Program-made: the position numbers and the translations under genes
Shown: in pieces, positions 1 to 64,000 of the stretch
Layout: every line of letters begins with the position of its first letter
How positions within the stretch are numbered: the stretch's first letter is position 1
DNA from: Haliclona indistincta
Taxonomy: Eukaryota > Porifera > Demospongiae > Haplosclerida > Chalinidae
Reading direction: 5' to 3'
DNA: 64,000 nt
Assembly: GCA_964017065.1 (NCBI GenBank)
Contig: OZ024783.1
Span: 7,232,391-7,296,390 of the forward strand
The notes under the pieces: model-generated
Seen by the model: the letters and a program-made list of their open reading frames with translations, nothing else
Told to the model about the DNA's origin: nothing
The model's database searches: none

Positions 1-13
1 TCTTTCACTGCAG

Positions 14-3000
14 GTAATCTAGAGCCACGATTTGTTGCTACTCTTCTTCCACCGATTGTGAGCACACTGCTCCATTACCCGAGCTACAGTACCTGTCTCC
101 CTTCAGATGGAAAGGTTTGCATGCATGGTGCTCAGCAGCCTTCCAAGTATCTGTCATCTAATGTTTGGATAATGCCTAGTTTTTTGTTGTAAACTCGTGC
201 ATGTGTAGATCAGCAATGAACCGTCTTTACTTTGATGGATGGTTGGTTAATGGTGGTTTCATGTGCTGCAGCATAGCCCTGAGACACTATGTGTCTACTT
301 GTTGAGCGAGATGACTGCTAGTCTACCAGAGGGCAGCTCTGCTTGGTTGCAAGCAATGAGACACCACTCACTGATAGCCATGGTCATGAGAATAGCCGAT
401 GAGCTCACGAGGGTAAGAAGAGAGAGGGAGAGAGATAATTATAAAGAGAGAAGAGAGTGAAATTGAAAAGCTAAGAACAGGATAACTGGAGTGGTGTAGT
501 ATTATTCTGTTATTCAAATGCAGAATCTTACAAGGCCAGATTTAGTAGAAGCCATTCTCTGCTACTGCCTGTCACTCTCCTCATCAGCTGTAGTAAGTTA
601 AATTGTATGTAAATGCTTCTTAAGAATTAAATGTAACTTTCATAGACAGCAGAGGCATTGGTTGTTAATGGTTTGTCTCGTGTGCTGTGCTTGCCGATGT
701 CTAATATGGTTACAATGAAACTGTCGTCTACTTCAGAATCTAAAGTAAGTCCCAACTATCAAAAATTTTTAACACTACAAAATTTCGATCACCATTTACT
801 TTTCAGTCACTGTAATTTGCTCATCCATTCATCCACTCACTCTCCCATCTATGTAGTTCTTATAATCCATCAACTTGAACATACACTCACTTATTCACTG
901 TCACATTCTTGCTCTTTCAGGATCTGTTCAATGGAGGTGGTGTGTCATCACGGCCTCCAATGGACTGGTCTAGAGTGTGGCTGGCTGCACTCCAATTAGT
1001 GACACGACTGTTGTCTACACTGAGACACAACTACCTGCCACATGCTCTGAACTTCATAGGAGCTAACCAGGAGAGAATAGCTCAGGTTAATGAGCAAAAT
1101 GTACACTAGCCATAATCTGTACACAACAAACCACTGAATTACTGGTCTATAGCAGACACTATATTCCTATTGGAGTGAATCATGGATCCATATTTTTCAT
1201 TTTCCAGTGTCTGGATATATTTGAGACAACTCGTCACATGGACAGTCTCAATGAGACCGTGTCGGTCTGTTCGCTAGTGCAGGAGCTGGCTCACTATCGA
1301 CAGCGATGGAGACTGACTCTACCACACCTTCACGACACAGTGATAGTGAGTCATGAGTAAAGTAAATCATAAAGCAGGTTTCTTATCTCTAAACTGCTAC
1401 CTTCATTACAGTGTTCTAGTTTTGTATTCGATTTCAGAAAGCACAAAAATGACTTGATATTAGAGACTCAAAATGCTGAATAGGCCTATAACATTTCAGT
1501 ACAGCATCTAAAACGCACATTTTATTATCTTTGCGGTGCTATTATGCATGAGCAATGGTCTATTGTGATTATAGGAGAAGCAGCTGGTATTGCTCAATGG
1601 AACAGTGTCACTGCTCAACAAACGGAACAATCTGAAGCACATCATAAAGGCAAGGGCCTCTCGTCTATCTATCACAGGCTGTCACTCTCTCTTGTTCATT
1701 TCAGACTATGGATTCCCGGGGCCTGTTGCCGGCAGAGGTCATCCACGAGGCACTCAAGGTCAGAGGGAAGAGGAGAAGTTCATCCGGCTTTGGGCAGTAC
1801 ACATTCTCTTCCGATGATGACTCATGGATCATCTGTAGCTCAGCATATCACCAGCTACAAGAAAAGTGAGCAAAAGAAAATTTCTCTTAATAATTATACC
1901 CATTGCATGATATAATTTATTATCCATACGCTTTTCAAACCGCAATACTGGTTTTGTTCACAAAATTTAGTGCTTGAAATCTTGTGCACATCCTTGAAAA
2001 TATCCTGGGTCTGTCATACTATAAGTTCAGCCCCTGACATTTAAAAGTTGCATTCTTTGTCTGGTGTTCTTGTTATGCTCAATTTTATTTATTTTTACTT
2101 ATTTTCTGTCTCCTTGTGTCCAGTCTACTCGTCATCATGACCTCATGTCTGACCACTCTCAATCACTACTCTCCTCCTGTATCTGACCTGTTCATGTGTT
2201 CAGTGAGTACAGCACGTTGTCCATTTCTTTTTGCTCATGAAATGCATTCAAATTATGGTACACCAGCTAACAAAACGGTTAAAGTTGAACATTTGTATAG
2301 TAATCACTGTGGGCTATAGCAATTGGCTTTGCCTTGTACTTTATCAGCCACTTGACTATGATGCCCCTTGCATAAAGCACTTTTCTCCAAATTTAATCTC
2401 TTTCTAGCTATCAAACATACCTACATGTACCTGCAAGTAGCTGTTGCTTGTGTGACGTTTTCTAACATCGTGCTCTAGTTTGCTCATCCTGTTGATCTCT
2501 CTGCATGGCACTCTCTCTTTCGGCTCAACTTCATCATGGACCCCACTGGCTCTCCTTCACTCACCACACTCACTCAGTGCCTCACCGTAGGAACCACTCT
2601 ATTAAACAAAGTGAGACACACAACACATTTATCGGTATCCTTCAATAGAAGCTATAAACAACAGAATACATTCAAATCACATGAGTACTATTGTGACGTC
2701 TATTGTTCATTACCTGAGAGTATGCAACCGTCAATGCAAGCAACCGTCAATATGCCTATGAGCATGCAACCGTCAATATGCATATGCCCATCAATTGTGT
2801 TTGGCATTTTCTACATCACAAGTTTATTTATGGAGCAGAAATCATTAGAGCTGCAATGCTAATAATATTCATTGTTTTGTAACAATAATCATGACTGCAG
2901 TGATGATAATCACTGCTGTGTTTAGGTAAACTATTACCCAAACAGTGCTCAATACTGTCCGGGCATATTGCTGGTTGCATACATACTCTCAGGTAATGAA

Positions 3001-3667
3001 CTCTTGGTGACGTTTTATGGAGTTATACCACATGTGCATGATTCTTTTTTGTCTCTAGTTGGAAGGGCACAAATCAAGCTCTGCACATCTGTTATCTAAG
3101 AGTCCCTCATCCAGTAGTGTCTCTCCGATTCGCTCACCCAACACACCCGGTCTTTATCTCCGTTCTTCTGACGTCTCCTCACAGCAGAAGCGCTCAGAGA
3201 TTCTCTTCATGCTTGAGCAAGCTGTCATTCTTCTCATGTCGCAATCATTGAAGTGTTTGCTGGACGGAGAAGGCATGAATGTTAGGGAGAAACAAATATT
3301 GAGAAAGGAACTTATCAGCGAGCTCGTAAGAACACATTCTATAACTTAAGTTCTCTTTCCTATGCACATAAACTTAACAGAGAAATTTTGCTGTCAATAT
3401 TCCACAAAAATATTGTCATTGCCCAATTTTTGACTATCGAATTTTTCCTTTTTTTCTCAGAGTCATTTCAATCAGTCTCTGCTGTTCAATTTCACAAGGA
3501 AGGGAGCTCCATCACCTCTCTCCGGCCACCGTACTTCATTCTCTGTCAGTGGTCAGTCACTCCAGGACAGCGTCTCTGGTCGAGCTAGTACTCATAGCTT
3601 CAGTGACTCCATCGAACAAGGCATTTTCAAACTAGCTGACTCGTTTGTAAAGAGCCTCAATAGATAG
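14..3667 (+). CDS. NUP188: NUP188 C-terminal part, copy A (12 exons, 5' end outside window)
   Basis: This is the C-terminal part of nucleoporin NUP188, a large alpha-solenoid scaffold subunit of the nuclear pore inner ring. Exons read from the sequence: 14-114, 272-412, 524-592, 646-744, 921-1085, 1208-1345, 1575-1649, 1705-1865, 2124-2202, 2479-2610, 3059-3325 and 3461-3667. They total 1634 nt, which after two phase bases gives 543 codons with no internal stop. Recognition rests on the family's C-terminal order: a LNFIGANQERIAQ block, an LPHLHD block, a KRSEILFMLEQAVILLM block, a LRKELISEL block, then a basic KGAPSP stretch and a final LADSFVKSLNR. The intron after 1649 has a GC donor. No AATAAA was noticed directly after the stop. 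The match to human NUP188 is from memory; a search would settle it. Confidence 0.88.
2697..2800 (+). repeat. Short imperfect repeats in a NUP188-A intron
   Basis: Three near-copies of a GCAACCGTCAATATGC-like word lie in the intron before exon 11 of copy A. The corresponding intron of copy B lacks them, so the repeat arose after the duplication or was lost from B. Confidence 0.5.
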
Positions 3668-3780
3668 CAACTTATAACACAACTAATAATTGTATGCTAA
3701 CAACATACATTGTAATAATTATGTACATTTGTAACTGATACAGTTTTTGTCAGAATCGCAATGAGCAGGTAGCTGTGACG

Positions 3781-4066
3781 CTGTGACGCTGGTTTTAATG
3801 ACATCGTATCTGCGCTTGTCGCTTTAGGACTATTAAATGTTGTCTGTTTTGCTCTGCATCTCTTCTTTATAAGAAAGAATCTCAAAAAGCTACAGGGCAA
3901 GAAGAAAGCATCAAAAACTGCTAATTTTATACTGCATCGCACCCATCGTACAACTGTGTATACTAGTGAAGGAATATCCGAGACGTGTAACACTGAATCT
4001 CCACACGTAAGTCAGAGTGTGGAGGACACACGATATCTTCTCCAGAAAAACAATCGTTCAACATAA
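3781..4066 (+). pseudogene. 3' fragment of the orphan 7TM receptor gene
   Basis: This stretch duplicates the last TM segment and cytoplasmic tail of the receptor at 7372-8416. It reads about 95 codons in frame from near CDAGFNDIVSALVALGLLN through KKLQGKKKASK to a TAA at 4064-4066. The downstream sequence (TGTGTCTACTATCTTATTTTACTC and beyond, to about 4140) also matches the region after the full receptor. Nothing of TM1-TM6 is present. It begins about 115 bp after the NUP188-A stop, so one breakpoint of the local duplication lies here. Many substitutions separate the two copies. I call it a non-functional fragment. Confidence 0.8.
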
Positions 4067-4324
4067 ACAGTGTGTCTACTATCTTATTTTACTCTATAGT
4101 ATGTTTACATAGTCAGAACCACACAATTCTGTTTACAGACCAAAGTTTAAGATAATTTCACTTTCCAAGGTGATAGTGTGTTTAAACTAGTAACTTCAGA
4201 ACTGGGCCAGACTGGTTTAGTTTTAAGGTTGCACATAGCACAACAATTGTCACTTCCCAAGTACCACTTACTTTATTAATAACAACCTTTGATAATAAGA
4301 TCAAACTAGTTCTGAAGTTGTGCA

Positions 4325-4450
4325 CCAATAGAGGCTGGGCAGTGCTAATAGAGGCTACTAGAGCCACTAATAGAGGCTGGGCAGTGCTAATAGAGGCACT
4401 AATAGAGGCTGGACAGTGCTGATAGAGGCACTAATAGAGGCTGGGCTGGG
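4325..4450 (+). repeat. Minisatellite, TAATAGAGGCTGGGCAGTGC-type units
   Basis: About five imperfect units built from CTAATAGAGGC and TGGGCAGTG words are arranged head to tail. The flanks, 4067-4324 and 4451-4745, show no gene that I can support. Confidence 0.75.
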
Positions 4451-4745
4451 CATGCCATTCAATGGCAGTGTTCACACTACTCGTTAGAAATGAACTGGGC
4501 TGTCCCAATTGCAAATCTCTGACATTATGAACGTAATTGAGTTTTGCTACAACTGAATTTAACTGCACCATTGCAGCTCCCCAACCATGGCTTGGTTGTG
4601 TCGGAACTTTGATCATATAAAGTGTGGTACTATTAATTTTGGTTCCAAAGCGCTGTGTGAATTGGGTGACTGTCCCCTATTGCTGATGAATCCATGGGTT
4701 TACCATCAAGAACCATTAAGTCTACAGAATCTGTATTGCTCTTTT

Positions 4746-5342
4746 TATGCCTCGGTGGGCGGAGCCACGAGGCATACAGTAGTCGTGCGCGTCTGTCTGT
4801 CTGTCTGTCTGTCTGTATGTCTGTCCGCTCTAGTTCTGAAAGACGGCGAAGAATCAGCTGGTGGTAAGTGCAATATCGACACAACACGTTAAGAGCTCGA
4901 ACTTGATGGTCTTAGATTTTTGAATTAAAGCTTTGTTCGTGAGTTATGGCTTGATTTGCTTACTTTGTTTACCGTTGCTGGCGATCTGGACTTCTCCGAA
5001 GTCGAATGTGTCCATGGTTAACTGGCTAGCAGATTGTAGGTTTGATCTGGACTACAGGATAGCGTGGCGGGTCCGAACAAAAAGCTGCAAAACCGAAAAA
5101 GCTAGCTGCTACAAGCATGACTGCTTTGTGCACGCCCAGCTAACTATTACACTGTGGTAGCATACTATTGGCTTCTGTTATTTTTGCCTGCTTGTATGAC
5201 CATTGTACTTTATAAATCTGTTACAATCATCATCTGCTGATGGAGTAGCTGTATATAGTTGCTGTGTGTTGACGGTCAAAGCATGTCCAGTGTGCAGTAT
5301 GCATGCAATTCCACCGAGGCATCTGCACCATGGTGCTTCATT
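4746..5342 (+). mobile_element. Terminal-hairpin element family 1, copy 1
   Basis: The element begins with an imperfect palindrome of about 31 bp (TATGCCTCGGTGG ... CCACGAGGCATA), followed by a (GTCT)n tract. It ends with CCACCGAGGCATCTGCACC and GGTGCTTCATT. The same two ends recur around 5799/7276, 15964, 21769/22459, 25545/26292 and 55921. The interior carries remnants of the family consensus, including TGGACTTCTCC and TAACTGGCTAGCAG, but no transposase. It is non-autonomous and its class is not established. Confidence 0.7.
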
Positions 5343-6424
5343 ATGCTACTGTAGAGTTGGCCATAGCATCCTCTTCTCTTGTGTCTCACTCACTAACACT
5401 ACCTTATTCTCAAATTTAAAACAAAGAACTCAAGTTCAGCTAGACTTAGCAACTTATGTTGGTGTGGCTGCAGTAACACTCGATGTCCAGCAAGAAGACA
5501 AAACTAAGCGTCAATGCGCATTGAACTGGATAGCATCGACTTGAGTGCACATCAAAACAACCTCCATGTGATGTATATCAATAGTCTCACAAACCTTTCT
5601 AGTTGTCTCATTCTACAGTACAGGCAAACACTCACTGCTACAACCACCAACAACACAATGGTGACTAGCGTGGAACATGTGATTATGAGCTGTGTATTTG
5701 ATGCACTGCTGGATTTAGTGTCAGATAGCAGATAATGATACCAGAGCACATGACAGACAGGATGCTACATAGTACTGTACAGGTCACAGCTCTCTAGTTA
5801 TGCCTCGGTGGGCGGAGCCACGAGGCATACAGTAATCGTGGTGTCAGTCATTCTGTCTCTCAGTCAGTCAGTCTGACTCTGTCGCAACGATTTCTCGTAG
5901 CTCGCTGAAAACTAATCGCTGAAACAAGCAACACGGGTAGAAATCGATACTTGCTCGGATTTGAATTTTGATTTTAAAGCTTAGTGCGTAAGTTACCGCG
6001 TGAATTGCTCACGGCTGGTGCAGTTTTGTAGCGCACGCTGAAAGTTAAGCTCTGAAACTAGCAATGCAAGTAAAACACGGCATTATCTCGCTTTAGAACA
6101 TGTGAAAACTTTATACGAAGCTTATTTCGTGAGTTATGGTGCTATTTGTTCACCGTTGCTGGCGAACTGGACTTCTCCACTGGAGGCAAACTTGCTGTCC
6201 ACAGTTGACTGCTTAGAAGCTGATAGGTTAGAATTTACTACAGGATAGCAGCGCAGGTCCAGAGAAATTATGTAAGCAAGCTATGGAGCTATGATCAGCT
6301 ATCTCGCTCGTGGTATGCGTGTAACTGCTGTGCTGACGATGCTAAACACTGTAGACACGCCCAGTTGAATTGTGGTTAGCACTGATTGGCTTCTGATTGC
6401 ATAACTAAAGCACTGAATTGTGAT

Positions 6425-7141
6425 GGGAGTTAGGGATGAGGCTATTATGCTCAAAAATTTACCCATTATTCTATTCCGCACTGCTCAAAATTTTCACCGA
6501 TTATGCTCACAATTATGCTACTTATTCAAGCCTCACGTGATCATTGAAACAAACGATTGATAGGCAGTCTAAGGGAGCTCACAGCTGCTAGCTTACTGTC
6601 GACAAGATGATAACGCATTTTCGAATGCAATATGTGCTTGTTTGTTCTTGTGTTGCTGTTGAACTTGAACGCGCATTCAAATATGGTGGGTGTAACGACC
6701 ACACCTACCAATTATGTTACATTTTTAACGATTATGCTTCGAATAATGCTCGAAAAAACTTTACCTATTATGCCGGAAGCAGTGCCCGCATATTAGCCGC
6801 ATCCCTAATGGGAGTATGGAAAAGAAGGAAACGGAAAACTGAAACGGACGGCGGAAACGGATGACGGAAAATGGGCGTGGTCTCGCACTCAAGACCAGAC
6901 CCCAAAAACTAAACCCAAGGGCCGAAGGCCCGGGTTAGGACGACCCTCTCGACGATCCTTAGGCTTACCAAGGGCCGAAGGCCCGGGTTAGGATACCCTC
7001 CCGACTTTGCACAGTTAGCGGCGAAGGTTTTAGGGTCTTGGGTTTAGTTTTTGGGGTCTTGAGTGCGAGACCACGCCCATTTTCCGTCATCCGTTTCCGC
7101 CGTCCGTTTCAGTTTTCCGTTTCCTTCTTTTCCATACACCC
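6425..7141. mobile_element. Long-TIR MITE with 9-bp target duplication (Mutator-like)
   Basis: The arms are about 100 bp long and inverted: the left contains TATGGAAAAGAAGGAAACGG, and the right ends TTTCCTTCTTTTCCATACACCC. It is flanked by direct 9-bp AATTGTGAT at 6416-6424 and 7142-7150. Removing it restores the family 1 sequence GCACTGAATTGTGATTGCTG seen in other copies. Long TIRs with a 9-bp duplication are the usual signature of Mutator-like elements. No transposase is present. The left arm is split after its first 5 bp by a second MITE. Confidence 0.8.
6430..6808. mobile_element. MITE nested in the long-TIR element
   Basis: Inverted ends TTAGGGATGAGGCTA and TAGCCGCATCCCTAA enclose about 350 bp of AT-rich sequence with repeated ATTATGCTC words. 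Direct TGGGAG lies on each side (6424-6429 and 6809-6814), a 6-7 bp target duplication. It lies 5 bp inside the host element, so it is the youngest of three nested layers. Confidence 0.75.
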
Positions 7142-7371
7142 AATTGTGATTGCTGTACAGAAATCCTGTATACATGTACATGCACCTGCAGTTGCTGTGT
7201 TTGTGGAATGGTGGATAGTTGTGTTTGTGGATAATGTGTCATTCCACCGAGGCATCTGCACCTTAGGTGCTTCATTCCTTTTATGTGTTTACTACAGGGA
7301 ATTATCTGTTATGTCAGTTATTACAAGAGGTCAAGTCTGTGCTGAGCAGTGTTGGCTCGATTTCTATGTCA

Positions 7372-8416
7372 ATGGAGACTCTCCGACAGAGTAATGAGAG
7401 TAGCATGGGCTGTAGCAGTGAGCTTGCTGTCTCTATACCTCTAAGTGCAGTATCAATCATTGCTTATGTCTTGGCTTTGGGAGTTCTGTTATACTACAAG
7501 ATGTGGCGTTCATTCATCTATCGTTTGGTGCTTTATATGTTTGTATCGCTGATTTTCTTCTCTGTGAGTGTAATAATTAATGCATCTGTTGTCATTTTGT
7601 TGAAAGAAGCAAGTGAAGTCAATACTACTACAAATGCCACTCACGGGAGTGACATTGCAGTTCTTAGCTTTCTCTTTATGCTTGTGACTAGCAGTCTAGC
7701 AAGTGCCTATATGCTTGTGACTTGTATAACTGTGTGTATATATCTTATGGCTCTCCACAACTACCAGTTCACGTATAAATCTGATCTTTGCTTGCTTGTT
7801 TTCTCCATCCTATCTAATGGTTGTTATAACTTTGACACTGATCTGGGGTGTATTACACCATTACGATAGAAGAGGTTTAACAATATTAAATATATTTGCT
7901 TTGCCATTTCTTGTCAACGTTGTGTTCACAGCACTGACATTGGTGCCACTGTGCTGTAGAGCTTGTGGATATAACCTGTGTATGAAGACTGCTGCTACAA
8001 TAGAGAGTCACAGGAAGGCACTGAGAGAGATACTACCATTCTTCATTCTTGTAGTGCCTTCTTTCTTGGTCATCGTGGTGTGGATAGTGTGGTTTTCTAT
8101 TAAGGCAATCTTTATTACTGGTGTAAGCAACTGTGAAGCTGATTTTAACGACATCTTATCTGCGCTCGTCGCTTTAGGACTATTAAATGCTGTCTGTTTT
8201 GCTCTGCATCTCTTCTTTATAAGAAAGAATCTCAAAAAGCTACGGGGCAAGAAGAAAGCATCAAGAACTACTAATTATAACCAGCACCGCACCCATCGTA
8301 CAACTGTGTATACTAGTGAAGGAATATCTGAGACATGTAACACTGTATCTCCACTCGTGAGTGAGAGTGGGGAGGACACACGATATCTTCTCCGGAAAAG
8401 CAATCAATCAACATGA
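7372..8416 (+). pseudogene. Orphan seven-TM receptor, frameshifted in TM4
   Basis: Seven hydrophobic segments can be read: TM1 near VSIIAYVLALGVLLYY, TM2 near LVLYMFVSLIFFSVSVI, TM3 near AYMLVTCITVCIYLM, TM4 near YLMVVITLTLIWGVL, TM5 near ALPFLVNVVFTALTLV, TM6 near LPFFILVVPSFLVIVVW and TM7 near LVALGLLNAVCFALHLFF. A basic, serine-rich tail ends at the TGA closing at 8416. TM1-TM3 read in one frame and TM4 onward in another, with the switch near 7796-7810, so one base is gained or lost. The N-terminus has an NES sequon and the second loop has NTT and NAT. Met at 7366 or 7372 is a weak start; a 5' exon may be missing because a mobile element ends at 7276. Its topology is GPCR-like, but I do not recognise the subfamily. 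A sequencing error is an alternative to a true pseudogene. Confidence 0.65.
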
Positions 8417-8749
8417 ACAGTGTGTCTATACTATCTTATTTTACTCTATAGTATGTTTACATAGTCAGAACCACACAATTCTGTTTACAGACTGTGATAG
8501 AGCCAAGGGGTAGTTGCTCATATTCGACGTAAAACAGATAACTCAGTGTAATGGAGCTAAACTGGTAACTGCATGATTTTACATTACAAAGAGAAGAGTA
8601 TTTATAGTAAATAGAAGTTTCTAGAAGAAGAATAATCAAGTAGTTTCAAGTACGTTCTAAAAATAGAGGAACAGAAAGGAATTATCGAGAAGGTTCTACA
8701 ATGCCTATCATTATATTTAAATGGGGAAAATCCCTGGGGCGGGCTCCTT

Positions 8750-9020
8750 CTACCACGACACAGACAAAGTTTAAGAAAGTAAAGTAAAAAAGTTTTAATA
8801 AAGAAAACTAAAAAGTGTAGGGATGACGCTTGCAAAAGTAAAGGAATAAGATGAGATGATGCTTGCAAAAGTAAAGAAACAAGATGGGATAATGCTTGCA
8901 AAAGTAAAGAAACAAGATAGGCAAAAGTAAAGGAATAAAATGGGATGATGCTTGCAAAGTAAAAGTCCCAATTATCCCTACACTCGGCGGCTTAATTACT
9001 GTCATGAACTGCAACAAATG
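8750..9020. repeat. MITE-like repeat with internal GCTTGCAAAAGTAAAG minisatellite
   Basis: Between GTGTAGGGATGACGCTTGC (from about 8816) and AATTATCCCTACAC (to about 8989) lie four to five copies of a 30-36 bp unit containing GATGCTTGCAAAAGTAAAG. The outer words form a short inverted repeat (GTGTAGGGAT/ATCCCTACAC). Similar units occur at 22545-22620, and a related TGTAGGGATGACC end is at 13672 inside NUP188-B. No coding potential is seen. Confidence 0.6.
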
Positions 9021-9159
9021 CGGAATCCTCTTCCTGTACCTTTTACAACCGTCAATTGCTTCATCAGACCGCTGTGTCCTCCTCTTCGATTCAAGCCGCT
9101 GATGTAGTACTTAGGACTTTTACTTTTTTTATCACTATCAGTTTGATACTATTATTTGA

Positions 9160-10331
9160 TATTTGATATTATTGATGAGGAACAGCCCACACGAATGGAC
9201 TATGGCAAAGAGAAATTCGGAGAAGGGAGGACCATTCACTGAGGAGGAGGTAGAGGATGTCAAGACCGTCTTACGCTTGATTCTACTGATATTGTGTTTT
9301 AAGTTCTTTCAGTGGAATTTTTGTTCCTACATAGTTCCTGGCAGCCAATACGCACTTTAATTCATTTACAAATTCTGGGGCAAGCACTTGGCTGTTTCCT
9401 GTGCTACTTATTCCAGTATATCGGCTCTTACTGCACCAGTTTATTCACCGCTACACTCCCAGTATGTTGAATAGTTTAACAATAGGCCTAGCATTGTATC
9501 TACTGAGCTACATTGCATTAGAAGCATTGGCAATAAATTGGGTAGTAGTCTCTGATGATGTGCAAAGCAATTTATCCTATAATATAGTAATGCTACACTA
9601 CCTCACTCGCCAGACTATAGGTACTGGAAACTGGGCCCTTATCTTGTTTACTGTTGGATGTACAATAGTCAAAGTGCTGATGTATGAGCAGTGCCGGATT
9701 TATGCAAGGGCTTTAGGAGCTACAGCCCCAGGCCCCCCAGCCATTGGGGTCCCCCAATTCTGTACAAAAACTTTTTTATAATTATTAATCTACCTTGTTT
9801 ACTTTCTTCCTGGGGAAAACTACTGCTTACAGTCGACTACAGACAGTTACAGTATTGTGGTAGAGTGACTGTCACTCCTCATATAAAAATTGGGCTGGGT
9901 TCTGGTCTTATTCCCAAATTTTTCATGCCCCATAATAGGGCCCCTTAACAAAGTAGCCCCTGTGCTCAAAAGTTGTAAATCCGGCACTGTGTATTATAAT
10001 TAGCTCATTATTGCCCAGTCATCAGACAAGATCGATGAAGGGATTTGTTCTTGGAGTGATGTTAGCTTGTCATGGAATGACTACTTTATTTGAAGCTGAA
10101 ATATTAACCAGTACACTACCACTGTGTTTTGTTTTATAATCAGCGATTATAGTAATAGTATTATTTGTGGTCTTCCTGATCCTTTCCAAGTGCTACACAC
10201 TATATGAGAGGAACAGTGATATCTAAATACAGGCCATGGTGAAGAAACACTATGAGAGGTACATGGACCAGGAGGAGGAGTACTTGAGAGAGCAGCAAAA
10301 CTTCAGAGATAACTTCTTCTTAAATGATTGA
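9160..10331 (+). pseudogene. Proton-dependent oligopeptide (POT/SLC15-like) transporter pseudogene
   Basis: Segments typical of POT-family MFS transporters appear in order across several frames: GGPFTEEEVEDVKTVLRLI, then a TM helix, RYTPSMLNSLTIGLALYL, TGNWALILFTVG, KGFVLGVMLACHGMTTLFE, a helix near LFLVFLILSKCYTLYE, and a charged tail HYERYMDQEEEYL ending at 10331. Visible lesions are a frameshift near 9355, a hAT-like insertion at 9689-9989, a further frameshift near 10030, and a TAA in the tail near 10223. Only the C-terminal half of a POT protein is represented, with no introns visible. It lies directly upstream of NUP188-B, showing that copy B is 5'-truncated. The assignment is from motif memory. 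Confidence 0.65.
9689..9989. mobile_element. hAT-like MITE, 301 bp
   Basis: The ends are inverted: CAGTGCCGGATTTA at the start and TAAATCCGGCACTG at the end. The flanks TGTATGAG and TGTATTAT (8 bp, 6 identical) look like a decayed 8-bp target duplication, as expected for hAT elements. The interior has C- and G-runs and no transposase. It splits a TM region of the POT pseudogene. Confidence 0.8.
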
Positions 10332-10603
10332 TGCATATCGCGTCACATACACTTATCATGTGTTACTTATTATTTATGTTGTGACATGGCTGTTGAATGT
10401 TCATTCATACCAAAAAAATTAGCTAAACTTGCTATTATAGTGGTGATGTAGAACTGCATGTGCAGTTCATCAAGCAAGTGATTCAGTGATTGAGTTAGTT
10501 GCATGTAAATTCCGACAAAAATATTGTAATAATTTTATGTATGTTGTCTTCTGATAATAATAATCTTGAGTTGAGGAGAAGTGGTTCTTCTTTTTCACCG
10601 CAG

Positions 10604-13600
10604 GTAACCTAGAGCCACGATTTGTTGCTACTCTTCTTCCACCGATTGTGAGCACACTGCTCCATTACCCCAGCTACAGTAACTGTCTCCCTTCAGATGG
10701 AAAGGTTTGCATGCATGGCGCTCAGCCGCTGCGTGAGACAAAGCCTTCCAAGTATCTGTCACCAAATGTTTGGATAATGGCTAGTTTCATGTTGTAAACT
10801 CGTGCATGTGTAGATCAGCAATGAACTGCCTTTACTTTGATGGATGGTTAATTAATAGTGGTTTCATGTGCTGTAGCATAGCCCCGAGACACTGTGTGTC
10901 TACTTGTTGAGCGAGATGACTGCTAGTCTACCAGAGGGCAGCTCTGCTTGGTTGCAAGCAATGAGACACCACTCACTGATAGCCATGGTCATGAGAATAG
11001 CCGATGAGCTCACAAGGGTAAGAAGAGAGAGAGAATGAGACAGGAAGAGAGAGAGAGAGAGAGAGGGAGGGGGGAGAGAGAGAAAGAGTGAGAGAGGTAG
11101 GAAGGAAGGGAGAGAGAGAGAGAGAATTATAATGAGAGAGAGATGAGAATGGAATTTAAAAGCAAAGAACAGGAAAACTGGAGTGGTGTAGTATTTTCCG
11201 TTATTCAAATGCAGAATCTTACAAGACCAGATTTAGTAGAAGCCATTCTCTGCTACTGCCTGTCACTCTCCTCATCAGCGGTAGTAAGTAAAATAAAGTT
11301 TATTTCAATACTTCTTATGTAACTTCCTTAGACAGCCGAGGCATTGGTTGTTAATGGTTTGTCTCGTGTGCTGTGCTTGCCGATGTCTAATATGGTGACA
11401 ATGAAACTGTCGTCTACTTCAGAATCTACAGTAAGTCCAAATCACCAAACATCAACATTACAAAATTTCAATCACCATCATTTTACTTTTCAGTCACTGT
11501 AATTTGCTCACTCATTCACTCACTCTCCCATCTATGTAGTTCTTATATAACCATCAACTTGAACATACACTCACTTATTCACTGTCACATTCTTGCTCTT
11601 TCAGGATCTGTTCAATGGAGGTGGTGTGTCATCACGGCCTCCAATGGACTGGTTCAGAGTGTGGCTGGCTGCACTCCAGCTAGTGACACGACTATTGTCT
11701 ACACTGAGACACAACTACCTGCCACATGGTCTGAACTTCATAGGAGCTAACCAAGAGAGAATAGCCCAGGTTTGTGAGCAGAACATACATGAGCTCTTTA
11801 ACTGCACTCATGCAACAAACCACTGAGTTACTTACTGCTCTATAGCAGACACTAGTCCTAATTGAGTGAATCTTGCTTTATACTGTACACAACAAACACT
11901 GTTCTATAGCAGACACTAGTCCTGATAGAGTGAATCTTGCTTTATGCTTTATACTGTACACAATAAACCACTGTGTTACTGGTCTATAGCGGAAACTAGT
12001 CCTGAGTGAGTGAAACTTTATACTGTACACAACAAACCACTGAGTTACTGCTCTATAGCAGACACTAGTCCTGATTGAGTGAATCTTGCTTTATACTGTA
12101 CACAACAAACCACTGAGTTACTGCTCTATAGCAGACACTATATTCCTATTGGAGTGAATCATGGCTCCTTTTTTTCCAGTGTCTGGATATATTTGAGACA
12201 ACTCGTCACATGGACAGTCTCAATGAGACCGTGTCAGTCTGTTCGCTAGTGCAGGAGCTGGCTCACAATCGACAGCGATGGAGACTGACTCTACCACACC
12301 TTCACGACATAGTGATAGTGAGTGATGAGTAAATAAATCACAGAGCAGGTTTCTTATCTCTAAACCTACTGCCTTCATTACAGTGTTCTGCTTTTGTGTT
12401 AAGACTTCAAAAAGCACAAAAATGACTTCATATTAGAGACTCAAAATGCTTGATAATAAGAATAAGCCTATAAATTTCTGTGATTATAGGAGAAGCAGCT
12501 GGTATTGCTCAATGGAACAGTGTCACTGCTCAACAAACGCAACAATCTGAAGCACATCATAAAGGCAAGGACCTCTCGTCTATCTATTATTACGAGCTGT
12601 CACTCTCTCTCTTTTGTTCATTTTAGACTATGGATTCCCGGGGTCTGTTGCCGGCAGAGGTCATCCACGAGGCACTCAAGGTCAGAGGGAAGAGGAGAAG
12701 TTCATCCGGCTTTGGGCAGTACACATTCTCTTCCGATGATGACTCGTGGATCATCTGTAGCTCAGCTTATCACCAGCTACAAGAAAAGTGAGCAAAAGCA
12801 AAATTTGTCTTATTATATCACATTGCATGATTACCCGTATGCTCTTCAAACCGTAATGCTGGTTTTGTTCACAAAATTTAGCGCTTGAAATCTTGTGCAC
12901 ATTCTTGAAAATATCTTGGGTCTGTCATACTATAAGTTCACCCCTTGTCATTTAAAAGTGAATGGTTCCAATCCATTAAACTACTCTCTTGCCCATTCTT
13001 GGTCTAGTGTTATGCTCAATTTTACTTATTTTTGTCTCCTTGTGTCCAGTCTACTCGTCATCATGACCTCATGTCTGACTACTCTCAATCACTACTCACC
13101 TCCTGTATCTGACCTGTTCATGTGTTCAGTGAGTACAGCACATTGTCCATTTCTTTCTGCTCATGGAATGCATACAAATTATGGTTAAAGTTGAAGTTTG
13201 TAGTGATCACTGTGGGTTATAGCAATTAGATTTGCTTTGTGGTTGATCAGCCACTTGACTATGATGCCTAAAACCCTTGCCTAAAACCACTTCTCTCCAA
13301 ATTTAATCTATTTTAGCTATTAAGCATACCTACATGTATCTGCAAGTAGCTGTTTCTTTTGTGTGACGTATTCTCACTTTGTGCTCTAGTTTGCCCATCC
13401 TGTTGATCTCTCTGCATGGCACTCTCTCTTTCGGCTCAATTTCATCATGGACCCCACTGGCTCTCCTTCACTCACCACACTCACTCAGTGCCTCACCGTA
13501 GGAACCACACTACTAAACAAAGTGAGAAACACAACACATTCTCGGTATCCTTCAATGGAAGCTATAAGCAACAAAATACATACATATCACACGTGTACCA

Positions 13601-14650
13601 TACACTATTGTGATGTCAAGAGTTCAAGAATACATACAAGTTATACGTGTACCATTATCATTGCCGATATGTAGGGATGACCTCGAATCCCTACAATTTT
13701 TAGTTTTTTTATTAAAACTTTTTTACTTTGCTTTACACTATTGTGATGTCAAGAGTTCATTTACCTGAGAGTATGCAGCAGCCAATATGCCCAACGGTGT
13801 TAGGCATTTTCTACATCGCAAATTTATTTTTAGAAAGCAATAGAGCTGCAATGCTAATGATATTCATTGTTTTGTAACAATATTCACGACTGCAGTGATG
13901 ATAATCATCGCTGTGTTTAGGTAAACTTGTGCAAAAGAAAATGCCCAATACCAGCATATTGACAGTTGCATACTCTCAGGTATTAAACTCTTGATTGTGC
14001 ATGATTTATTCAAAGCATTTTTTGTCTCTAGTTGGAAGGGCACAAATCAAGCTCTGCACATCTGTTATCTAAGAGTCCCTCATCCAGCAGTGTCTCTCCG
14101 ATTCGCTCACCCAACACACCCGGTCTTTATCTCCGTTCTTCTGACGTCTCCTCACAGCAGAAGCGCTCAGAGATTCTCTTCATGCTGGAGCAAGCTGTCA
14201 TTCTTCTCATGTCGCAATCATTGAAGTGTTTGCTGGACGGAGAGGGCATGAATATTAGGGAGAAACAAATATTGAGAAAGGAACTTATCAGCGAGCTCGT
14301 AAGAACACATTCTATAACTTTACTTCTCTTTCCTATGCACATAAACTGAATAGAGAAATTTTGGGGTCAATATTCCACAAAAAGAATATGTGATTGCAAT
14401 TTGATACCAATTTTTGACTATCGAATTTCTTCCTTTTTCTCAGAGTCATTTCAATCAGTCTCTGCTGTTCAATTTCGCAAGGAAGGGAGCTCCATCACCT
14501 CTCTCTGGCCACCGTACTTCATTCTCTGTTAGTGGTCAGTCACTCCAGGACAGCGTTTCTGGTCGAGCTAGTACTCATAGCTTCAGTGACTCCATCGAAC
14601 AAGGCATTTTCAAACTAGCTGACTCGTTTGTAAAGAGCCTCAATAGATAG
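10604..14650 (+). CDS. NUP188: NUP188 C-terminal part, copy B (12-exon duplicate)
   Basis: All twelve exons of copy A are repeated with identical lengths and splice sites: 10604-10704, 10877-11017, 11215-11283, 11332-11430, 11605-11769, 12180-12317, 12490-12564, 12627-12787, 13050-13128, 13390-13521, 14032-14298 and 14444-14650. They give 543 codons without a stop, and introns and 3' flank also align. Exon differences from A are few (for example YSNCLPSDG against YSTCLPSDG). Immediately upstream lie a POT pseudogene and the 7TM gene, not more NUP188, so this copy lacks its 5' part. It could serve as alternative 3' exons for a transcript starting in copy A, or be a young unexpressed duplicate. 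The intron after 12564 again has a GC donor. Confidence 0.85.
11030..11150 (+). repeat. GA-rich microsatellite in a NUP188-B intron
   Basis: A (GA)n tract with GGGAGGGGG and GGAAGGAAGG interruptions spans about 115 bp. The matching intron of copy A (413-470) has only about 45 bp of it, so it grew or shrank after the duplication. Confidence 0.85.
11805..12170 (+). repeat. About 73-bp minisatellite in a NUP188-B intron
   Basis: Four to five units containing CTCTATAGCAGACACTAGTC and ACTGTACACAACAAACCACT stand head to tail. Copy A holds a single unit at the same place (about 1110-1190). The expansion is confined to one intron and does not touch exon 6. Confidence 0.85.
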
Positions 14651-15665
14651 CAACTTATAACACAACTAATAATGACAATCACCTGCTAACAATAATTATG
14701 CATTGTAAGATGTACGTTTGTAACTGATACAGCATTGTCAAAGAGCTAATTTCTAATACTTTTACCGCATTTCCTGTGATTTTTTGATGATCACTCATTA
14801 ATTCTGAAAGATAAAACTGTATCTACATGAACGACCGCAAGACGATTAAAAAATAGAGCCTGGGTACGAGGCTAGCCTACAAGGAGGCATGGTCGCACTA
14901 AACTGCAAGTGAAAAATGAGAAGGAAGACTGGTAAATAACATGCAGTAGGGGCCTGCATGGGGACAGCCCTTCAGATGCAGGGTATTTCCAGATACAGGG
15001 TATTTCCAAATTTATTATGCATTTTGTGAAAGGATTTGGTACATTTGATGCCTAGACTCAGTGGTCAAAGTTGCCACTACAACTACATGTACGACTCACT
15101 CCAAGCAGTTGCTCCAAGTTGTCAGTGTTTTTAGTTTACGTTAAAATCATAATACGCAATTCCCCTGCTATTCTTACGGCATTTGCCTGGCTGTACACAC
15201 TGTACGTAATTATAAAGAATCAATCATGTACCTCACCAACTTTCTAAGTTTCACCATGCAGCAATTCTATACTTAACACTATCATAGCTCCAAACTATAA
15301 CAATTCATAACCGGTTATGGCGTCTTTTTATGGAATTACAAGCCCCTTATTGAGCCGATTTTGATAAAGTGCTTTCGTTCTTGAGTTATGACTGACTCAC
15401 CTTGACTGACGGCCATGTTGTACCACTCTGACTACAAAAGCGGCCATAGTTGACTACCTAGCTAGCTAGGTACTACTAGAAAGTGGTCAGCATTTTCCTG
15501 TCTTCTGCATGGTTAGCAGTGCAGTTTCAAACTAGCTACAGCCGGTTGACACTAGCTGCAAACTCCTGGCCTGCTGCAATCCCCAACTAGGGAGCAGCTT
15601 AGTGCATGCTAACTCTACAATAATATTATGTGCATGACACGCCGAAATTCGTTCATTCACTCTAT
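14651..15665. other. Intergenic sequence, no gene seen
   Basis: After the NUP188-B 3' flank (matching copy A to about 14735) there is AT-rich sequence with no supported exon. ATCTACATGAAC- and CTAGCTAGCTAG-type words are scattered through it. Confidence 0.5.
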
Positions 15666-15669
15666 CTGT

Positions 15670-15964
15670 TACTTCAGTTTTGCGCCGGTGCACTTGCTGA
15701 ACCCTGAAACTAGCAATGCAAGTAGAACTCGATAATATCTCACTTTCAACACTTGAAACTTATATACGAAGCTTCTTTCTCGAATTATGGCGTGAATTGC
15801 CTGCCGGGTACTTTGTTTACCGTTGCTGGCGAACTGGACACTGTAGACACGCCCAGTTGAAACATCTGCTGATCTGCAGTTGCTGTGTTTGTGAAATGGT
15901 GGATAGTTGTGTTTGTGGATATAGTGTCATTCCACCGAGGCATCTGCCCCTAGGTGCTTCATTT
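15670..15964 (+). mobile_element. Family 1 element, 5'-truncated copy 3
   Basis: The right half of the family is present: GAAACTAGCAATGCAAGTAG, then GTTGCTGTGTTTGTGAAATG, ending CCACCGAGGCATCTGCCCC and GGTGCTTCATT. The palindromic left end is missing. Confidence 0.7.
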
Positions 15965-16119
15965 TATTTTGTACTACTTCATTGAACTAAAACAACAACA
16001 GACAAGAGATCTTATCCTTATATGCTCCTGACAACAACAATAATTTTGTGTGTGTAGCTGACATGTAGATATTATTAATGACCTGTTCTATGCACAAGTG
16101 CACATAAATACAAGACCAT

Positions 16120-16757
16120 CTACAAGGTAGCGGACTGCCCCCTAATGACTACTCCAATAGTGATCGCAATAATGAGGATAATGATCAACAAACAACCAAG
16201 TGCTCCTGACACAACAGCACAGATTATCCACTTCATCTGAAGGAATTAAAAGATTGTCAAGCAAAATGCTTTAATATATCTTTAGGTTTTAGACTAGTTA
16301 GTTTGTTTCTTGCAAAGTATTGCTGATTATATAGTTTTCAAGCAAAATAATCATTGTGATGTTCTGGTGATCAATGTTGATCAATGGAAGGTCAATTTAG
16401 TATCATGTGAAAATAAAAATAGATGCAAGGATAATAATGTGCAATATCCCACTGACACTCTTGGACTAGCTAGTTAGCTCTAAAAACTCTCCACATTCCA
16501 CAAGAGTACTAAGGCTAACCAATATAACCTGATAGAGATAGCATGCATGCAACAAGTCACCATCCACCCTCCTATAGTACAGTGTTAAACTACCGTAGCG
16601 ATCCACAGATAATCGCTTACACTGAATCACTTGCAAACTCGCAACTCAACACTGAGTCCGTGCTGGTTTGAAAACGACTAAGGCTTTTGGCAAAATCTAC
16701 GAATCATATTGCGGCAAGCTTTACCTTATTAGATGGAGCTCTGTGACCAGCATACAT
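16120..16757 (-). CDS. Candidate 49-residue single-pass membrane micropeptide (two exons)
   Basis: Exon 1 (16757-16725) reads MYAGHRAPSNK and ends AAG at a GTAAAG donor. Exon 2 (16236-16120) follows a TTCCTTCAG acceptor and reads MKWIICAVVSGALG, then LLIIILIIAITIGVV, then IRGQSATL and a stop. Both exons are phase 0, so the frame runs through: 11 + 38 residues. One hydrophobic segment of about 27 residues sits between a short basic N-terminus and a short polar C-terminus, which suggests a tail-anchored or single-pass membrane protein. The 488-bp intron lies at 16237-16724. Exon 2 could instead be the terminal exon of a longer gene, for example a SNARE-like tail, but no further upstream exon was found before the repeats. 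I do not recognise a family. Confidence 0.5.
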
Positions 16758-17017
16758 CGTAGACAGACGGTGGTAGTACTACTGCTTGATACTGTAGGCT
16801 GCACCAGAAATTATTATACTACGTAACCGGCCGCGTAGATTCTTTTATAACGGAATCCCATCGATGCAGTGCATGAATTTGTATGCATTGCAGTGGCGGC
16901 GAAAGGAGCTTTAGTTAGGGCATGGATAATATTTTACTGTATTATCTATGGTTAGGGGAGCAGACAGGCGAGCGCGAACCAGAAAAAAACTTTGTTGATT
17001 AATATTCATGAATCGTG

Positions 17018-17235
17018 TACCGTATAGCGGGTAATTTTGGCGGGAGGAAACTTTGGCGAATTTGGCGAATCGTCAAGCATTCGCCAAAGTAAAATTCGCC
17101 AAAAAATCTGCTTTTCCTATTGCAGTAATACGTCAGTGAGCCAGGCACTTGACGCCAAAATTAAATTCGCCAAAACGCAAAATCCCACCGTCATTCGGCA
17201 AAATTTTGACCCTTACCAGTGGACTCGCGTATGCT
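17018..17235 (+). repeat. GTATAGCGGGTAATTTTGGC repeat
   Basis: Starting with CCGTATAGCGGGTAATTTTG, the segment has repeated TTGGCGAAT/ATTCGCCAAA words. It is open in two frames, but the amino acids simply mirror the word repeats. It resembles a short interspersed repeat I recall from other invertebrate genomes. It is not treated as a gene. Confidence 0.5.
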
Positions 17236-17601
17236 AAGGTGCTTTCACGCTGCTTTTTAGACATTTCGGTGAAAAAAACAACATATTTTTACCAGCTGTT
17301 GAGGGGAGACAAACTGCCCTCAACAAGCATTTTGCTCTGAAAACAAGCAAGAAACTCAAAGTTGATAAAGAGTTTGACACGTGTTGAAGTACCAGCTCAG
17401 TTGCCATGGCACTAGACATAAGTTGCCTGGGTGTAACTGAGCGTTAAGTTAGCCAGTAAGCTGAAATTTCTTTACAGCTGATGAACGGATAACCGAACTA
17501 CAGTATGACCGTATAAAAGCGTATTGCCGTATTTTTCATACGCTGTACTAGCTGTATACATATAGACCGGTTGGGCGCTATTAGTTGACCGCAACAATTA
17601 A

Positions 17602-18160
17602 TTGCCGAGCGCCTTAGCGCGAGGCAAATAATCGCGACGGTGTGCGGGGGACTGGAGCGTCGTGCGTTTTCTCAGTAATGTTAATATGTATGTATATTTA
17701 GATCGATGTCACGCTTAGGAATGCTAATCAGGGTTACGGCGAGGGCTCATACTATGTATTATACTGCGGGGTCACGGGGATCCGGCGCTGGACCCGGTTG
17801 TGTCAGTATGAGATAAGAACTTAACGGTGGACTGAGACCATGGCGGATTAGATCCCAGAGTCTACTCCTGACAGAGCCAAGTGGCTAGCTCAGCTCGGGA
17901 AGAGACTGAACAAAGAGCAGCGGCCTGAGTCTAACGCCACTAAAGAAGCAAGGCACGCCATCAGCAGTACTACTACTAACAATACACGGAACCGGCATTG
18001 ACTCTTAGGACGTCTGACACGAGTCCACGAGGCCGAAAACAGGAAGCTAGCTCGCTGTATCTGTACCTGCCGGCCGTCTGCTGTCGAGCCCACTAGCTGG
18101 TCAATTATAACTACTTAATAAACTCAGCGCGAGGCATTCATGCGTATTCGTAACTCCTAG
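17602..18160 (+). mobile_element. Terminal-hairpin element family 2, copy 1
   Basis: It begins with the palindrome TTGCCGAGCGCCTTAGCGCG followed by AGGCAA, then ATAATCGCGACGGTGTGCGG. It ends with GCGCGAGGCATTCATGCG and CGTAACTCCTAG. It contains a remnant of the small reading frame seen in copy 3 (62798-62950), here with an early TAG (ATGGCGGATTAG). Other copies are at 47792-49823 and 62494-63122. Confidence 0.75.
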
Positions 18161-18164
18161 TTCT

Positions 18165-18431
18165 ATATTTGGTTTCGCGACAGAGGCGTGTTGGAATGTT
18201 CGCGCTGAATATAATGAGAAAACGCACTATGACGAAGTGACCGCCCACTGTTGAACAGGGTCCACGGATGAATTTCGCGAAAGTATGCGAAGCTGACAGT
18301 AGTTCAGTATATTCCCGCGTGATCCATCCGTGGACCCTGTCCAACAGTGGGTGGTCACCTCGTCATAGCGCGTTTTTCTCATTATATTCAGCGCGAACAT
18401 TCTATCACGCCTCTGTCGCGAAACCAAGTAT
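18165..18431. mobile_element. Fold-back MITE with about 105-bp arms
   Basis: The left arm (18165-18270: ATTTGGTTTCGCGACAGAGG ... GGTCCACGGATGA) is the inverse of the right arm (about 18327-18431, ending CTCTGTCGCGAAACCAAGTA). The 55-bp centre is unpaired. Reading frames inside it merely mirror each other. Confidence 0.85.
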
Positions 18432-19199
18432 GGAAAAAATTCATAAACCGCCATTTTTGAGTCCTACTGGTACACTTTTGCTACAAAGACTGCAAGAAAA
18501 GCGCGGAACACAATTTTTATGAGTTCTTGTGTGATGCCAACCGGAGACAAGCTCGGAAAAGCACTGCTTGATTGGAGTCTTCGATAAAACGTCGAGCTAT
18601 CTGTTTCTCAGCCTGCAATCACTCCAAAGATCCTAGAGGTGTCGAATACACTTTACTACCAGGTATTTGTTTATGGCTCTGGAGCGTTTAGAACCATTTT
18701 CTTCAACTTTTTCCATATATCTACGTTTGTCTATGATAGAGAGCCCCAAGAGATGAGTAACCCAAACGTATCGGCGAATTGCTCCTGCTTGCTCGAGATT
18801 CACTACATTCTAGGACTCAAAAATGGCGTACGAAGGCGTGGCACGATGACGCAAATTAGAAATTATTGCGGTCAGTTGTTAGCGCCCAAGGGGTCTATAC
18901 AGGAGTTCACTAACTAAGGAGAAAAAAATAGAAGTTATCACAGGATGACATAGTTAGTACTCTATCAAGAACGTGTCGAAATAAGAAACTAAGTCTATAA
19001 CTAAGCACACCACGAATTAAACTAGTTGAAATTCAAATCCAAGCAAGTATCGATTTCTACCCGTGTTGTTTGTTTCAGCATAGATAATACTGTATTATCT
19101 ATGTTTGCAGCGATTAGCCTTCTTTGAGCGAAGAAATCGTTGAGACAGACTGACTGACTCAGTGACAGAATGACAACGTGTGCTTGTGCTCTATTGGGA
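18432..19199. other. Intergenic, no supported gene
   Basis: Includes ATAATACTGTATTATCTATG and family 1-like words (CGATTTCTACCCGTGTTG at about 19045). A frame at 18639-18917 has no recognisable domain and no splice support. Confidence 0.4.
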
Positions 19200-19575
19200 A
19201 AAATAAAAATTATTAACCTGCTGAGTGCTGATAATGCAGTTAAATTATGTATGTGTGTGTGCAGAAGTTAAGCTACAAAGAGGATGAATAAATGCTATAA
19301 AATTGCATGCACGGTAATGCTACGATAAAAAATTATTATTCTCAGTCTGCAAAGTTTTCATTCTGCATGTGAATCCAGCACTGCACCACCTGTGCTCGAG
19401 TTTGATCTAGTCTGTTGTAAATTTTAAAATAGACATACACATGTATAACATGTACTTACATGCACCAATTGCTTGTTCAACTGAGACTCCAATGTTTTGA
19501 TTTTATTTTCAAGCATTGCTATTTTGGAATATTCGGTGATGTGCTGGGTCGTATCTACTTTAGATGAATTGGTGT
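19200..19575 (-). pseudogene. Duplicated last two exons of the GABA-B receptor gene
   Basis: The stretch repeats 23284-23655. The final exon (19411-19358) reads TRSNSSTGGAVLDSHAE plus stop, against TISNSSTGGAVLDSHAE in the gene. The penultimate exon is present from 19460 up to about 19571 and then breaks off where a family 1 element begins. Splice signals survive (TTACAACAG acceptor, GTAAGT donor). With no upstream exons it is a duplicate fragment. The copy reaches into the 3' flank (TTAACCTGCTGA, GAGGATGAATAAATGC). Confidence 0.85.
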
Positions 19576-19593
19576 TCTTGAAAAATTAAAGAA

Positions 19594-21765
19594 CTAGGCA
19601 CCAAAGGTGCTGATGCCTCGGTGAAATTCCATTGTACACAGCACTAACTACAGTAAACTCCACCTATTATACAAGCTATAGCACAATTCCTGTACAGTAA
19701 CTAGAGTAATTGATCAAACTTCGTCCGGTATCAATAATCGGCAATCCGTATACCGAGAGAAAAAGGACTTTCCAGTTAGCGACTGTATGTTTCAAGAGCT
19801 GTTCATGTCCCTATAAAGTAGTGATAATTATAAGCGCTGATCTTTCCCAGAGACGGAACTGTGATACAAAGGAAGACGCTGACGAATAGTATCAATCTTC
19901 GTCATACAGGGACTTAACTCCGTCTTTGTGATTTATTGCTAAGCCGCAGCTGGCGTTGCTAACAAAAACACTTGCATGCAACTCCCACTAGTTAGCTCTA
20001 CAAGGAAGCACAACGGCGCCAAACTGCAAAGCGTCCTCTTTCCTGTAAGGCATGACGAATTTACGAACGGAAATTGCTGACTGTGTAATTAATAAAAATT
20101 AAGTTTTATGTCAAAAATATTAGTGAGAGGATTATAATTTTTAGGATTTGAAAGTGTCGAACAATAGTTCAGATCCTCCTGTTGACAATTGTAACAAATC
20201 AATAAACATGATTGTTTGAGGATAATTTCATTATTATGTACCTCCTCTTATTAACGTAGTGGTGTTACACATACTCAGCGAGGAATGAAGTCGAAGACTT
20301 CTTGACAATAATTGTTAACCAAAATATCATGTGATATGTGTTTGTCAGACTCAGACAGCTCTAGTGGTGTTACACGTACTCAGTGAGGAGTGAAGTCAAA
20401 GATTTCTATTGGTATGTTGAAATTGTTAACCTTTGACATGTGCTTGTCAGATTCAGACAGGTCTGTTGGTGTTACACGTACTCAGAAATTGAAACCTCCT
20501 GTTGGTATGTTGAAATTGTTAACCAAAATATAACTTGATACATGTACTTGTACACATGCAGATTCAGATCTAAAACTGTACAAGAGCAAGTTAATAAGAG
20601 GAGGTACATAATAATGAAATTACAATTATTTTTATTGATTTTTTTACAGTTGTCAACAGGAAGATCTGAAATAATTATTATTCAGCACTTTCAAATCCTC
20701 AATCATTAAAAATTATAATCCTCTCTCTAATATTTGACATAAAACATAATAGTTATTAATTGCATAGTCAGCAATTTTCGTTCGTAAATTCGTCATGCCT
20801 TACAGGAAAGAAGACGCTTGTAGTTTGGCGCCGTTGTGCTTCCTTGTAGAGCTAACTAGTGGGAGTTGCATGCAAGTGTTTTTGTTAGCAGCGCCAGCTG
20901 CGGCTTAGCAATAAATCACAAAGACGGAGTTAAGTCCCTGTATGACGAAGATTGATACTATTCGTCAGCGTCTTCCTTTGTATCACAGTTCCGTCTCTGA
21001 GAAAGATCAGCGCTTATAATTATCACTACTTTATAGGGACATGAACAGCTCTTGAAACATACAGTCGCTAACTGGAAAGTCCTTTTTCTCTCGGCATACG
21101 GATTGCCGATTATTGATACCGGACGAAGTTTGATCAATTACTCTATCCACCATTCCACAAACACAGCAACTGCAGATGCATCTATACAGAATTTCTGTAC
21201 AGCAAGTACAGCAATCACAATGCAGTATAATAGTTATGCAATCAGAAGCCAATCAGTGCTGACCACTAATTCAACTGGGCGTGTCTATAAAGTTCAATTC
21301 GAGTGCAGAGCACGGCACAGCACATACACGAACGAGATAGCGTCCATAACTTGCTTACACAATTTCTTTAGAAATACGCTGCTATCCTGTGACTTATCAG
21401 CTTCTAGGCAGTCAACTGTGGATAGTTTTGTCTACGGAGAACTCTAGATCATCAGCAACTACTGTAGCTCAAGCTCGAGCTGTACATGTAGGCCTTCGAG
21501 ACAATTTCGCCGGACCTACCAAGCTGTTTTGTAGTACAAACGAACCCACTAGCTGTAAGGCAGTCAGCTGTAAACTGTTTTGTCTTTAGAGGAGTCCAGA
21601 TAGCCGGGAACAGCCATCGAGGTAAGCATCTCACGCCATAACTCACGAACGGATCTTTAGAACCAACAATTTATCAATACAGTTCCGAGCAAATAGCGAT
21701 TTCTACCTGTGTTGCTGATATCAGCGCTTAGTTTTTAGCGTGCGATGCGCTATGCCGGCAACGGA
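19594..21765 (-). mobile_element. Family 1 element, copy 4, reverse, interrupted
   Basis: Reverse orientation: the AGGCACCAAAGGTGCTGATG end is at about 19596. After the insertion at 19704-21143 the body resumes with TATCCACCATTCCACAAACA and runs to about 21740. Its palindromic end is missing; the next reverse copy starts at 21769. Confidence 0.6.
19704..21143. mobile_element. 1.44-kb fold-back element, copy 1 (TA-flanked)
   Basis: Ends GAGTAATTGATCAAACTTCG and CGAAGTTTGATCAATTACTC are the tips of inverted arms about 450-500 bp long. TA stands on both sides. The centre (about 20255-20580) holds three tandem units of about 110 bp, each with GGTGTTACACGTACTCAG and TTGTTAACC words. A second copy is at 48001-49454. 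TA flanks fit a Tc1/mariner-type insertion, but no transposase is seen. Confidence 0.85.
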
Positions 21766-21768
21766 CAG

Positions 21769-22459
21769 AACTAGGCACCGAAGGTGCTTATGCCTCGGTG
21801 GAATGTTATGCATACATGCCTGTCTGACTAAATACGCTGAACTGAAATACACAAGCAGTTATGAAAGTCTGCTGTTGCTAGTTGAACACTATGTTAGTGG
21901 CTGACAACTTATAAAAACATACACAAACAACTATCCACCATTCCACAAACACAGCAACTGCGCAGATGCATGCATACAGAATTTCTGTACAGCAATCACA
22001 ATGCAGTGCTTTAGTTATGCAATCAGAAGCCAATCAGTGCTGACCACAATTCAACTGGGCGTGTCTACAATGTTCATTACAGCACACGCATACCACGAGC
22101 GAGATAGCGTCCATAGCTTGCTTACACGATTTCTCTGGACCTGCGCTGTTATCCTGTAGTAAAAGTCTAACCTATCAGCTTCCAGCCAGTCAACTGTGGA
22201 CAGCTTTGCCTTTGGAGAAGTCCAGATAGCCAGCAACGGTAAACAAAGTAAGCAAACAGCGCCATAACTCTAGAACAAAGCTTTGCATGGAACTTTCGCT
22301 AGTTCACAACCGAGATAATATCGAGTTCTACCTGCATTGCAAGTTTCAGAGCTTACCTTCCAGCGTGCGCCGCAAAAATGGTGTAACAGACAGACAGACA
22401 GACAGAACGACAGACAACGCGATTACAGTATGCCTCGTGGCTCCGCCCACCGAGGCATA
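21769..22459 (-). mobile_element. Family 1 element, copy 5, reverse
   Basis: Runs from AGGCACCGAAGGTGCTTATG to the palindrome ATGCCTCGTGGCTCCGCCCA ending CGAGGCATAA. It is close to full length at about 690 bp. A second palindromic end (TGTGGCTCCGCCCACCGAGG) follows at 22497-22519 after a (CA)n tract. Confidence 0.75.
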
Positions 22460-22934
22460 ATGACACACACACACACACACAACACGACTACTGTATGTGG
22501 CTCCGCCCACCGAGGCATAACAAGGCTAGAAAAAGGAAAGGAACAAGATGGGATCGTGCTTGCAAAAAAAAGAAACAAGTGGAATAATGCTTGGCAGAGT
22601 AAAAGTCCCAAGCATCCCTTTTCGGTTCTACGTGAAATAGACCCTAGTAGCTAGTCAATCTGATTGGTCAATATCACTATACTATACTCTAAAACACAGT
22701 AGACCTTCGCTAATCTAGAGCTCACTATTCCAAATTGGTTGTGAATACATATGTTATGAATCATTAGCATTGTTCGATATGGCTATCTGCATCATCTGTA
22801 GGAATTTGGAGGACAATATTTCACAAAATTTACTGTAGTTAAGTTGATATAGGTCGTTGCTGCGTCGACTAGACATTATCGGTTGTATAATCATGGTTAT
22901 TATGTCATTGCAATTTGACCCCATATTTCTCTAG
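22460..22934. other. Microsatellite, minisatellite remnant and intergenic DNA
   Basis: (AC)n at 22463-22482; a solo family 1 tip to 22519; two GCTTGC-type units related to 8820-8990 at about 22545-22620. The rest holds no supported exon. In particular, NUP188 exon 11 was looked for and not found. Confidence 0.6.
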
Positions 22935-23135
22935 AGTAACTTCAACCAGTCTCTGCTGTTCAATTTTACGACGAGGAAGGGAGCCCCGTCGTCTTTCTTC
23001 AGCCTCCGTACCTCATTTTCTGTCAGTGATCAGTCATTCTTGGACTGTGTCTCTGGTCGAGCTAGTAGTTTTAGCTTCAGTGACTCCATTGAACTACCGG
23101 TAGAAATTTTCGAACTAGCAGACTCGTTTGTATAA
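22935..23135 (+). pseudogene. NUP188: NUP188 last exon, copy C (solo)
   Basis: This third copy of the NUP188 terminal exon follows a TTTCTCTAG acceptor and reads SNFNQSLLFNFTTRKGAPSS ... RTSFSVSDQSF ... GRASSFSFSDSIE ... FELADSFV before TAA. It is 67 codons against 69 in copies A and B, with small insertions and the last five residues removed by the stop. The 3' flank resembles that of copy B (AACACAACTAATAATTTTGA). The exon is intact enough to be spliced, but no other NUP188 exon is nearby. It lies about 300 bp from the end of the GABA-B gene, tail to tail, and may mark the ancestral NUP188 end. Confidence 0.75.
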
Positions 23136-23429
23136 AGCCTCAATAAAAGAAATAACTTATAACACAACTAATAATTTTGAGTTAAGACAATCACATTCTA
23201 GCAATAGGCATAAGATGTTCTTCTATCTCTGGCTGAAAATCCTTATTACTTTGTCAAAATGAAGCACCAAAGGTGCAGATGCAAAAATTATTAACCTGCT
23301 GATAATACAGTTAAATTATGTATGTGTGTGTGCATAAGTTAAGCTACAAAGAGGATGAATAAATGCTATAAAATTGCATACACAGTAATGATACGATAAA
23401 AAAAATATTATTCTCGGCCTTCAAAGTTT

Positions 23430-25007
23430 TCATTCTGCATGTGAATCCAGCACTGCACCACCTGTGCTCGAGTTTGATATAGTCTGTTGTAAATTTAAAA
23501 ATAGACAGCAGTGACGTACACAGTATAACGTGTACTTACATGTACCAATTGCTTGTTCAACTGAGACTCCAATGTTTTGATTTTATTTTCAAGCATTGCT
23601 ATTTTGGAATATTCGGTGATGTGCTGGGTTGTATCTAGTTTAGATGAATTGTTAGTCTTTCCATCATAATCAGGTTCTTTGTACACCTTCCACATCTAAA
23701 TTACAGTAAAAGATCACAAGTACATTGTGTGGAGCACTTGGCATCTAAGTAGGCTCTTAGTACTGTGGATAATGATACTATACAGTAGTGCATGCATGTA
23801 TAGTAGTTACCTTAGGAGCAAAGTTAGCAATAAGAAAACTGGTTGATATAGTGAGTAATCCAGTAGAGATGCAAGCTTCACTGATGTTCTTAAACTGATT
23901 CACTGTAAATGATACTGATATCAGCAACACTAGAATGATGCTTGATATGTAGATGATGGCCGTGACCTCTTTTGTTTCATTTAGTGCTTTTATTTTCACT
24001 TTACGTGTCTGCACAGCCAGTATGATGGCAATGATATGTAGACCACCAAGATAGACAAAGATGAATATTTGCCATGGAATAGATGCACTGCTGAGACATT
24101 GAAAAGCCTTGTATTGTATAAACAGATCAAATTCCTGAATAAAACAGAATCAAGTTAAGTGCCATGTAAATTTTTCGACAAGCGAATGCTTAGATTCAGA
24201 GAAATCTTATTATGTGTTTATAAAGCACTTCTCAAAATAATATGAACCTTATATAATTGTTGAATCATGCGCTTAGAAATCAAAAGAACTTAAGGAATTA
24301 TTTGAGACAAAATATTTAGCAAATAAATTATCACAATGTCACACTGTCCTCCCAGTGAATACACTATGAATTTATCATCGCTCGGTTATTATTGTCTTCG
24401 CCATCACGCAAGATGCAACTATTGAGCCTAAAGTCTGCAATACAACATGCATTAAATCCACTGCGTTGCTCATTATCATCAACCAGTACTGGAGATGGGA
24501 GTACTTGAGGAATGGCAAACCCAATAGCAATAATGACAGCCATTACAGTCGCAATAGTGAGGATGAGAACCATCATGTACCAGTCTGAAATAGCCTGCAT
24601 CAGGTGCAATATAATTATACACATGCATGCGGGTATTGGAATAAGTACCCGCTTATTTGGTGCTGGATTGTGGAAGATGTAATAAATCCTCCACATTTTG
24701 GACAAAATGGCAGCAAAGGCTATTGTATACCCTATGTTACCAAGCCACACGGGAACCTGTAGTATTAGGGAGACACGGTAGTGTCTCCCTATGTAGGGAT
24801 GAACGAGAAAACAAGATGGCGGCTACATACAATGTATTAGCGTTCAAACGCTGATATTTCGCCTGGTGATGAATTTTATACGTCCATAGATACTTAGATC
24901 TGCTATCTGGCGTTGCCCCATCTTACAGTAGCAAGGAGAGTGCTCGAAATTGTTACTAAAGTGACGAACCTGGAAACGGTGAAAATCGACTTTCGTCATC
25001 TTCGTTT

Positions 25008-25040
<33 letters not shown>

Positions 25041-28000
25041 AACTCGCCTAGCGCCTTTACGCGAGCAGTGTCGAGACCAAAACACCCACGAACAGTCGTG
25101 AAATTCTCCTGGCATGTGCCTTTTGAACTTAGTTTTTAGCGAAACGACGATATACATTTGACGAGCTCACGATCACGAACAGTTGTCAGCTGAGTGTTTG
25201 ACGCCATTATTGTGATTACGTAATACGCACGTGACCAAACACACTTGTAGAGTATCGCCGTATGGAGAGCGCATATTGGCGTCTGGAGTCTTCGAAGAAC
25301 AACTCACAGAGTAAGCTCGTGTAGTATCACCGTTCTGCTGCTTGCCAGATAGTATCACAGCCATTCAGAAAATTCTAAACCAGAGTGGGCGGGGCTTGTA
25401 TGCTGTGCATCCAGGCTTCAGCATGCATAAATGCGTGAACTAGTTTCAGTATTTAGGAGCTACAAGTTAAAAAGCAATTATCAAGAAAAGCAAACCAAAA
25501 CAATGATGGAAACAAAAAAGAGATGCACTGTAAAGCTCAAATAATGAAGCACCTAAGGTGCAGATGCCTCGGTGGAATGACACATTATCCACAAACACAA
25601 CTATCCACCATTCCACAAACACAGTACAGCAACTGCAGATGCATGTATACAGGATTTCTGTACAGCATTCACAATGCAGTGCTTTAGTTATGCAATCAGA
25701 AGCCAATCAGTGCTAACCACAATTCAACTGGGCGTGTCTACAGTGTTTAGCACAGCACAGCAGTTACACGCATACCACGAGCGAGATAGCTCCATAGTTT
25801 GCTTACATAATTTCTCTGGACCTGCGCTGCTATCCAGTAGTAAATTCTAACCTATCAGCTTCTAGGCAGTCAACTGTGGACAGCAAGTTTGCCTCCAGTG
25901 GAGAAGTCCAGATCGCCAGCAACGGTGAACAAATAGCGTCATAACTCACGAACTAAGCTTCGTATAAAGTTTTCACATGTTCGAAAGCGAGATAATACCG
26001 TGATCTACTTGCATTGCTAGTTTCAGAGCTTAACTTTCAGCGTGCGCTACAAAACCGAACCAGCCGTGAGCAATTCACACGGTAACTTACGCACTAAGCT
26101 TTAAAATCAAACTTCTAAAAATTCAAATCCGAGCAAGTATCGATTTCTACCCGTGTTGCATGTTTCAGCGAATATTTTTCTGCGAGATACGAGAAATCGT
26201 TGCGACAGACTGACAGACAGACTGACAGACAGACTGACTGACTGACACCACGATTACTGTATGCCTCGTGGCTCCGCCCACCGAGGCATAATAATAATAA
26301 TAACTAGTACATTCATGGAATGGCAGGGGCGAGCCTGAGCATTGATGTAATTTAGCCTCGTCAGTGTATAGTTGTGAATGACTTATAATTATTATTTGCA
26401 CCAGGTTATGTGGTGAGTCCAGATTTTATTAGATAAGTCTGTTTCTATTATGTCACTGTGACCAGTTTCACCACAGCAATAATGTATTAATTTTAACAAC
26501 GCTAATGGGTGGTGAATAGAATCAGTGCAGTTTAATAGTTTGGTTATGTTCAGATATGGTGATGGAAGGAGGAGAGAAGAAAGGTAATGATTTATGTCCT
26601 GCACAACTAAAGAACAATCCATTTTTCTACATATGCACAACAGTAAGCCCTCTGCTCTTGTATTCCCGTTGTCGCTCCAGTCGTAGAGCTCTGTGATCAG
26701 GTGAATCTGCTGCTCGTTGTCGCTTCCTGGCAGTACTCTTACCTTGTAGAAGTCGATCCAGGCGTCTCCAATGCGCTGTCTTGTTTTGAATCGTGCCACG
26801 TGAGGATTACATCATGGGGCGCGGTCAATGTGTATGCGCACGTGACTTCTCGGGAACATAGGGAGGACAAACGCACCACGCGGCCAGATACATACATACA
26901 TATATACAAACATTCCCCGCGACGTGGGACGCACATCACCATCAATGTGGGGCTCGCTCAGGCTCGCCCCAATAATAGTTATTATCTTGCCGAATTCGAA
27001 CTGCACCAAAAATTTGAAACTCACTGTAAAAGAAAAAAGGACACAAACAAGAAAATAAAAATATTTCTAACGAAATCAAAAGGATGTAGGGATAAAGAAA
27101 TCTGCTACTGGTCCACAATGTAAACCAACAAGGAGCAAGCATGGAATGGTAACACGATTGACTTGCTAACAGACCATAGATCCCTACATCAGTGGCTGAC
27201 TACAGCAGTTCTGCTAGTTGCTATTGGACATGCATTGAATTTAGCTTGTGACAAAATAATTATAGTATAGTCAAAATGTTATGTACAGCCACTGATGTAG
27301 GGATCTATGGTCTGTTAGCAAGTCAATCGTGTTACCATTCCATGCTTGCTCCTTGTTGGTTTACATTGTGGACCAGTAGCAGATTTCTTTATCCCTACAT
27401 CCTTTTGATTTCGTTAGAAATATTTTTATTTTCTTTAATAGTGATGGATGACTATTTCACAATGACAGAATAATCAATGACATACAGTACAAATGAACTT
27501 CCATGCGATGACATCATTTGAGGGCAACACACGGAGGATGACAGCAGTATAGATCATGATAGCTCCTAGTACGATGAAGTAGTTGAGTTTTGGGCTTGTT
27601 AGACGAACAACCCTATAATTATTGAGCATGATGTTATATATGAGTTATCATAATGTACACAAACTATACTAGAGCTGATGCATGTAGCTATACCTGCACT
27701 GGATGCTTTTATGCTTATTGTCAGTGAACACCAAAAATTATCTATGATCAAAGCTGTCTGGATAATTCAAGTACCTAATCAATAATCAGACTTGTTACTA
27801 TTATAATTACAAACTGCAGTACTGTCATTCTTAGCAAATGTATACATGCATGCATGGGTGGGGGTATAAGTTTGCACTTACTTTCTCTTTCCAAATACTA
27901 GATTGAATATAAAGCAGACGATGGCAAACACTATTCCTAAAAACGTTAATGTGTAGATGATGATCACCAGAGCAAGATGAAATGTTAAAATGATTTGTAC

Positions 28001-31000
28001 TGGAGAGCCATCATTAGGGATGCCATCTGGAACAAGGAACAACTCATTAAATCGCCCTTGCCTTTCAGCGCTAAACTTTTATTGCAACATTCTTTAATGC
28101 TAGACTACTGCACTTGTGTTGGTATACAGAAGCTCAAGATATTAAAAGCAGTACTTTCAATGTACTTATAGAGACGATTCATTGCTGAACCTAGCTGTTG
28201 TGTAGTAATTTATTATGATAGCCTCATGTTCTTATCAGCACAATTGTTGCACTATACAGGCTATGTAGGTCTAACATTGAGAACTGTTGCAAAAGTTCAT
28301 GCTTATCATTTTGTAAAAACTCACTGGGATAAACGGTTGCTATGTTCTCTCCCGTTTCAAATTTGAAAGTATCAGAAAATCCAAAATAATTGGCGAAGTG
28401 TACTTGTGTTCCTACAGAAAATGATGTAACAGTTTGGGTTGGACAAGTGGTTTTATGGCTACTTGTACGCCGTATGAGTAGGGTGCACTGGTAAGTATAA
28501 TATTAAACTAAATTCTTTGTGATTTGTCAAGAAATAATCATGCGACTGACCATTTCTATACTGTAATATCCGAACGGGAGTGTTTTTTCTTGTACCATTC
28601 TGATCAAATTGAACCAAACCCTGTGAAGTCAATGAAGTAATAAACATCTCAAGTTGATAATGTTCGCCACAGTACAATAGTGCCTGCAGCTGCATGGCTA
28701 GTGCATTAAATTATGGCTTACCGATATTCCAGTAAAGTTGACATTGAAGAGGTTGTGTCTGATGAGGCAAGCAGTGGTGCTGTTGGTATATGTGAAATCA
28801 GTTAGTGATGAAACAAGAGGTGTATCGTAGCCATTGCACTCTTGAGGTAGTGATGCATTTTCATTGATCATACTGATGGTTTTGTTTAGACCAAATGCTA
28901 AGGCCCAAGCTGCATCATAGGCAATGTGAGCAAAATAAGCATATCTGAATGAGGAATTCTGAAGTCTTTCTCGATATATATAGTTTGAAATTCATTATAG
29001 CTCTAGAGAAAGGAAACACTCATAAAGGCATTGGGCAAAATATTTGTGCTATAACACCATGCCTACTTGTAACTTCCTGCATGAATACATATAGCTATAA
29101 CAATATACATGTAGCTCAAACAAAGGTTTGTGGTATTTCTGAGTGTATTTGATACATGTACACCCACGGATATAGCACTTTGCATCATTGGTTTATGTAA
29201 ATGTATTCATATACCATGGGTAAGTAAGATAAACTCACAGATGGTCTGATCATGCATGTAAAATGCTACTGCATTGTCATGCAATCGGCCCTTGCTTATA
29301 CTTGCAAATTGTGGTCATACCTATACATACCTAACGGCGGTGGTATCTAGGTGATCTGGCTTTCAAGTTATTCTTGAGATACATTTAGCTAGATTATTAT
29401 TTTCATAGTAATTAATTTTGCTGATGTTATCAATTTTTAACCCATTCTCTTAGTCATAATCTACAAGGTTTGGTCAAGTTAGCTCAAACTAGACCATAAT
29501 AATATTATTGTCATCTCATACAAACATAAATATATATTAATTATACCGTTACCTCTTGCTGTTATCATGCCGTTACTAAGCCTGTTTGTAAAGCTACATT
29601 CAAAATCCAATTAACATTAATGTACATCAAGAGTATTGTGGTTACTCACAATATCACCTGCATCGCTGGCTTTCATTGATCTGTCCTCAGCTATTGGAAA
29701 ATGTGATGTAATAATAGAATTATTAATCACTTTGTACAGGTCCTCGGAAGAACACGACAAGTTTAATGCACTTATATTAGTCCAAAATTCAGCCTGATAC
29801 CATCCATACAAGATCCATACATAATCAGATGGAACTAAATTTGATCTGTAAGCCTGCAAATGTTTACATAATAATCATAATAATCATAATTATTTCTTGA
29901 GAACCATACAAACCTCACAGATGATATGAACTGCCATGTCTTCATAGCTATTAATAAAAAATATTCTATGCCCATCATTCTGTAACAATAGAAGAGCATT
30001 GCTTTAGAGTGTGGATTCTCTAATGGTCGCAGTAGCGGCATGGTGTTACATGTGGAAATGATGCATGCATGCATCTTAACATAAATTGAAATTTGATCAT
30101 TTAGCCTTGCATTTGATAAAGAAAGGGTTCACACTGAGTTAGACCTGTTGAAAATGTATGTTTGCCAGAATTTGTCACAGAACACTGCAATAAACAGTTG
30201 ACACAGCACCACTTATGCATATTTACAATGCACATACATGCACAAGTAATAGTGTATAGATCATACACATGCAATAGCATGCAGGTATAGCATGTAGATA
30301 TACCTGTAGTTCATCCAATTCAAATGGTCCTCGGTAACTCTCTTCATATGACATTACTCTAATTGATGTATTCACAAGAAGTTCTTGAAGTTGCTTTTGA
30401 TTCTGTATAACAAAATTTTTCAATTCATAATAATTATTATATTGAGCAGGTACTAAAAATTCCTATAAACGCACAATGCAGTTTTATGCTAGAAATTGCA
30501 CTAACAGCAATGTACTAAGAGACCCTATATAGTTTCTCAACAGCTACTGATTTATTTATCTTTGTTATAACTTGCATGACGTTATTATTTCATACCATAC
30601 ATGCTTTTGAAATTGTGTTGACCAAGAATACTTTCACAAGCATGCACACAAATAGGATTATTTGAAGACACTGCATTAGAAATTTTTATTTTCTGATCTC
30701 ATGAGATTTTGTCTCATATATTTGTTAAGCAGAAAAATGGTAAAGTATTACAATTATCATACCGTGGTAAATAAAACGTTATCCTCATTCAAAATTACCA
30801 GTCTTGTCCAATTGAACAGTCTAACAGTTTCGGCCAATCCTGGCATATTATTTCTCTCAGGAGAATAAACTTGAATTAGGTTAGGAAATATGTCTATGTT
30901 GGTCAGAACTGTCCCAGATGATAAATATGAGACCTGTATGACAGTATAAATCAAGCAACTTGGTAGAGGAACAAAATATATTTTGCTCAGACACTCCACT

Positions 31001-33240
31001 CACTCATCATGTGATGTGGTGTATATCAATGCTATACTATCTCATGCAAAATTAATGTATGGCGGTATAGTTACAATAGCTAAAATGACTTACTGCGTGA
31101 TTACGTTATTAATTGCTTACTTGAGAGAGCCCAAAACTAGACGATATCTCGGCTATAGGTTCAGTGGCTGTTGTACATCCAGCACCAAATATAGCAATGA
31201 CAGTTGTTTCATTATTGACCACATAGTTCAGAAATGTTCTTATTGAAGGAGTCCTGGAGCACTATTGTAAAAGAAACAACTGCTGCACGCAAAATACATG
31301 GAGTGGTTATTTCAAACACGTATAAGCCAAAAAGCCATTAAAATCATTAAGTTTAATGTAAGGGAACAGGAACAAAACACTTTGTATAACCAATAATACC
31401 TGCACGCATGCAAGAGTCAAAAGATGCAATGCTTTTGGCCTCTAAGTATAAAATAACTTCCTGGTGAGGTAATAACCATTACTGAGCACTGCAATGTGTT
31501 ACTAGCAGTCCACTTCTACAATACATAAATAGTGCAGTGTGAGGGGCATTACTACCAAGTACATTGTGTGTGTAGCCAATTGTTCTAAATAAATTATGAC
31601 ACTGTGCAATCTTTATTCAACATCGAAGGTTAAAATCACCCTTTAACTGACGTTTGCAAGATTGGTGCTTATTTAGAGAACATAGTAGTTTATTTTGTCA
31701 GGCAAAGGTTGATATTGCTACAGAAGTCTTATGTGTTTTTGAGTCATTAGGAAACCTTACCTGGGGTATAACCTGCAAAACTATAATTTTGTTGTAATTT
31801 TTGTCAGGTGCGTGTAATTAGCTTTGCATGTAAATTTCACTAGCTCGCTCACAATGCTCTGAAAAAATTTAATACTAAATAAAATCGCAACTCAAAACTG
31901 GGTGTACAATACATACATATAATATTATTATGCCAACAACTAGTCCGCAGACAGATGCAATGTATGTGAAAGAATTGTGGGTTTGATCTATAGCGGTATT
32001 AGAAGCATGAAACTTGGCAAGCTATAAAGCAATTTGAAGCAATTTGAGATGTGAAGCCACTTCATATTTGACCTTTGTCGAAATCTAGTAGACTATATTC
32101 AAAAAATCCAGCATACCAGAGTTTCATCAAAAGTAGTCAAAATTGGTATTATGTTAAAGCTCGTCTTATAAAGAGTATTTTGAAACTTAAATCATGCATG
32201 TTTTTATAGCTCATTCTCACCAAAGTTATGGCTGAATTTATAAACCATAGGTAAACATACCACAAGATGTAGTTTCCTCAATGAACACTTTTTACATGTA
32301 TTTTTTAGTTGCAGTAAATCAACTTTAACTTTTGATCAGAATGAGCTATAAACATGATTTAAGTTTCAAACACTCCTTATAAGTTGAGCTTTAACATAAT
32401 ACTACTCTTGATGAAACTTTGCTACGACAGATTTGTTTCGAATAGTTAATTAATTGTTAGATTTCGGCAAACTGAAGTGGCTCCATGTCTCAAATTGCTT
32501 TATACAATAGCTTGCCAAGTTTCATACTTCTATGATAAAACCCACAATTCATCACATATCTGCCTGACTAAACTGATAACACATCTGCAAATATCAACAC
32601 ATATCTGCCACATATTATTGCACATGCCTGACTAAAAAATGTGTATGAATATCGTAAAGTTGGTCCAGCTATGACATCCTGTAGTTTCACCCAGTCCCTC
32701 ATTCAAGACATCCCTGCTTGCTAATTGCATTCCATTGCTGCTTTATAGCCCATGCAATGAGTTCAATGACACTGACACTACTGTGGAACCTCTCTAAGGA
32801 GGACACTATTGGGACCAAGTTAATTATAGAGAGAGTGTCCTCTAGTAAGGAGTTCATTATACATTAAGGGGGTTATATTTGGGATTCAGTGAGTGTCTAT
32901 TATAGGAATGACACCCCGCTAAGAGGGTTTCCACTGTGTACCGTGGACAGTAATACACGCCATGGTATCATAATTTTACAACTAATACGTGTACGTACAA
33001 TACCTGTGAGTCTTTTGCAACAAACTGCAGCTTATATCCTGGGAGTAACGATTGATCACTGTTTATCGTCTCCAGCGCCATCTCGACTGCAGGTATCGAC
33101 CCGGATGTAAGAAACAGTCCAGTAAAACCAGTTAAGTATAGGAAAGTAATATTTTTATCTTCTGTAGAATTTGTGCAGCTTGCGCTTGAAATCACTGACA
33201 GCAGCAGGAACAACCTACTATAGCTCCAGACAGACAGCAT
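23430..33240 (-). CDS. GABA-B-type metabotropic receptor (class C GPCR), about 16 exons
   Basis: Exons (minus strand): 33240-33004, 31261-31121, 30933-30763, 30402-30304, 29979-29914, 29853-29650, 28958-28722, 28620-28551, 28411-28325, 28026-27882, 27612-27486, 24756-24649, 24594 to about 24490 (3' boundary uncertain), 24134-23811, 23695-23540, 23483-23430. Phases agree through exon 12. Exon 1 has a signal peptide (about 22 residues). Exons 1-9 form the periplasmic-binding-like ligand domain (SGSIPAVEMALETIN, PGYKL, FGAGCTTATEPIAE, AYDAAWALAFG). Exons 10-14 hold seven TM helices with the GABA-B-like VVRLTSPKLNYFIVLGA and GNIGYTIAFAAILSKMWR blocks. Exon 15 has a leucine heptad coiled coil (IAMLENKIKTLESQLNKQ), used in this family for dimerisation. 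Length is about 775 residues. No cysteine-rich domain is seen, as is usual for GABA-B. Exon 13 could instead read through to a stop at 24366, giving a truncated form. Confidence 0.85.
25545..26292 (-). mobile_element. Family 1 element, full-length reverse copy 6
   Basis: From AATGAAGCACCTAAGGTGCA to CTCCGCCCACCGAGGCATAA, about 750 bp, with the palindromic tip and (CTGT)n-type tract at the right. This is the best uninterrupted example of the family in the window. Confidence 0.8.
26324..26970. mobile_element. Element with GGGGCGAGCCTGAGC ends carrying exon-like sequence
   Basis: Inverted 15-bp ends (GGGGCGAGCCTGAGC at 26326; GCTCAGGCTCGCCCC ending 26970) bracket about 645 bp. On the minus strand a frame of about 135 codons (26799-26392) contains RQRIGDAWIDFYK, a good GTAAGA splice-donor match, and GSDNEQQIHLITELYDWSDN. 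That part looks like real protein sequence, but I cannot name it. It may be a captured gene fragment or the remains of an element-encoded protein. Confidence 0.5.
31945..32569. mobile_element. Fold-back MITE in GABA-B intron 1
   Basis: The left arm (GTGAAAGAATTGTGGGTTTG ... CATGATTTAAGTTTC-type words) and right arm (ending AAACCCACAATTCATCACAT) are diverged inverses, about 270 bp each. It lies in the 1.74-kb first intron; the rest of that intron has no exon that I can support. Confidence 0.7.
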
Positions 33241-35212
33241 GATCGCAACGCCGACCTGGCCGTAAATAATTAATAAATTATTATCGATGCAAAATTTTGC
33301 TCTGGCATAAAAAATATTTGCTAACTGCGAAATTTACTCATCGTCGTTATGTTTACAAGACAAAAATAATGTATATACGTTTTTTTCCTTGAAGCTACTG
33401 TATCCTGCATGCCAATAAGTATACAACTTTTTCTCTTACTAACTCACAGAATGTGTGATCTCCTAGATCACTGCGGGGAGCTGAGAGAATACACTTGGTC
33501 ACCAGAGCAGCTAGCATCTTCATTATATCACACTCTCTTTGTAGGAAGAGTCATGATTTGCATGTGTGAGACATCACCCTAATAATCAATTTTCAACCTC
33601 ATCGCATGTAAAGTGCATGCACTGCTGAAAAACGCTTTGCATGCAACGGCTTGCACAATGACCAATTATGTTATTGTATATGCATGCTCTTGTACAAGTG
33701 ATATGATTTGATTGCTTGCCTGCAAAATATCATACTAGATTTGTGAAATAACATTGAGCTCTGCAGCAAAATAGTTTGGAGGCAAGCTTGATGTGATACC
33801 TCTACGTATAAGCTTGTACTATACGCTTGTTTAAAATTTTTCTTATTATGTATGATCAGCAATTATATCAGTTGAGTGTGTTCATGTTGTTATCATGCAA
33901 TCAGTGATAATTATGTATAGAAGTTGCATTTTCACAATGTCTACCATTCAGAGCACTGTCTGAAAGAAATAGGCCTGCCGTTTGTTGCCTGCATGGCTGC
34001 ATGTTTGTGTGTCAATTACTGATATCATACCGTTATCACAAGTAGTAATGTTTTCATGTTCATAGATCAGTTGTAGTTATTTTCCCACCATGCCTATCAT
34101 TCACGATGAGATTTATACAAGTCAGTACAGCAACTGCATGCATGTATGCATAAAGTATGAGTATAAACATTATACATAAAATTTATACTGTGTATATAAT
34201 AGTAAATATAACTATACTACAGTACAATAATTATGATCAGTATTATTATTATTGTCATTGCCGCTATAGGCAATGATATGTAGGAATGTAACTTTATTGC
34301 TGTTGTGCATGATGCACTACATGTACCGTTATGTGAAAGTGTGATTAGCCATTCAGTGGAAGTCCATACCATAATAGTTCAGTATGCAACTGAATAATTA
34401 AATGGAGTTAGCTACGTATATATAGTTACCTGCATAGCTAAACAGTTACATATCTATTAGCAAAATAGTGAGAATATTCATGATACTAGACAATCATATT
34501 CTGATAAGATTATAACATACATTATTTTTACGGTAATAATGTTTTTCTGCCTATATGGAAGTATGTTTAACGAGAATTGTGAAAATACTGTGGTTAGAGT
34601 CAGACAAACAGAAAGTGATTGTAGCAAAACAAATTGTGTTTATTTAAGAACACTAGACTTTCACCTATTTATCTTGTGTTACTACTATTAGCAGATAGTG
34701 ATGGCATCATAATCGCTAAAATAATTATTACTTTAGGCCTGGTATGAGCTGACGCTCTTCTGCTCTAAGAGCAGAAATGCTCTTCTGCTCTGTTCACTAA
34801 AACTTCTGGGTTTTTTTCCCAGCTACATGTAGCTATACATGTAGTACGAGACAAGCTGGTCAGCTCTTTCCACAGATGAGCGCTGAGAGCTGCACCTGAA
34901 TCGAGTAATACTTTTGAACCACATGTTGTACAAAATTAGTGGTTCACACTGATCTGTTGCAGACTCGCCAAGTCTCTCAACACTTTAGTTGAACACTATA
35001 CTTCATGTGACGGTACTAGGTGCTTGCGGGTACTTTATGTTTTTTTAGTTGATCTCTGAGTAAACCACAATAGCAACTTCTATCAAGCAAAAAAATTGTA
35101 TACTGTGTTATATGTAATTCGATCATCTGCATGCATGTGCTGAAAGTCAGCCTGTGGCATTCTTATATTACCATAGGTCGCAAATTTCTCGAGAGTTCTC
35201 CTAATTCATGTA
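33241..35212. other. Intergenic: GABA-B 5' flank and AT-rich DNA
   Basis: This holds the presumptive promoter of the minus-strand GABA-B gene. No TATA box or CpG cluster was clear enough to call. From about 34980 it begins to match the upstream regions of the tandem membrane-protein genes (CTTCATGTGACGGTACTAGG, TTGATCTCTGAGTAAACCAC). No other gene is seen. Confidence 0.5.
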
Positions 35213-35345
35213 ACGCTGGATAGTGACATTGTCGTTGGTGATAATTTTAACGGTAGGGTTCTGATCATTGACCTTTTCGCTGTTCACTGTATTCATGGCT
35301 CGATTCTTATCTTAGCCAATTTGTTGAAATTGTTGCTGTACTATA
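35213..35345 (+). promoter_or_regulatory. Conserved upstream block, array copy 1
   Basis: A block with AGTGACATTGTC, GTTCTGATCATTGAC and TTGAAATTGTTGCTGTA is shared with 38304-38430 and 40187-40322. All three lie roughly 250-400 bp 5' of a gene of the array. Conservation may simply reflect recent duplication. Confidence 0.4.
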
Positions 35346-35587
35346 ATCATCGCACGCATACACATGACAGGTTAAATAATTATTATGCAAACAGGACTGA
35401 AAATGACACATGGCTTTACAATTTTTTGTTTATAGGGTTGCAATGCTCACTTATGTCAACAGTGTCAATCCATACTCATGTAAATTAAAAACAGGATAGC
35501 TTTGTTTTCACAACTAATTATAATTTGGTCTGATTAGCTACCCCACATACATCATGTGAGCCTGAATGCATGACAGACTTCAAGTCA

Positions 35588-35951
35588 TGCAGTCATTGGA
35601 GGTCATCATGATAGTGCTGTATGCAGTGTGTGCTTTGCTCGGTGTGTTAGTACTGGTCTTATTCGTCATCATTGCTACATATCTATGGCTCAAAAGAAGA
35701 AAGTCAAAACCTTTGAAAATACATGTATGCAAGATGTGATATTTATAATCAGTTGTAGAGTACATAAACCAGCTGTACAAGAAAGCAGTACTACTGTAGT
35801 TCAAGACATAGCTGGTCCATCTGATGGTCATGATCAGATCATAAATGAAGAGTACATAAAAGTGATTCCAGGAAGTGAATTCTTTCAGATGAATAAAAAT
35901 GTGGCGTATAAAGTGGTTGTTTCAAACTGCGCACAACAGGATGAAGAATAA
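35588..35951 (+). pseudogene. Tyrosine-tail membrane protein family, copy 1 (dead)
   Basis: The TM segment (SLEVIMIVLYAVCALLGVLV ... KRRKSKP) and the tail (NEEYIKVIPGS ... NKNVAYKVVVSNC) are both present. The signal peptide and ectodomain coding sequence are deleted: CAAGTCATGCAG joins directly to TCATTGGAG. The splice donor has changed from TTGTAAGT to TTGAAAAT, so the TM and tail lie in different frames without a usable junction. This is a non-functional copy at the 5' edge of the array. Confidence 0.8.
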
Positions 35952-36027
35952 TTATTATGATTATATTTGACTATAGCTATAGGCATTCTTATTCAATCCA
36001 CTAAAGCTAGATGCATAAAAACTCTCG

Positions 36028-36505
36028 CATTAGGGAGGCACGGTAGTGCCTCACTATGTAGGGATGAACGAGAAAACAAAATGGCGGCTACATACAATGT
36101 AATAGCGTTCAAACGCTGATATTTATGAATTTTAGACGTCCAAAGACACTTAGATCTGCTTTCTGGCAGTGCCCCATCTTACAGCAGCAAGGAGATTGCT
36201 CGAAATGGTCAATAAAGTGACGAACCTGGAAACATATACAGTGGCTGTACATAAGATCAATATTATTTTGTCACAGTCAAGTTGAATCCAACTCAATGCA
36301 CTTCGGTGTCAGTCAACGGCAACTAGCTGAATTAGTTATAGTCTGCCACAGCAGCCACTGATGTAGGAATCTATGGTCTGTTAGCAAGTCAATCGTGTTA
36401 CCATTCCATGGTAGTTCGTTGTTGGTTTACATTGTGGACCAGTCGCAAATTCATCATCCCTACATCCTTTTGATTTCTTTAGAAATCTTTTTATTTTCTT
36501 GTTTT
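36028..36505 (+). mobile_element. Family 3 element, internally deleted copy
   Basis: The tip GGGAGGCACGGTAGTGCCTC and body run to about 36235, then jump to one arm of the terminal inverted repeat (ATCTATGGTCTGTTAGCAAG, TTTACATTGTGGACCAGT, ending TTTTATTTTCTTG). It lies 3' of array copy 1. Confidence 0.7.
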
Positions 36506-37044
36506 AAAAATTGTGGTGAACCAGATATCCATATACTTGATGTGGAGTAAACATGTCTATAATTGTGGACTGTGGACAATGTTATGTTCTTAGTCTTTGT
36601 TAATTAAAATCATCATGGTATTCATTGATCAATATAATACTGCGCAAATATCATAATAAGATGTTCAGTTCTTACTTGATCTCATACTCTACTGAGATAT
36701 GCTACAGTTGAAGCATTGGCACTTACTAATTTTCAGCTGTAACTTTTAATTTTGTAGCTAGAGACTAACATTTATCATAATATCATGTGTATGGTGTGTT
36801 GCTTTGATCTGCCACAGGTTATTCAGTTCATATAAACACAAAATAGAAGTGCTCTACCCAAAATGTATTAATCTCAGACTTGTTAATGTCTTCACCACTG
36901 TAGGTGTTGTTTGCTGCAACAAAGCCCAACAAAAATTCAAAACTATAATTATGGGGACATAATTCTGCTTTCTATTGTAGTTGATTTCTCATTAATTGGC
37001 ATTGAGCAAAAGTTGATTCATAGTTAGTTAAGAGCTTTTCATCC

Positions 37045-37130
37045 AAGTGTCGCAATAAAGTCGATTTCACGTCCGTAGAAACTGCAGCGGGATACGCTAC
37101 ACGCACTTTTCTACAGATGTGAAATCGACT
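37045..37130. repeat. Small hairpin, AAGTCGATTTCAC/TGTGAAATCGACTT
   Basis: Inverted halves around GCAGCGGGATACGC form a stem of about 30 bp. The equivalent stretch of the next duplicated unit (39785-39865) has the same hairpin with compensating and non-compensating changes. Function unknown. Confidence 0.6.
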
Positions 37131-37440
37131 TGTTGCATACCCCGTGGTTACATGCAGGTACGTCGACGACGTAACTAGAAAATTAGAAGGGAGGAGGCGC
37201 GCGCGATTTTGGGAAATAACTAATTAATATTCATTAGATTTCTTAATTTTACAGCCTCGTAGCACGGTAGCATGCAGCGCACCATAGCATGGTGAATATA
37301 GCGCGTTCGCGTACTTAGCCTGGATGGAGTGAAGAGCAAGATAGAGACAGCTGTGTCAGGCAAAACAGCTGTGCTAGGCAAGGTATACACGTTAATAAAA
37401 GTTTGGTTGGGAAAAAGCGAGGAGGCAAAAAGCGAGGAGG

Positions 37441-38096
37441 CTTGTTTGTAGACCCGTAACCGCCGTACGGGTCTACAAACAAGTGAGGGCGGGGCTCGTA
37501 TGCACTGCATGCATGCATTCATGCATGCGTAGGCGACCTGATATGTACAGCATAACAATTATTTTTAGTTACAAGTTTAAAATAGTTAATAATAAAGAAA
37601 AGCCATCAACAACAGGAAAACTAAACCAATGGTGGAAACAAAGACGGCTCGGTACTTGCATGATATTGAACTGCACATTACTGAAAAAGAAAAATGGACA
37701 CAAACAAGAAAATTAAAAAGATTTCTATCGAAATCAATAGGATGTAGGGTTGTGAAATCTACCACTGGTCCACAATGTAAACTAACAAGGAACAAGCATG
37801 GAATAGTAACACGATTGACTTGCTAACAGACCATAGATCCCTACATCAGTGGCTGTACATAAGATCAATATTTTGTCACAAGCTGAATGCACACCTGGTG
37901 TCAGTCAACAGTAACTATAGCTGTAGTAGCTATAGTCAACCACAGCAGCCACTGATGTAGGGAACTATGGTCTGTTAGCAAGTCAATCGTGTTACTATTC
38001 CATGCTTGTTCCTTGTTAGTTTACATTGTGGACCAGTGGTAGATTTCACAACCCTACATCCTATTGATTTCGATAGAAATCTTTTTAATTTTCTTG
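37441..38096 (+). mobile_element. Family 3 element, truncated copy with intact terminal inverted repeat
   Basis: A palindrome CTTGTTTGTAGACCCGTA / TACGGGTCTACAAACAAG at 37441-37483 precedes the body (TGGTGGAAACAAAGACGGCT). The terminal inverted repeat follows (about 37705-38096), with arms of about 170 bp meeting around TATAGCTGTAGTAGCTATAG. Confidence 0.7.
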
Positions 38097-38303
38097 TACT
38101 TCATGTGATGGTACTAGGTGCTTGCTCTGTTTTACTAGTTGATCTCTGAGTAAACCACAGTAACAACTTCTATCAAGCAGAAAACTTGTACTGTGCCATA
38201 GCTCGCAAATTAAACTTGTGAGAGTTCTCCTAATTCCGATACATTCATTCCGATACATTTATTCACATGTACATTCATGTGTCATGTGTCTGGTGTTACA
38301 TTC

Positions 38304-38430
38304 ACTGTAACACCAGACAGTGACATTGTCATCGGTGATAACTTATAGAGTAGGGTTCTGATCATTGACTTCTTTGCTGTTCATTATATTCATGGCTCGA
38401 TAGCCAACATGTTGAAATTGGTGCTGTAAG
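38304..38430 (+). promoter_or_regulatory. Conserved upstream block, array copy 2
   Basis: Matches the copy 1 and copy 3 blocks (GACAGTGACATTGTC, GTTCTGATCATTGAC). It ends about 270 bp before the ATG of copy 2. Confidence 0.4.
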
Positions 38431-38697
38431 AAGAGCTAAAATCATCACACGCATACACATGACTGGTTAATTAAACAATTATTATGCATTGCCAAACAGA
38501 ACTGAAAATGAAACGTGACTTTACAATTTTTGTTTATAGGTCTGAATACATTAATATGCCAACAGTTTCAATCCATTCATGTAAAGTTAAAACTGGCCAA
38601 GCTTTGTTTACACAACTAAAGTGGTCACATGCCTATATATAATTGCAGCCTGAATGCATGACAGACTTCAAGTCACGCAGTCTTGCAAGTTTGTGAA

Positions 38698-39194
38698 ATG
38701 GAAGCTGTTGTATGCATGTGTTCAATTGCAGCCTTGGTTAGCAAAACTGTAGCTCAAAGTTATGATGGAAGTGGTCAAAGCGTTCCACCAACAAGGAGCA
38801 TCCCTAGTTTAACTTCCTTAGAGGTCATCATGATAGCGCTGTATGCAGTGTGTGCTTTGGTCATTGTGGTAGTACTGGTCTTATTCATCATTGCTACATA
38901 TCTATGGTTTAAAAGAAGAAAGTCAAAACCATTGTAAGTATATGCAAGATTTATACGCATCTGTTTCAATGATTTATTAGTTGTAGAGCACATAAACCGA
39001 CTGTACAAGAAAGCAGTGCTACTGTAGTTCAAGACAGAGCTGGTCCTTCTGATGGTCATGATCAGATAATAAACGAGGAGTACATAAAAGTGATTCCAGG
39101 AAGTGACCACCTTCAGATGAATAAAAATGTGGCATATAAAGTGGTTGACTCAAACTGCACACAACAGGATGAAGAATATTATGATTATATTTGA
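38698..39194 (+). CDS. Small type I membrane protein with paired tyrosine motifs, copy 2
   Basis: Exon 1 (38698-38933) and exon 2 (38987-39194) join in frame to 147 residues. Signal peptide MEAVVCMCSIAALVSKTVAQ; ectodomain of about 25 residues rich in Ser, Gly and Pro; TM segment EVIMIALYAVCALVIVVVLV and on to TYLW; stop-transfer KRRKSKP. The cytoplasmic tail of about 70 residues has NEEYIKVIPGS and NKNVAYKVV, so two YxxV motifs 14 residues apart, and a terminal EEYYDYI. No family is recognised. The signal peptide start is chosen because an upstream ATG is out of frame and the same Met is conserved in copy 3. It is likely a plasma-membrane protein. Confidence 0.75.
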
Positions 39195-39239
39195 CTATAG
39201 CTAGGCATTTTTATTCAATCCACAAAAGCTACACACATG

Positions 39240-40186
39240 CCATATAAAAATTGTGGTGAACCAGATATCCATATACTTGATGTGGAGTAAACATGTATAT
39301 TGTGGACTGTTATGTTCATAGTCTTTGTTCGTTACAATCATCATGTATTCATTGATCATTATAATGCTGCGCAAATATCATAATATTAAGATGTTCAGTT
39401 CTTACTTGATCTCATACTCTACTGAGATATGCTACACTTGAAGCATTGGCACTTACTAATTTTCAGCTGTAACTTATAATTTTGTAGCTAGAGACTAAAA
39501 TTTATCATAATATCATGTGTATGGTGTGTTGCTTTGATCTGCCACAGGTTATTCAGTTCATATACACACAAAATAGAAGTGCTCTGCCCGAAATGTATTA
39601 AGCTCAGACTTGTTAATGTCTTCATCACTGTTGGTGTTGTTTGCTGCAACAAAGCCCTACAAAAAAATTAATTCAAAATTATAATAATGGAGACATAATT
39701 ATGCTTTCTATTGTAGTTGATTACTCATTAATTGGCATTGAGCAAAAGTTGATTCATAGTTAAGAGCTTTTCATTCAAGTATCGCAATAAAGTCGATTTC
39801 ACATGCGTAGAAAACTGCAGCAGGATACGCAACACGCAGTTTTCTACAGATTTGAAATCGATTTGTTGTGTATCCCATGGTTACGTGTAAAACTATAGTA
39901 ATCTAAAGTATGCCCAGAGATTATTAATTAATATCACTGTCTTAACATTTGATACTTTCAGTGGACCACACTGATCTGTTGCAGACTCGCCATTCTCTCA
40001 ACAAGCACTGCTTTATAGTCTAACACTACATACTTCATGTGATGGTACTGGTGCATGCTTGCAGGTACTCCTATGTTTTCTAGTTGATCTCTCACAGCAA
40101 CAACCTCTATCAAGCAGAAAACTTGTACTGTGCCATAGCTTGCAAATTAAACTTGTGAGAGTTCTCCTAATTCCGATACATTCATG
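39240..40186 (+). repeat. Duplicated intergenic unit between array copies 2 and 3
   Basis: From AATTGTGGTGAACCAGATAT onward this repeats 36506-37130 and then the upstream flanks of copies 1 and 2, without the family 3 insertion. The array therefore grew by duplication of roughly 1.9-kb units, and element insertions came later. No gene lies in it. Confidence 0.7.
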
Positions 40187-40322
40187 TAACACCAGACAGT
40201 GACATTGTCATTGGTGATAATTTATAGAGTAGAATTCTGATCATTGACGTCTTTTGCTGTTCACCATATTCATGGCTTGATTCTTATCTTAGCCAACATG
40301 TTGAAATTGTTGCTGTAAGAAA
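40187..40322 (+). promoter_or_regulatory. Conserved upstream block, array copy 3
   Basis: Third instance of the AGTGACATTGTCATTGGTGA / TCTGATCATTGACG block, about 280 bp before the copy 3 ATG. Confidence 0.4.
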
Positions 40323-40602
40323 TGCATATAATCATCGCATGCATACACATGACAGGTTAAACAATTATTATGCATTGCCAAACAGGACTTTACAATTTTT
40401 GTTTACAGGTCTGAATACATACAATGCTTATATACTTATGTCAACAGAGTCAATCCATACATGTACTTGTGAAATTAAAAACTGGACAGCTTTGTTTTCA
40501 CAGCTTACTTGCCATTTGGTCTGATCATCTCATACATGGATATGTGTGGCTATATAATTGCAGCCTGAATGCGTGACAGACTTCAAGTCATGTGTTTGTG
40601 AA

Positions 40603-41118
40603 ATGGAATCTGTTGTATGCATGTGTTCATTTGCAGTCTTGGTTAGCAAAACTGTTGCTCTAAGTGATGATGGAAGTGGGGAAAGTGTTCTACCAACAAG
40701 GAGCATCCCTAGTTTAACTTCCTTGGAGGACATCATAATAGTGCTGTATGCAGTGTGTGCTTTGCTCGGTGTGGTAGTACTGGTCTTATTCATCATTGCA
40801 ACATATCTATGGTTCAAAAGAAGAAAGTCAAAACCTTTGTAAGTATATGCAAGATATGATACGTATCTATTTCACTGATTTATCAGTTGTAGAGCACATA
40901 AACCGACTGTACAAGAAACCAGTACTACTGTAGTTCAAGACAGACCTGGTCCATCTGATGGTCTCGATCAGATAACAAATGAGGAGTACCTGCAAGTGGT
41001 TCCAGGAAGTGAACTCTTTCAGATGAATGAAAACGTAGCGTATAAAGTGGTTGACTCAAACTGCCCACAACAGCACAAAGAATATGATTATGTTATTAAT
41101 TTTGTGGCGAGAGACTAA
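40603..41118 (+). CDS. Small type I membrane protein with paired tyrosine motifs, copy 3
   Basis: Exons 40603-40838 and 40893-41118 join in frame to 153 residues. Signal peptide MESVVCMCSFAVLVSKTVAL, short ectodomain, TM segment DIIIVLYAVCALLGVVVLVL to TYLW, then KRRKSKP. The tail carries NEEYLQVVPGS and NENVAYKVVDSN, then a different C-terminus (EYDYVINFVARD) because the reading frame passes the position of copy 2's stop. No charged residue is seen in the TM core. It sits about 550 bp upstream of the SLC37 gene on the same strand. Confidence 0.75.
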
Positions 41119-41666
41119 TATTAGCTTGTGCATCTTGTGTTGCTTTGATCTGCCACAAGTTATTCAGTTCATACATATGAAATAGCAGTGTTCTACCTCC
41201 AGTTTTTGACCACTGTCTTTTTAGTGTCCTTGACACTATATGTAGCCTATAGGTGTTATGTTTACTGCAACAAAGTCTACAACAATACAACTTTTATACA
41301 AAATTATATTTATGAAAACTGTTACTGAAAAACTGTGGCTCATAAATAATATTTATTCATAGCATTGAATAAATTGATTCATTTATTATGCATGTGGGAG
41401 GGGCTCAGTTTGGTGCTGTACAGTCAAGTGCGTGTTATATATTCAGAGCGTAGATAACACTGCTACAACCAGGTTTTCGACTGATCATGTAGCAAGCCTA
41501 AGCAAGGAAACTACAATGGGAATCATCTCGCGGCCTTCGCCACTCAAGACATGCTTAGCACGTGTTCTCTACCTTATTGAGAAAGGGCGGGGCAGCCACG
41601 CTAGTGAATATATAAACCGATATAAACCCCAGAAATACGAAGTACGTTTATAGACTGACTTCAGTC

Positions 41667-44600
41667 ATGGAGCATACAGAGGAGACGCGCAAGATCGACA
41701 AAGGATCGGTTCCTATAGGTGCCTTGCTCCTCGAGTATCTCGGTGTATTCAAGTTTCATACGAGAAAATGGTTAGTTATTCTGTACTTTGGTTTAGAAGT
41801 CTTCTGCAGTAGCTAGCTGGTTTATTAAGCATTTTTCTTTCTTTCTCTCTGCATAGTTACCAGTTGTACGTTCTGGTGCTCACTTTTCTCGTCTACACCT
41901 CGTACCACATGTCCAGGAAACCATTCAGTGTTGTTGCTGTAAGTTATCCTGTTGCATGAGCACTATAGCTGCACCTTTAAAGTATTGTTTTTGTTGTACT
42001 GTATCTTTTTTCTGCAAAGCATGCAGGCACTAGTCTGCTGAATTTTTTCTGCAACTACAATGTAGGCAAATGCACTCCGGCACGATTTGCATGGACTCCA
42101 CTCACGCACTGGTGTTGCACAAATGAGCTTGTTTTGATGTCACCAATTTTTAACTGCCACAGACTGCTTTATGTGTTACTTGTGCTGAAAAAATCCTGCA
42201 GTCTACGTAGCTGAACCACATGATGCATGCATGCAGCTATGAATCTATCAACCAATTGCAATTTTTGGGTGTGTGTTTGTGTAGATATTTATGTGTAAAA
42301 GCATTTTTTTCTGCAACATACTTGCTCTACTGTAAAAAATTCAACTTTGTCAAGGGATAAGTATTTTATGAAGCTTTTTGAATAGGAAAACAGTGAGCAG
42401 CCATGTTTTGATGGCACACATGCATACGTACAACTGATTGACAAACCCATGCACAAGCCCCGTTGACACAGGGCAATCAGCTTATAAAAAAGTGGTGTGC
42501 CTCTTACTGTACTATTTTATACAGCAAGAAAAATTGTACAGCACATGTACACAATGTTCTCATTTGTCTGCATAGAATAAATTGTTTGTTTTTTTAACAG
42601 AAAGTCCTGGCTCCTGGCTGCAAGGCAAAAAACAGTACTGAAAACCAATGTGCCGGAAATTCATCAAAAAATGTTACTGAAGGCTGGGCTCCATTCAGTT
42701 AGTGTGTGTGTGAGTGTGTGCGCCCATGCGCGCTTGCATGTATATCAGTAGACTATAGTTTACTCTGGGTCAGTACAGGGGTGACTACGATTATGACAAG
42801 ACTTGTACACTTGCTCATTTTTATCTTATCTATTTTACTCTTTCAGTAGTGATGTAATTATAATGTGTACACTGTTAAAATAATTGTGCATGTGTCACGC
42901 ACATGCTATTCATTTATAGACAAGAGTTGTGTGTCACGAATTTATACAGTAGAAAGCATTAGGGCTATAATAATTATGTTAACGATATTCAGTGTTGTGT
43001 AATGATATTCAGACATTGGACTATCAGATAGTATCTCTTCGACAATTTTTGTAACTTGATAAACTAACCAGCAAACACACAAAATTATCGCACAATCATA
43101 TAGTCTCGGTTATCAGTTGTAGTATCACGTCATGTGCTGCTTGAGACATTGTTGCAGCAGCAGTTATGTATGATAGTCATGCCGCAATAGCGACTTTTGT
43201 ACTTCATCAGTTATGGGTTACAGCATATTGGAATTCATGCCATGATTGTTAACAAGATATAGTTGTGAATATAATTACATGCACATCATAATTATCAGTT
43301 TGCATGTCTGTACAAATTTCAGGCCCTATGCTCACAGGGATTCAACTAAACGAGTACTTGTATGAACTATGTTGAACAATTTACTGTAGAGTATAGAAAA
43401 TTTGCAAATGGATTACACATCAGTGAAATACACCTATAGATTGTATACTATAGTTAGTTTTGCTCAAGTTTCATATTGTACATCATCGGTATACATGTAC
43501 ATCATCGGTGTACATGTACGTCATTTGAAGTGCTTTGCAGATGATGAGGATTGTAAGACACTGATCGGAGCCGTGGACTATGCGTGGTTGTTCACTTATG
43601 CTGTGTTCCTAGTAGGAAGGTAATACATTGATTTGTGTCTGTGTTGCCAATACATTACTAACACTCAATATGCAGTGGTATAATTGCAGACCGTATTCCT
43701 TTGCGATATTTTCTTACTGCTGGTATGGTCGGTAAGTGTGTTACTGTTATCTGAAAAAAAAGAATTATTGAACTCTCACAGGTAGTGGAATATTTGTTGG
43801 ACTATTGGGTGTAGCTTACTTCGCAAATATTCACACACTAGAACACTTCATCATTGTACAAATAGGTGTTGGTATATTTGAGGTAAAATTGCTGCTAGTG
43901 TTGTTTCACTAGCTACTTATTAATATTTTTGTCGATGTAGTCCACCGGGTGGCCAGGAACAGTTGCTGTCATGGGTAACTGGTTTGGAAAGAAGAACAGA
44001 GGCCTTGTGTTGGGTATATGGAACGCTCACACATCAGTTGGGAACATACTGGGCACTATTGTACCAGCTCAATTTGCACAGAATCCTCAATCACCTTGGT
44101 AAGCCTGTGATCAAGCAACATTTATTATAATATGCATGCACGTAAAGTTGTGCAAATTATGCCTAAAGCCTAGTTCACAATGCATCACATTGTAATTATA
44201 CATGTATATAGACTATATTTATGAGGTTCTGAAACACATCGAGCTAATGTTATTATTCATTAGTTATATGATGCAATAGTCGTGATGGTGGTCAAGCATC
44301 GTGACTACTCACGATGAATGAATACCTTTTCTGGTAATCTGTTACAGGGGATGGGCATTTTTTGTTCCAGCATTTGTGATGATATTCATGGGAGCAGTAG
44401 TCTTTCTATTTTTAGTAACGGGTAAGTAGAGGAGAACCATGGTAAATTACAGTTCAAGTTTTCGTATTTTTTTCTTTCAGATCCCACTCATGTTGGACTC
44501 AAGCCACCAAAGCACCACTTAGATAAAGTACACGACTGTATATAATGTGTTATATCAGGAGCTTATCATTCCAAGGAGCGTACAACCATAGAACTTCGAC

Positions 44601-47516
44601 TATAAATAAATAATCTGCTATTTTGTGCAAGAATTATACAGCCAAGCCGGCTCATAAACAGTGTATGCTTACGCATGGCTGTACGACTTGTACAAAAACA
44701 GCCTAACAGTAGTAAGCTAGGAATGCACATTCAATCAGAAAAATATTTTGTAATACTACCATGACTTTGGTGTTCGAAAATGTATGCTCTTTAGAATGTT
44801 AAGCTCCAGCTTGTTGTGCGTGCGTGTAAAGGAACATTTGGTATCACTTTCTTGAATGTTTGCTAGTCTCTTACACATGACTATTCTTGTATTTACAGGC
44901 ACAAAGTGATCTTTCCAAACCCATCAATAAACAGAGATCAGCTGCAGATAGGTATCATGCAGATGAAAGGACTTCACTATTGAGGGCAGAAGAAAAAGAA
45001 AAGGAGGCTGAGGATGACAAGGACAAGTTAGAGTATAGTATTAATTCTAACAGTATAAACGATGGAGATAGTGATGATCAGACGGTGAATAGACACCACA
45101 GAATGATGGTCACAGAAAAATTTTGTTTTTACTCTAGGCAAACAGGAAGAAAGCTGTTAGTTTGTGGACAGCAATAAAAGTTCCAGTAAGGCACACACAC
45201 ATACACACACACACACATACACACAAACACAGAGAAACCTCACACAGATTAAAGGAGGAAGAGAAAAAGTGTGAGAGCTATTGTGTTTGCAATCACTACA
45301 GGGTGTTCTTGAGTACTCCATGGCTCTTTTCTTTGCCAAGTTGGTCTCCTATACCTTTCTCTTCTGGCTACCATACTACATTGCTAGCACTCGTGAGTGT
45401 AATAATGCATAATTATGAGTGTGAGAAAAACCCTGTAGTGCTTACTCATAATTGGTAACAATACCTCATTATTTATAGAGGCCTTGGTAGCTAGGTGATG
45501 ACATCATAGAATGTTATAGCAAGACCTGGTGTTTGAGTCTAACAAATAATTTTAATTTGCTGAACTTGAATTTTGTTCTGTTGCAATTTCAGATATTGGT
45601 GGTACATGCTTGAGTAACGATCAATCTGCTGCTCTTGCTACACTGTTTGATGTTGGTGGAATAGCAGGTCAGTAGATTTTATCATTCACGTGTACACTAT
45701 TTGATTATGCTGTTAATAATGACTATTATGGTATAGTGGAATTGCTTTAGACAGCACAATTTTCTCAATTTGTGTTTGACTTCAACAGCAATGATGGTAT
45801 AGATGCGTTTTTGCTCTCTGCCGCCACACAGGAAGCATTTCTACTGGATTAATATCTGACTTGTTGGGAGCTCGTGCCATCTCTTGTGTGTTGATGTTGT
45901 ACCTGGCTGTACCAACTGTGAGTATGAGCGACAGAAGGTATCTCGATGGCAGTAATGTTGTGTATACTTTTGCAGCTGTTCCTGTACCGTTATGTTGGAC
46001 TGTACAGTTATGCATTATCAGCAGGTATAACTGTCTCTCTCCTTTCCTTCAGTAGTACGGGCACAAACTCCACCAAATTTGTCCAGTGCCCCGCATATTA
46101 ACACTGTAGTTTTAGAAAAATACGGACTTGGTCCTTGCTGTCATAGTTTATGAGCTGACAAACAAGCTGTAGCATGCAAGTTTGCGTATATGAATGCACA
46201 GACTAGCTTCGGCAATTAACCTAACCATCCTAAGCAACTGTCATAAGGCTACGTAGATTGACTATAGGCTACTGGTTATGTGTATAATTATGTCTCTTTC
46301 TTCAGTGTTTATCCTACTTTGTGGTTTGTTCATCAATGGGCCTTATGCTCTTATTACAACCGCCATTTCCAATGATCTGGTATGCATTTTTAATCTTGCA
46401 AAAGTGCACGTGATTGTAATGTCTCCATAATTTTCACTTCAGGGCACACACAAGGTATTGAAAGAAAACCAGAAGGCAAAAGCTACAGTTGGGGGAATTA
46501 TTGATGCCACAGGATCAATAGGTTCATACGCATGTACTTTGTCAGAATGAGACAGGCTATGCTTCTCTATTTCATTGAGCACGTTGCACACATAAACAGC
46601 CCAGACTACCATACAGCAGGAGACTTTGTGGAAGAAAATTTTCACAAAATGCAGATTGCCTATAAAATTTTTTTTCGTGAATGTCTTATTTTTATAGCCG
46701 GAACAACCAAATTGGCATTTTTATTATTTGCAAAGATGTATGTTCACATACATGACTGCTATACAGTGCATGTGCAAATGCACTAGAAGTTTGTCATTGC
46801 CCTATTTTACCAGTTCTCAAAAATAACAGGGGCCCGTAACGAGAAGGCGTATCTAACGCTCAATTATTTGGTAGTACAGTGTCTAAAGTTGGTTATTCAG
46901 GCCCATTGAGCATTGGACGCTCCTTCTCATTATGGGCTCCTGAGATTAAATAATTATTGTAGCATAAAATTAAATGATGTATCTCATTGCAATAGGAGCT
47001 GCCTTTGGTCCATTGTTAACTGGAGTTATATCTCAAAACTTTGTGAGTGCTGAGTAGTGATGTGAAGTCAGTCCATTAATTTTTTCCACACATTAGGGAT
47101 GGAGTAATGTTTTCTATTTCCTGATGGGCTCATGTTTCTTGTCTTCTCTGGTAAGTGAACACATACACATTAATATGAGGCAACAGTGTTTTACAGTACC
47201 ATTATTTTGAATTTTCCGCTGTTATTTTGTCCAAGCTATTACATTTGCCCAAAAGGCTTTTTTATATGAATGAATTCTCTGTAATAATTATTTTGTTTAT
47301 AATATTTTGCTGCTAGTAGTAGATCTGACAGCTTAATTTATTAGCCATGCATAATTATAACTATCGTAAAATGTTGTCTTTTAGATGTTGACTCGAGTGT
47401 TGTTCAATGAAATTAGAGACTTCTACAAAAGAAGGAGGTATAAATATTACCACTATCAAACACATGCACAGTACTATAATTTTACATTCATACTGGTCAG
47501 TCCAGTGTGTAAATGA
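41667..47516 (+). CDS. SLC37-type sugar-phosphate/phosphate exchanger (20 exons)
   Basis: Exons: 41667-41770, 41857-41938, 42601-42697, 43541-43619, 43676-43731, 43782-43882, 43941-44098, 44348-44421, 44481-44527, 44899-45084, 45138-45185, 45302-45392, 45593-45667, 45832-45917, 45976-46024, 46306-46379, 46443-46521, 46996-47042, 47097-47150, 47385-47516. The sum is 1719 nt, exactly 573 codons. MFS fold with the SLC37 signature YTSYHMSRKPFSVV after TM1, VDYAWLFTYAV, WPGTVAVMGNWFGKKNRG, DPTHVGLKPPK, GVLEYSMALFFAKLVSYTF, LFDVGGIAGSISTG and NGPYALITTAIS. A luminal loop (exon 3) carries NST, NSS and NVT sequons. Exon 10 is the long acidic cytosolic loop between the two halves. Family members exchange glucose-6-phosphate for phosphate in the ER membrane. 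Which SLC37 member this is cannot be told. The last exon may alternatively splice at 47422. Confidence 0.9.
45189..45238 (+). repeat. (CA)n microsatellite in an SLC37 intron
   Basis: A (CA)n/(CACATA) tract begins a few bases after the exon 11 donor. Reading frames across it are artefacts. Confidence 0.85.
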
Positions 47517-47791
47517 TAACTGAAAATTGTACTTAACTGTGACAAAAGCAACTCTAGTTTATGGGATTCCATTTTGAACTTTTTTAACCAGCACTGCAAC
47601 GCTATGAACACTGCATTGTTCTAGATCAACACTGTGCTATACCAAGCCGCAGTGTTGGCTAACTCAGACTATAGCTGCTATGTGCAGCTACAAAGCGTGT
47701 TGCTTTTACCTATATATGCTCACTCATGAGTTGAGACTTTTGTGGCCTGATTGTTGACATTCCAGATGCTCTAATGTTCTATTCACAAGTT

Positions 47792-49823
47792 TACTAGGAG
47801 ATACGAATACGCATGAATGCCTCGCGCGGAGTTTATTAAGTAGTTATTAATAAATTATTATTGACCAGCTAATTTTTTGGGTGGGCTCGACAGCAGACGG
47901 CCGGCAGGTACAGATACAGCGAGCTAGCTTCCTGTTTTCGGCCTCGTGGACTCGTCTCAGACGACCTAACAGTCAATGCCGGTTCCGTGCATTGTTAGTA
48001 GAGTAATTGATCAAACTTCGTCCGGTACCAATAATCGGCAATCCGTATGCCGAGAGAAAAAGGACTTTCCAGTTAGCGACTGTATGTTTCAAGAGCTGTT
48101 CATGTCCCTATAAAGTAGTGATAATTATAAGCGCTGGCCTTTCCCAGAGACGGAACTGTGATACAAAGGAAGTCGCTGACGAATAGTATCAATCTTCGTC
48201 ATACTGGGACTTAACTCCGTCTTTGTGATTTATTGCTAAGCCGCAGCTGGCGCTGCTAACAAAAACACTTGCATGCAACTCCCACTAGTTAGCTCTACAA
48301 GGAAGCACAACGGCGCCAAACTACAAGCGTCCTCTTTCCTGTAAGGCATGACGAATTTACGAACGAAAATTGCTGACTATGCAATTAATAACTATTATGT
48401 TTTATGTCAAATATTAGAGAGAGGATTATAATTTTTAATGAGTGAGGATTTGAAAGTGCTGAATAATAATTATTTCAGATCTTCCTGTTGACAACTGTAA
48501 AAAAATCAATAAAAATAATTGTAATTTCATTATTATGTACATGTACCTCCTCTTATTAACTTGCTCTTGTACAGTTTTAGATCTGAATCTGCATGTGTTT
48601 ACAAGTACATGTATCAAGTTATATTTTGGTTAACAATTTCAACATACCAACAGGAGGTTTCATTTCTGAGTACGTGTAACACCAACAGAGCTGTCTGAAT
48701 CTGACAAGCACATGTCAAAGGTTAACAATTTCAACATACCAATAGAAATCTTTGACTTCACTCCTCACTGAGTACGTGTAACACCACTAGAGCTGTCTGA
48801 GTCTGACAAACACATATCACATCATATTTTGGTTAACAATTATTGTCAAGAAGTCTTCGACTTCATTCCTCGCTGAGTATGTGTAACACCACGAGAGGTA
48901 CATACATGTAAGAGGAGGTACATAATAATGAAATTATCCTTAAACAATCATGTTTATTGATTTGTTACAGTTGTCAACAGGAGGATCTGAACTATTGTTC
49001 GACACTGTCAAATCCTAAAAATTATAATCCTCTCACTAATATTTTTGACATAAAACTTAATTTTTATTAATTGCATAGTCAGCAATTTCCGTTCGTAAAT
49101 TCGTCATGCCTTACAGGAAAGAGGACGCTTGTAGTTTGGCGCCGTTGTGCTTCCTTGTAGAGCTAACTAGTGGGAGTTGCATGCAAGTGTTTTTGTTAGC
49201 AGCGCCAGCTGCGGCTTAGCAATAAATCACAAAGACGGAGTTAAGTCCCAGTATGACGAAGATTGATACTATTCGTCAGCGTCTTCCTTTGTATCACAGT
49301 TCCGTCTCTGGGAAAGGCCAGCGCTTATAATTATCACTACTTTATAGGGACATGAACAGCTCTTGAAACATACAGTCGCTAACTGGAAAGTCCTTTTTCT
49401 CTCGGCATACGGATTGCCGATTATTGGTACCGGACGAAGTTTGATCAATTACTCTAGTACTGCTGATGGCGTGCCTTGCTTCTTTTGTGGCGTTAGACTC
49501 GGCAGGCACTGCTCTCTGTTTTCTTCCTGAGCCGAGCTAGCCACTTGGCTCTGTCAGGAGTAGACTCTGGGATCTGATCCGCCATGGTCTCAGCCCACCG
49601 TTAAGTTCTTATCTCATACGCAACCGGGTCCAGCGATCCCGTGACCCCGCAGTATAATACGTAGTATGAGCCCTCGCCGTAACCCTGATTAGCATTCCTA
49701 AGCGTGACATAGATCTAAATATACATACAAACATACATATTAACATTGCTGAGAAAACGCACGACGCTCCAGTCCCCCGCACACCGTCGCGATTATTTGC
49801 CTCGCGCTAAGGCGCTCGGCAAT
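47792..49823 (-). mobile_element. Family 2 element, copy 2, reverse, split by a fold-back element
   Basis: The left part 47792-48000 (TACTAGGAGATACGAATACG ... CCGTGCATTGTTAGTA) and right part 49455-49823 (TAGTACTGCTGATGGCGTGC ... GCGCTAAGGCGCTCGGCAAT) together form one element. Its small reading frame (starting at the ATG complementary to 49585) is shifted by a deletion. It lies just 3' of the SLC37 gene. Confidence 0.8.
48001..49454. mobile_element. 1.45-kb fold-back element, copy 2 (TA-flanked)
   Basis: Near-identical to 19704-21143: tips GAGTAATTGATCAAACTTCG / CGAAGTTTGATCAATTACTC, long inverted arms and the internal tandem block (48650-48900), here in the opposite central orientation. 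TA at 47999-48000 and 49455-49456. Removing it plus one TA restores the family 2 sequence TTAGTAGTACTGCTG. Confidence 0.9.
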
Positions 49824-51259
49824 TAAGAGGGGCAAGGTCACAGGTCTCAACAGAGGCATCTTTAAAATTTGATTTTTTGGATATGATTGCAAACGTGCAT
49901 GAGCAGTAGGGATGTTTGTGGCAATTCTCAGTTTACATTAAACAGCCATGTTTTGAAATAATACTGATTGTTGAATGCAAATGGGTTGACTTATACGAAC
50001 AGTGCTGTTTACTGTATGATTCTGTGGTCAATAATATCTCTCCCTGTATAGGTCGCTAATATGTTATAGAGTCTTTGCTTCACGACTGAATAATAACTGA
50101 GTGAACGATAAAACAAGTTCTCATTATTAATTAATTTTTGCAACTGTACTATAAAAGCTGTTGTTAAGTTGTATTTGCATGTAAATGCTTACAATTTTGC
50201 TGTTAATATGATCATAATTATGATATGGTGTATGTATTTCAAATGATGTCAAAGGAAGTTTAAAGTCAAAATTTCAGCAGCAGATCACCTCTTGACTTCA
50301 AATCAACAACACATATACATGAGCAACTATGTTACAGTAGCTACAATATGACCTGTGCCAGTCACTCGTATTCTAAGTAGTTCCAATAGCACATAGCTAA
50401 ACAATCACAGCTACTAGTATATAGCTAGCTAAAATTAAATGAAGTGTTAAATGCGCTGCACGCATGCATGGACTAGTTCAGTATTATTAGTATTATACTC
50501 TTAAAGCAGATACACGTAAGAAGTCATAATCAGTATCAAAAATCACTCAAGTGTTACGATAACATCACAACTTTGCTTGTAGATGTATAGTACAATCCTG
50601 CTAGCAGTCTCATGGTCTCCTGTCACCAAGCAATGAGTACTTTTATAAGACGATTATGTTATGTGCGGTAATGATAACTTTAGGTTTAGCCTGCGAAGAT
50701 GCTGCAGTCTACTGTGATAGATAGCTAGCTGTAGTTAGCATGCATGTATTGAGGTGATACAAAATCAGCTTGCTCTGAAAGATATTAATTTTATCCAATA
50801 CCACAGTCCTGTTCTCTGTATAAGTATATGCTAACAATTAAATCATGACTAACCAATCAGTTCCAGATCCAAGGTAGCAAGAGCTTATATCTGGCTGCAA
50901 GCTACACAGACACGCTTTCGGCATGACTGGAGCAAAGTCTCTTAATTTAGCATGGTGGATAATTTTATGGAGATTTTTAACTAAGGGTTTTTATTAGCAT
51001 GTAGTGCTTTAAGTTTCAAATGGACATGTTTTGCTGTGCGTAGTTACATTTCGAATGTATCCTGGTTTTTGCTGATTGAACACTGTTATGCATACATTAC
51101 AGTATTTGAATGGTTGTTGTGAATACAATTATGAAACATGATTATACATTATCATCAGTAACCAATTATTGTAACAGCAAACATTGTTCGGACCTTGGTG
51201 GCTACAATTGCATGCAACCATATATGGCATTCATGACAGACTCTATTCTGATCAGCAAA
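49824..51259. other. Intergenic, upstream region of array copy 4
   Basis: AT-rich. From about 50590 it aligns with 52270-53330, upstream of copy 5 (CAGTTCCAGATCCAAGGTAG, AAGGGTTTTTATTAGCATGT, CAAATGGACATGTTTTGCTG). No other exon is seen. Confidence 0.6.
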
Positions 51260-52032
51260 ATGGGAACTATTCTGTGGTTGTTTGCTGCTGCCTTAGTACT
51301 GCTTGTTAGAAAGACTGTCGCTCGTGAAATTAGTGAAAGTGTTCTACCAACGTTGAGCTCTCTGAATACTACTCATTTGAGGGTCATAATCGTGTTGTAT
51401 ACAGGATGTGCCTCTCTCATTGTTCTGGAGTTTTTGCTACTGATCATAATAGAGTGGATCAAGAGACGGCCATTCAAACCTAAGTAGGTTATTCTTTCCA
51501 CTATAAATACTTGGGCTGATATTTACAGCATACTCCGCAATACAGGGTACCAGTGCTGCAAAGCATTGATGTAAGAGGAACTCAAGAAGAAACTAACCTG
51601 TCACCATCTACAGATATGGATCAGGTGTATGAGCAAACAATACCAGAAAATGAGCTGCAAGTAAACGAGAACGTGACGTATGAAATGGTTGCTCAAAACA
51701 GACTACCAGTGCTGCAAAGCATTGATGAAAGAGGAAGTCAACAAGAAACTAGCCTGTCACCATCTACTGATATGGATCAGGTGTATGAAATGATACCAGA
51801 AAATGAGCTGCAAGTAAACGAGAACGTGACGTATGAAATGGTTGCTCAAAACAGGCTACCAGTGCTGCAAAGCATTGATGAAAGAGGAACTCATGAAACT
51901 AGCCTGTCACCATCTATTGATATGGATCAGGTGTATGAAATGATACCAGAAAATGAGCTGCAAGTAAATGAGAACGTGGCGTATGGAATGGTTGCTCAAA
52001 ACTACCCACAACAAGAATATAATATTGTTTAA
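51260..52032 (+). CDS. Small type I membrane protein with three paired tyrosine modules, copy 4
   Basis: Exons 51260-51483 and 51546-52032 join in frame to 236 residues. Signal peptide MGTILWLFAAALVLLVRKTVA; ectodomain of about 20 residues with an NTT sequon; TM helix VIIVLYTGCASLIVLEFLLL and on to IIIEW, with a glutamate in its middle; stop-transfer KRRPFKPK. The 160-residue tail is three head-to-tail repeats of about 50 residues (LQSIDERG ... SLSPSTDMDQV) each closing with a module YEMIPENELQVNENV-x-YEMV. The first module has YEQT; the last has YGMV; the C-terminus is QEYNIV. A short ectodomain, an acidic residue in the TM and three YxxI-x12-YxxV units recall ITAM adaptors. Function is inference; no homologue is recognised. 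Confidence 0.78.
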
Positions 52033-53330
52033 TAAATTAACATACTGTGATCAGTGTGTTGTGCTAGTGTCATACTGAATTTTTTTGCATTAATATTTTG
52101 ACGTTGAAATTTACATACTTATTATAGACGCATTGAGTACAATATTAATGCATTGAAGAGCATATCATAAAAATTAATGTTGTGTTTATGTATTCTCTTT
52201 GCGCATATAGTAGGTGTTACAATGTGGTGACAAAACAAAAACAAAATGATTAGTGCTAAAATTATGTTGTGAATGATAAAATCTAGCCAGCAGTCTCATG
52301 CTCTCGAGTCCTCAAGCAATACTTTTATGAGACGATTATATTATGTGCTGCACCTACTGGTTTAGACATGCTGCAGTATGCTAGCAATTAAAGCATGACT
52401 AGCCTGCCAGTTCCAGATCCAAGGTAGCAAGAGCGGATATCTGGCTGCAAGCTACACAGACAGTCATGTTTTCAGCATGACTTGAGCAAAGTGCATTGTA
52501 ATTTAGCAAGGTGGATAACTTTATGGAGAGTTTAAATCTAAGGGTTTTTATTAGCATGTAGCGCATTTCTTTTCAAATGGACATGTTTTGCTGTACATTT
52601 GAAATATTTTGATTGCATCCAGGGTTTTGCTGATTAAATACTGTTATGCATAAATTACAGTATTTGAATGATTGTTGTGAATACAATTATGAAATACTGT
52701 AAAAACCATGATGAGTCCTTCACTCCATTAAACTGAAAACGTCACTCCAATGACCAGTAAAGCTGAGGTTTGTTAGGGTCACTCTCAAAAGACTAACTGG
52801 AATGGAGCCTGACCATTGAAAGGTAGTGAAGTTTACTCTATGCATGGGCATGGCAATTTTTGTTTAGTTCTGGTATACGTAGGTTTGAGGCAATGCGCAT
52901 TGCTAGATAACAGTCAGAGCAAAATGATGGCATTTCTTGAGGCTAGCTATAGCTATAATATATAGAGCTATTAAACAACCAGATTGCCAGTACTATTGTT
53001 ACCTTATACGGTCATGTTTCTCAGGGTTTAATCATAAGTTTATTCCATAAAAGGAATCGCTATTTTAAACTTGACAGCCATTTTTGAATATGTTCCTGGT
53101 ACATATCAAAGAGAATTATTCATAATGCTGAGTAAACACTGTGGCATATGTTTCACTCCATTTTTGAAGTGAAGAACTCACCATGGTTTCTACAATTAAA
53201 ATTGTAAACATTATCATATTTAAAATAAACATCAGCAACCATATTATAGCAAACATTAATTTTTTGGGCTTTGATGCCTACAATTGCATGCAACCATATA
53301 TGGCATTCATGACAGACTCTATTCAGCAAA
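52033..53330. other. Intergenic, upstream region of array copy 5
   Basis: Downstream flank of copy 4, then a block aligned to the region upstream of copy 4. About 52690-53270 has no counterpart there, so it was inserted here or lost from the other unit. No gene is seen. Confidence 0.55.
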
Positions 53331-54136
53331 ATGGGAAATATTGAGTGGTTGTTTGCTGCCGTCTTAGCACTGCTTGTCAGTAAGACTGTCGCTCGTGAAA
53401 TTAGTGAAAGTGTTCTACCAACGTTGAGCTCTCTGAATACTACTCCTTTGAAGGTCATCATCATCGTGTTGTATACAGGATGTGCCTTACTCATTGTTCT
53501 GGAGTTGTTGCTAGTGATCATAATAGTGTGGATCAAGAGATGGTCATTCAAACCTAAGTAGGTTATTCTTTAATTTGCCACTATAAATACTTGCGCTGAT
53601 ATTTACAGCATACTCCGCAATACAGGGTACCCGCAGTGCTGCAAAGCATTGATGAAAGAGGAACTCAAGAAGAGACTAACCAGTCACCATCTACTGATAT
53701 GGATCAGATGTATGAGCAAACAATACCAGAAAATGAGCTGCAAGTAAATGAGAACGTGGCATATGAAATGGTTGCTCAAAACAGGCTACCAGTGCTGCAA
53801 AGCATTGATGAAAGAGGAACTCAACAAGAAACTAGCCTGTCACCGACTACCGATATGAATCAGGTGTATGAAAATTACTTGGAAATGATACCAGAAAATG
53901 AGCTCCAAGTGAATGAGAACGTGGCATATGAAATGGTTGCTCAAAACAGGCTACCAGTGCTGCAAAGCATTGATGAAAGAGGAACTCAACAAGAAACTAG
54001 CCTGTCACCATCTACCGATATGAATCAGGTGTATGAAAATTACTTGGAAATGATACCAGAAAATGAGCTCCAAGTGAATGAGAACGTGGCATATGGAATG
54101 GTTGCTCAAAACTACCCACAGCAAGATTATATATAA
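53331..54136 (+). CDS. Small type I membrane protein with three paired tyrosine modules, copy 5
   Basis: Exons 53331-53557 and 53626-54136 join in frame to 245 residues. Signal peptide MGNIEWLFAAVLALLVSKTVA; short ectodomain with NTT; TM helix VIIIVLYTGCALLIVLELLL and on to VIIIVW, again with glutamate inside; KRWSFKPK. The tail has three repeats; modules two and three are expanded to VYENYLEMIPENELQVNENV-x-YEMV or -YGMV, adding a tyrosine each. It ends QQDYI. It is about 85-90 percent like copy 4 by eye, so it is a recent duplicate with its own changes in the modules. Confidence 0.78.
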
Positions 54137-54796
54137 TAATTGTTTAACATGCTGTAATCCGTATTGTGCTAGTGTCATACTGAATTTTTGCATTTAGCCT
54201 GTGTAGCATCTTGATGGATCAAGCAATAATTATTTTGACGTTACAATTTTTTACATACTTATTATGTAGTATCAGCACTCTGTTGATTTTGCTCTATAAT
54301 ATCAATTGACTACCGATTGCATTCAAGACAAGCCGCATTGATAATGCATTGAAGAGCATAACATAAAATATTACTGTAACATCTCTTTGCGCATAGCGTT
54401 TAGTGACAAAACAAACGACTAGTGCAAAGATAATTATTGTGAATGATGATACCAGTTGTCCTTGCAAGCTCTACTAAAAACCAATGCAGCAATGGTGTCT
54501 GTTAGTTGATCCTCTAAATACTCATTGCTATGATGGATGGAAAGAATCTCTGTCTTGTCTCAAACATAATTATCTTCATCCCTTACCATTACAGTGTGTT
54601 CTCTCGTCAAATCAATATCACTTTCCCAAAATGGTCAGTCATGCAGTTGTACTCAATATTGTGCACATGTAGCTATTGGAATTGTTTCATTGTTTTTTTG
54701 TTCACTAAAAGTTTAAATAGTGCCGATTATACAGAAATGTTATAATTTAGTTGCTTGTTTTAATTAGCCCATAAACTGTTTATGGTTGTAAATTAA
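54137..54796. other. 3' flank of array copy 5, no further gene
   Basis: Matches the 3' flank of copy 4 at first (GTGCTAGTGTCATACTGAAT), then AT-rich DNA. No sixth family member was found. Confidence 0.5.
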
Positions 54797-55920
54797 AAAG
54801 ATTTCTATCGAAAAGATTTCTATCTAAATCAAAAGGATGTAGGGTTGTGAAATCTACTACTGGTCCACAATGTAAACTAACAAGGAACAAGCATGGAATG
54901 GTACCACGATTGACTTGCTAACAGACCATAGATCCCTACATCAATGGCTGCTGTTGTTGGCTATAGCTAGTTCAGCTAGACTGCTGACACCTGACGTGCA
55001 TTCAGCTTGTGACAAAATATTGATCCTATGTATACAGCCACTGAGGTAGGGATCTACGTATGGTCTGTTAGCAAGTCAATCGTGGTACCATTCCATGCTT
55101 GTTCCTAGTTAGTTTACATTGTGGACCAGTAGTAGATTTCACAACCCTACATTCTTTTGATTTCGATAGAAATCTTTATAATTTACTTGTTTGTGTCCTT
55201 TTTTCTTTTTCAGTGAAGTGCAGTTCAATATCATGCACGTACTGAGCCGTCTTTGTTTCCAACATTCGTTTAGTTTTCCTGTTGTTGATGGCTGTTCTTT
55301 ATTGTTTAAACTTGTAGCTAAAAATAATTGTTATGCTGTATATATCAGCTCGCCTACGCATGCATGCATGCAGTGCATACGAGCCCCGCCCACACTTGTT
55401 TGTACACCTGTACGGCGGTCAGAATTCTCTGACAAGCGCAGAAGGGTGATCCTATACGAGCTTGCCGTTCTTCGAAGACTCCAGACAAATATGTGTTCTC
55501 CGTGATCCATACGGCACGGCGATACTCAAGCTAGTGCTTGGTCACGTGCGCTATAGCTGCTTAGTCACGTGCGTATTGCGCAATCACAATAATGGCGTCT
55601 AACACTTAGCTGACAATGGATCACGATCGAGAAATCGCGGAATTTATATCGCCGTTTCGCTAAAAATAAAGTTCAAAAGGCACCTGCCAGGCGAATTTCA
55701 TGACTGTTCGTGGGTGTCTTAGTCTCGGCACTGCTCGCGTAAAGGCGCTAGGCGCGCTGAAGAAGAAAGAAGAAAACGAAGATGACGAAACTCGATTTTC
55801 ACAGTTTCTAGGTTGGTCACTTTAGTAACAATTTTGAGCAATCTCCTTGCTACTGTAGGACGGGGCAACGCCAGTGAGCAGATCTAAGTGTCTTTAGACG
55901 TGTAAAATTCATCACCAGGC
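54797..55920 (-). mobile_element. Family 3 element, reverse copy, tip replaced by family 1
   Basis: Terminal inverted repeat 54797-55190 (AAAAGATTTCTATCGAAA ... TCGATAGAAATCTTTATAAT), then the body in reverse (CATACGAGCCCCGCCC, TAAAGGCGCTAGGCGCGC, GCAACGCCAGTGAGCAGATC). The hairpin tip is missing because a family 1 element starts at 55921. Confidence 0.7.
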
Positions 55921-56465
55921 GAATGAACCACCTAAGGTGCAGATGCCTCGGTGGAATGACTCAATATCCACAAACACAACTATCCACTATTCCACAAACA
56001 CAGCAACTGCAGATGCATGTATACAGGATTTCTGCATAGCAATCACAATGCAGTGCTTTAGTTATGCAATCAGAAGCCAATCAGTGCTAACCACAATTCA
56101 ACTGGGCGTGTCTACAGTGTTTAGCACAGCAGTCACACACATACCACGAGCGAGATAGCTTCCTTACACAATTTCTCTGGACCTGCGCTGCTATTCTGTT
56201 GTAAAATTCTAACCTATCAGCTTCTAGGCAGTCAACTGTGGACAGCTTTGCCTTTGGAGAAGTCCAGATCGCCAGCAACGGTAAACAAAGTGAGCAAATA
56301 GCGCCATAACTCACGAACTAAGCTTCATATAAAGTATTCACATGTTCAAAAGCTAGATAATACCGTGTTCTACTGGCATTGCTAGTTTCAGAGCTTAACT
56401 TTTAACGAGCGCTACAAAACTGAACCAACCGTGAGCAATTCACACGGTAACTTACGCACTATTTA
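55921..56465 (-). mobile_element. Family 1 element, copy 7, reverse, truncated
   Basis: Begins GAATGAACCACCTAAGGTGCAG and follows the reverse consensus to CGGTAACTTACGCACT at about 56461, where the palindrome at 56472 cuts it off before its hairpin tip. Confidence 0.7.
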
Positions 56466-56471
56466 AAGCTA

Positions 56472-57770
56472 GGGTCCGCAATGGAAAAAATAAAAGTCAG
56501 AGAATCTAGCCTTTACTGCAGTTAAAAACAACACTATATACGTAACAAACAACTGCATATTCAAATCTCTGAAATCGTTGCTCGTTGCTCTGCAATCGCT
56601 AGCTGAAATCGGCAACTTTCGTGACCTTTGACCTTGGGGTTAAATAATGGTGCATTCTCGACTCTTCGCGACAGTTAGCAGTTAGCGCTTTGTTTGTGCG
56701 TGCTTAGTACCGTCTCGGAAGTTCTTGCAACAGCTCAGATTGGCTGGCTTACCTCCCCAAATAAGTGTTTCAGGACTAGCAATGACTCGCGATTCCAACA
56801 TATTTGGGCTTTACTTTTTGTGACATTGAACAGACAGATCCATACCAGTATTTTCTGATAGTACTAAGCCTAAGCACTGCATAAAAAAAATTTCAGTCGA
56901 AATGCTTACTGTTTGCCATCTGGCTGAAAAGCCTCAAAATATTAACCGTAATACAGAGAACCATGACCATAAACACGGCATCACCAGCACAAAACTAGCA
57001 TTAAAGAAAAGATCTCCAACCGTAGCATCCGTTGCAAGTACAACTAGCAGTCACACGCTACTTTGGGCCTGCATTTTCGCGAAGAAAAATAGTGCTCACT
57101 TGGGGGCGTGGCCGATACCTCAAACTAGAACCACGCCCACCAAAAAGCACTGTTTTTCTTCTCGAAAATGCAGGCTCAAAAGTTGCGTGTGGCTGCTGAT
57201 TGTATTTGCAACGGATGCTACGGTTGGAGATCTTTCTTTTAATGTTAGTTTTGTGCTGGTGATGCCGCGTTTATGGTCATGGTTCTCTGTATTACGGTTA
57301 ATATTTTGAGGCTTTTCAGCCAGATGGCAAACAGTAAGCATTTCGGCTGAAAATTGTTTTATGCAGTGCTTAGGCTTAGTACTATCAGAAAATACTGGTA
57401 TGGATCTGTCTGTTCAATGTCACAAAAAGTAAAGCCCAAATATGTTGGAACCACTAGTCATTGCTAGTCCTGAAACGCTTATTTGGGGAGGTAAGCCAGC
57501 CAATCTGAGCTGTTGCAAGAACTTCCGAGACGGTACTAAGCACGCACAAACAAAGCGCTAACTGCTAACTGTCGCGAAGAGTCGAGAATGCACCATTATT
57601 TAACCCAAGGTCAAAGGTCACGAAAGTTGCCGATTTCAGCTAGCGATTGCAGAGCAACGAGCAACGATTTCAGAGATTTGAATATGCAGTTGTTTGTTAC
57701 GTATATAGTGTTGTTTGTAACTGCAGTAAAGGCTAGATTCTCTGACTTTTTATTTTTCCATTGCGGACCC
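56472..57770. mobile_element. 1.3-kb near-perfect palindrome (fold-back element), TA-flanked
   Basis: Tips GGGTCCGCAATGGAAAAA and TTTTTCCATTGCGGACCC; the two halves, about 640 bp each, are almost exact inverses meeting around 57110-57130. TA on each side. Identical reading frames on both strands (MLTVCHLAEKPQNINRN) are a consequence of the symmetry, not evidence of a protein. Confidence 0.9.
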
Positions 57771-57806
57771 TAACATAGCAAACACAATATTACACAATAC
57801 TGTTGT

Positions 57807-58390
57807 GTTAAGGGACTACACGTCGAACATCAGAATGACGAAAATTTCAGTTTCTTCGGGCAAACAAAGCGTGGTCAAAGACAGTTATCATCAAAGAAAC
57901 TCACAAATCTGCTTGTGGGCGGAGCAAACACTGTAGAAAGAGTAAAAATTTTATTCAATGAGCGGACAAGCCACGCCCACCAAAATGGATTTGTGAACTG
58001 AATGGCTCGTGGTGAGCAAACGTATGCATGCGTTTTTGCGTAAAGTGTTCAGTCTGTCAGTCACAAGGCCGCGAATATTTAATTAGTTTCGTGGTTTGCA
58101 CAAGAATTGAGCTACAGAGGTCAGCTAAGAACGCAGCAAGGTCATTTGTGGCGCCAGAGGTAGGCAAAGGTCACCCGCTCCGCTTGCCCGCCCTCCCCCC
58201 TCCCACCCTGGTTGCTACCTTTAAATGAAAGAAAAAGTATGTCGTAAAACATTTGGGTCCCTCGGCCCTCTAGCTCCACCCTAGGACCGCCCAGCAGTTG
58301 GTAAAGTCGCTGTGAAGTACTAGATGGTGAGCCAGAAAAAACAGCACGCAAATCGAGCCGTTTCTATAGTTCGCTGTGTAGTCCCTTAAC
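57807..58390. mobile_element. MITE with GTTAAGGGACTACAC ends
   Basis: Short inverted ends GTTAAGGGACTACAC / GTGTAGTCCCTTAAC enclose 584 bp without recognisable coding sequence. The interior has GC-rich CCCGCTCCGC and CCTCCCCCCTCCC runs. Confidence 0.8.
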
Positions 58391-58559
58391 TTGGCAAAAT
58401 CTGTAGAAGAATAAGAAAATTCGTTTTCGTTACTCAAGATTCAAATATTTTCACCTTCTTCTTATTGAAGCATTTGTAGTCTCTTCCTATTCCTATTTTT
58501 GCATGTACAAGTAGCAAGGATACAAAAAATTCAATAGCAAAAATGCTTAATCATGAATA

Positions 58560-59037
58560 GTACCCTAAATTAGAAATTAATTAAGACAGATTTTCGAAAA
58601 AGAAAAAAGAATTACTCTCTCGAATGTCCACAGATAGATTGTTCCACAAGGCGGAAAGAAGGATGAGTCATAGGAAGTAGAATTAGCAGTGGGCTTGGTC
58701 AGTAACTGACTGGAATTTCTTAGGATTCTATATCTAGCATGGACAGACGCATCGGGCATAATTATAAGACCTTTCTTAATCTTGAAAAGAGTAAAAACTT
58801 TAGATACTGACGTCTCTGAGCAAGAGAAGGCACTTGGCATAGTACACTGGGTAGTTGGCCTTCTATTGTTTTGTAGCAGCCTTGAGAACACATTTTTGAA
58901 CATTTTCTAGCTTTTTAATAGGATTGATCTGATGAGGGTCCCAGTCCCACACAACTGCTGCATAATAGGCCATTCCCAATAAGAGCCTAAAGAATTTCAT
59001 TAGCGTTAATGACTGACAAATTGGCTTCCGGGCTAGC
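58560..59037 (-). pseudogene. LINE reverse-transcriptase 3' remnant
   Basis: On the minus strand the sequence reads through LLGMAYYAAVVWDWDPHQI, then KKLENVQKCVLKAATKQ, with stops and frame changes further on (RNPKKFQSVTDQAHC, ALWNNLSVDIRE). The order matches the thumb/C-terminal region of non-LTR retrotransposon reverse transcriptases (YxxxVWDP ... LExVQ ... WNxL). It is heavily mutated, and its 5' side is cut by a MITE at 59038. Confidence 0.7.
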
Positions 59038-59659
59038 CTGGAGTGCGAGATGATTACGTAATGGCTGGCGTTTATACACGAATTTATATGGCGCTTATGA
59101 GAAATATAGCGATACTTTTAGCGTCTGTGTAGCGATCTCCGTATACCGCACAACCGCGTGGCCTTGCTTGCCGTCTTCGTCCAAGCACGCTCTGTGGAAG
59201 GATAAAGATTCCAAGAGGATAGGCACCGGCGTTGGCGAGCTACAGACGCACAAGCAAGGGCTACTTAGCCTGCTACCTCCCGTGACACACAAGCCACCAG
59301 CGTAGTTGTGGGATTGTCTTGGCTCCCAAGGGTTCCTCCAAAGTAGCTCCCTCAATATCTCCGTCTTCCAGATACACAGCAACTACATCCTGAGAGCAGC
59401 TTACACTAGTAGTGGCCATCTTTTTCGGCGAAGTAGCCCTTGCTTGTGCGTCTGTAGCTCGCCAACGCTGGTGCCTATCCTCGCGGAATCTTTATCCTTC
59501 CACAGAGCGTGCTTGGACGAAGACGGCAAGCAAGGCCACGCGGTTATGCGGTATACGGAGATCGCTACACAGACGCTAAAAGTATCGCTATATTTCTCAT
59601 AAGCGCCATATAAATTCGTGTATAAACGCCAGCCATTACGTAATCATCTCGCACTCCAG
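59038..59659. mobile_element. Fold-back element with CTGGAGTGCGAGATGATTAC ends
   Basis: Left arm 59038 to about 59280 and right arm about 59425-59659 are inverse copies of about 240 bp (CCGTCTTCGTCCAAGCACGC and its complement). The centre is 150 bp. Reading frames in it mirror each other. Confidence 0.85.
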
Positions 59660-59666
59660 TGCTGGC

Positions 59667-60201
59667 CTAGCCTCGCCTCCAGGCCACTCCCCCTGCTGAG
59701 GAGATGGCCTGGTCCAGACTGTCTGCGCATGCTCCAATATTACCAGTAAAACCTGGTAATCAGTAAAACATCGCACACGATCGGGGCATTTTAACGCACA
59801 CTATCGAGACATGTCCGTTTCATCTTCCTATTGAAACAGCTAGTTTAAACTACGCAAGAAGGCTTCTGGTGCAAACATGCTGTTGTACCCAAAAGAAACG
59901 GCGTTTTTGGTCCGGAGAGAGTGATTCTAGCGTACAGAAGTCGGTAGATCGTCAAGTGGGCGTGGCTAACTTCACTCGCAAACCTTTGCGTAAGAATCTC
60001 GTTGTGCAAGTTGGTATTGCGTATTATCAGTGATCACAGCACTAGTTTGTACGTGTAATGGTTACAAAGGTTAGTGAAATGCACAGAAACAACGGCTAGA
60101 ATTACTGTCCGCACTTGGAGGGTTAACGGAAAATCTTCGCGCATGCGTATGCAGTCATTACCAGGCCATTATATTAAAAAATGGCCTGGATGCGAGGCTA
60201 G
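59667..60201. mobile_element. MITE with CTAGCCTCGCnTCCAGGCCA ends and TGCTGGC duplication
   Basis: Inverted ends (20 bp with one mismatch) and direct TGCTGGC at 59660-59666 and 60202-60208, a 7-8 bp target duplication suggesting a hAT-type element. About 535 bp, no coding sequence recognised. Confidence 0.8.
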
Positions 60202-60208
60202 TGCTGGC

Positions 60209-61489
60209 CCAGCCCAGGTAGGCAAGAGCTGTACGCCCACGCATACATTCCACGCATACTTTGCTCTTATTGGGAATGGCCTATTCCGTAATATTTTCGC
60301 TTCTACGACGTATATTTTTAGTCTTGCAAAGAGAGCAAATTCCAAGCTTGACAGGTATATGCTCCTACCTTTGTAGAATCTGCATATCAAGTTTCAAGCC
60401 GTGAAATCGATTGGTAGGCGAAGCAGCCGCGTTTGTACCCCGACAATAAAATTATTGAAGTGGGGGTAATTCCGTAACTTTCATATTTCATACTGAAACC
60501 GCTCTACTGGAACGAAAGCAAGGACAATCTGTCTACAATATAGCATGCGCTAATCCTTGACTATAGTGGATTAATACTACTGCAAAGATTGCTTGTGCAA
60601 GCCTTCGAGTACAGAACGGCAGAGCAAAATTCTCACCTTTTCGGACACTGCGGTCTTATTTGATTGATCGGCTGTTATACATGCACCTTCACACGAATAA
60701 ACTTATCGACACTACCAGCATGAAGCTAAGCCATCTGGCATGCCTTACAGCAAACAAGAGTTCCGAAGCAGCTGTCTTTTCTGAGATTGAGCTACACAGC
60801 CAAGCGCTACAGTCCGTATCGGCTCCTAATACAGGCCCCTATCATATCCGTTCAGTATAGTCCGTATCGTGATTCTCAACAAATGGTCTGTTTCGAGCCG
60901 TAGTTTCGGAAATGAAACGGGCATGTTACAGATGTGTATCGAATGCGTAAAATGTACGGCGCGTATCATTATGTAGGTTCGCTCCGTATCGGACCAGTTT
61001 CACGTACGTATCGTGTACTTTCTTCAGCCTGATACTTGATAAAGCATAATGTGTATAAAAAATACTAAAATAAAATGTCTGTTTGCTGCATATCTCCACT
61101 ATGTGACAATCTTGAACTTGCTAGGCAATAACACACCACTGAGATTCTTCTAAACAGGATTTCTGTTGCCCTTGCTGTCTACAAGTCCTTTCTTGGCACT
61201 GCATGAACTAAATAAAATTTTATAGCAAGATAAAAAGCACTCATCTCAGCTCCACATGAAAGTCTTCTCAGCTACAAACAGACACTCGCTTGCTTCCAGC
61301 AAGTCTTCTACTACAGAAATGAAATGAGGATAGATATAGAGCACTCACTTCCATCCAGTGTTTTTTTTTCAACTGACTCAGAATGAGAGAACAAGATGAG
61401 GAGAGATAATAATATGGAGCGCTCAATTAAGTCAAGTATGTGTGTCTTTCCAATTGACTTGAACAATAATACTACAGAAACAAGATGAG
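60209..61489. other. Repeat-derived intergenic DNA, no gene
   Basis: A 21-bp match (CTCTTATTGGGAATGGCCTAT at about 60261) to the LINE remnant suggests related debris. Recurrent TCCGTATCG words occur at 60810-61010. No exon was supported. Confidence 0.4.
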
Positions 61490-61915
61490 TACAGATCAGA
61501 TAACACTTACTTGTTACAGAAACAAAAGAACAGATAACACTTGTGCCTAGCATGTCTGACTTGCTACAGAAACAAAGAACGGATAACACTTGTGTCCAGC
61601 ATGTCTGACTCACTACAGAAACAGAGAACGGATGGGTACAGATAACACTTACTTGTGTCCAGCATGTCTGACTCGCTACAGAAACAAAGAACGGATGAGT
61701 ACAGATAACACTTACTTGTGTCTGGCATGTCTGACTCGCTACAGAAACAAAGAACGGATGAGTACAGATAACACTTACTTGTGTCCAGCATGTCTGACTC
61801 GCTACAGAAACAAAGAACGGATGAGTACAGATAACACTTACTTGTGTCCAGCATGTCTGACTTGCTACAGAAACAAAAGAACGGATGAGTACAGATAACA
61901 CTCCAGCATGTCTTC
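61490..61915 (+). repeat. 63-bp minisatellite, about 6 units
   Basis: Units containing GCTACAGAAACAAAGAACGG and CTTGTGTCCAGCATGTCTGA stand head to tail; early units are shorter. Since 63 is divisible by three, several frames stay open on both strands and give artificial 21-residue repeats. Confidence 0.9.
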
Positions 61916-62493
61916 TCGCCGACTTAAATAATAAAGCCTTTGAAATGGTGGGTATCATACTTAAAAAGAATTCATTCCCACATGTGAACTATAATACTGT
62001 TAGCACACTGGTAGCAAAACTAATACAACAAGAGTTCAATGGAACCCATACCCTGTGTGCTATGCAAATGTGCAGAAATTGATGTGAATGCTACATACCC
62101 CTAGTGACTTCGGTGTGAACTATTATATTAGAGAACACCTACCAGCACACATTTAATTGAACGTGTTCACTCAGTCTCATGATGTTTTAATCGGCGATGT
62201 TGCTAATAGGAATACATGGCCTTAGCACGTGACAGGAGACTTTCTCGACTTCGCAGGTGTCTTTCAAAGAGTAAATATTCAACAACCAAGAGCTATTCCA
62301 TGACAATCTTCGAGCAGTAAGGCAGTAAACAGCCGCGTTTTTGTACACACACAAAATACATACATACATACGGACAAAGCCAAACACTTAACCCTCCGGC
62401 GCCTACGTGCCCAGGGTAATAACAAATGTGACCGGATTTGCGAAAAGGGACAATAAAAATGAGATTATTGTTTGAAGTACAAAAAATATAATA
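61916..62493. other. Intergenic, nothing supported
   Basis: AT-rich unique-looking sequence. No exon, inverted repeat or tandem repeat of note was seen. Confidence 0.4.
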
Positions 62494-62579
62494 TTTGCCG
62501 AGCGCCTTAATTAGCACGAGGCAAATAATCGTGACGGTGTGCGGGGACTGGAGCGTCGTGCATTTTCCCAGTAATGTTA

Positions 62580-62610
<31 letters not shown>

Positions 62611-63122
62611 TGTATGTATGTATGTATGTATGTATGTATGTATGTATGTATGTATGTATATTTAGATCGATGTCACGCTTAGGAATGCTAATCCGGGTTA
62701 CAGTGAGGGCTCATACTACGTATTATACTGCGGGGTCACGGGATCACTGGACCCGGTTGCGTATGAGATAAGAAATTAACGGTGGGCGACTGAGACCATG
62801 GCGGATCAGATTCCAGAGTCTACTCCTGACAGAGCCAAGTGGCTAGCTCGGCTCAGGAAGAGAAGACAGAGAGCAGTGCTTGAGTCTAATGCCACAAAAG
62901 AAGCAAGGTACGCCATCATCAGTACTAACAATGCACGGAACAGGCATTGACTCTTAGGTTGTCTGACACGAGTCCACGAGGCCGAAAACAGGAAGCTAGC
63001 TTGCTGTATCTGTACCTGCCGACCGTCTGCTGTCGAGCCCCACCCAAAACATTTTAGGTGGTCAATAATAACTACTTAATAAACTCCGCGCGAGGCATTC
63101 ATGCGTATTCGTATCTCCTAGT
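62494..63122 (+). mobile_element. Family 2 element, copy 3, with (TATG)n expansion
   Basis: From TTTGCCGAGCGCCTTAATTA to GCATTCATGCGTATTCGTAT. A (TATG)n tract of about 80 bp at 62578-62659 replaces the single TATGTATG of copy 1. It contains the only open version of the family's small reading frame. Confidence 0.8.
62798..62950 (+). CDS. 50-codon reading frame inside family 2 element
   Basis: Starts at an ATG in GACCATGGCGG, a fair initiation context, and reads MADQIPESTPDRAKWLARLR, KRRQRAVLESNATKEARYA, then STNNARNRH and stop. The Arg/Lys-rich helix resembles the N-terminus of some element-encoded proteins. The same frame is broken in the other two copies (an early TAG at 17838; a deletion in the reverse copy). 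It is probably a leftover of a longer element protein and is not clearly functional. Confidence 0.35.
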   Translation: MADQIPESTPDRAKWLARLRKRRQRAVLESNATKEARYAIISTNNARNRH

Positions 63123-63433
63123 AAAAATTAATAATTATGTTATTAGAATAATCATGCTTGTGTCTTGTCTATTCAAGCAAACGCTGAGTGGCAATAACAC
63201 ATGAACTTCATGCATGGACAACAGACACAGACTTAGCTATACATGAATCATAAAATTATAGGAGCGTTAAGATAATTGTACCATAGGCCGAAATCCATGT
63301 ACGAGCATGTACAAAAAGAGAACGTTCATGAAGGAAATGGTGAATAGTCTAATTCATCTCTAGAGCACATAAAATCAAGATTCGTATCTGTATCACAACT
63401 AAAATACTAATAACGAGAAGGATGATTACATAC

Positions 63434-63777
63434 CAAGAGATTCTTCCTCTTCTGTTTCACTGTCACTATATCACTGTCTGTCCCAATATCAGGCTCCATT
63501 GCCTGCTGAGTAGGCACAATAGGCTATGTGCGTATGTGTGTGTGCATGTGTGTGGGTGTGTGTGCATATGTTTGTTTGGTAGGTAAGTGCTTATGGTACT
63601 TTTTAAGTATATAACATTATGTGCACATGCCTCGTACGATTGCATGCACAGGTAGCATCACTCACTTTGCAATCAGATAATTTTGTCGTTTTAGCCTTAG
63701 TTGTAAATTGTTAATCTCCCTCCTTTTTTCTCCCAGTTTCTGATTCAACTTGTTCATCTCATCAATATTATGCCTCG
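63434..63777 (-). CDS. Partial minus-strand gene at window edge (coiled-coil exon)
   Basis: An exon at 63777-63666 follows a pyrimidine-rich TTTTTTTTTCAG acceptor and ends at a GTGAGT donor. It reads RHNIDEMNKLNQKLGEKRR, then EINNLQLRLKRQNYLIA, an amphipathic coiled coil. A second exon-like stretch at 63502-63434 (CAGCAG acceptor, GTATGT donor) reads MEPDIGTDSDIVTVKQKR or, in the frame predicted by the donor phase, meets a stop early. A hydrophobic stretch at about 63960-63890 (IAIINFSGAVYGLAVAVLL) may be an upstream TM exon. The TM, coiled coil and tail order recalls the end of the GABA-B gene, but this is tentative. Confidence 0.4.
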
Positions 63778-64000
63778 CTGAAAAAAAAATTGGGAGTAAA
63801 GTGCATGAAGGCTTAAGAAACAAAGAGGCTTAAGAAACTAGAGTTCGAATGAACACATACCCGTGCGCTGAGCATAGTTAGTACACGACTACTCCAGCAA
63901 TACAGCAACAGCTAGTCCATAGACAGCTCCAGAAAAATTGATGATAGCAATCATAGGATCATAGCTACCATACATGCACTAACAGACTAACAGTTGATTG

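Follow-up and report, generated by a model that had tools for sequence, protein, structure and literature searches.

Five related genes, all on the + strand, form a cluster in the window, that is, in the whole 64-kb stretch of sponge DNA that was analysed. Judged from their sequences, they make up a real family of adaptor-like, constrained membrane proteins, which is apparently lineage-specific. In the original prediction, two of the copies were taken for activating adaptors of the ITAM type. We prefer an ITIM-type scaffold and demote the activating function. Our leading explanation, a tentative one that falls a little short of even probability, is a lineage-specific and probably convergent phosphotyrosine scaffold of the TRAP plan, which would recruit an SHP2-type phosphatase and, at its variable tyrosines, other SH2 proteins. 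SHP2 and Syk, which read the tyrosine motifs of immune signalling, are ancient animal proteins, but in our judgement little is known about what they bind in animals other than vertebrates. With its repeated tyrosine modules under constraint, the sponge family offers a concrete candidate for a membrane platform, early or convergent, on which these enzymes could dock.

Organization of the gene cluster

Copies 4 and 5 are two-exon genes (51260-52032 and 53331-54136) coding for proteins of 236 and 245 residues, respectively. In both, the exons are joined in frame via a GT-AG phase-2 intron, which is 62 nt long in copy 4 and 68 nt long in copy 5. Copies 2 (38698-39194) and 3 (40603-41118) follow the same layout, with a single module in the tail, and their introns of 47 and 48 nt offer two in-frame acceptors 6 nt apart. 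As read by eye, copy 1 has no signal-peptide part, its splice donor is changed, and its tail frame is apparently unreachable from the TM part; it is probably a pseudogene. The gene models, together with the hydrophobicity analysis, confirmed the layout that had been predicted for copies 4 and 5 at these positions: a signal-peptide-like start, an ectodomain of about 20 residues, one Glu-bearing TM helix, and three tail modules. No RNA family was found at its gathering score anywhere in the 64-kb window. The features of the cluster are as follows.

35587..35951, + strand: copy 1, probable pseudogene, partly read by eye
38698..38933, + strand: copy 2 exon 1, TM helix without Glu (sequence)
38981..39194, + strand: copy 2 exon 2, tail of one module with ITIM-type Y131, alternative in-frame acceptor 6 nt downstream
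40603..40838, + strand: copy 3 exon 1, TM helix without Glu (sequence)
40887..41118, + strand: copy 3 exon 2, tail of one module with ITIM-type Y131, alternative in-frame acceptor 6 nt downstream
51260..51483, + strand: copy 4 exon 1, coding for the signal-peptide-like segment, an ectodomain of 20 residues, the TM helix and a basic juxtamembrane stretch
51428..51430, + strand: copy 4 TM glutamate codon, E57 (read from the sequence and gene model)
51484..51545, + strand: copy 4 intron, GT-AG, phase 2, 62 nt (gene model)
51546..52032, + strand: copy 4 exon 2, coding for the tail, which has 8 Tyr in all, three tyrosine modules and three ITIM-type sites (Y120, Y171 and Y221)
53331..53557, + strand: copy 5 exon 1, coding for the signal-peptide-like segment, an ectodomain that contains an NTT sequon, and the TM helix
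53502..53504, + strand: copy 5 TM glutamate codon, E58 (read from the sequence and gene model)
53558..53625, + strand: copy 5 intron, GT-AG, phase 2, 68 nt (gene model)
53626..54136, + strand: copy 5 exon 2, coding for the tail, which has 10 Tyr in all, three modules, three ITIM-type sites (Y122, Y177 and Y232) and two YxxM sites

Ectodomain and membrane helix

The product of exon 1 of copies 4 and 5 consists of a hydrophobic N-terminal segment ending in KTVA, then the ectodomain, and then the TM helix. No basic residue is present at the start of the signal-peptide-like segment, whose high hydrophobicity in copy 4 might allow it to stay in place as a second membrane anchor. Counted from the cleavage inferred after TVA, the ectodomain has 20 residues and reads REISESVLPTLSSLNTT(H/P)L(R/K). 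It contains no cysteine, as had been predicted; one invariant Cys sits in the outer part of the TM helix. Insertion-scale and Kyte-Doolittle hydrophobicity values gave a single strong TM segment in copies 4 and 5, with one Glu near its centre and basic residues next to it. A second Glu lies at the inner edge of the helix in copy 4. The strong TM segment and the basic juxtamembrane stretch rule out a secreted repeat protein, a non-signalling class named in the original prediction.

The TM Glu is present in two of the four intact copies (4 and 5), whereas Val takes its place in copies 2 and 3 and also in copy 1. The proposed plan of an adaptor with a glutamate in its helix thus applies to copies 4 and 5, and Glu as a family-wide feature was ruled out. 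Being copy-specific, it is not the defining device of the family. Because it is absent in copies 1-3 and the exon that encodes it is unconstrained between copies 4 and 5, we did not build our explanation on it. By analogy with Asp50 of DAP12, the Glu may pair with a receptor, or it may favour self-association.

Tyrosine motifs of the tail

Each tail module carries an ITIM-type site, V-x-Y-x-x-V. The Val at -2, the Tyr, and the Val at +3 are invariant in nine of nine modules (copy 1 included), while positions -1, +1 and +2 vary. The ITIM pattern, [I/L/V/S]xYxx[I/L/V], was matched eight times in the eight modules of the four intact copies, once per module. This amounts to 3, 3, 1 and 1 matches in copies 5, 4, 3 and 2, with P values of 0.0105, 0.0085, 0.156 and 0.193 in composition shuffles, those of copies 4 and 5 being inflated by internal repeats. 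In the alignment of nine modules, again with copy 1, 11 of 47 gapless columns were invariant, and 7 of these 11 fell within the 14 columns around the Tyr; the hypergeometric P of 0.009 is generous, since the modules are related and are not nine independent observations, and the real contrast is that between two copy groups.

The tyrosine upstream of this site is variable. It is found as YIKV or YLQV in copies 1-3, as YLEM in modules 2 and 3 of copy 5, as YEMI in modules 2 and 3 of copy 4, and as YEQT in the first modules of copies 4 and 5. The predicted arrangement of YxxI, 12 residues and YxxV describes modules 2 and 3 of copy 4, but it fails for modules 2-3 of copy 5 (YLEM-x13-YxxV) and for the first modules with YEQT. 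Valine or methionine had been expected at +3 of the second tyrosine; Val is there in nine of nine modules, but the Met of copies 4-5 is at +2.

The ITAM consensus is YxxL/I-x6-8-YxxL/I (PMC5383719). Neither this pattern nor a form widened to x6-12 was present in any of the four tails of the intact copies, so strict ITAM membership was ruled out and the ITAM label was replaced by ITIM-type for the invariant site. Relaxed pairs (L/I/V/M at +3, spacer of 6-14) occur 2, 3, 2 and 2 times in copies 5, 4, 3 and 2. Their shuffle P values of 0.036, 0.001, 0.0045 and 0.004 place them above composition chance in all four tails, although the values for copies 4-5 are inflated by the repeats. Within modules, there are 2, 2, 1 and 1 relaxed pairs in copies 5, 4, 3 and 2, with spacers of 13, 12, 14 and 14, respectively. 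The invariant Tyr also pairs with a C-terminal Tyr, once each in copies 4, 3 and 2, with spacers of 8, 10 and 11; copy 5 ends too soon after its invariant Tyr to form such a pair. As measured on the predicted proteins, the C-terminal pairs (8-11) are nearer to the ITAM than the within-module pairs (12-14). The tails are likely disordered.

Putative SH2 readers and the proposed mechanism

The genome encodes the SH2 readers on which the predicted system would depend. SHP2-type phosphatases were found in at least three places. On contig 9, two intronless genes lie next to each other in open frames with the order SH2-SH2-phosphatase, one of 581 and the other of 572 residues, and contain the sequence HCSAGIGRTG. 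In the PDB, the 581-residue frame is matched best by SHP2 (E 7.8e-192); of the 106 columns aligned between its N-SH2 domain and that of human SHP2, 76 are identical. A third SHP2-type locus, with introns and with pieces of two SH2 domains and a phosphatase, lies on contig 2. Contig 8 has two SH2 exons, whose best matches are ZAP-70 and SYK, respectively, and kinase-like exons follow within the next 5 kb; we infer that these Syk-type SH2 and kinase exons belong to one gene. A further SH2 exon on contig 9 runs into ankyrin-like sequence, by eye a Shark-like layout. A Syk-family kinase of the sponge Amphimedon serves as an outgroup in PMC9601881.

The N-SH2 domain of SHP2 is described as favouring Ile, Leu or Val at -2 and a hydrophobic residue at +3 (PMC10369915). 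The module site suits it at both positions, and the module residues at -1 (A/T), +1 (E/K/G) and +5 (Q/S) are not among the favourites listed in that source. In the mechanism that we propose, a Src- or Syk-family kinase would phosphorylate the tail, and the phosphorylated invariant Tyr of the module would dock a tandem-SH2 phosphatase of the SHP2 type, which would give the signal an inhibitory-type direction. The variable upstream Tyr (YxxV, YxxM, YxxI or YEQT, depending on the copy) and the C-terminal Tyr would dock other SH2 proteins. The threefold module of copies 4 and 5 is expected to provide higher valency. For G6B-b, two phosphosites are reported to be better than one in binding the tandem SH2 domains of SHP2 (PMC3501490), so three modules in copies 4 and 5 could matter. 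The TM Glu would have been gained or lost within the family and may help the proteins to self-associate or to pair with a partner.

Alternatively, the proteins could be activating adaptors of the ITAM type, in which the Glu of copies 4-5 pairs with a Lys or Arg in the TM helix of a receptor and the paired tyrosines recruit Syk via its two SH2 domains. The tiny ectodomain with an acidic TM residue speaks for it, as DAP12 is described as having a tiny ectodomain and a TM Asp50 that pairs with the receptor (PMC11335228). So do the relaxed tyrosine pairs, which exceed shuffles in all four tails, the C-terminal pairs of copies 4, 3 and 2 with their short spacers, and the Syk-type SH2 and kinase exons. 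Longer spacers are also documented for non-canonical ITAMs, with 10 residues in moesin and 11 in FcRIIA (PMC6189171). We nevertheless consider this alternative unlikely, because the consensus is missing from all four tails with either spacer range, only two of the four intact copies have the Glu, the upstream tyrosine position is not conserved, and the ectodomain has no Cys. A partner receptor was not found in the window either. The six-frame scan of the window gave 9 ORFs of at least 60 residues with a basic-core hydrophobic stretch, against an average of 4.3 over 20 Markov shuffles. Other hydrophobic ORFs were in excess as well (22 vs 5.4 with an uncharged core; 12 vs 2.4 with an acidic core, copies 4 and 5 included), and no basic-core ORF in the window could be assigned to a single-pass receptor.

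It is rather improbable that both tandem-SH2 systems read the modules, SHP2 at the invariant site and Syk across the Tyr pair. The cluster would then be an independently evolved sponge family of immunoreceptor style, in which one pair of copies is coupled to a receptor via the TM Glu.

Endocytic and oligomeric alternatives

The tail could also serve in endocytosis, with YxxPhi signals that bind AP-2 and tyrosines that act unphosphorylated. YxxPhi sites are plentiful, at 5, 6, 3 and 3 in copies 5, 4, 3 and 2 (shuffle P 0.064, 0.0085, 0.037 and 0.054). However, the Val at -2 is invariant although AP-2 signals are not known to need it, and the ectodomain would be too small for holding cargo, which would therefore have to bind via the TM helix. 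We regard an endocytic adaptor as improbable.

An equally low probability is given to a constitutive scaffold without a receptor, in which the TM Glu drives homo-oligomerisation. Polar TM residues can act in this way, and the Glu lies near the centre of the helix. The helix also contains a Y-x-x-C-A motif, whose Tyr and Cys are invariant across copies 2-5 and retained in copy 1, and which may form a face for self-association. Against this alternative, the copies without Glu retain the same architecture.

Coding constraint

The tail is coding and, by the pattern of substitutions, constrained between copies 4 and 5. In the tail exon, we counted 18 synonymous changes at 99 sites and 13 nonsynonymous changes at 381 sites, which gives a dN/dS of 0.17 (Fisher P 2e-6); gene conversion between modules may affect substitution counts in this repeated part. 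In exon 1, the counts were 3.5 at 55 and 14.5 at 167 sites, respectively, with a dN/dS of 1.39 and P 1.0, that is, no purifying selection between these two copies. Between the copy groups (2-3 vs 4-5), where dS is about 0.8 to 1.9, exon 1 was constrained in four of four comparisons (P 0.006 to 5e-6), and constraint on the tail was significant in two of four (P 0.004 and 0.047; the others 0.27 and 0.35). Copies 2 and 3 have diverged too little to tell (P 0.27 for exon 1 and 0.11 for the tail). The alignment gaps between copies 4 and 5 were also compared. All six coding gaps (3, 3, 12, 3, 12 and 3 nt) are multiples of three, vs three of the seven non-coding gaps, which measure 18, 4 and 5 nt on the 5' side, 6 nt in the intron, and 2, 2 and 3 nt on the 3' side, the first and last of them lying near the ends of the aligned stretch.

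Distribution of the family

In the sponge's own genome, the cluster copies were the only strong matches to the family. The copy 4 tail matched two places and exon 1 of copy 5 matched five. With whole copy 3 as query, 14 matches were obtained at E up to 1: 9 are family sequences in the window, and the other 5 lie outside it and are weak (E 0.13 to 0.81). A search of about 5.8 billion proteins returned nothing but fragments from the window itself. The candidates in this search were proteins of 0.55-1.75 times the query length that shared short words with the query, so a one-module exon of a relative, entered as a separate ORF of about 70 residues, could have escaped it. A control with the sponge SHP2 as query gave 2392 matches at E 1e-60 or better among 7963 candidates scored. 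Among the best 120 of these 2392, the named sponges were Amphimedon, Dysidea, Ephydatia and Oscarella, Amphimedon being the first named, which shows that the collection does hold sponge proteins. None of the three SHP2 loci exceeds about 70% identity to the one Amphimedon queenslandica SHP2 that was compared from the collection. Entry P0009 is 91% identical to the second SHP2 gene, and this genome's own two are present at 100%.

The proteins of the copies matched no Pfam family above its cut-off, and no such sponge adaptors were described in the titles and abstract openings of the open-licence papers listed. The family is apparently lineage-specific. The original prediction of a lineage-specific membrane adaptor with tyrosine motifs is supported. 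In the protein database, entries P0001 and P0002 bear a precomputed Pfam label, PF26450.

A rapidly evolving tandem family without an adaptor role, for example a partly decaying repeat-tailed membrane protein, would account for the lack of relatives, the pseudogene-like copy 1, and the dN/dS of exon 1 between copies 4 and 5, but it is very improbable given the strong constraint on the tail between these copies and the invariant tyrosine signature.

Comparison with known systems

CD3-zeta, FcR-gamma and DAP12 are similar to the sponge proteins in having a tiny ectodomain, multiple tyrosines and, as far as copies 4-5 are concerned, an acidic TM residue. The sponge proteins differ from them in lacking the ITAM consensus, an ectodomain Cys, and a known receptor partner. 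The sponge Glu has a middle to inner position in the helix, whereas the acidic residue of CD3-zeta has an outer one. The atypical ITAM of moesin resembles the sponge tails in its paired tyrosines and long spacer; moesin is, however, a cytosolic FERM-domain protein.

TRAPs are defined by a short extracellular segment, one TM helix, and a long tail with several tyrosine sites (PMC2803307). The sponge copies share this plan of a short ectodomain, single TM helix and multi-tyrosine tail with LAT, LAX, SIT, TRIM, PAG, LIME and NTAL. Among the TRAPs, the CxxC palmitoylation motif is limited to LAT, LIME, NTAL and PAG. LAX, SIT and TRIM are described as having no palmitoylation sites (PMC2803307). 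The sponge copies are like the latter three, as no CxxC motif was seen by eye in the proteins of copies 2-5. SIT is reported to bind Grb2 and to inhibit TCR signalling (PMC3177817). In contrast to TRAPs, which are proteins of vertebrate lymphocytes, the sponge tails have repeated, near-identical modules. Sequence homology of the sponge copies to any TRAP was not found in the protein collection or with Pfam, and we therefore do not claim TRAP membership.

Another similar protein is LST1, described as having a short ectodomain and two ITIMs that bind SHP1 and SHP2 (PMC8111073). LST1/A resembles the sponge copies in its single TM helix, its ITIMs and a very short ectodomain, which in mouse carries an N-glycosylation motif (PMC8111073). 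Unlike them, it has a dimerising Cys in the ectodomain, a palmitoylation site and a length of only 97 residues. Its two ITIMs compare with three in sponge copies 4-5 and one in copies 2-3. In plan, the sponge family is most like TRAPs and LST1, and the likeliest history behind the resemblance is convergence.

Features surrounding the putative adaptor cluster

The tail ORFs of copies 5 (P0001) and 4 (P0002) of the putative tyrosine-tail adaptor family bear the database's precomputed Pfam label PF26450.2. Elsewhere in the window, the following features were recorded:

137-3690 and 10742-14673, segmental duplication
7267-8416, + strand, open frames that overlap one another and contain a number of hydrophobic segments
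23778-24822 and 32968-33333, - strand, class C GPCR-type exons (Pfam matches)
61588-61902, 63-bp tandem repeat

The class C GPCR-type exons are located upstream of the adaptor cluster. In the Pfam search, 7tm_3 scored above its cut-off at 23778-24149 and 24364-24822, and the start of ANF_receptor scored under its own. The open frames at 7267-8416, for which Pfam gave no match above cut-off, possibly encode a multi-pass receptor. The pieces of the segmental duplication are 94-99% identical and spaced by ~10.6-11 kb, and a stop-to-stop frame of 225 residues on the - strand passes through the tandem repeat.

Tyrosine phosphatase genes in the genome

Many clustered protein tyrosine phosphatase matches were found on contigs 3, 5, and 10 (among the matches listed), which suggests local expansions. 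Genes for SHP2-type phosphatases, the proposed readers of the tail site, were located as follows:

Contig 9, 7.6494-7.6539 Mb, two adjoining intronless SHP2-type phosphatase genes (L016 and L017)

Contig 2 also carries such a gene, with introns. The L016 and L017 proteins show a likeness of about 76%; on one reading, the pair arose by retrocopying followed by duplication.
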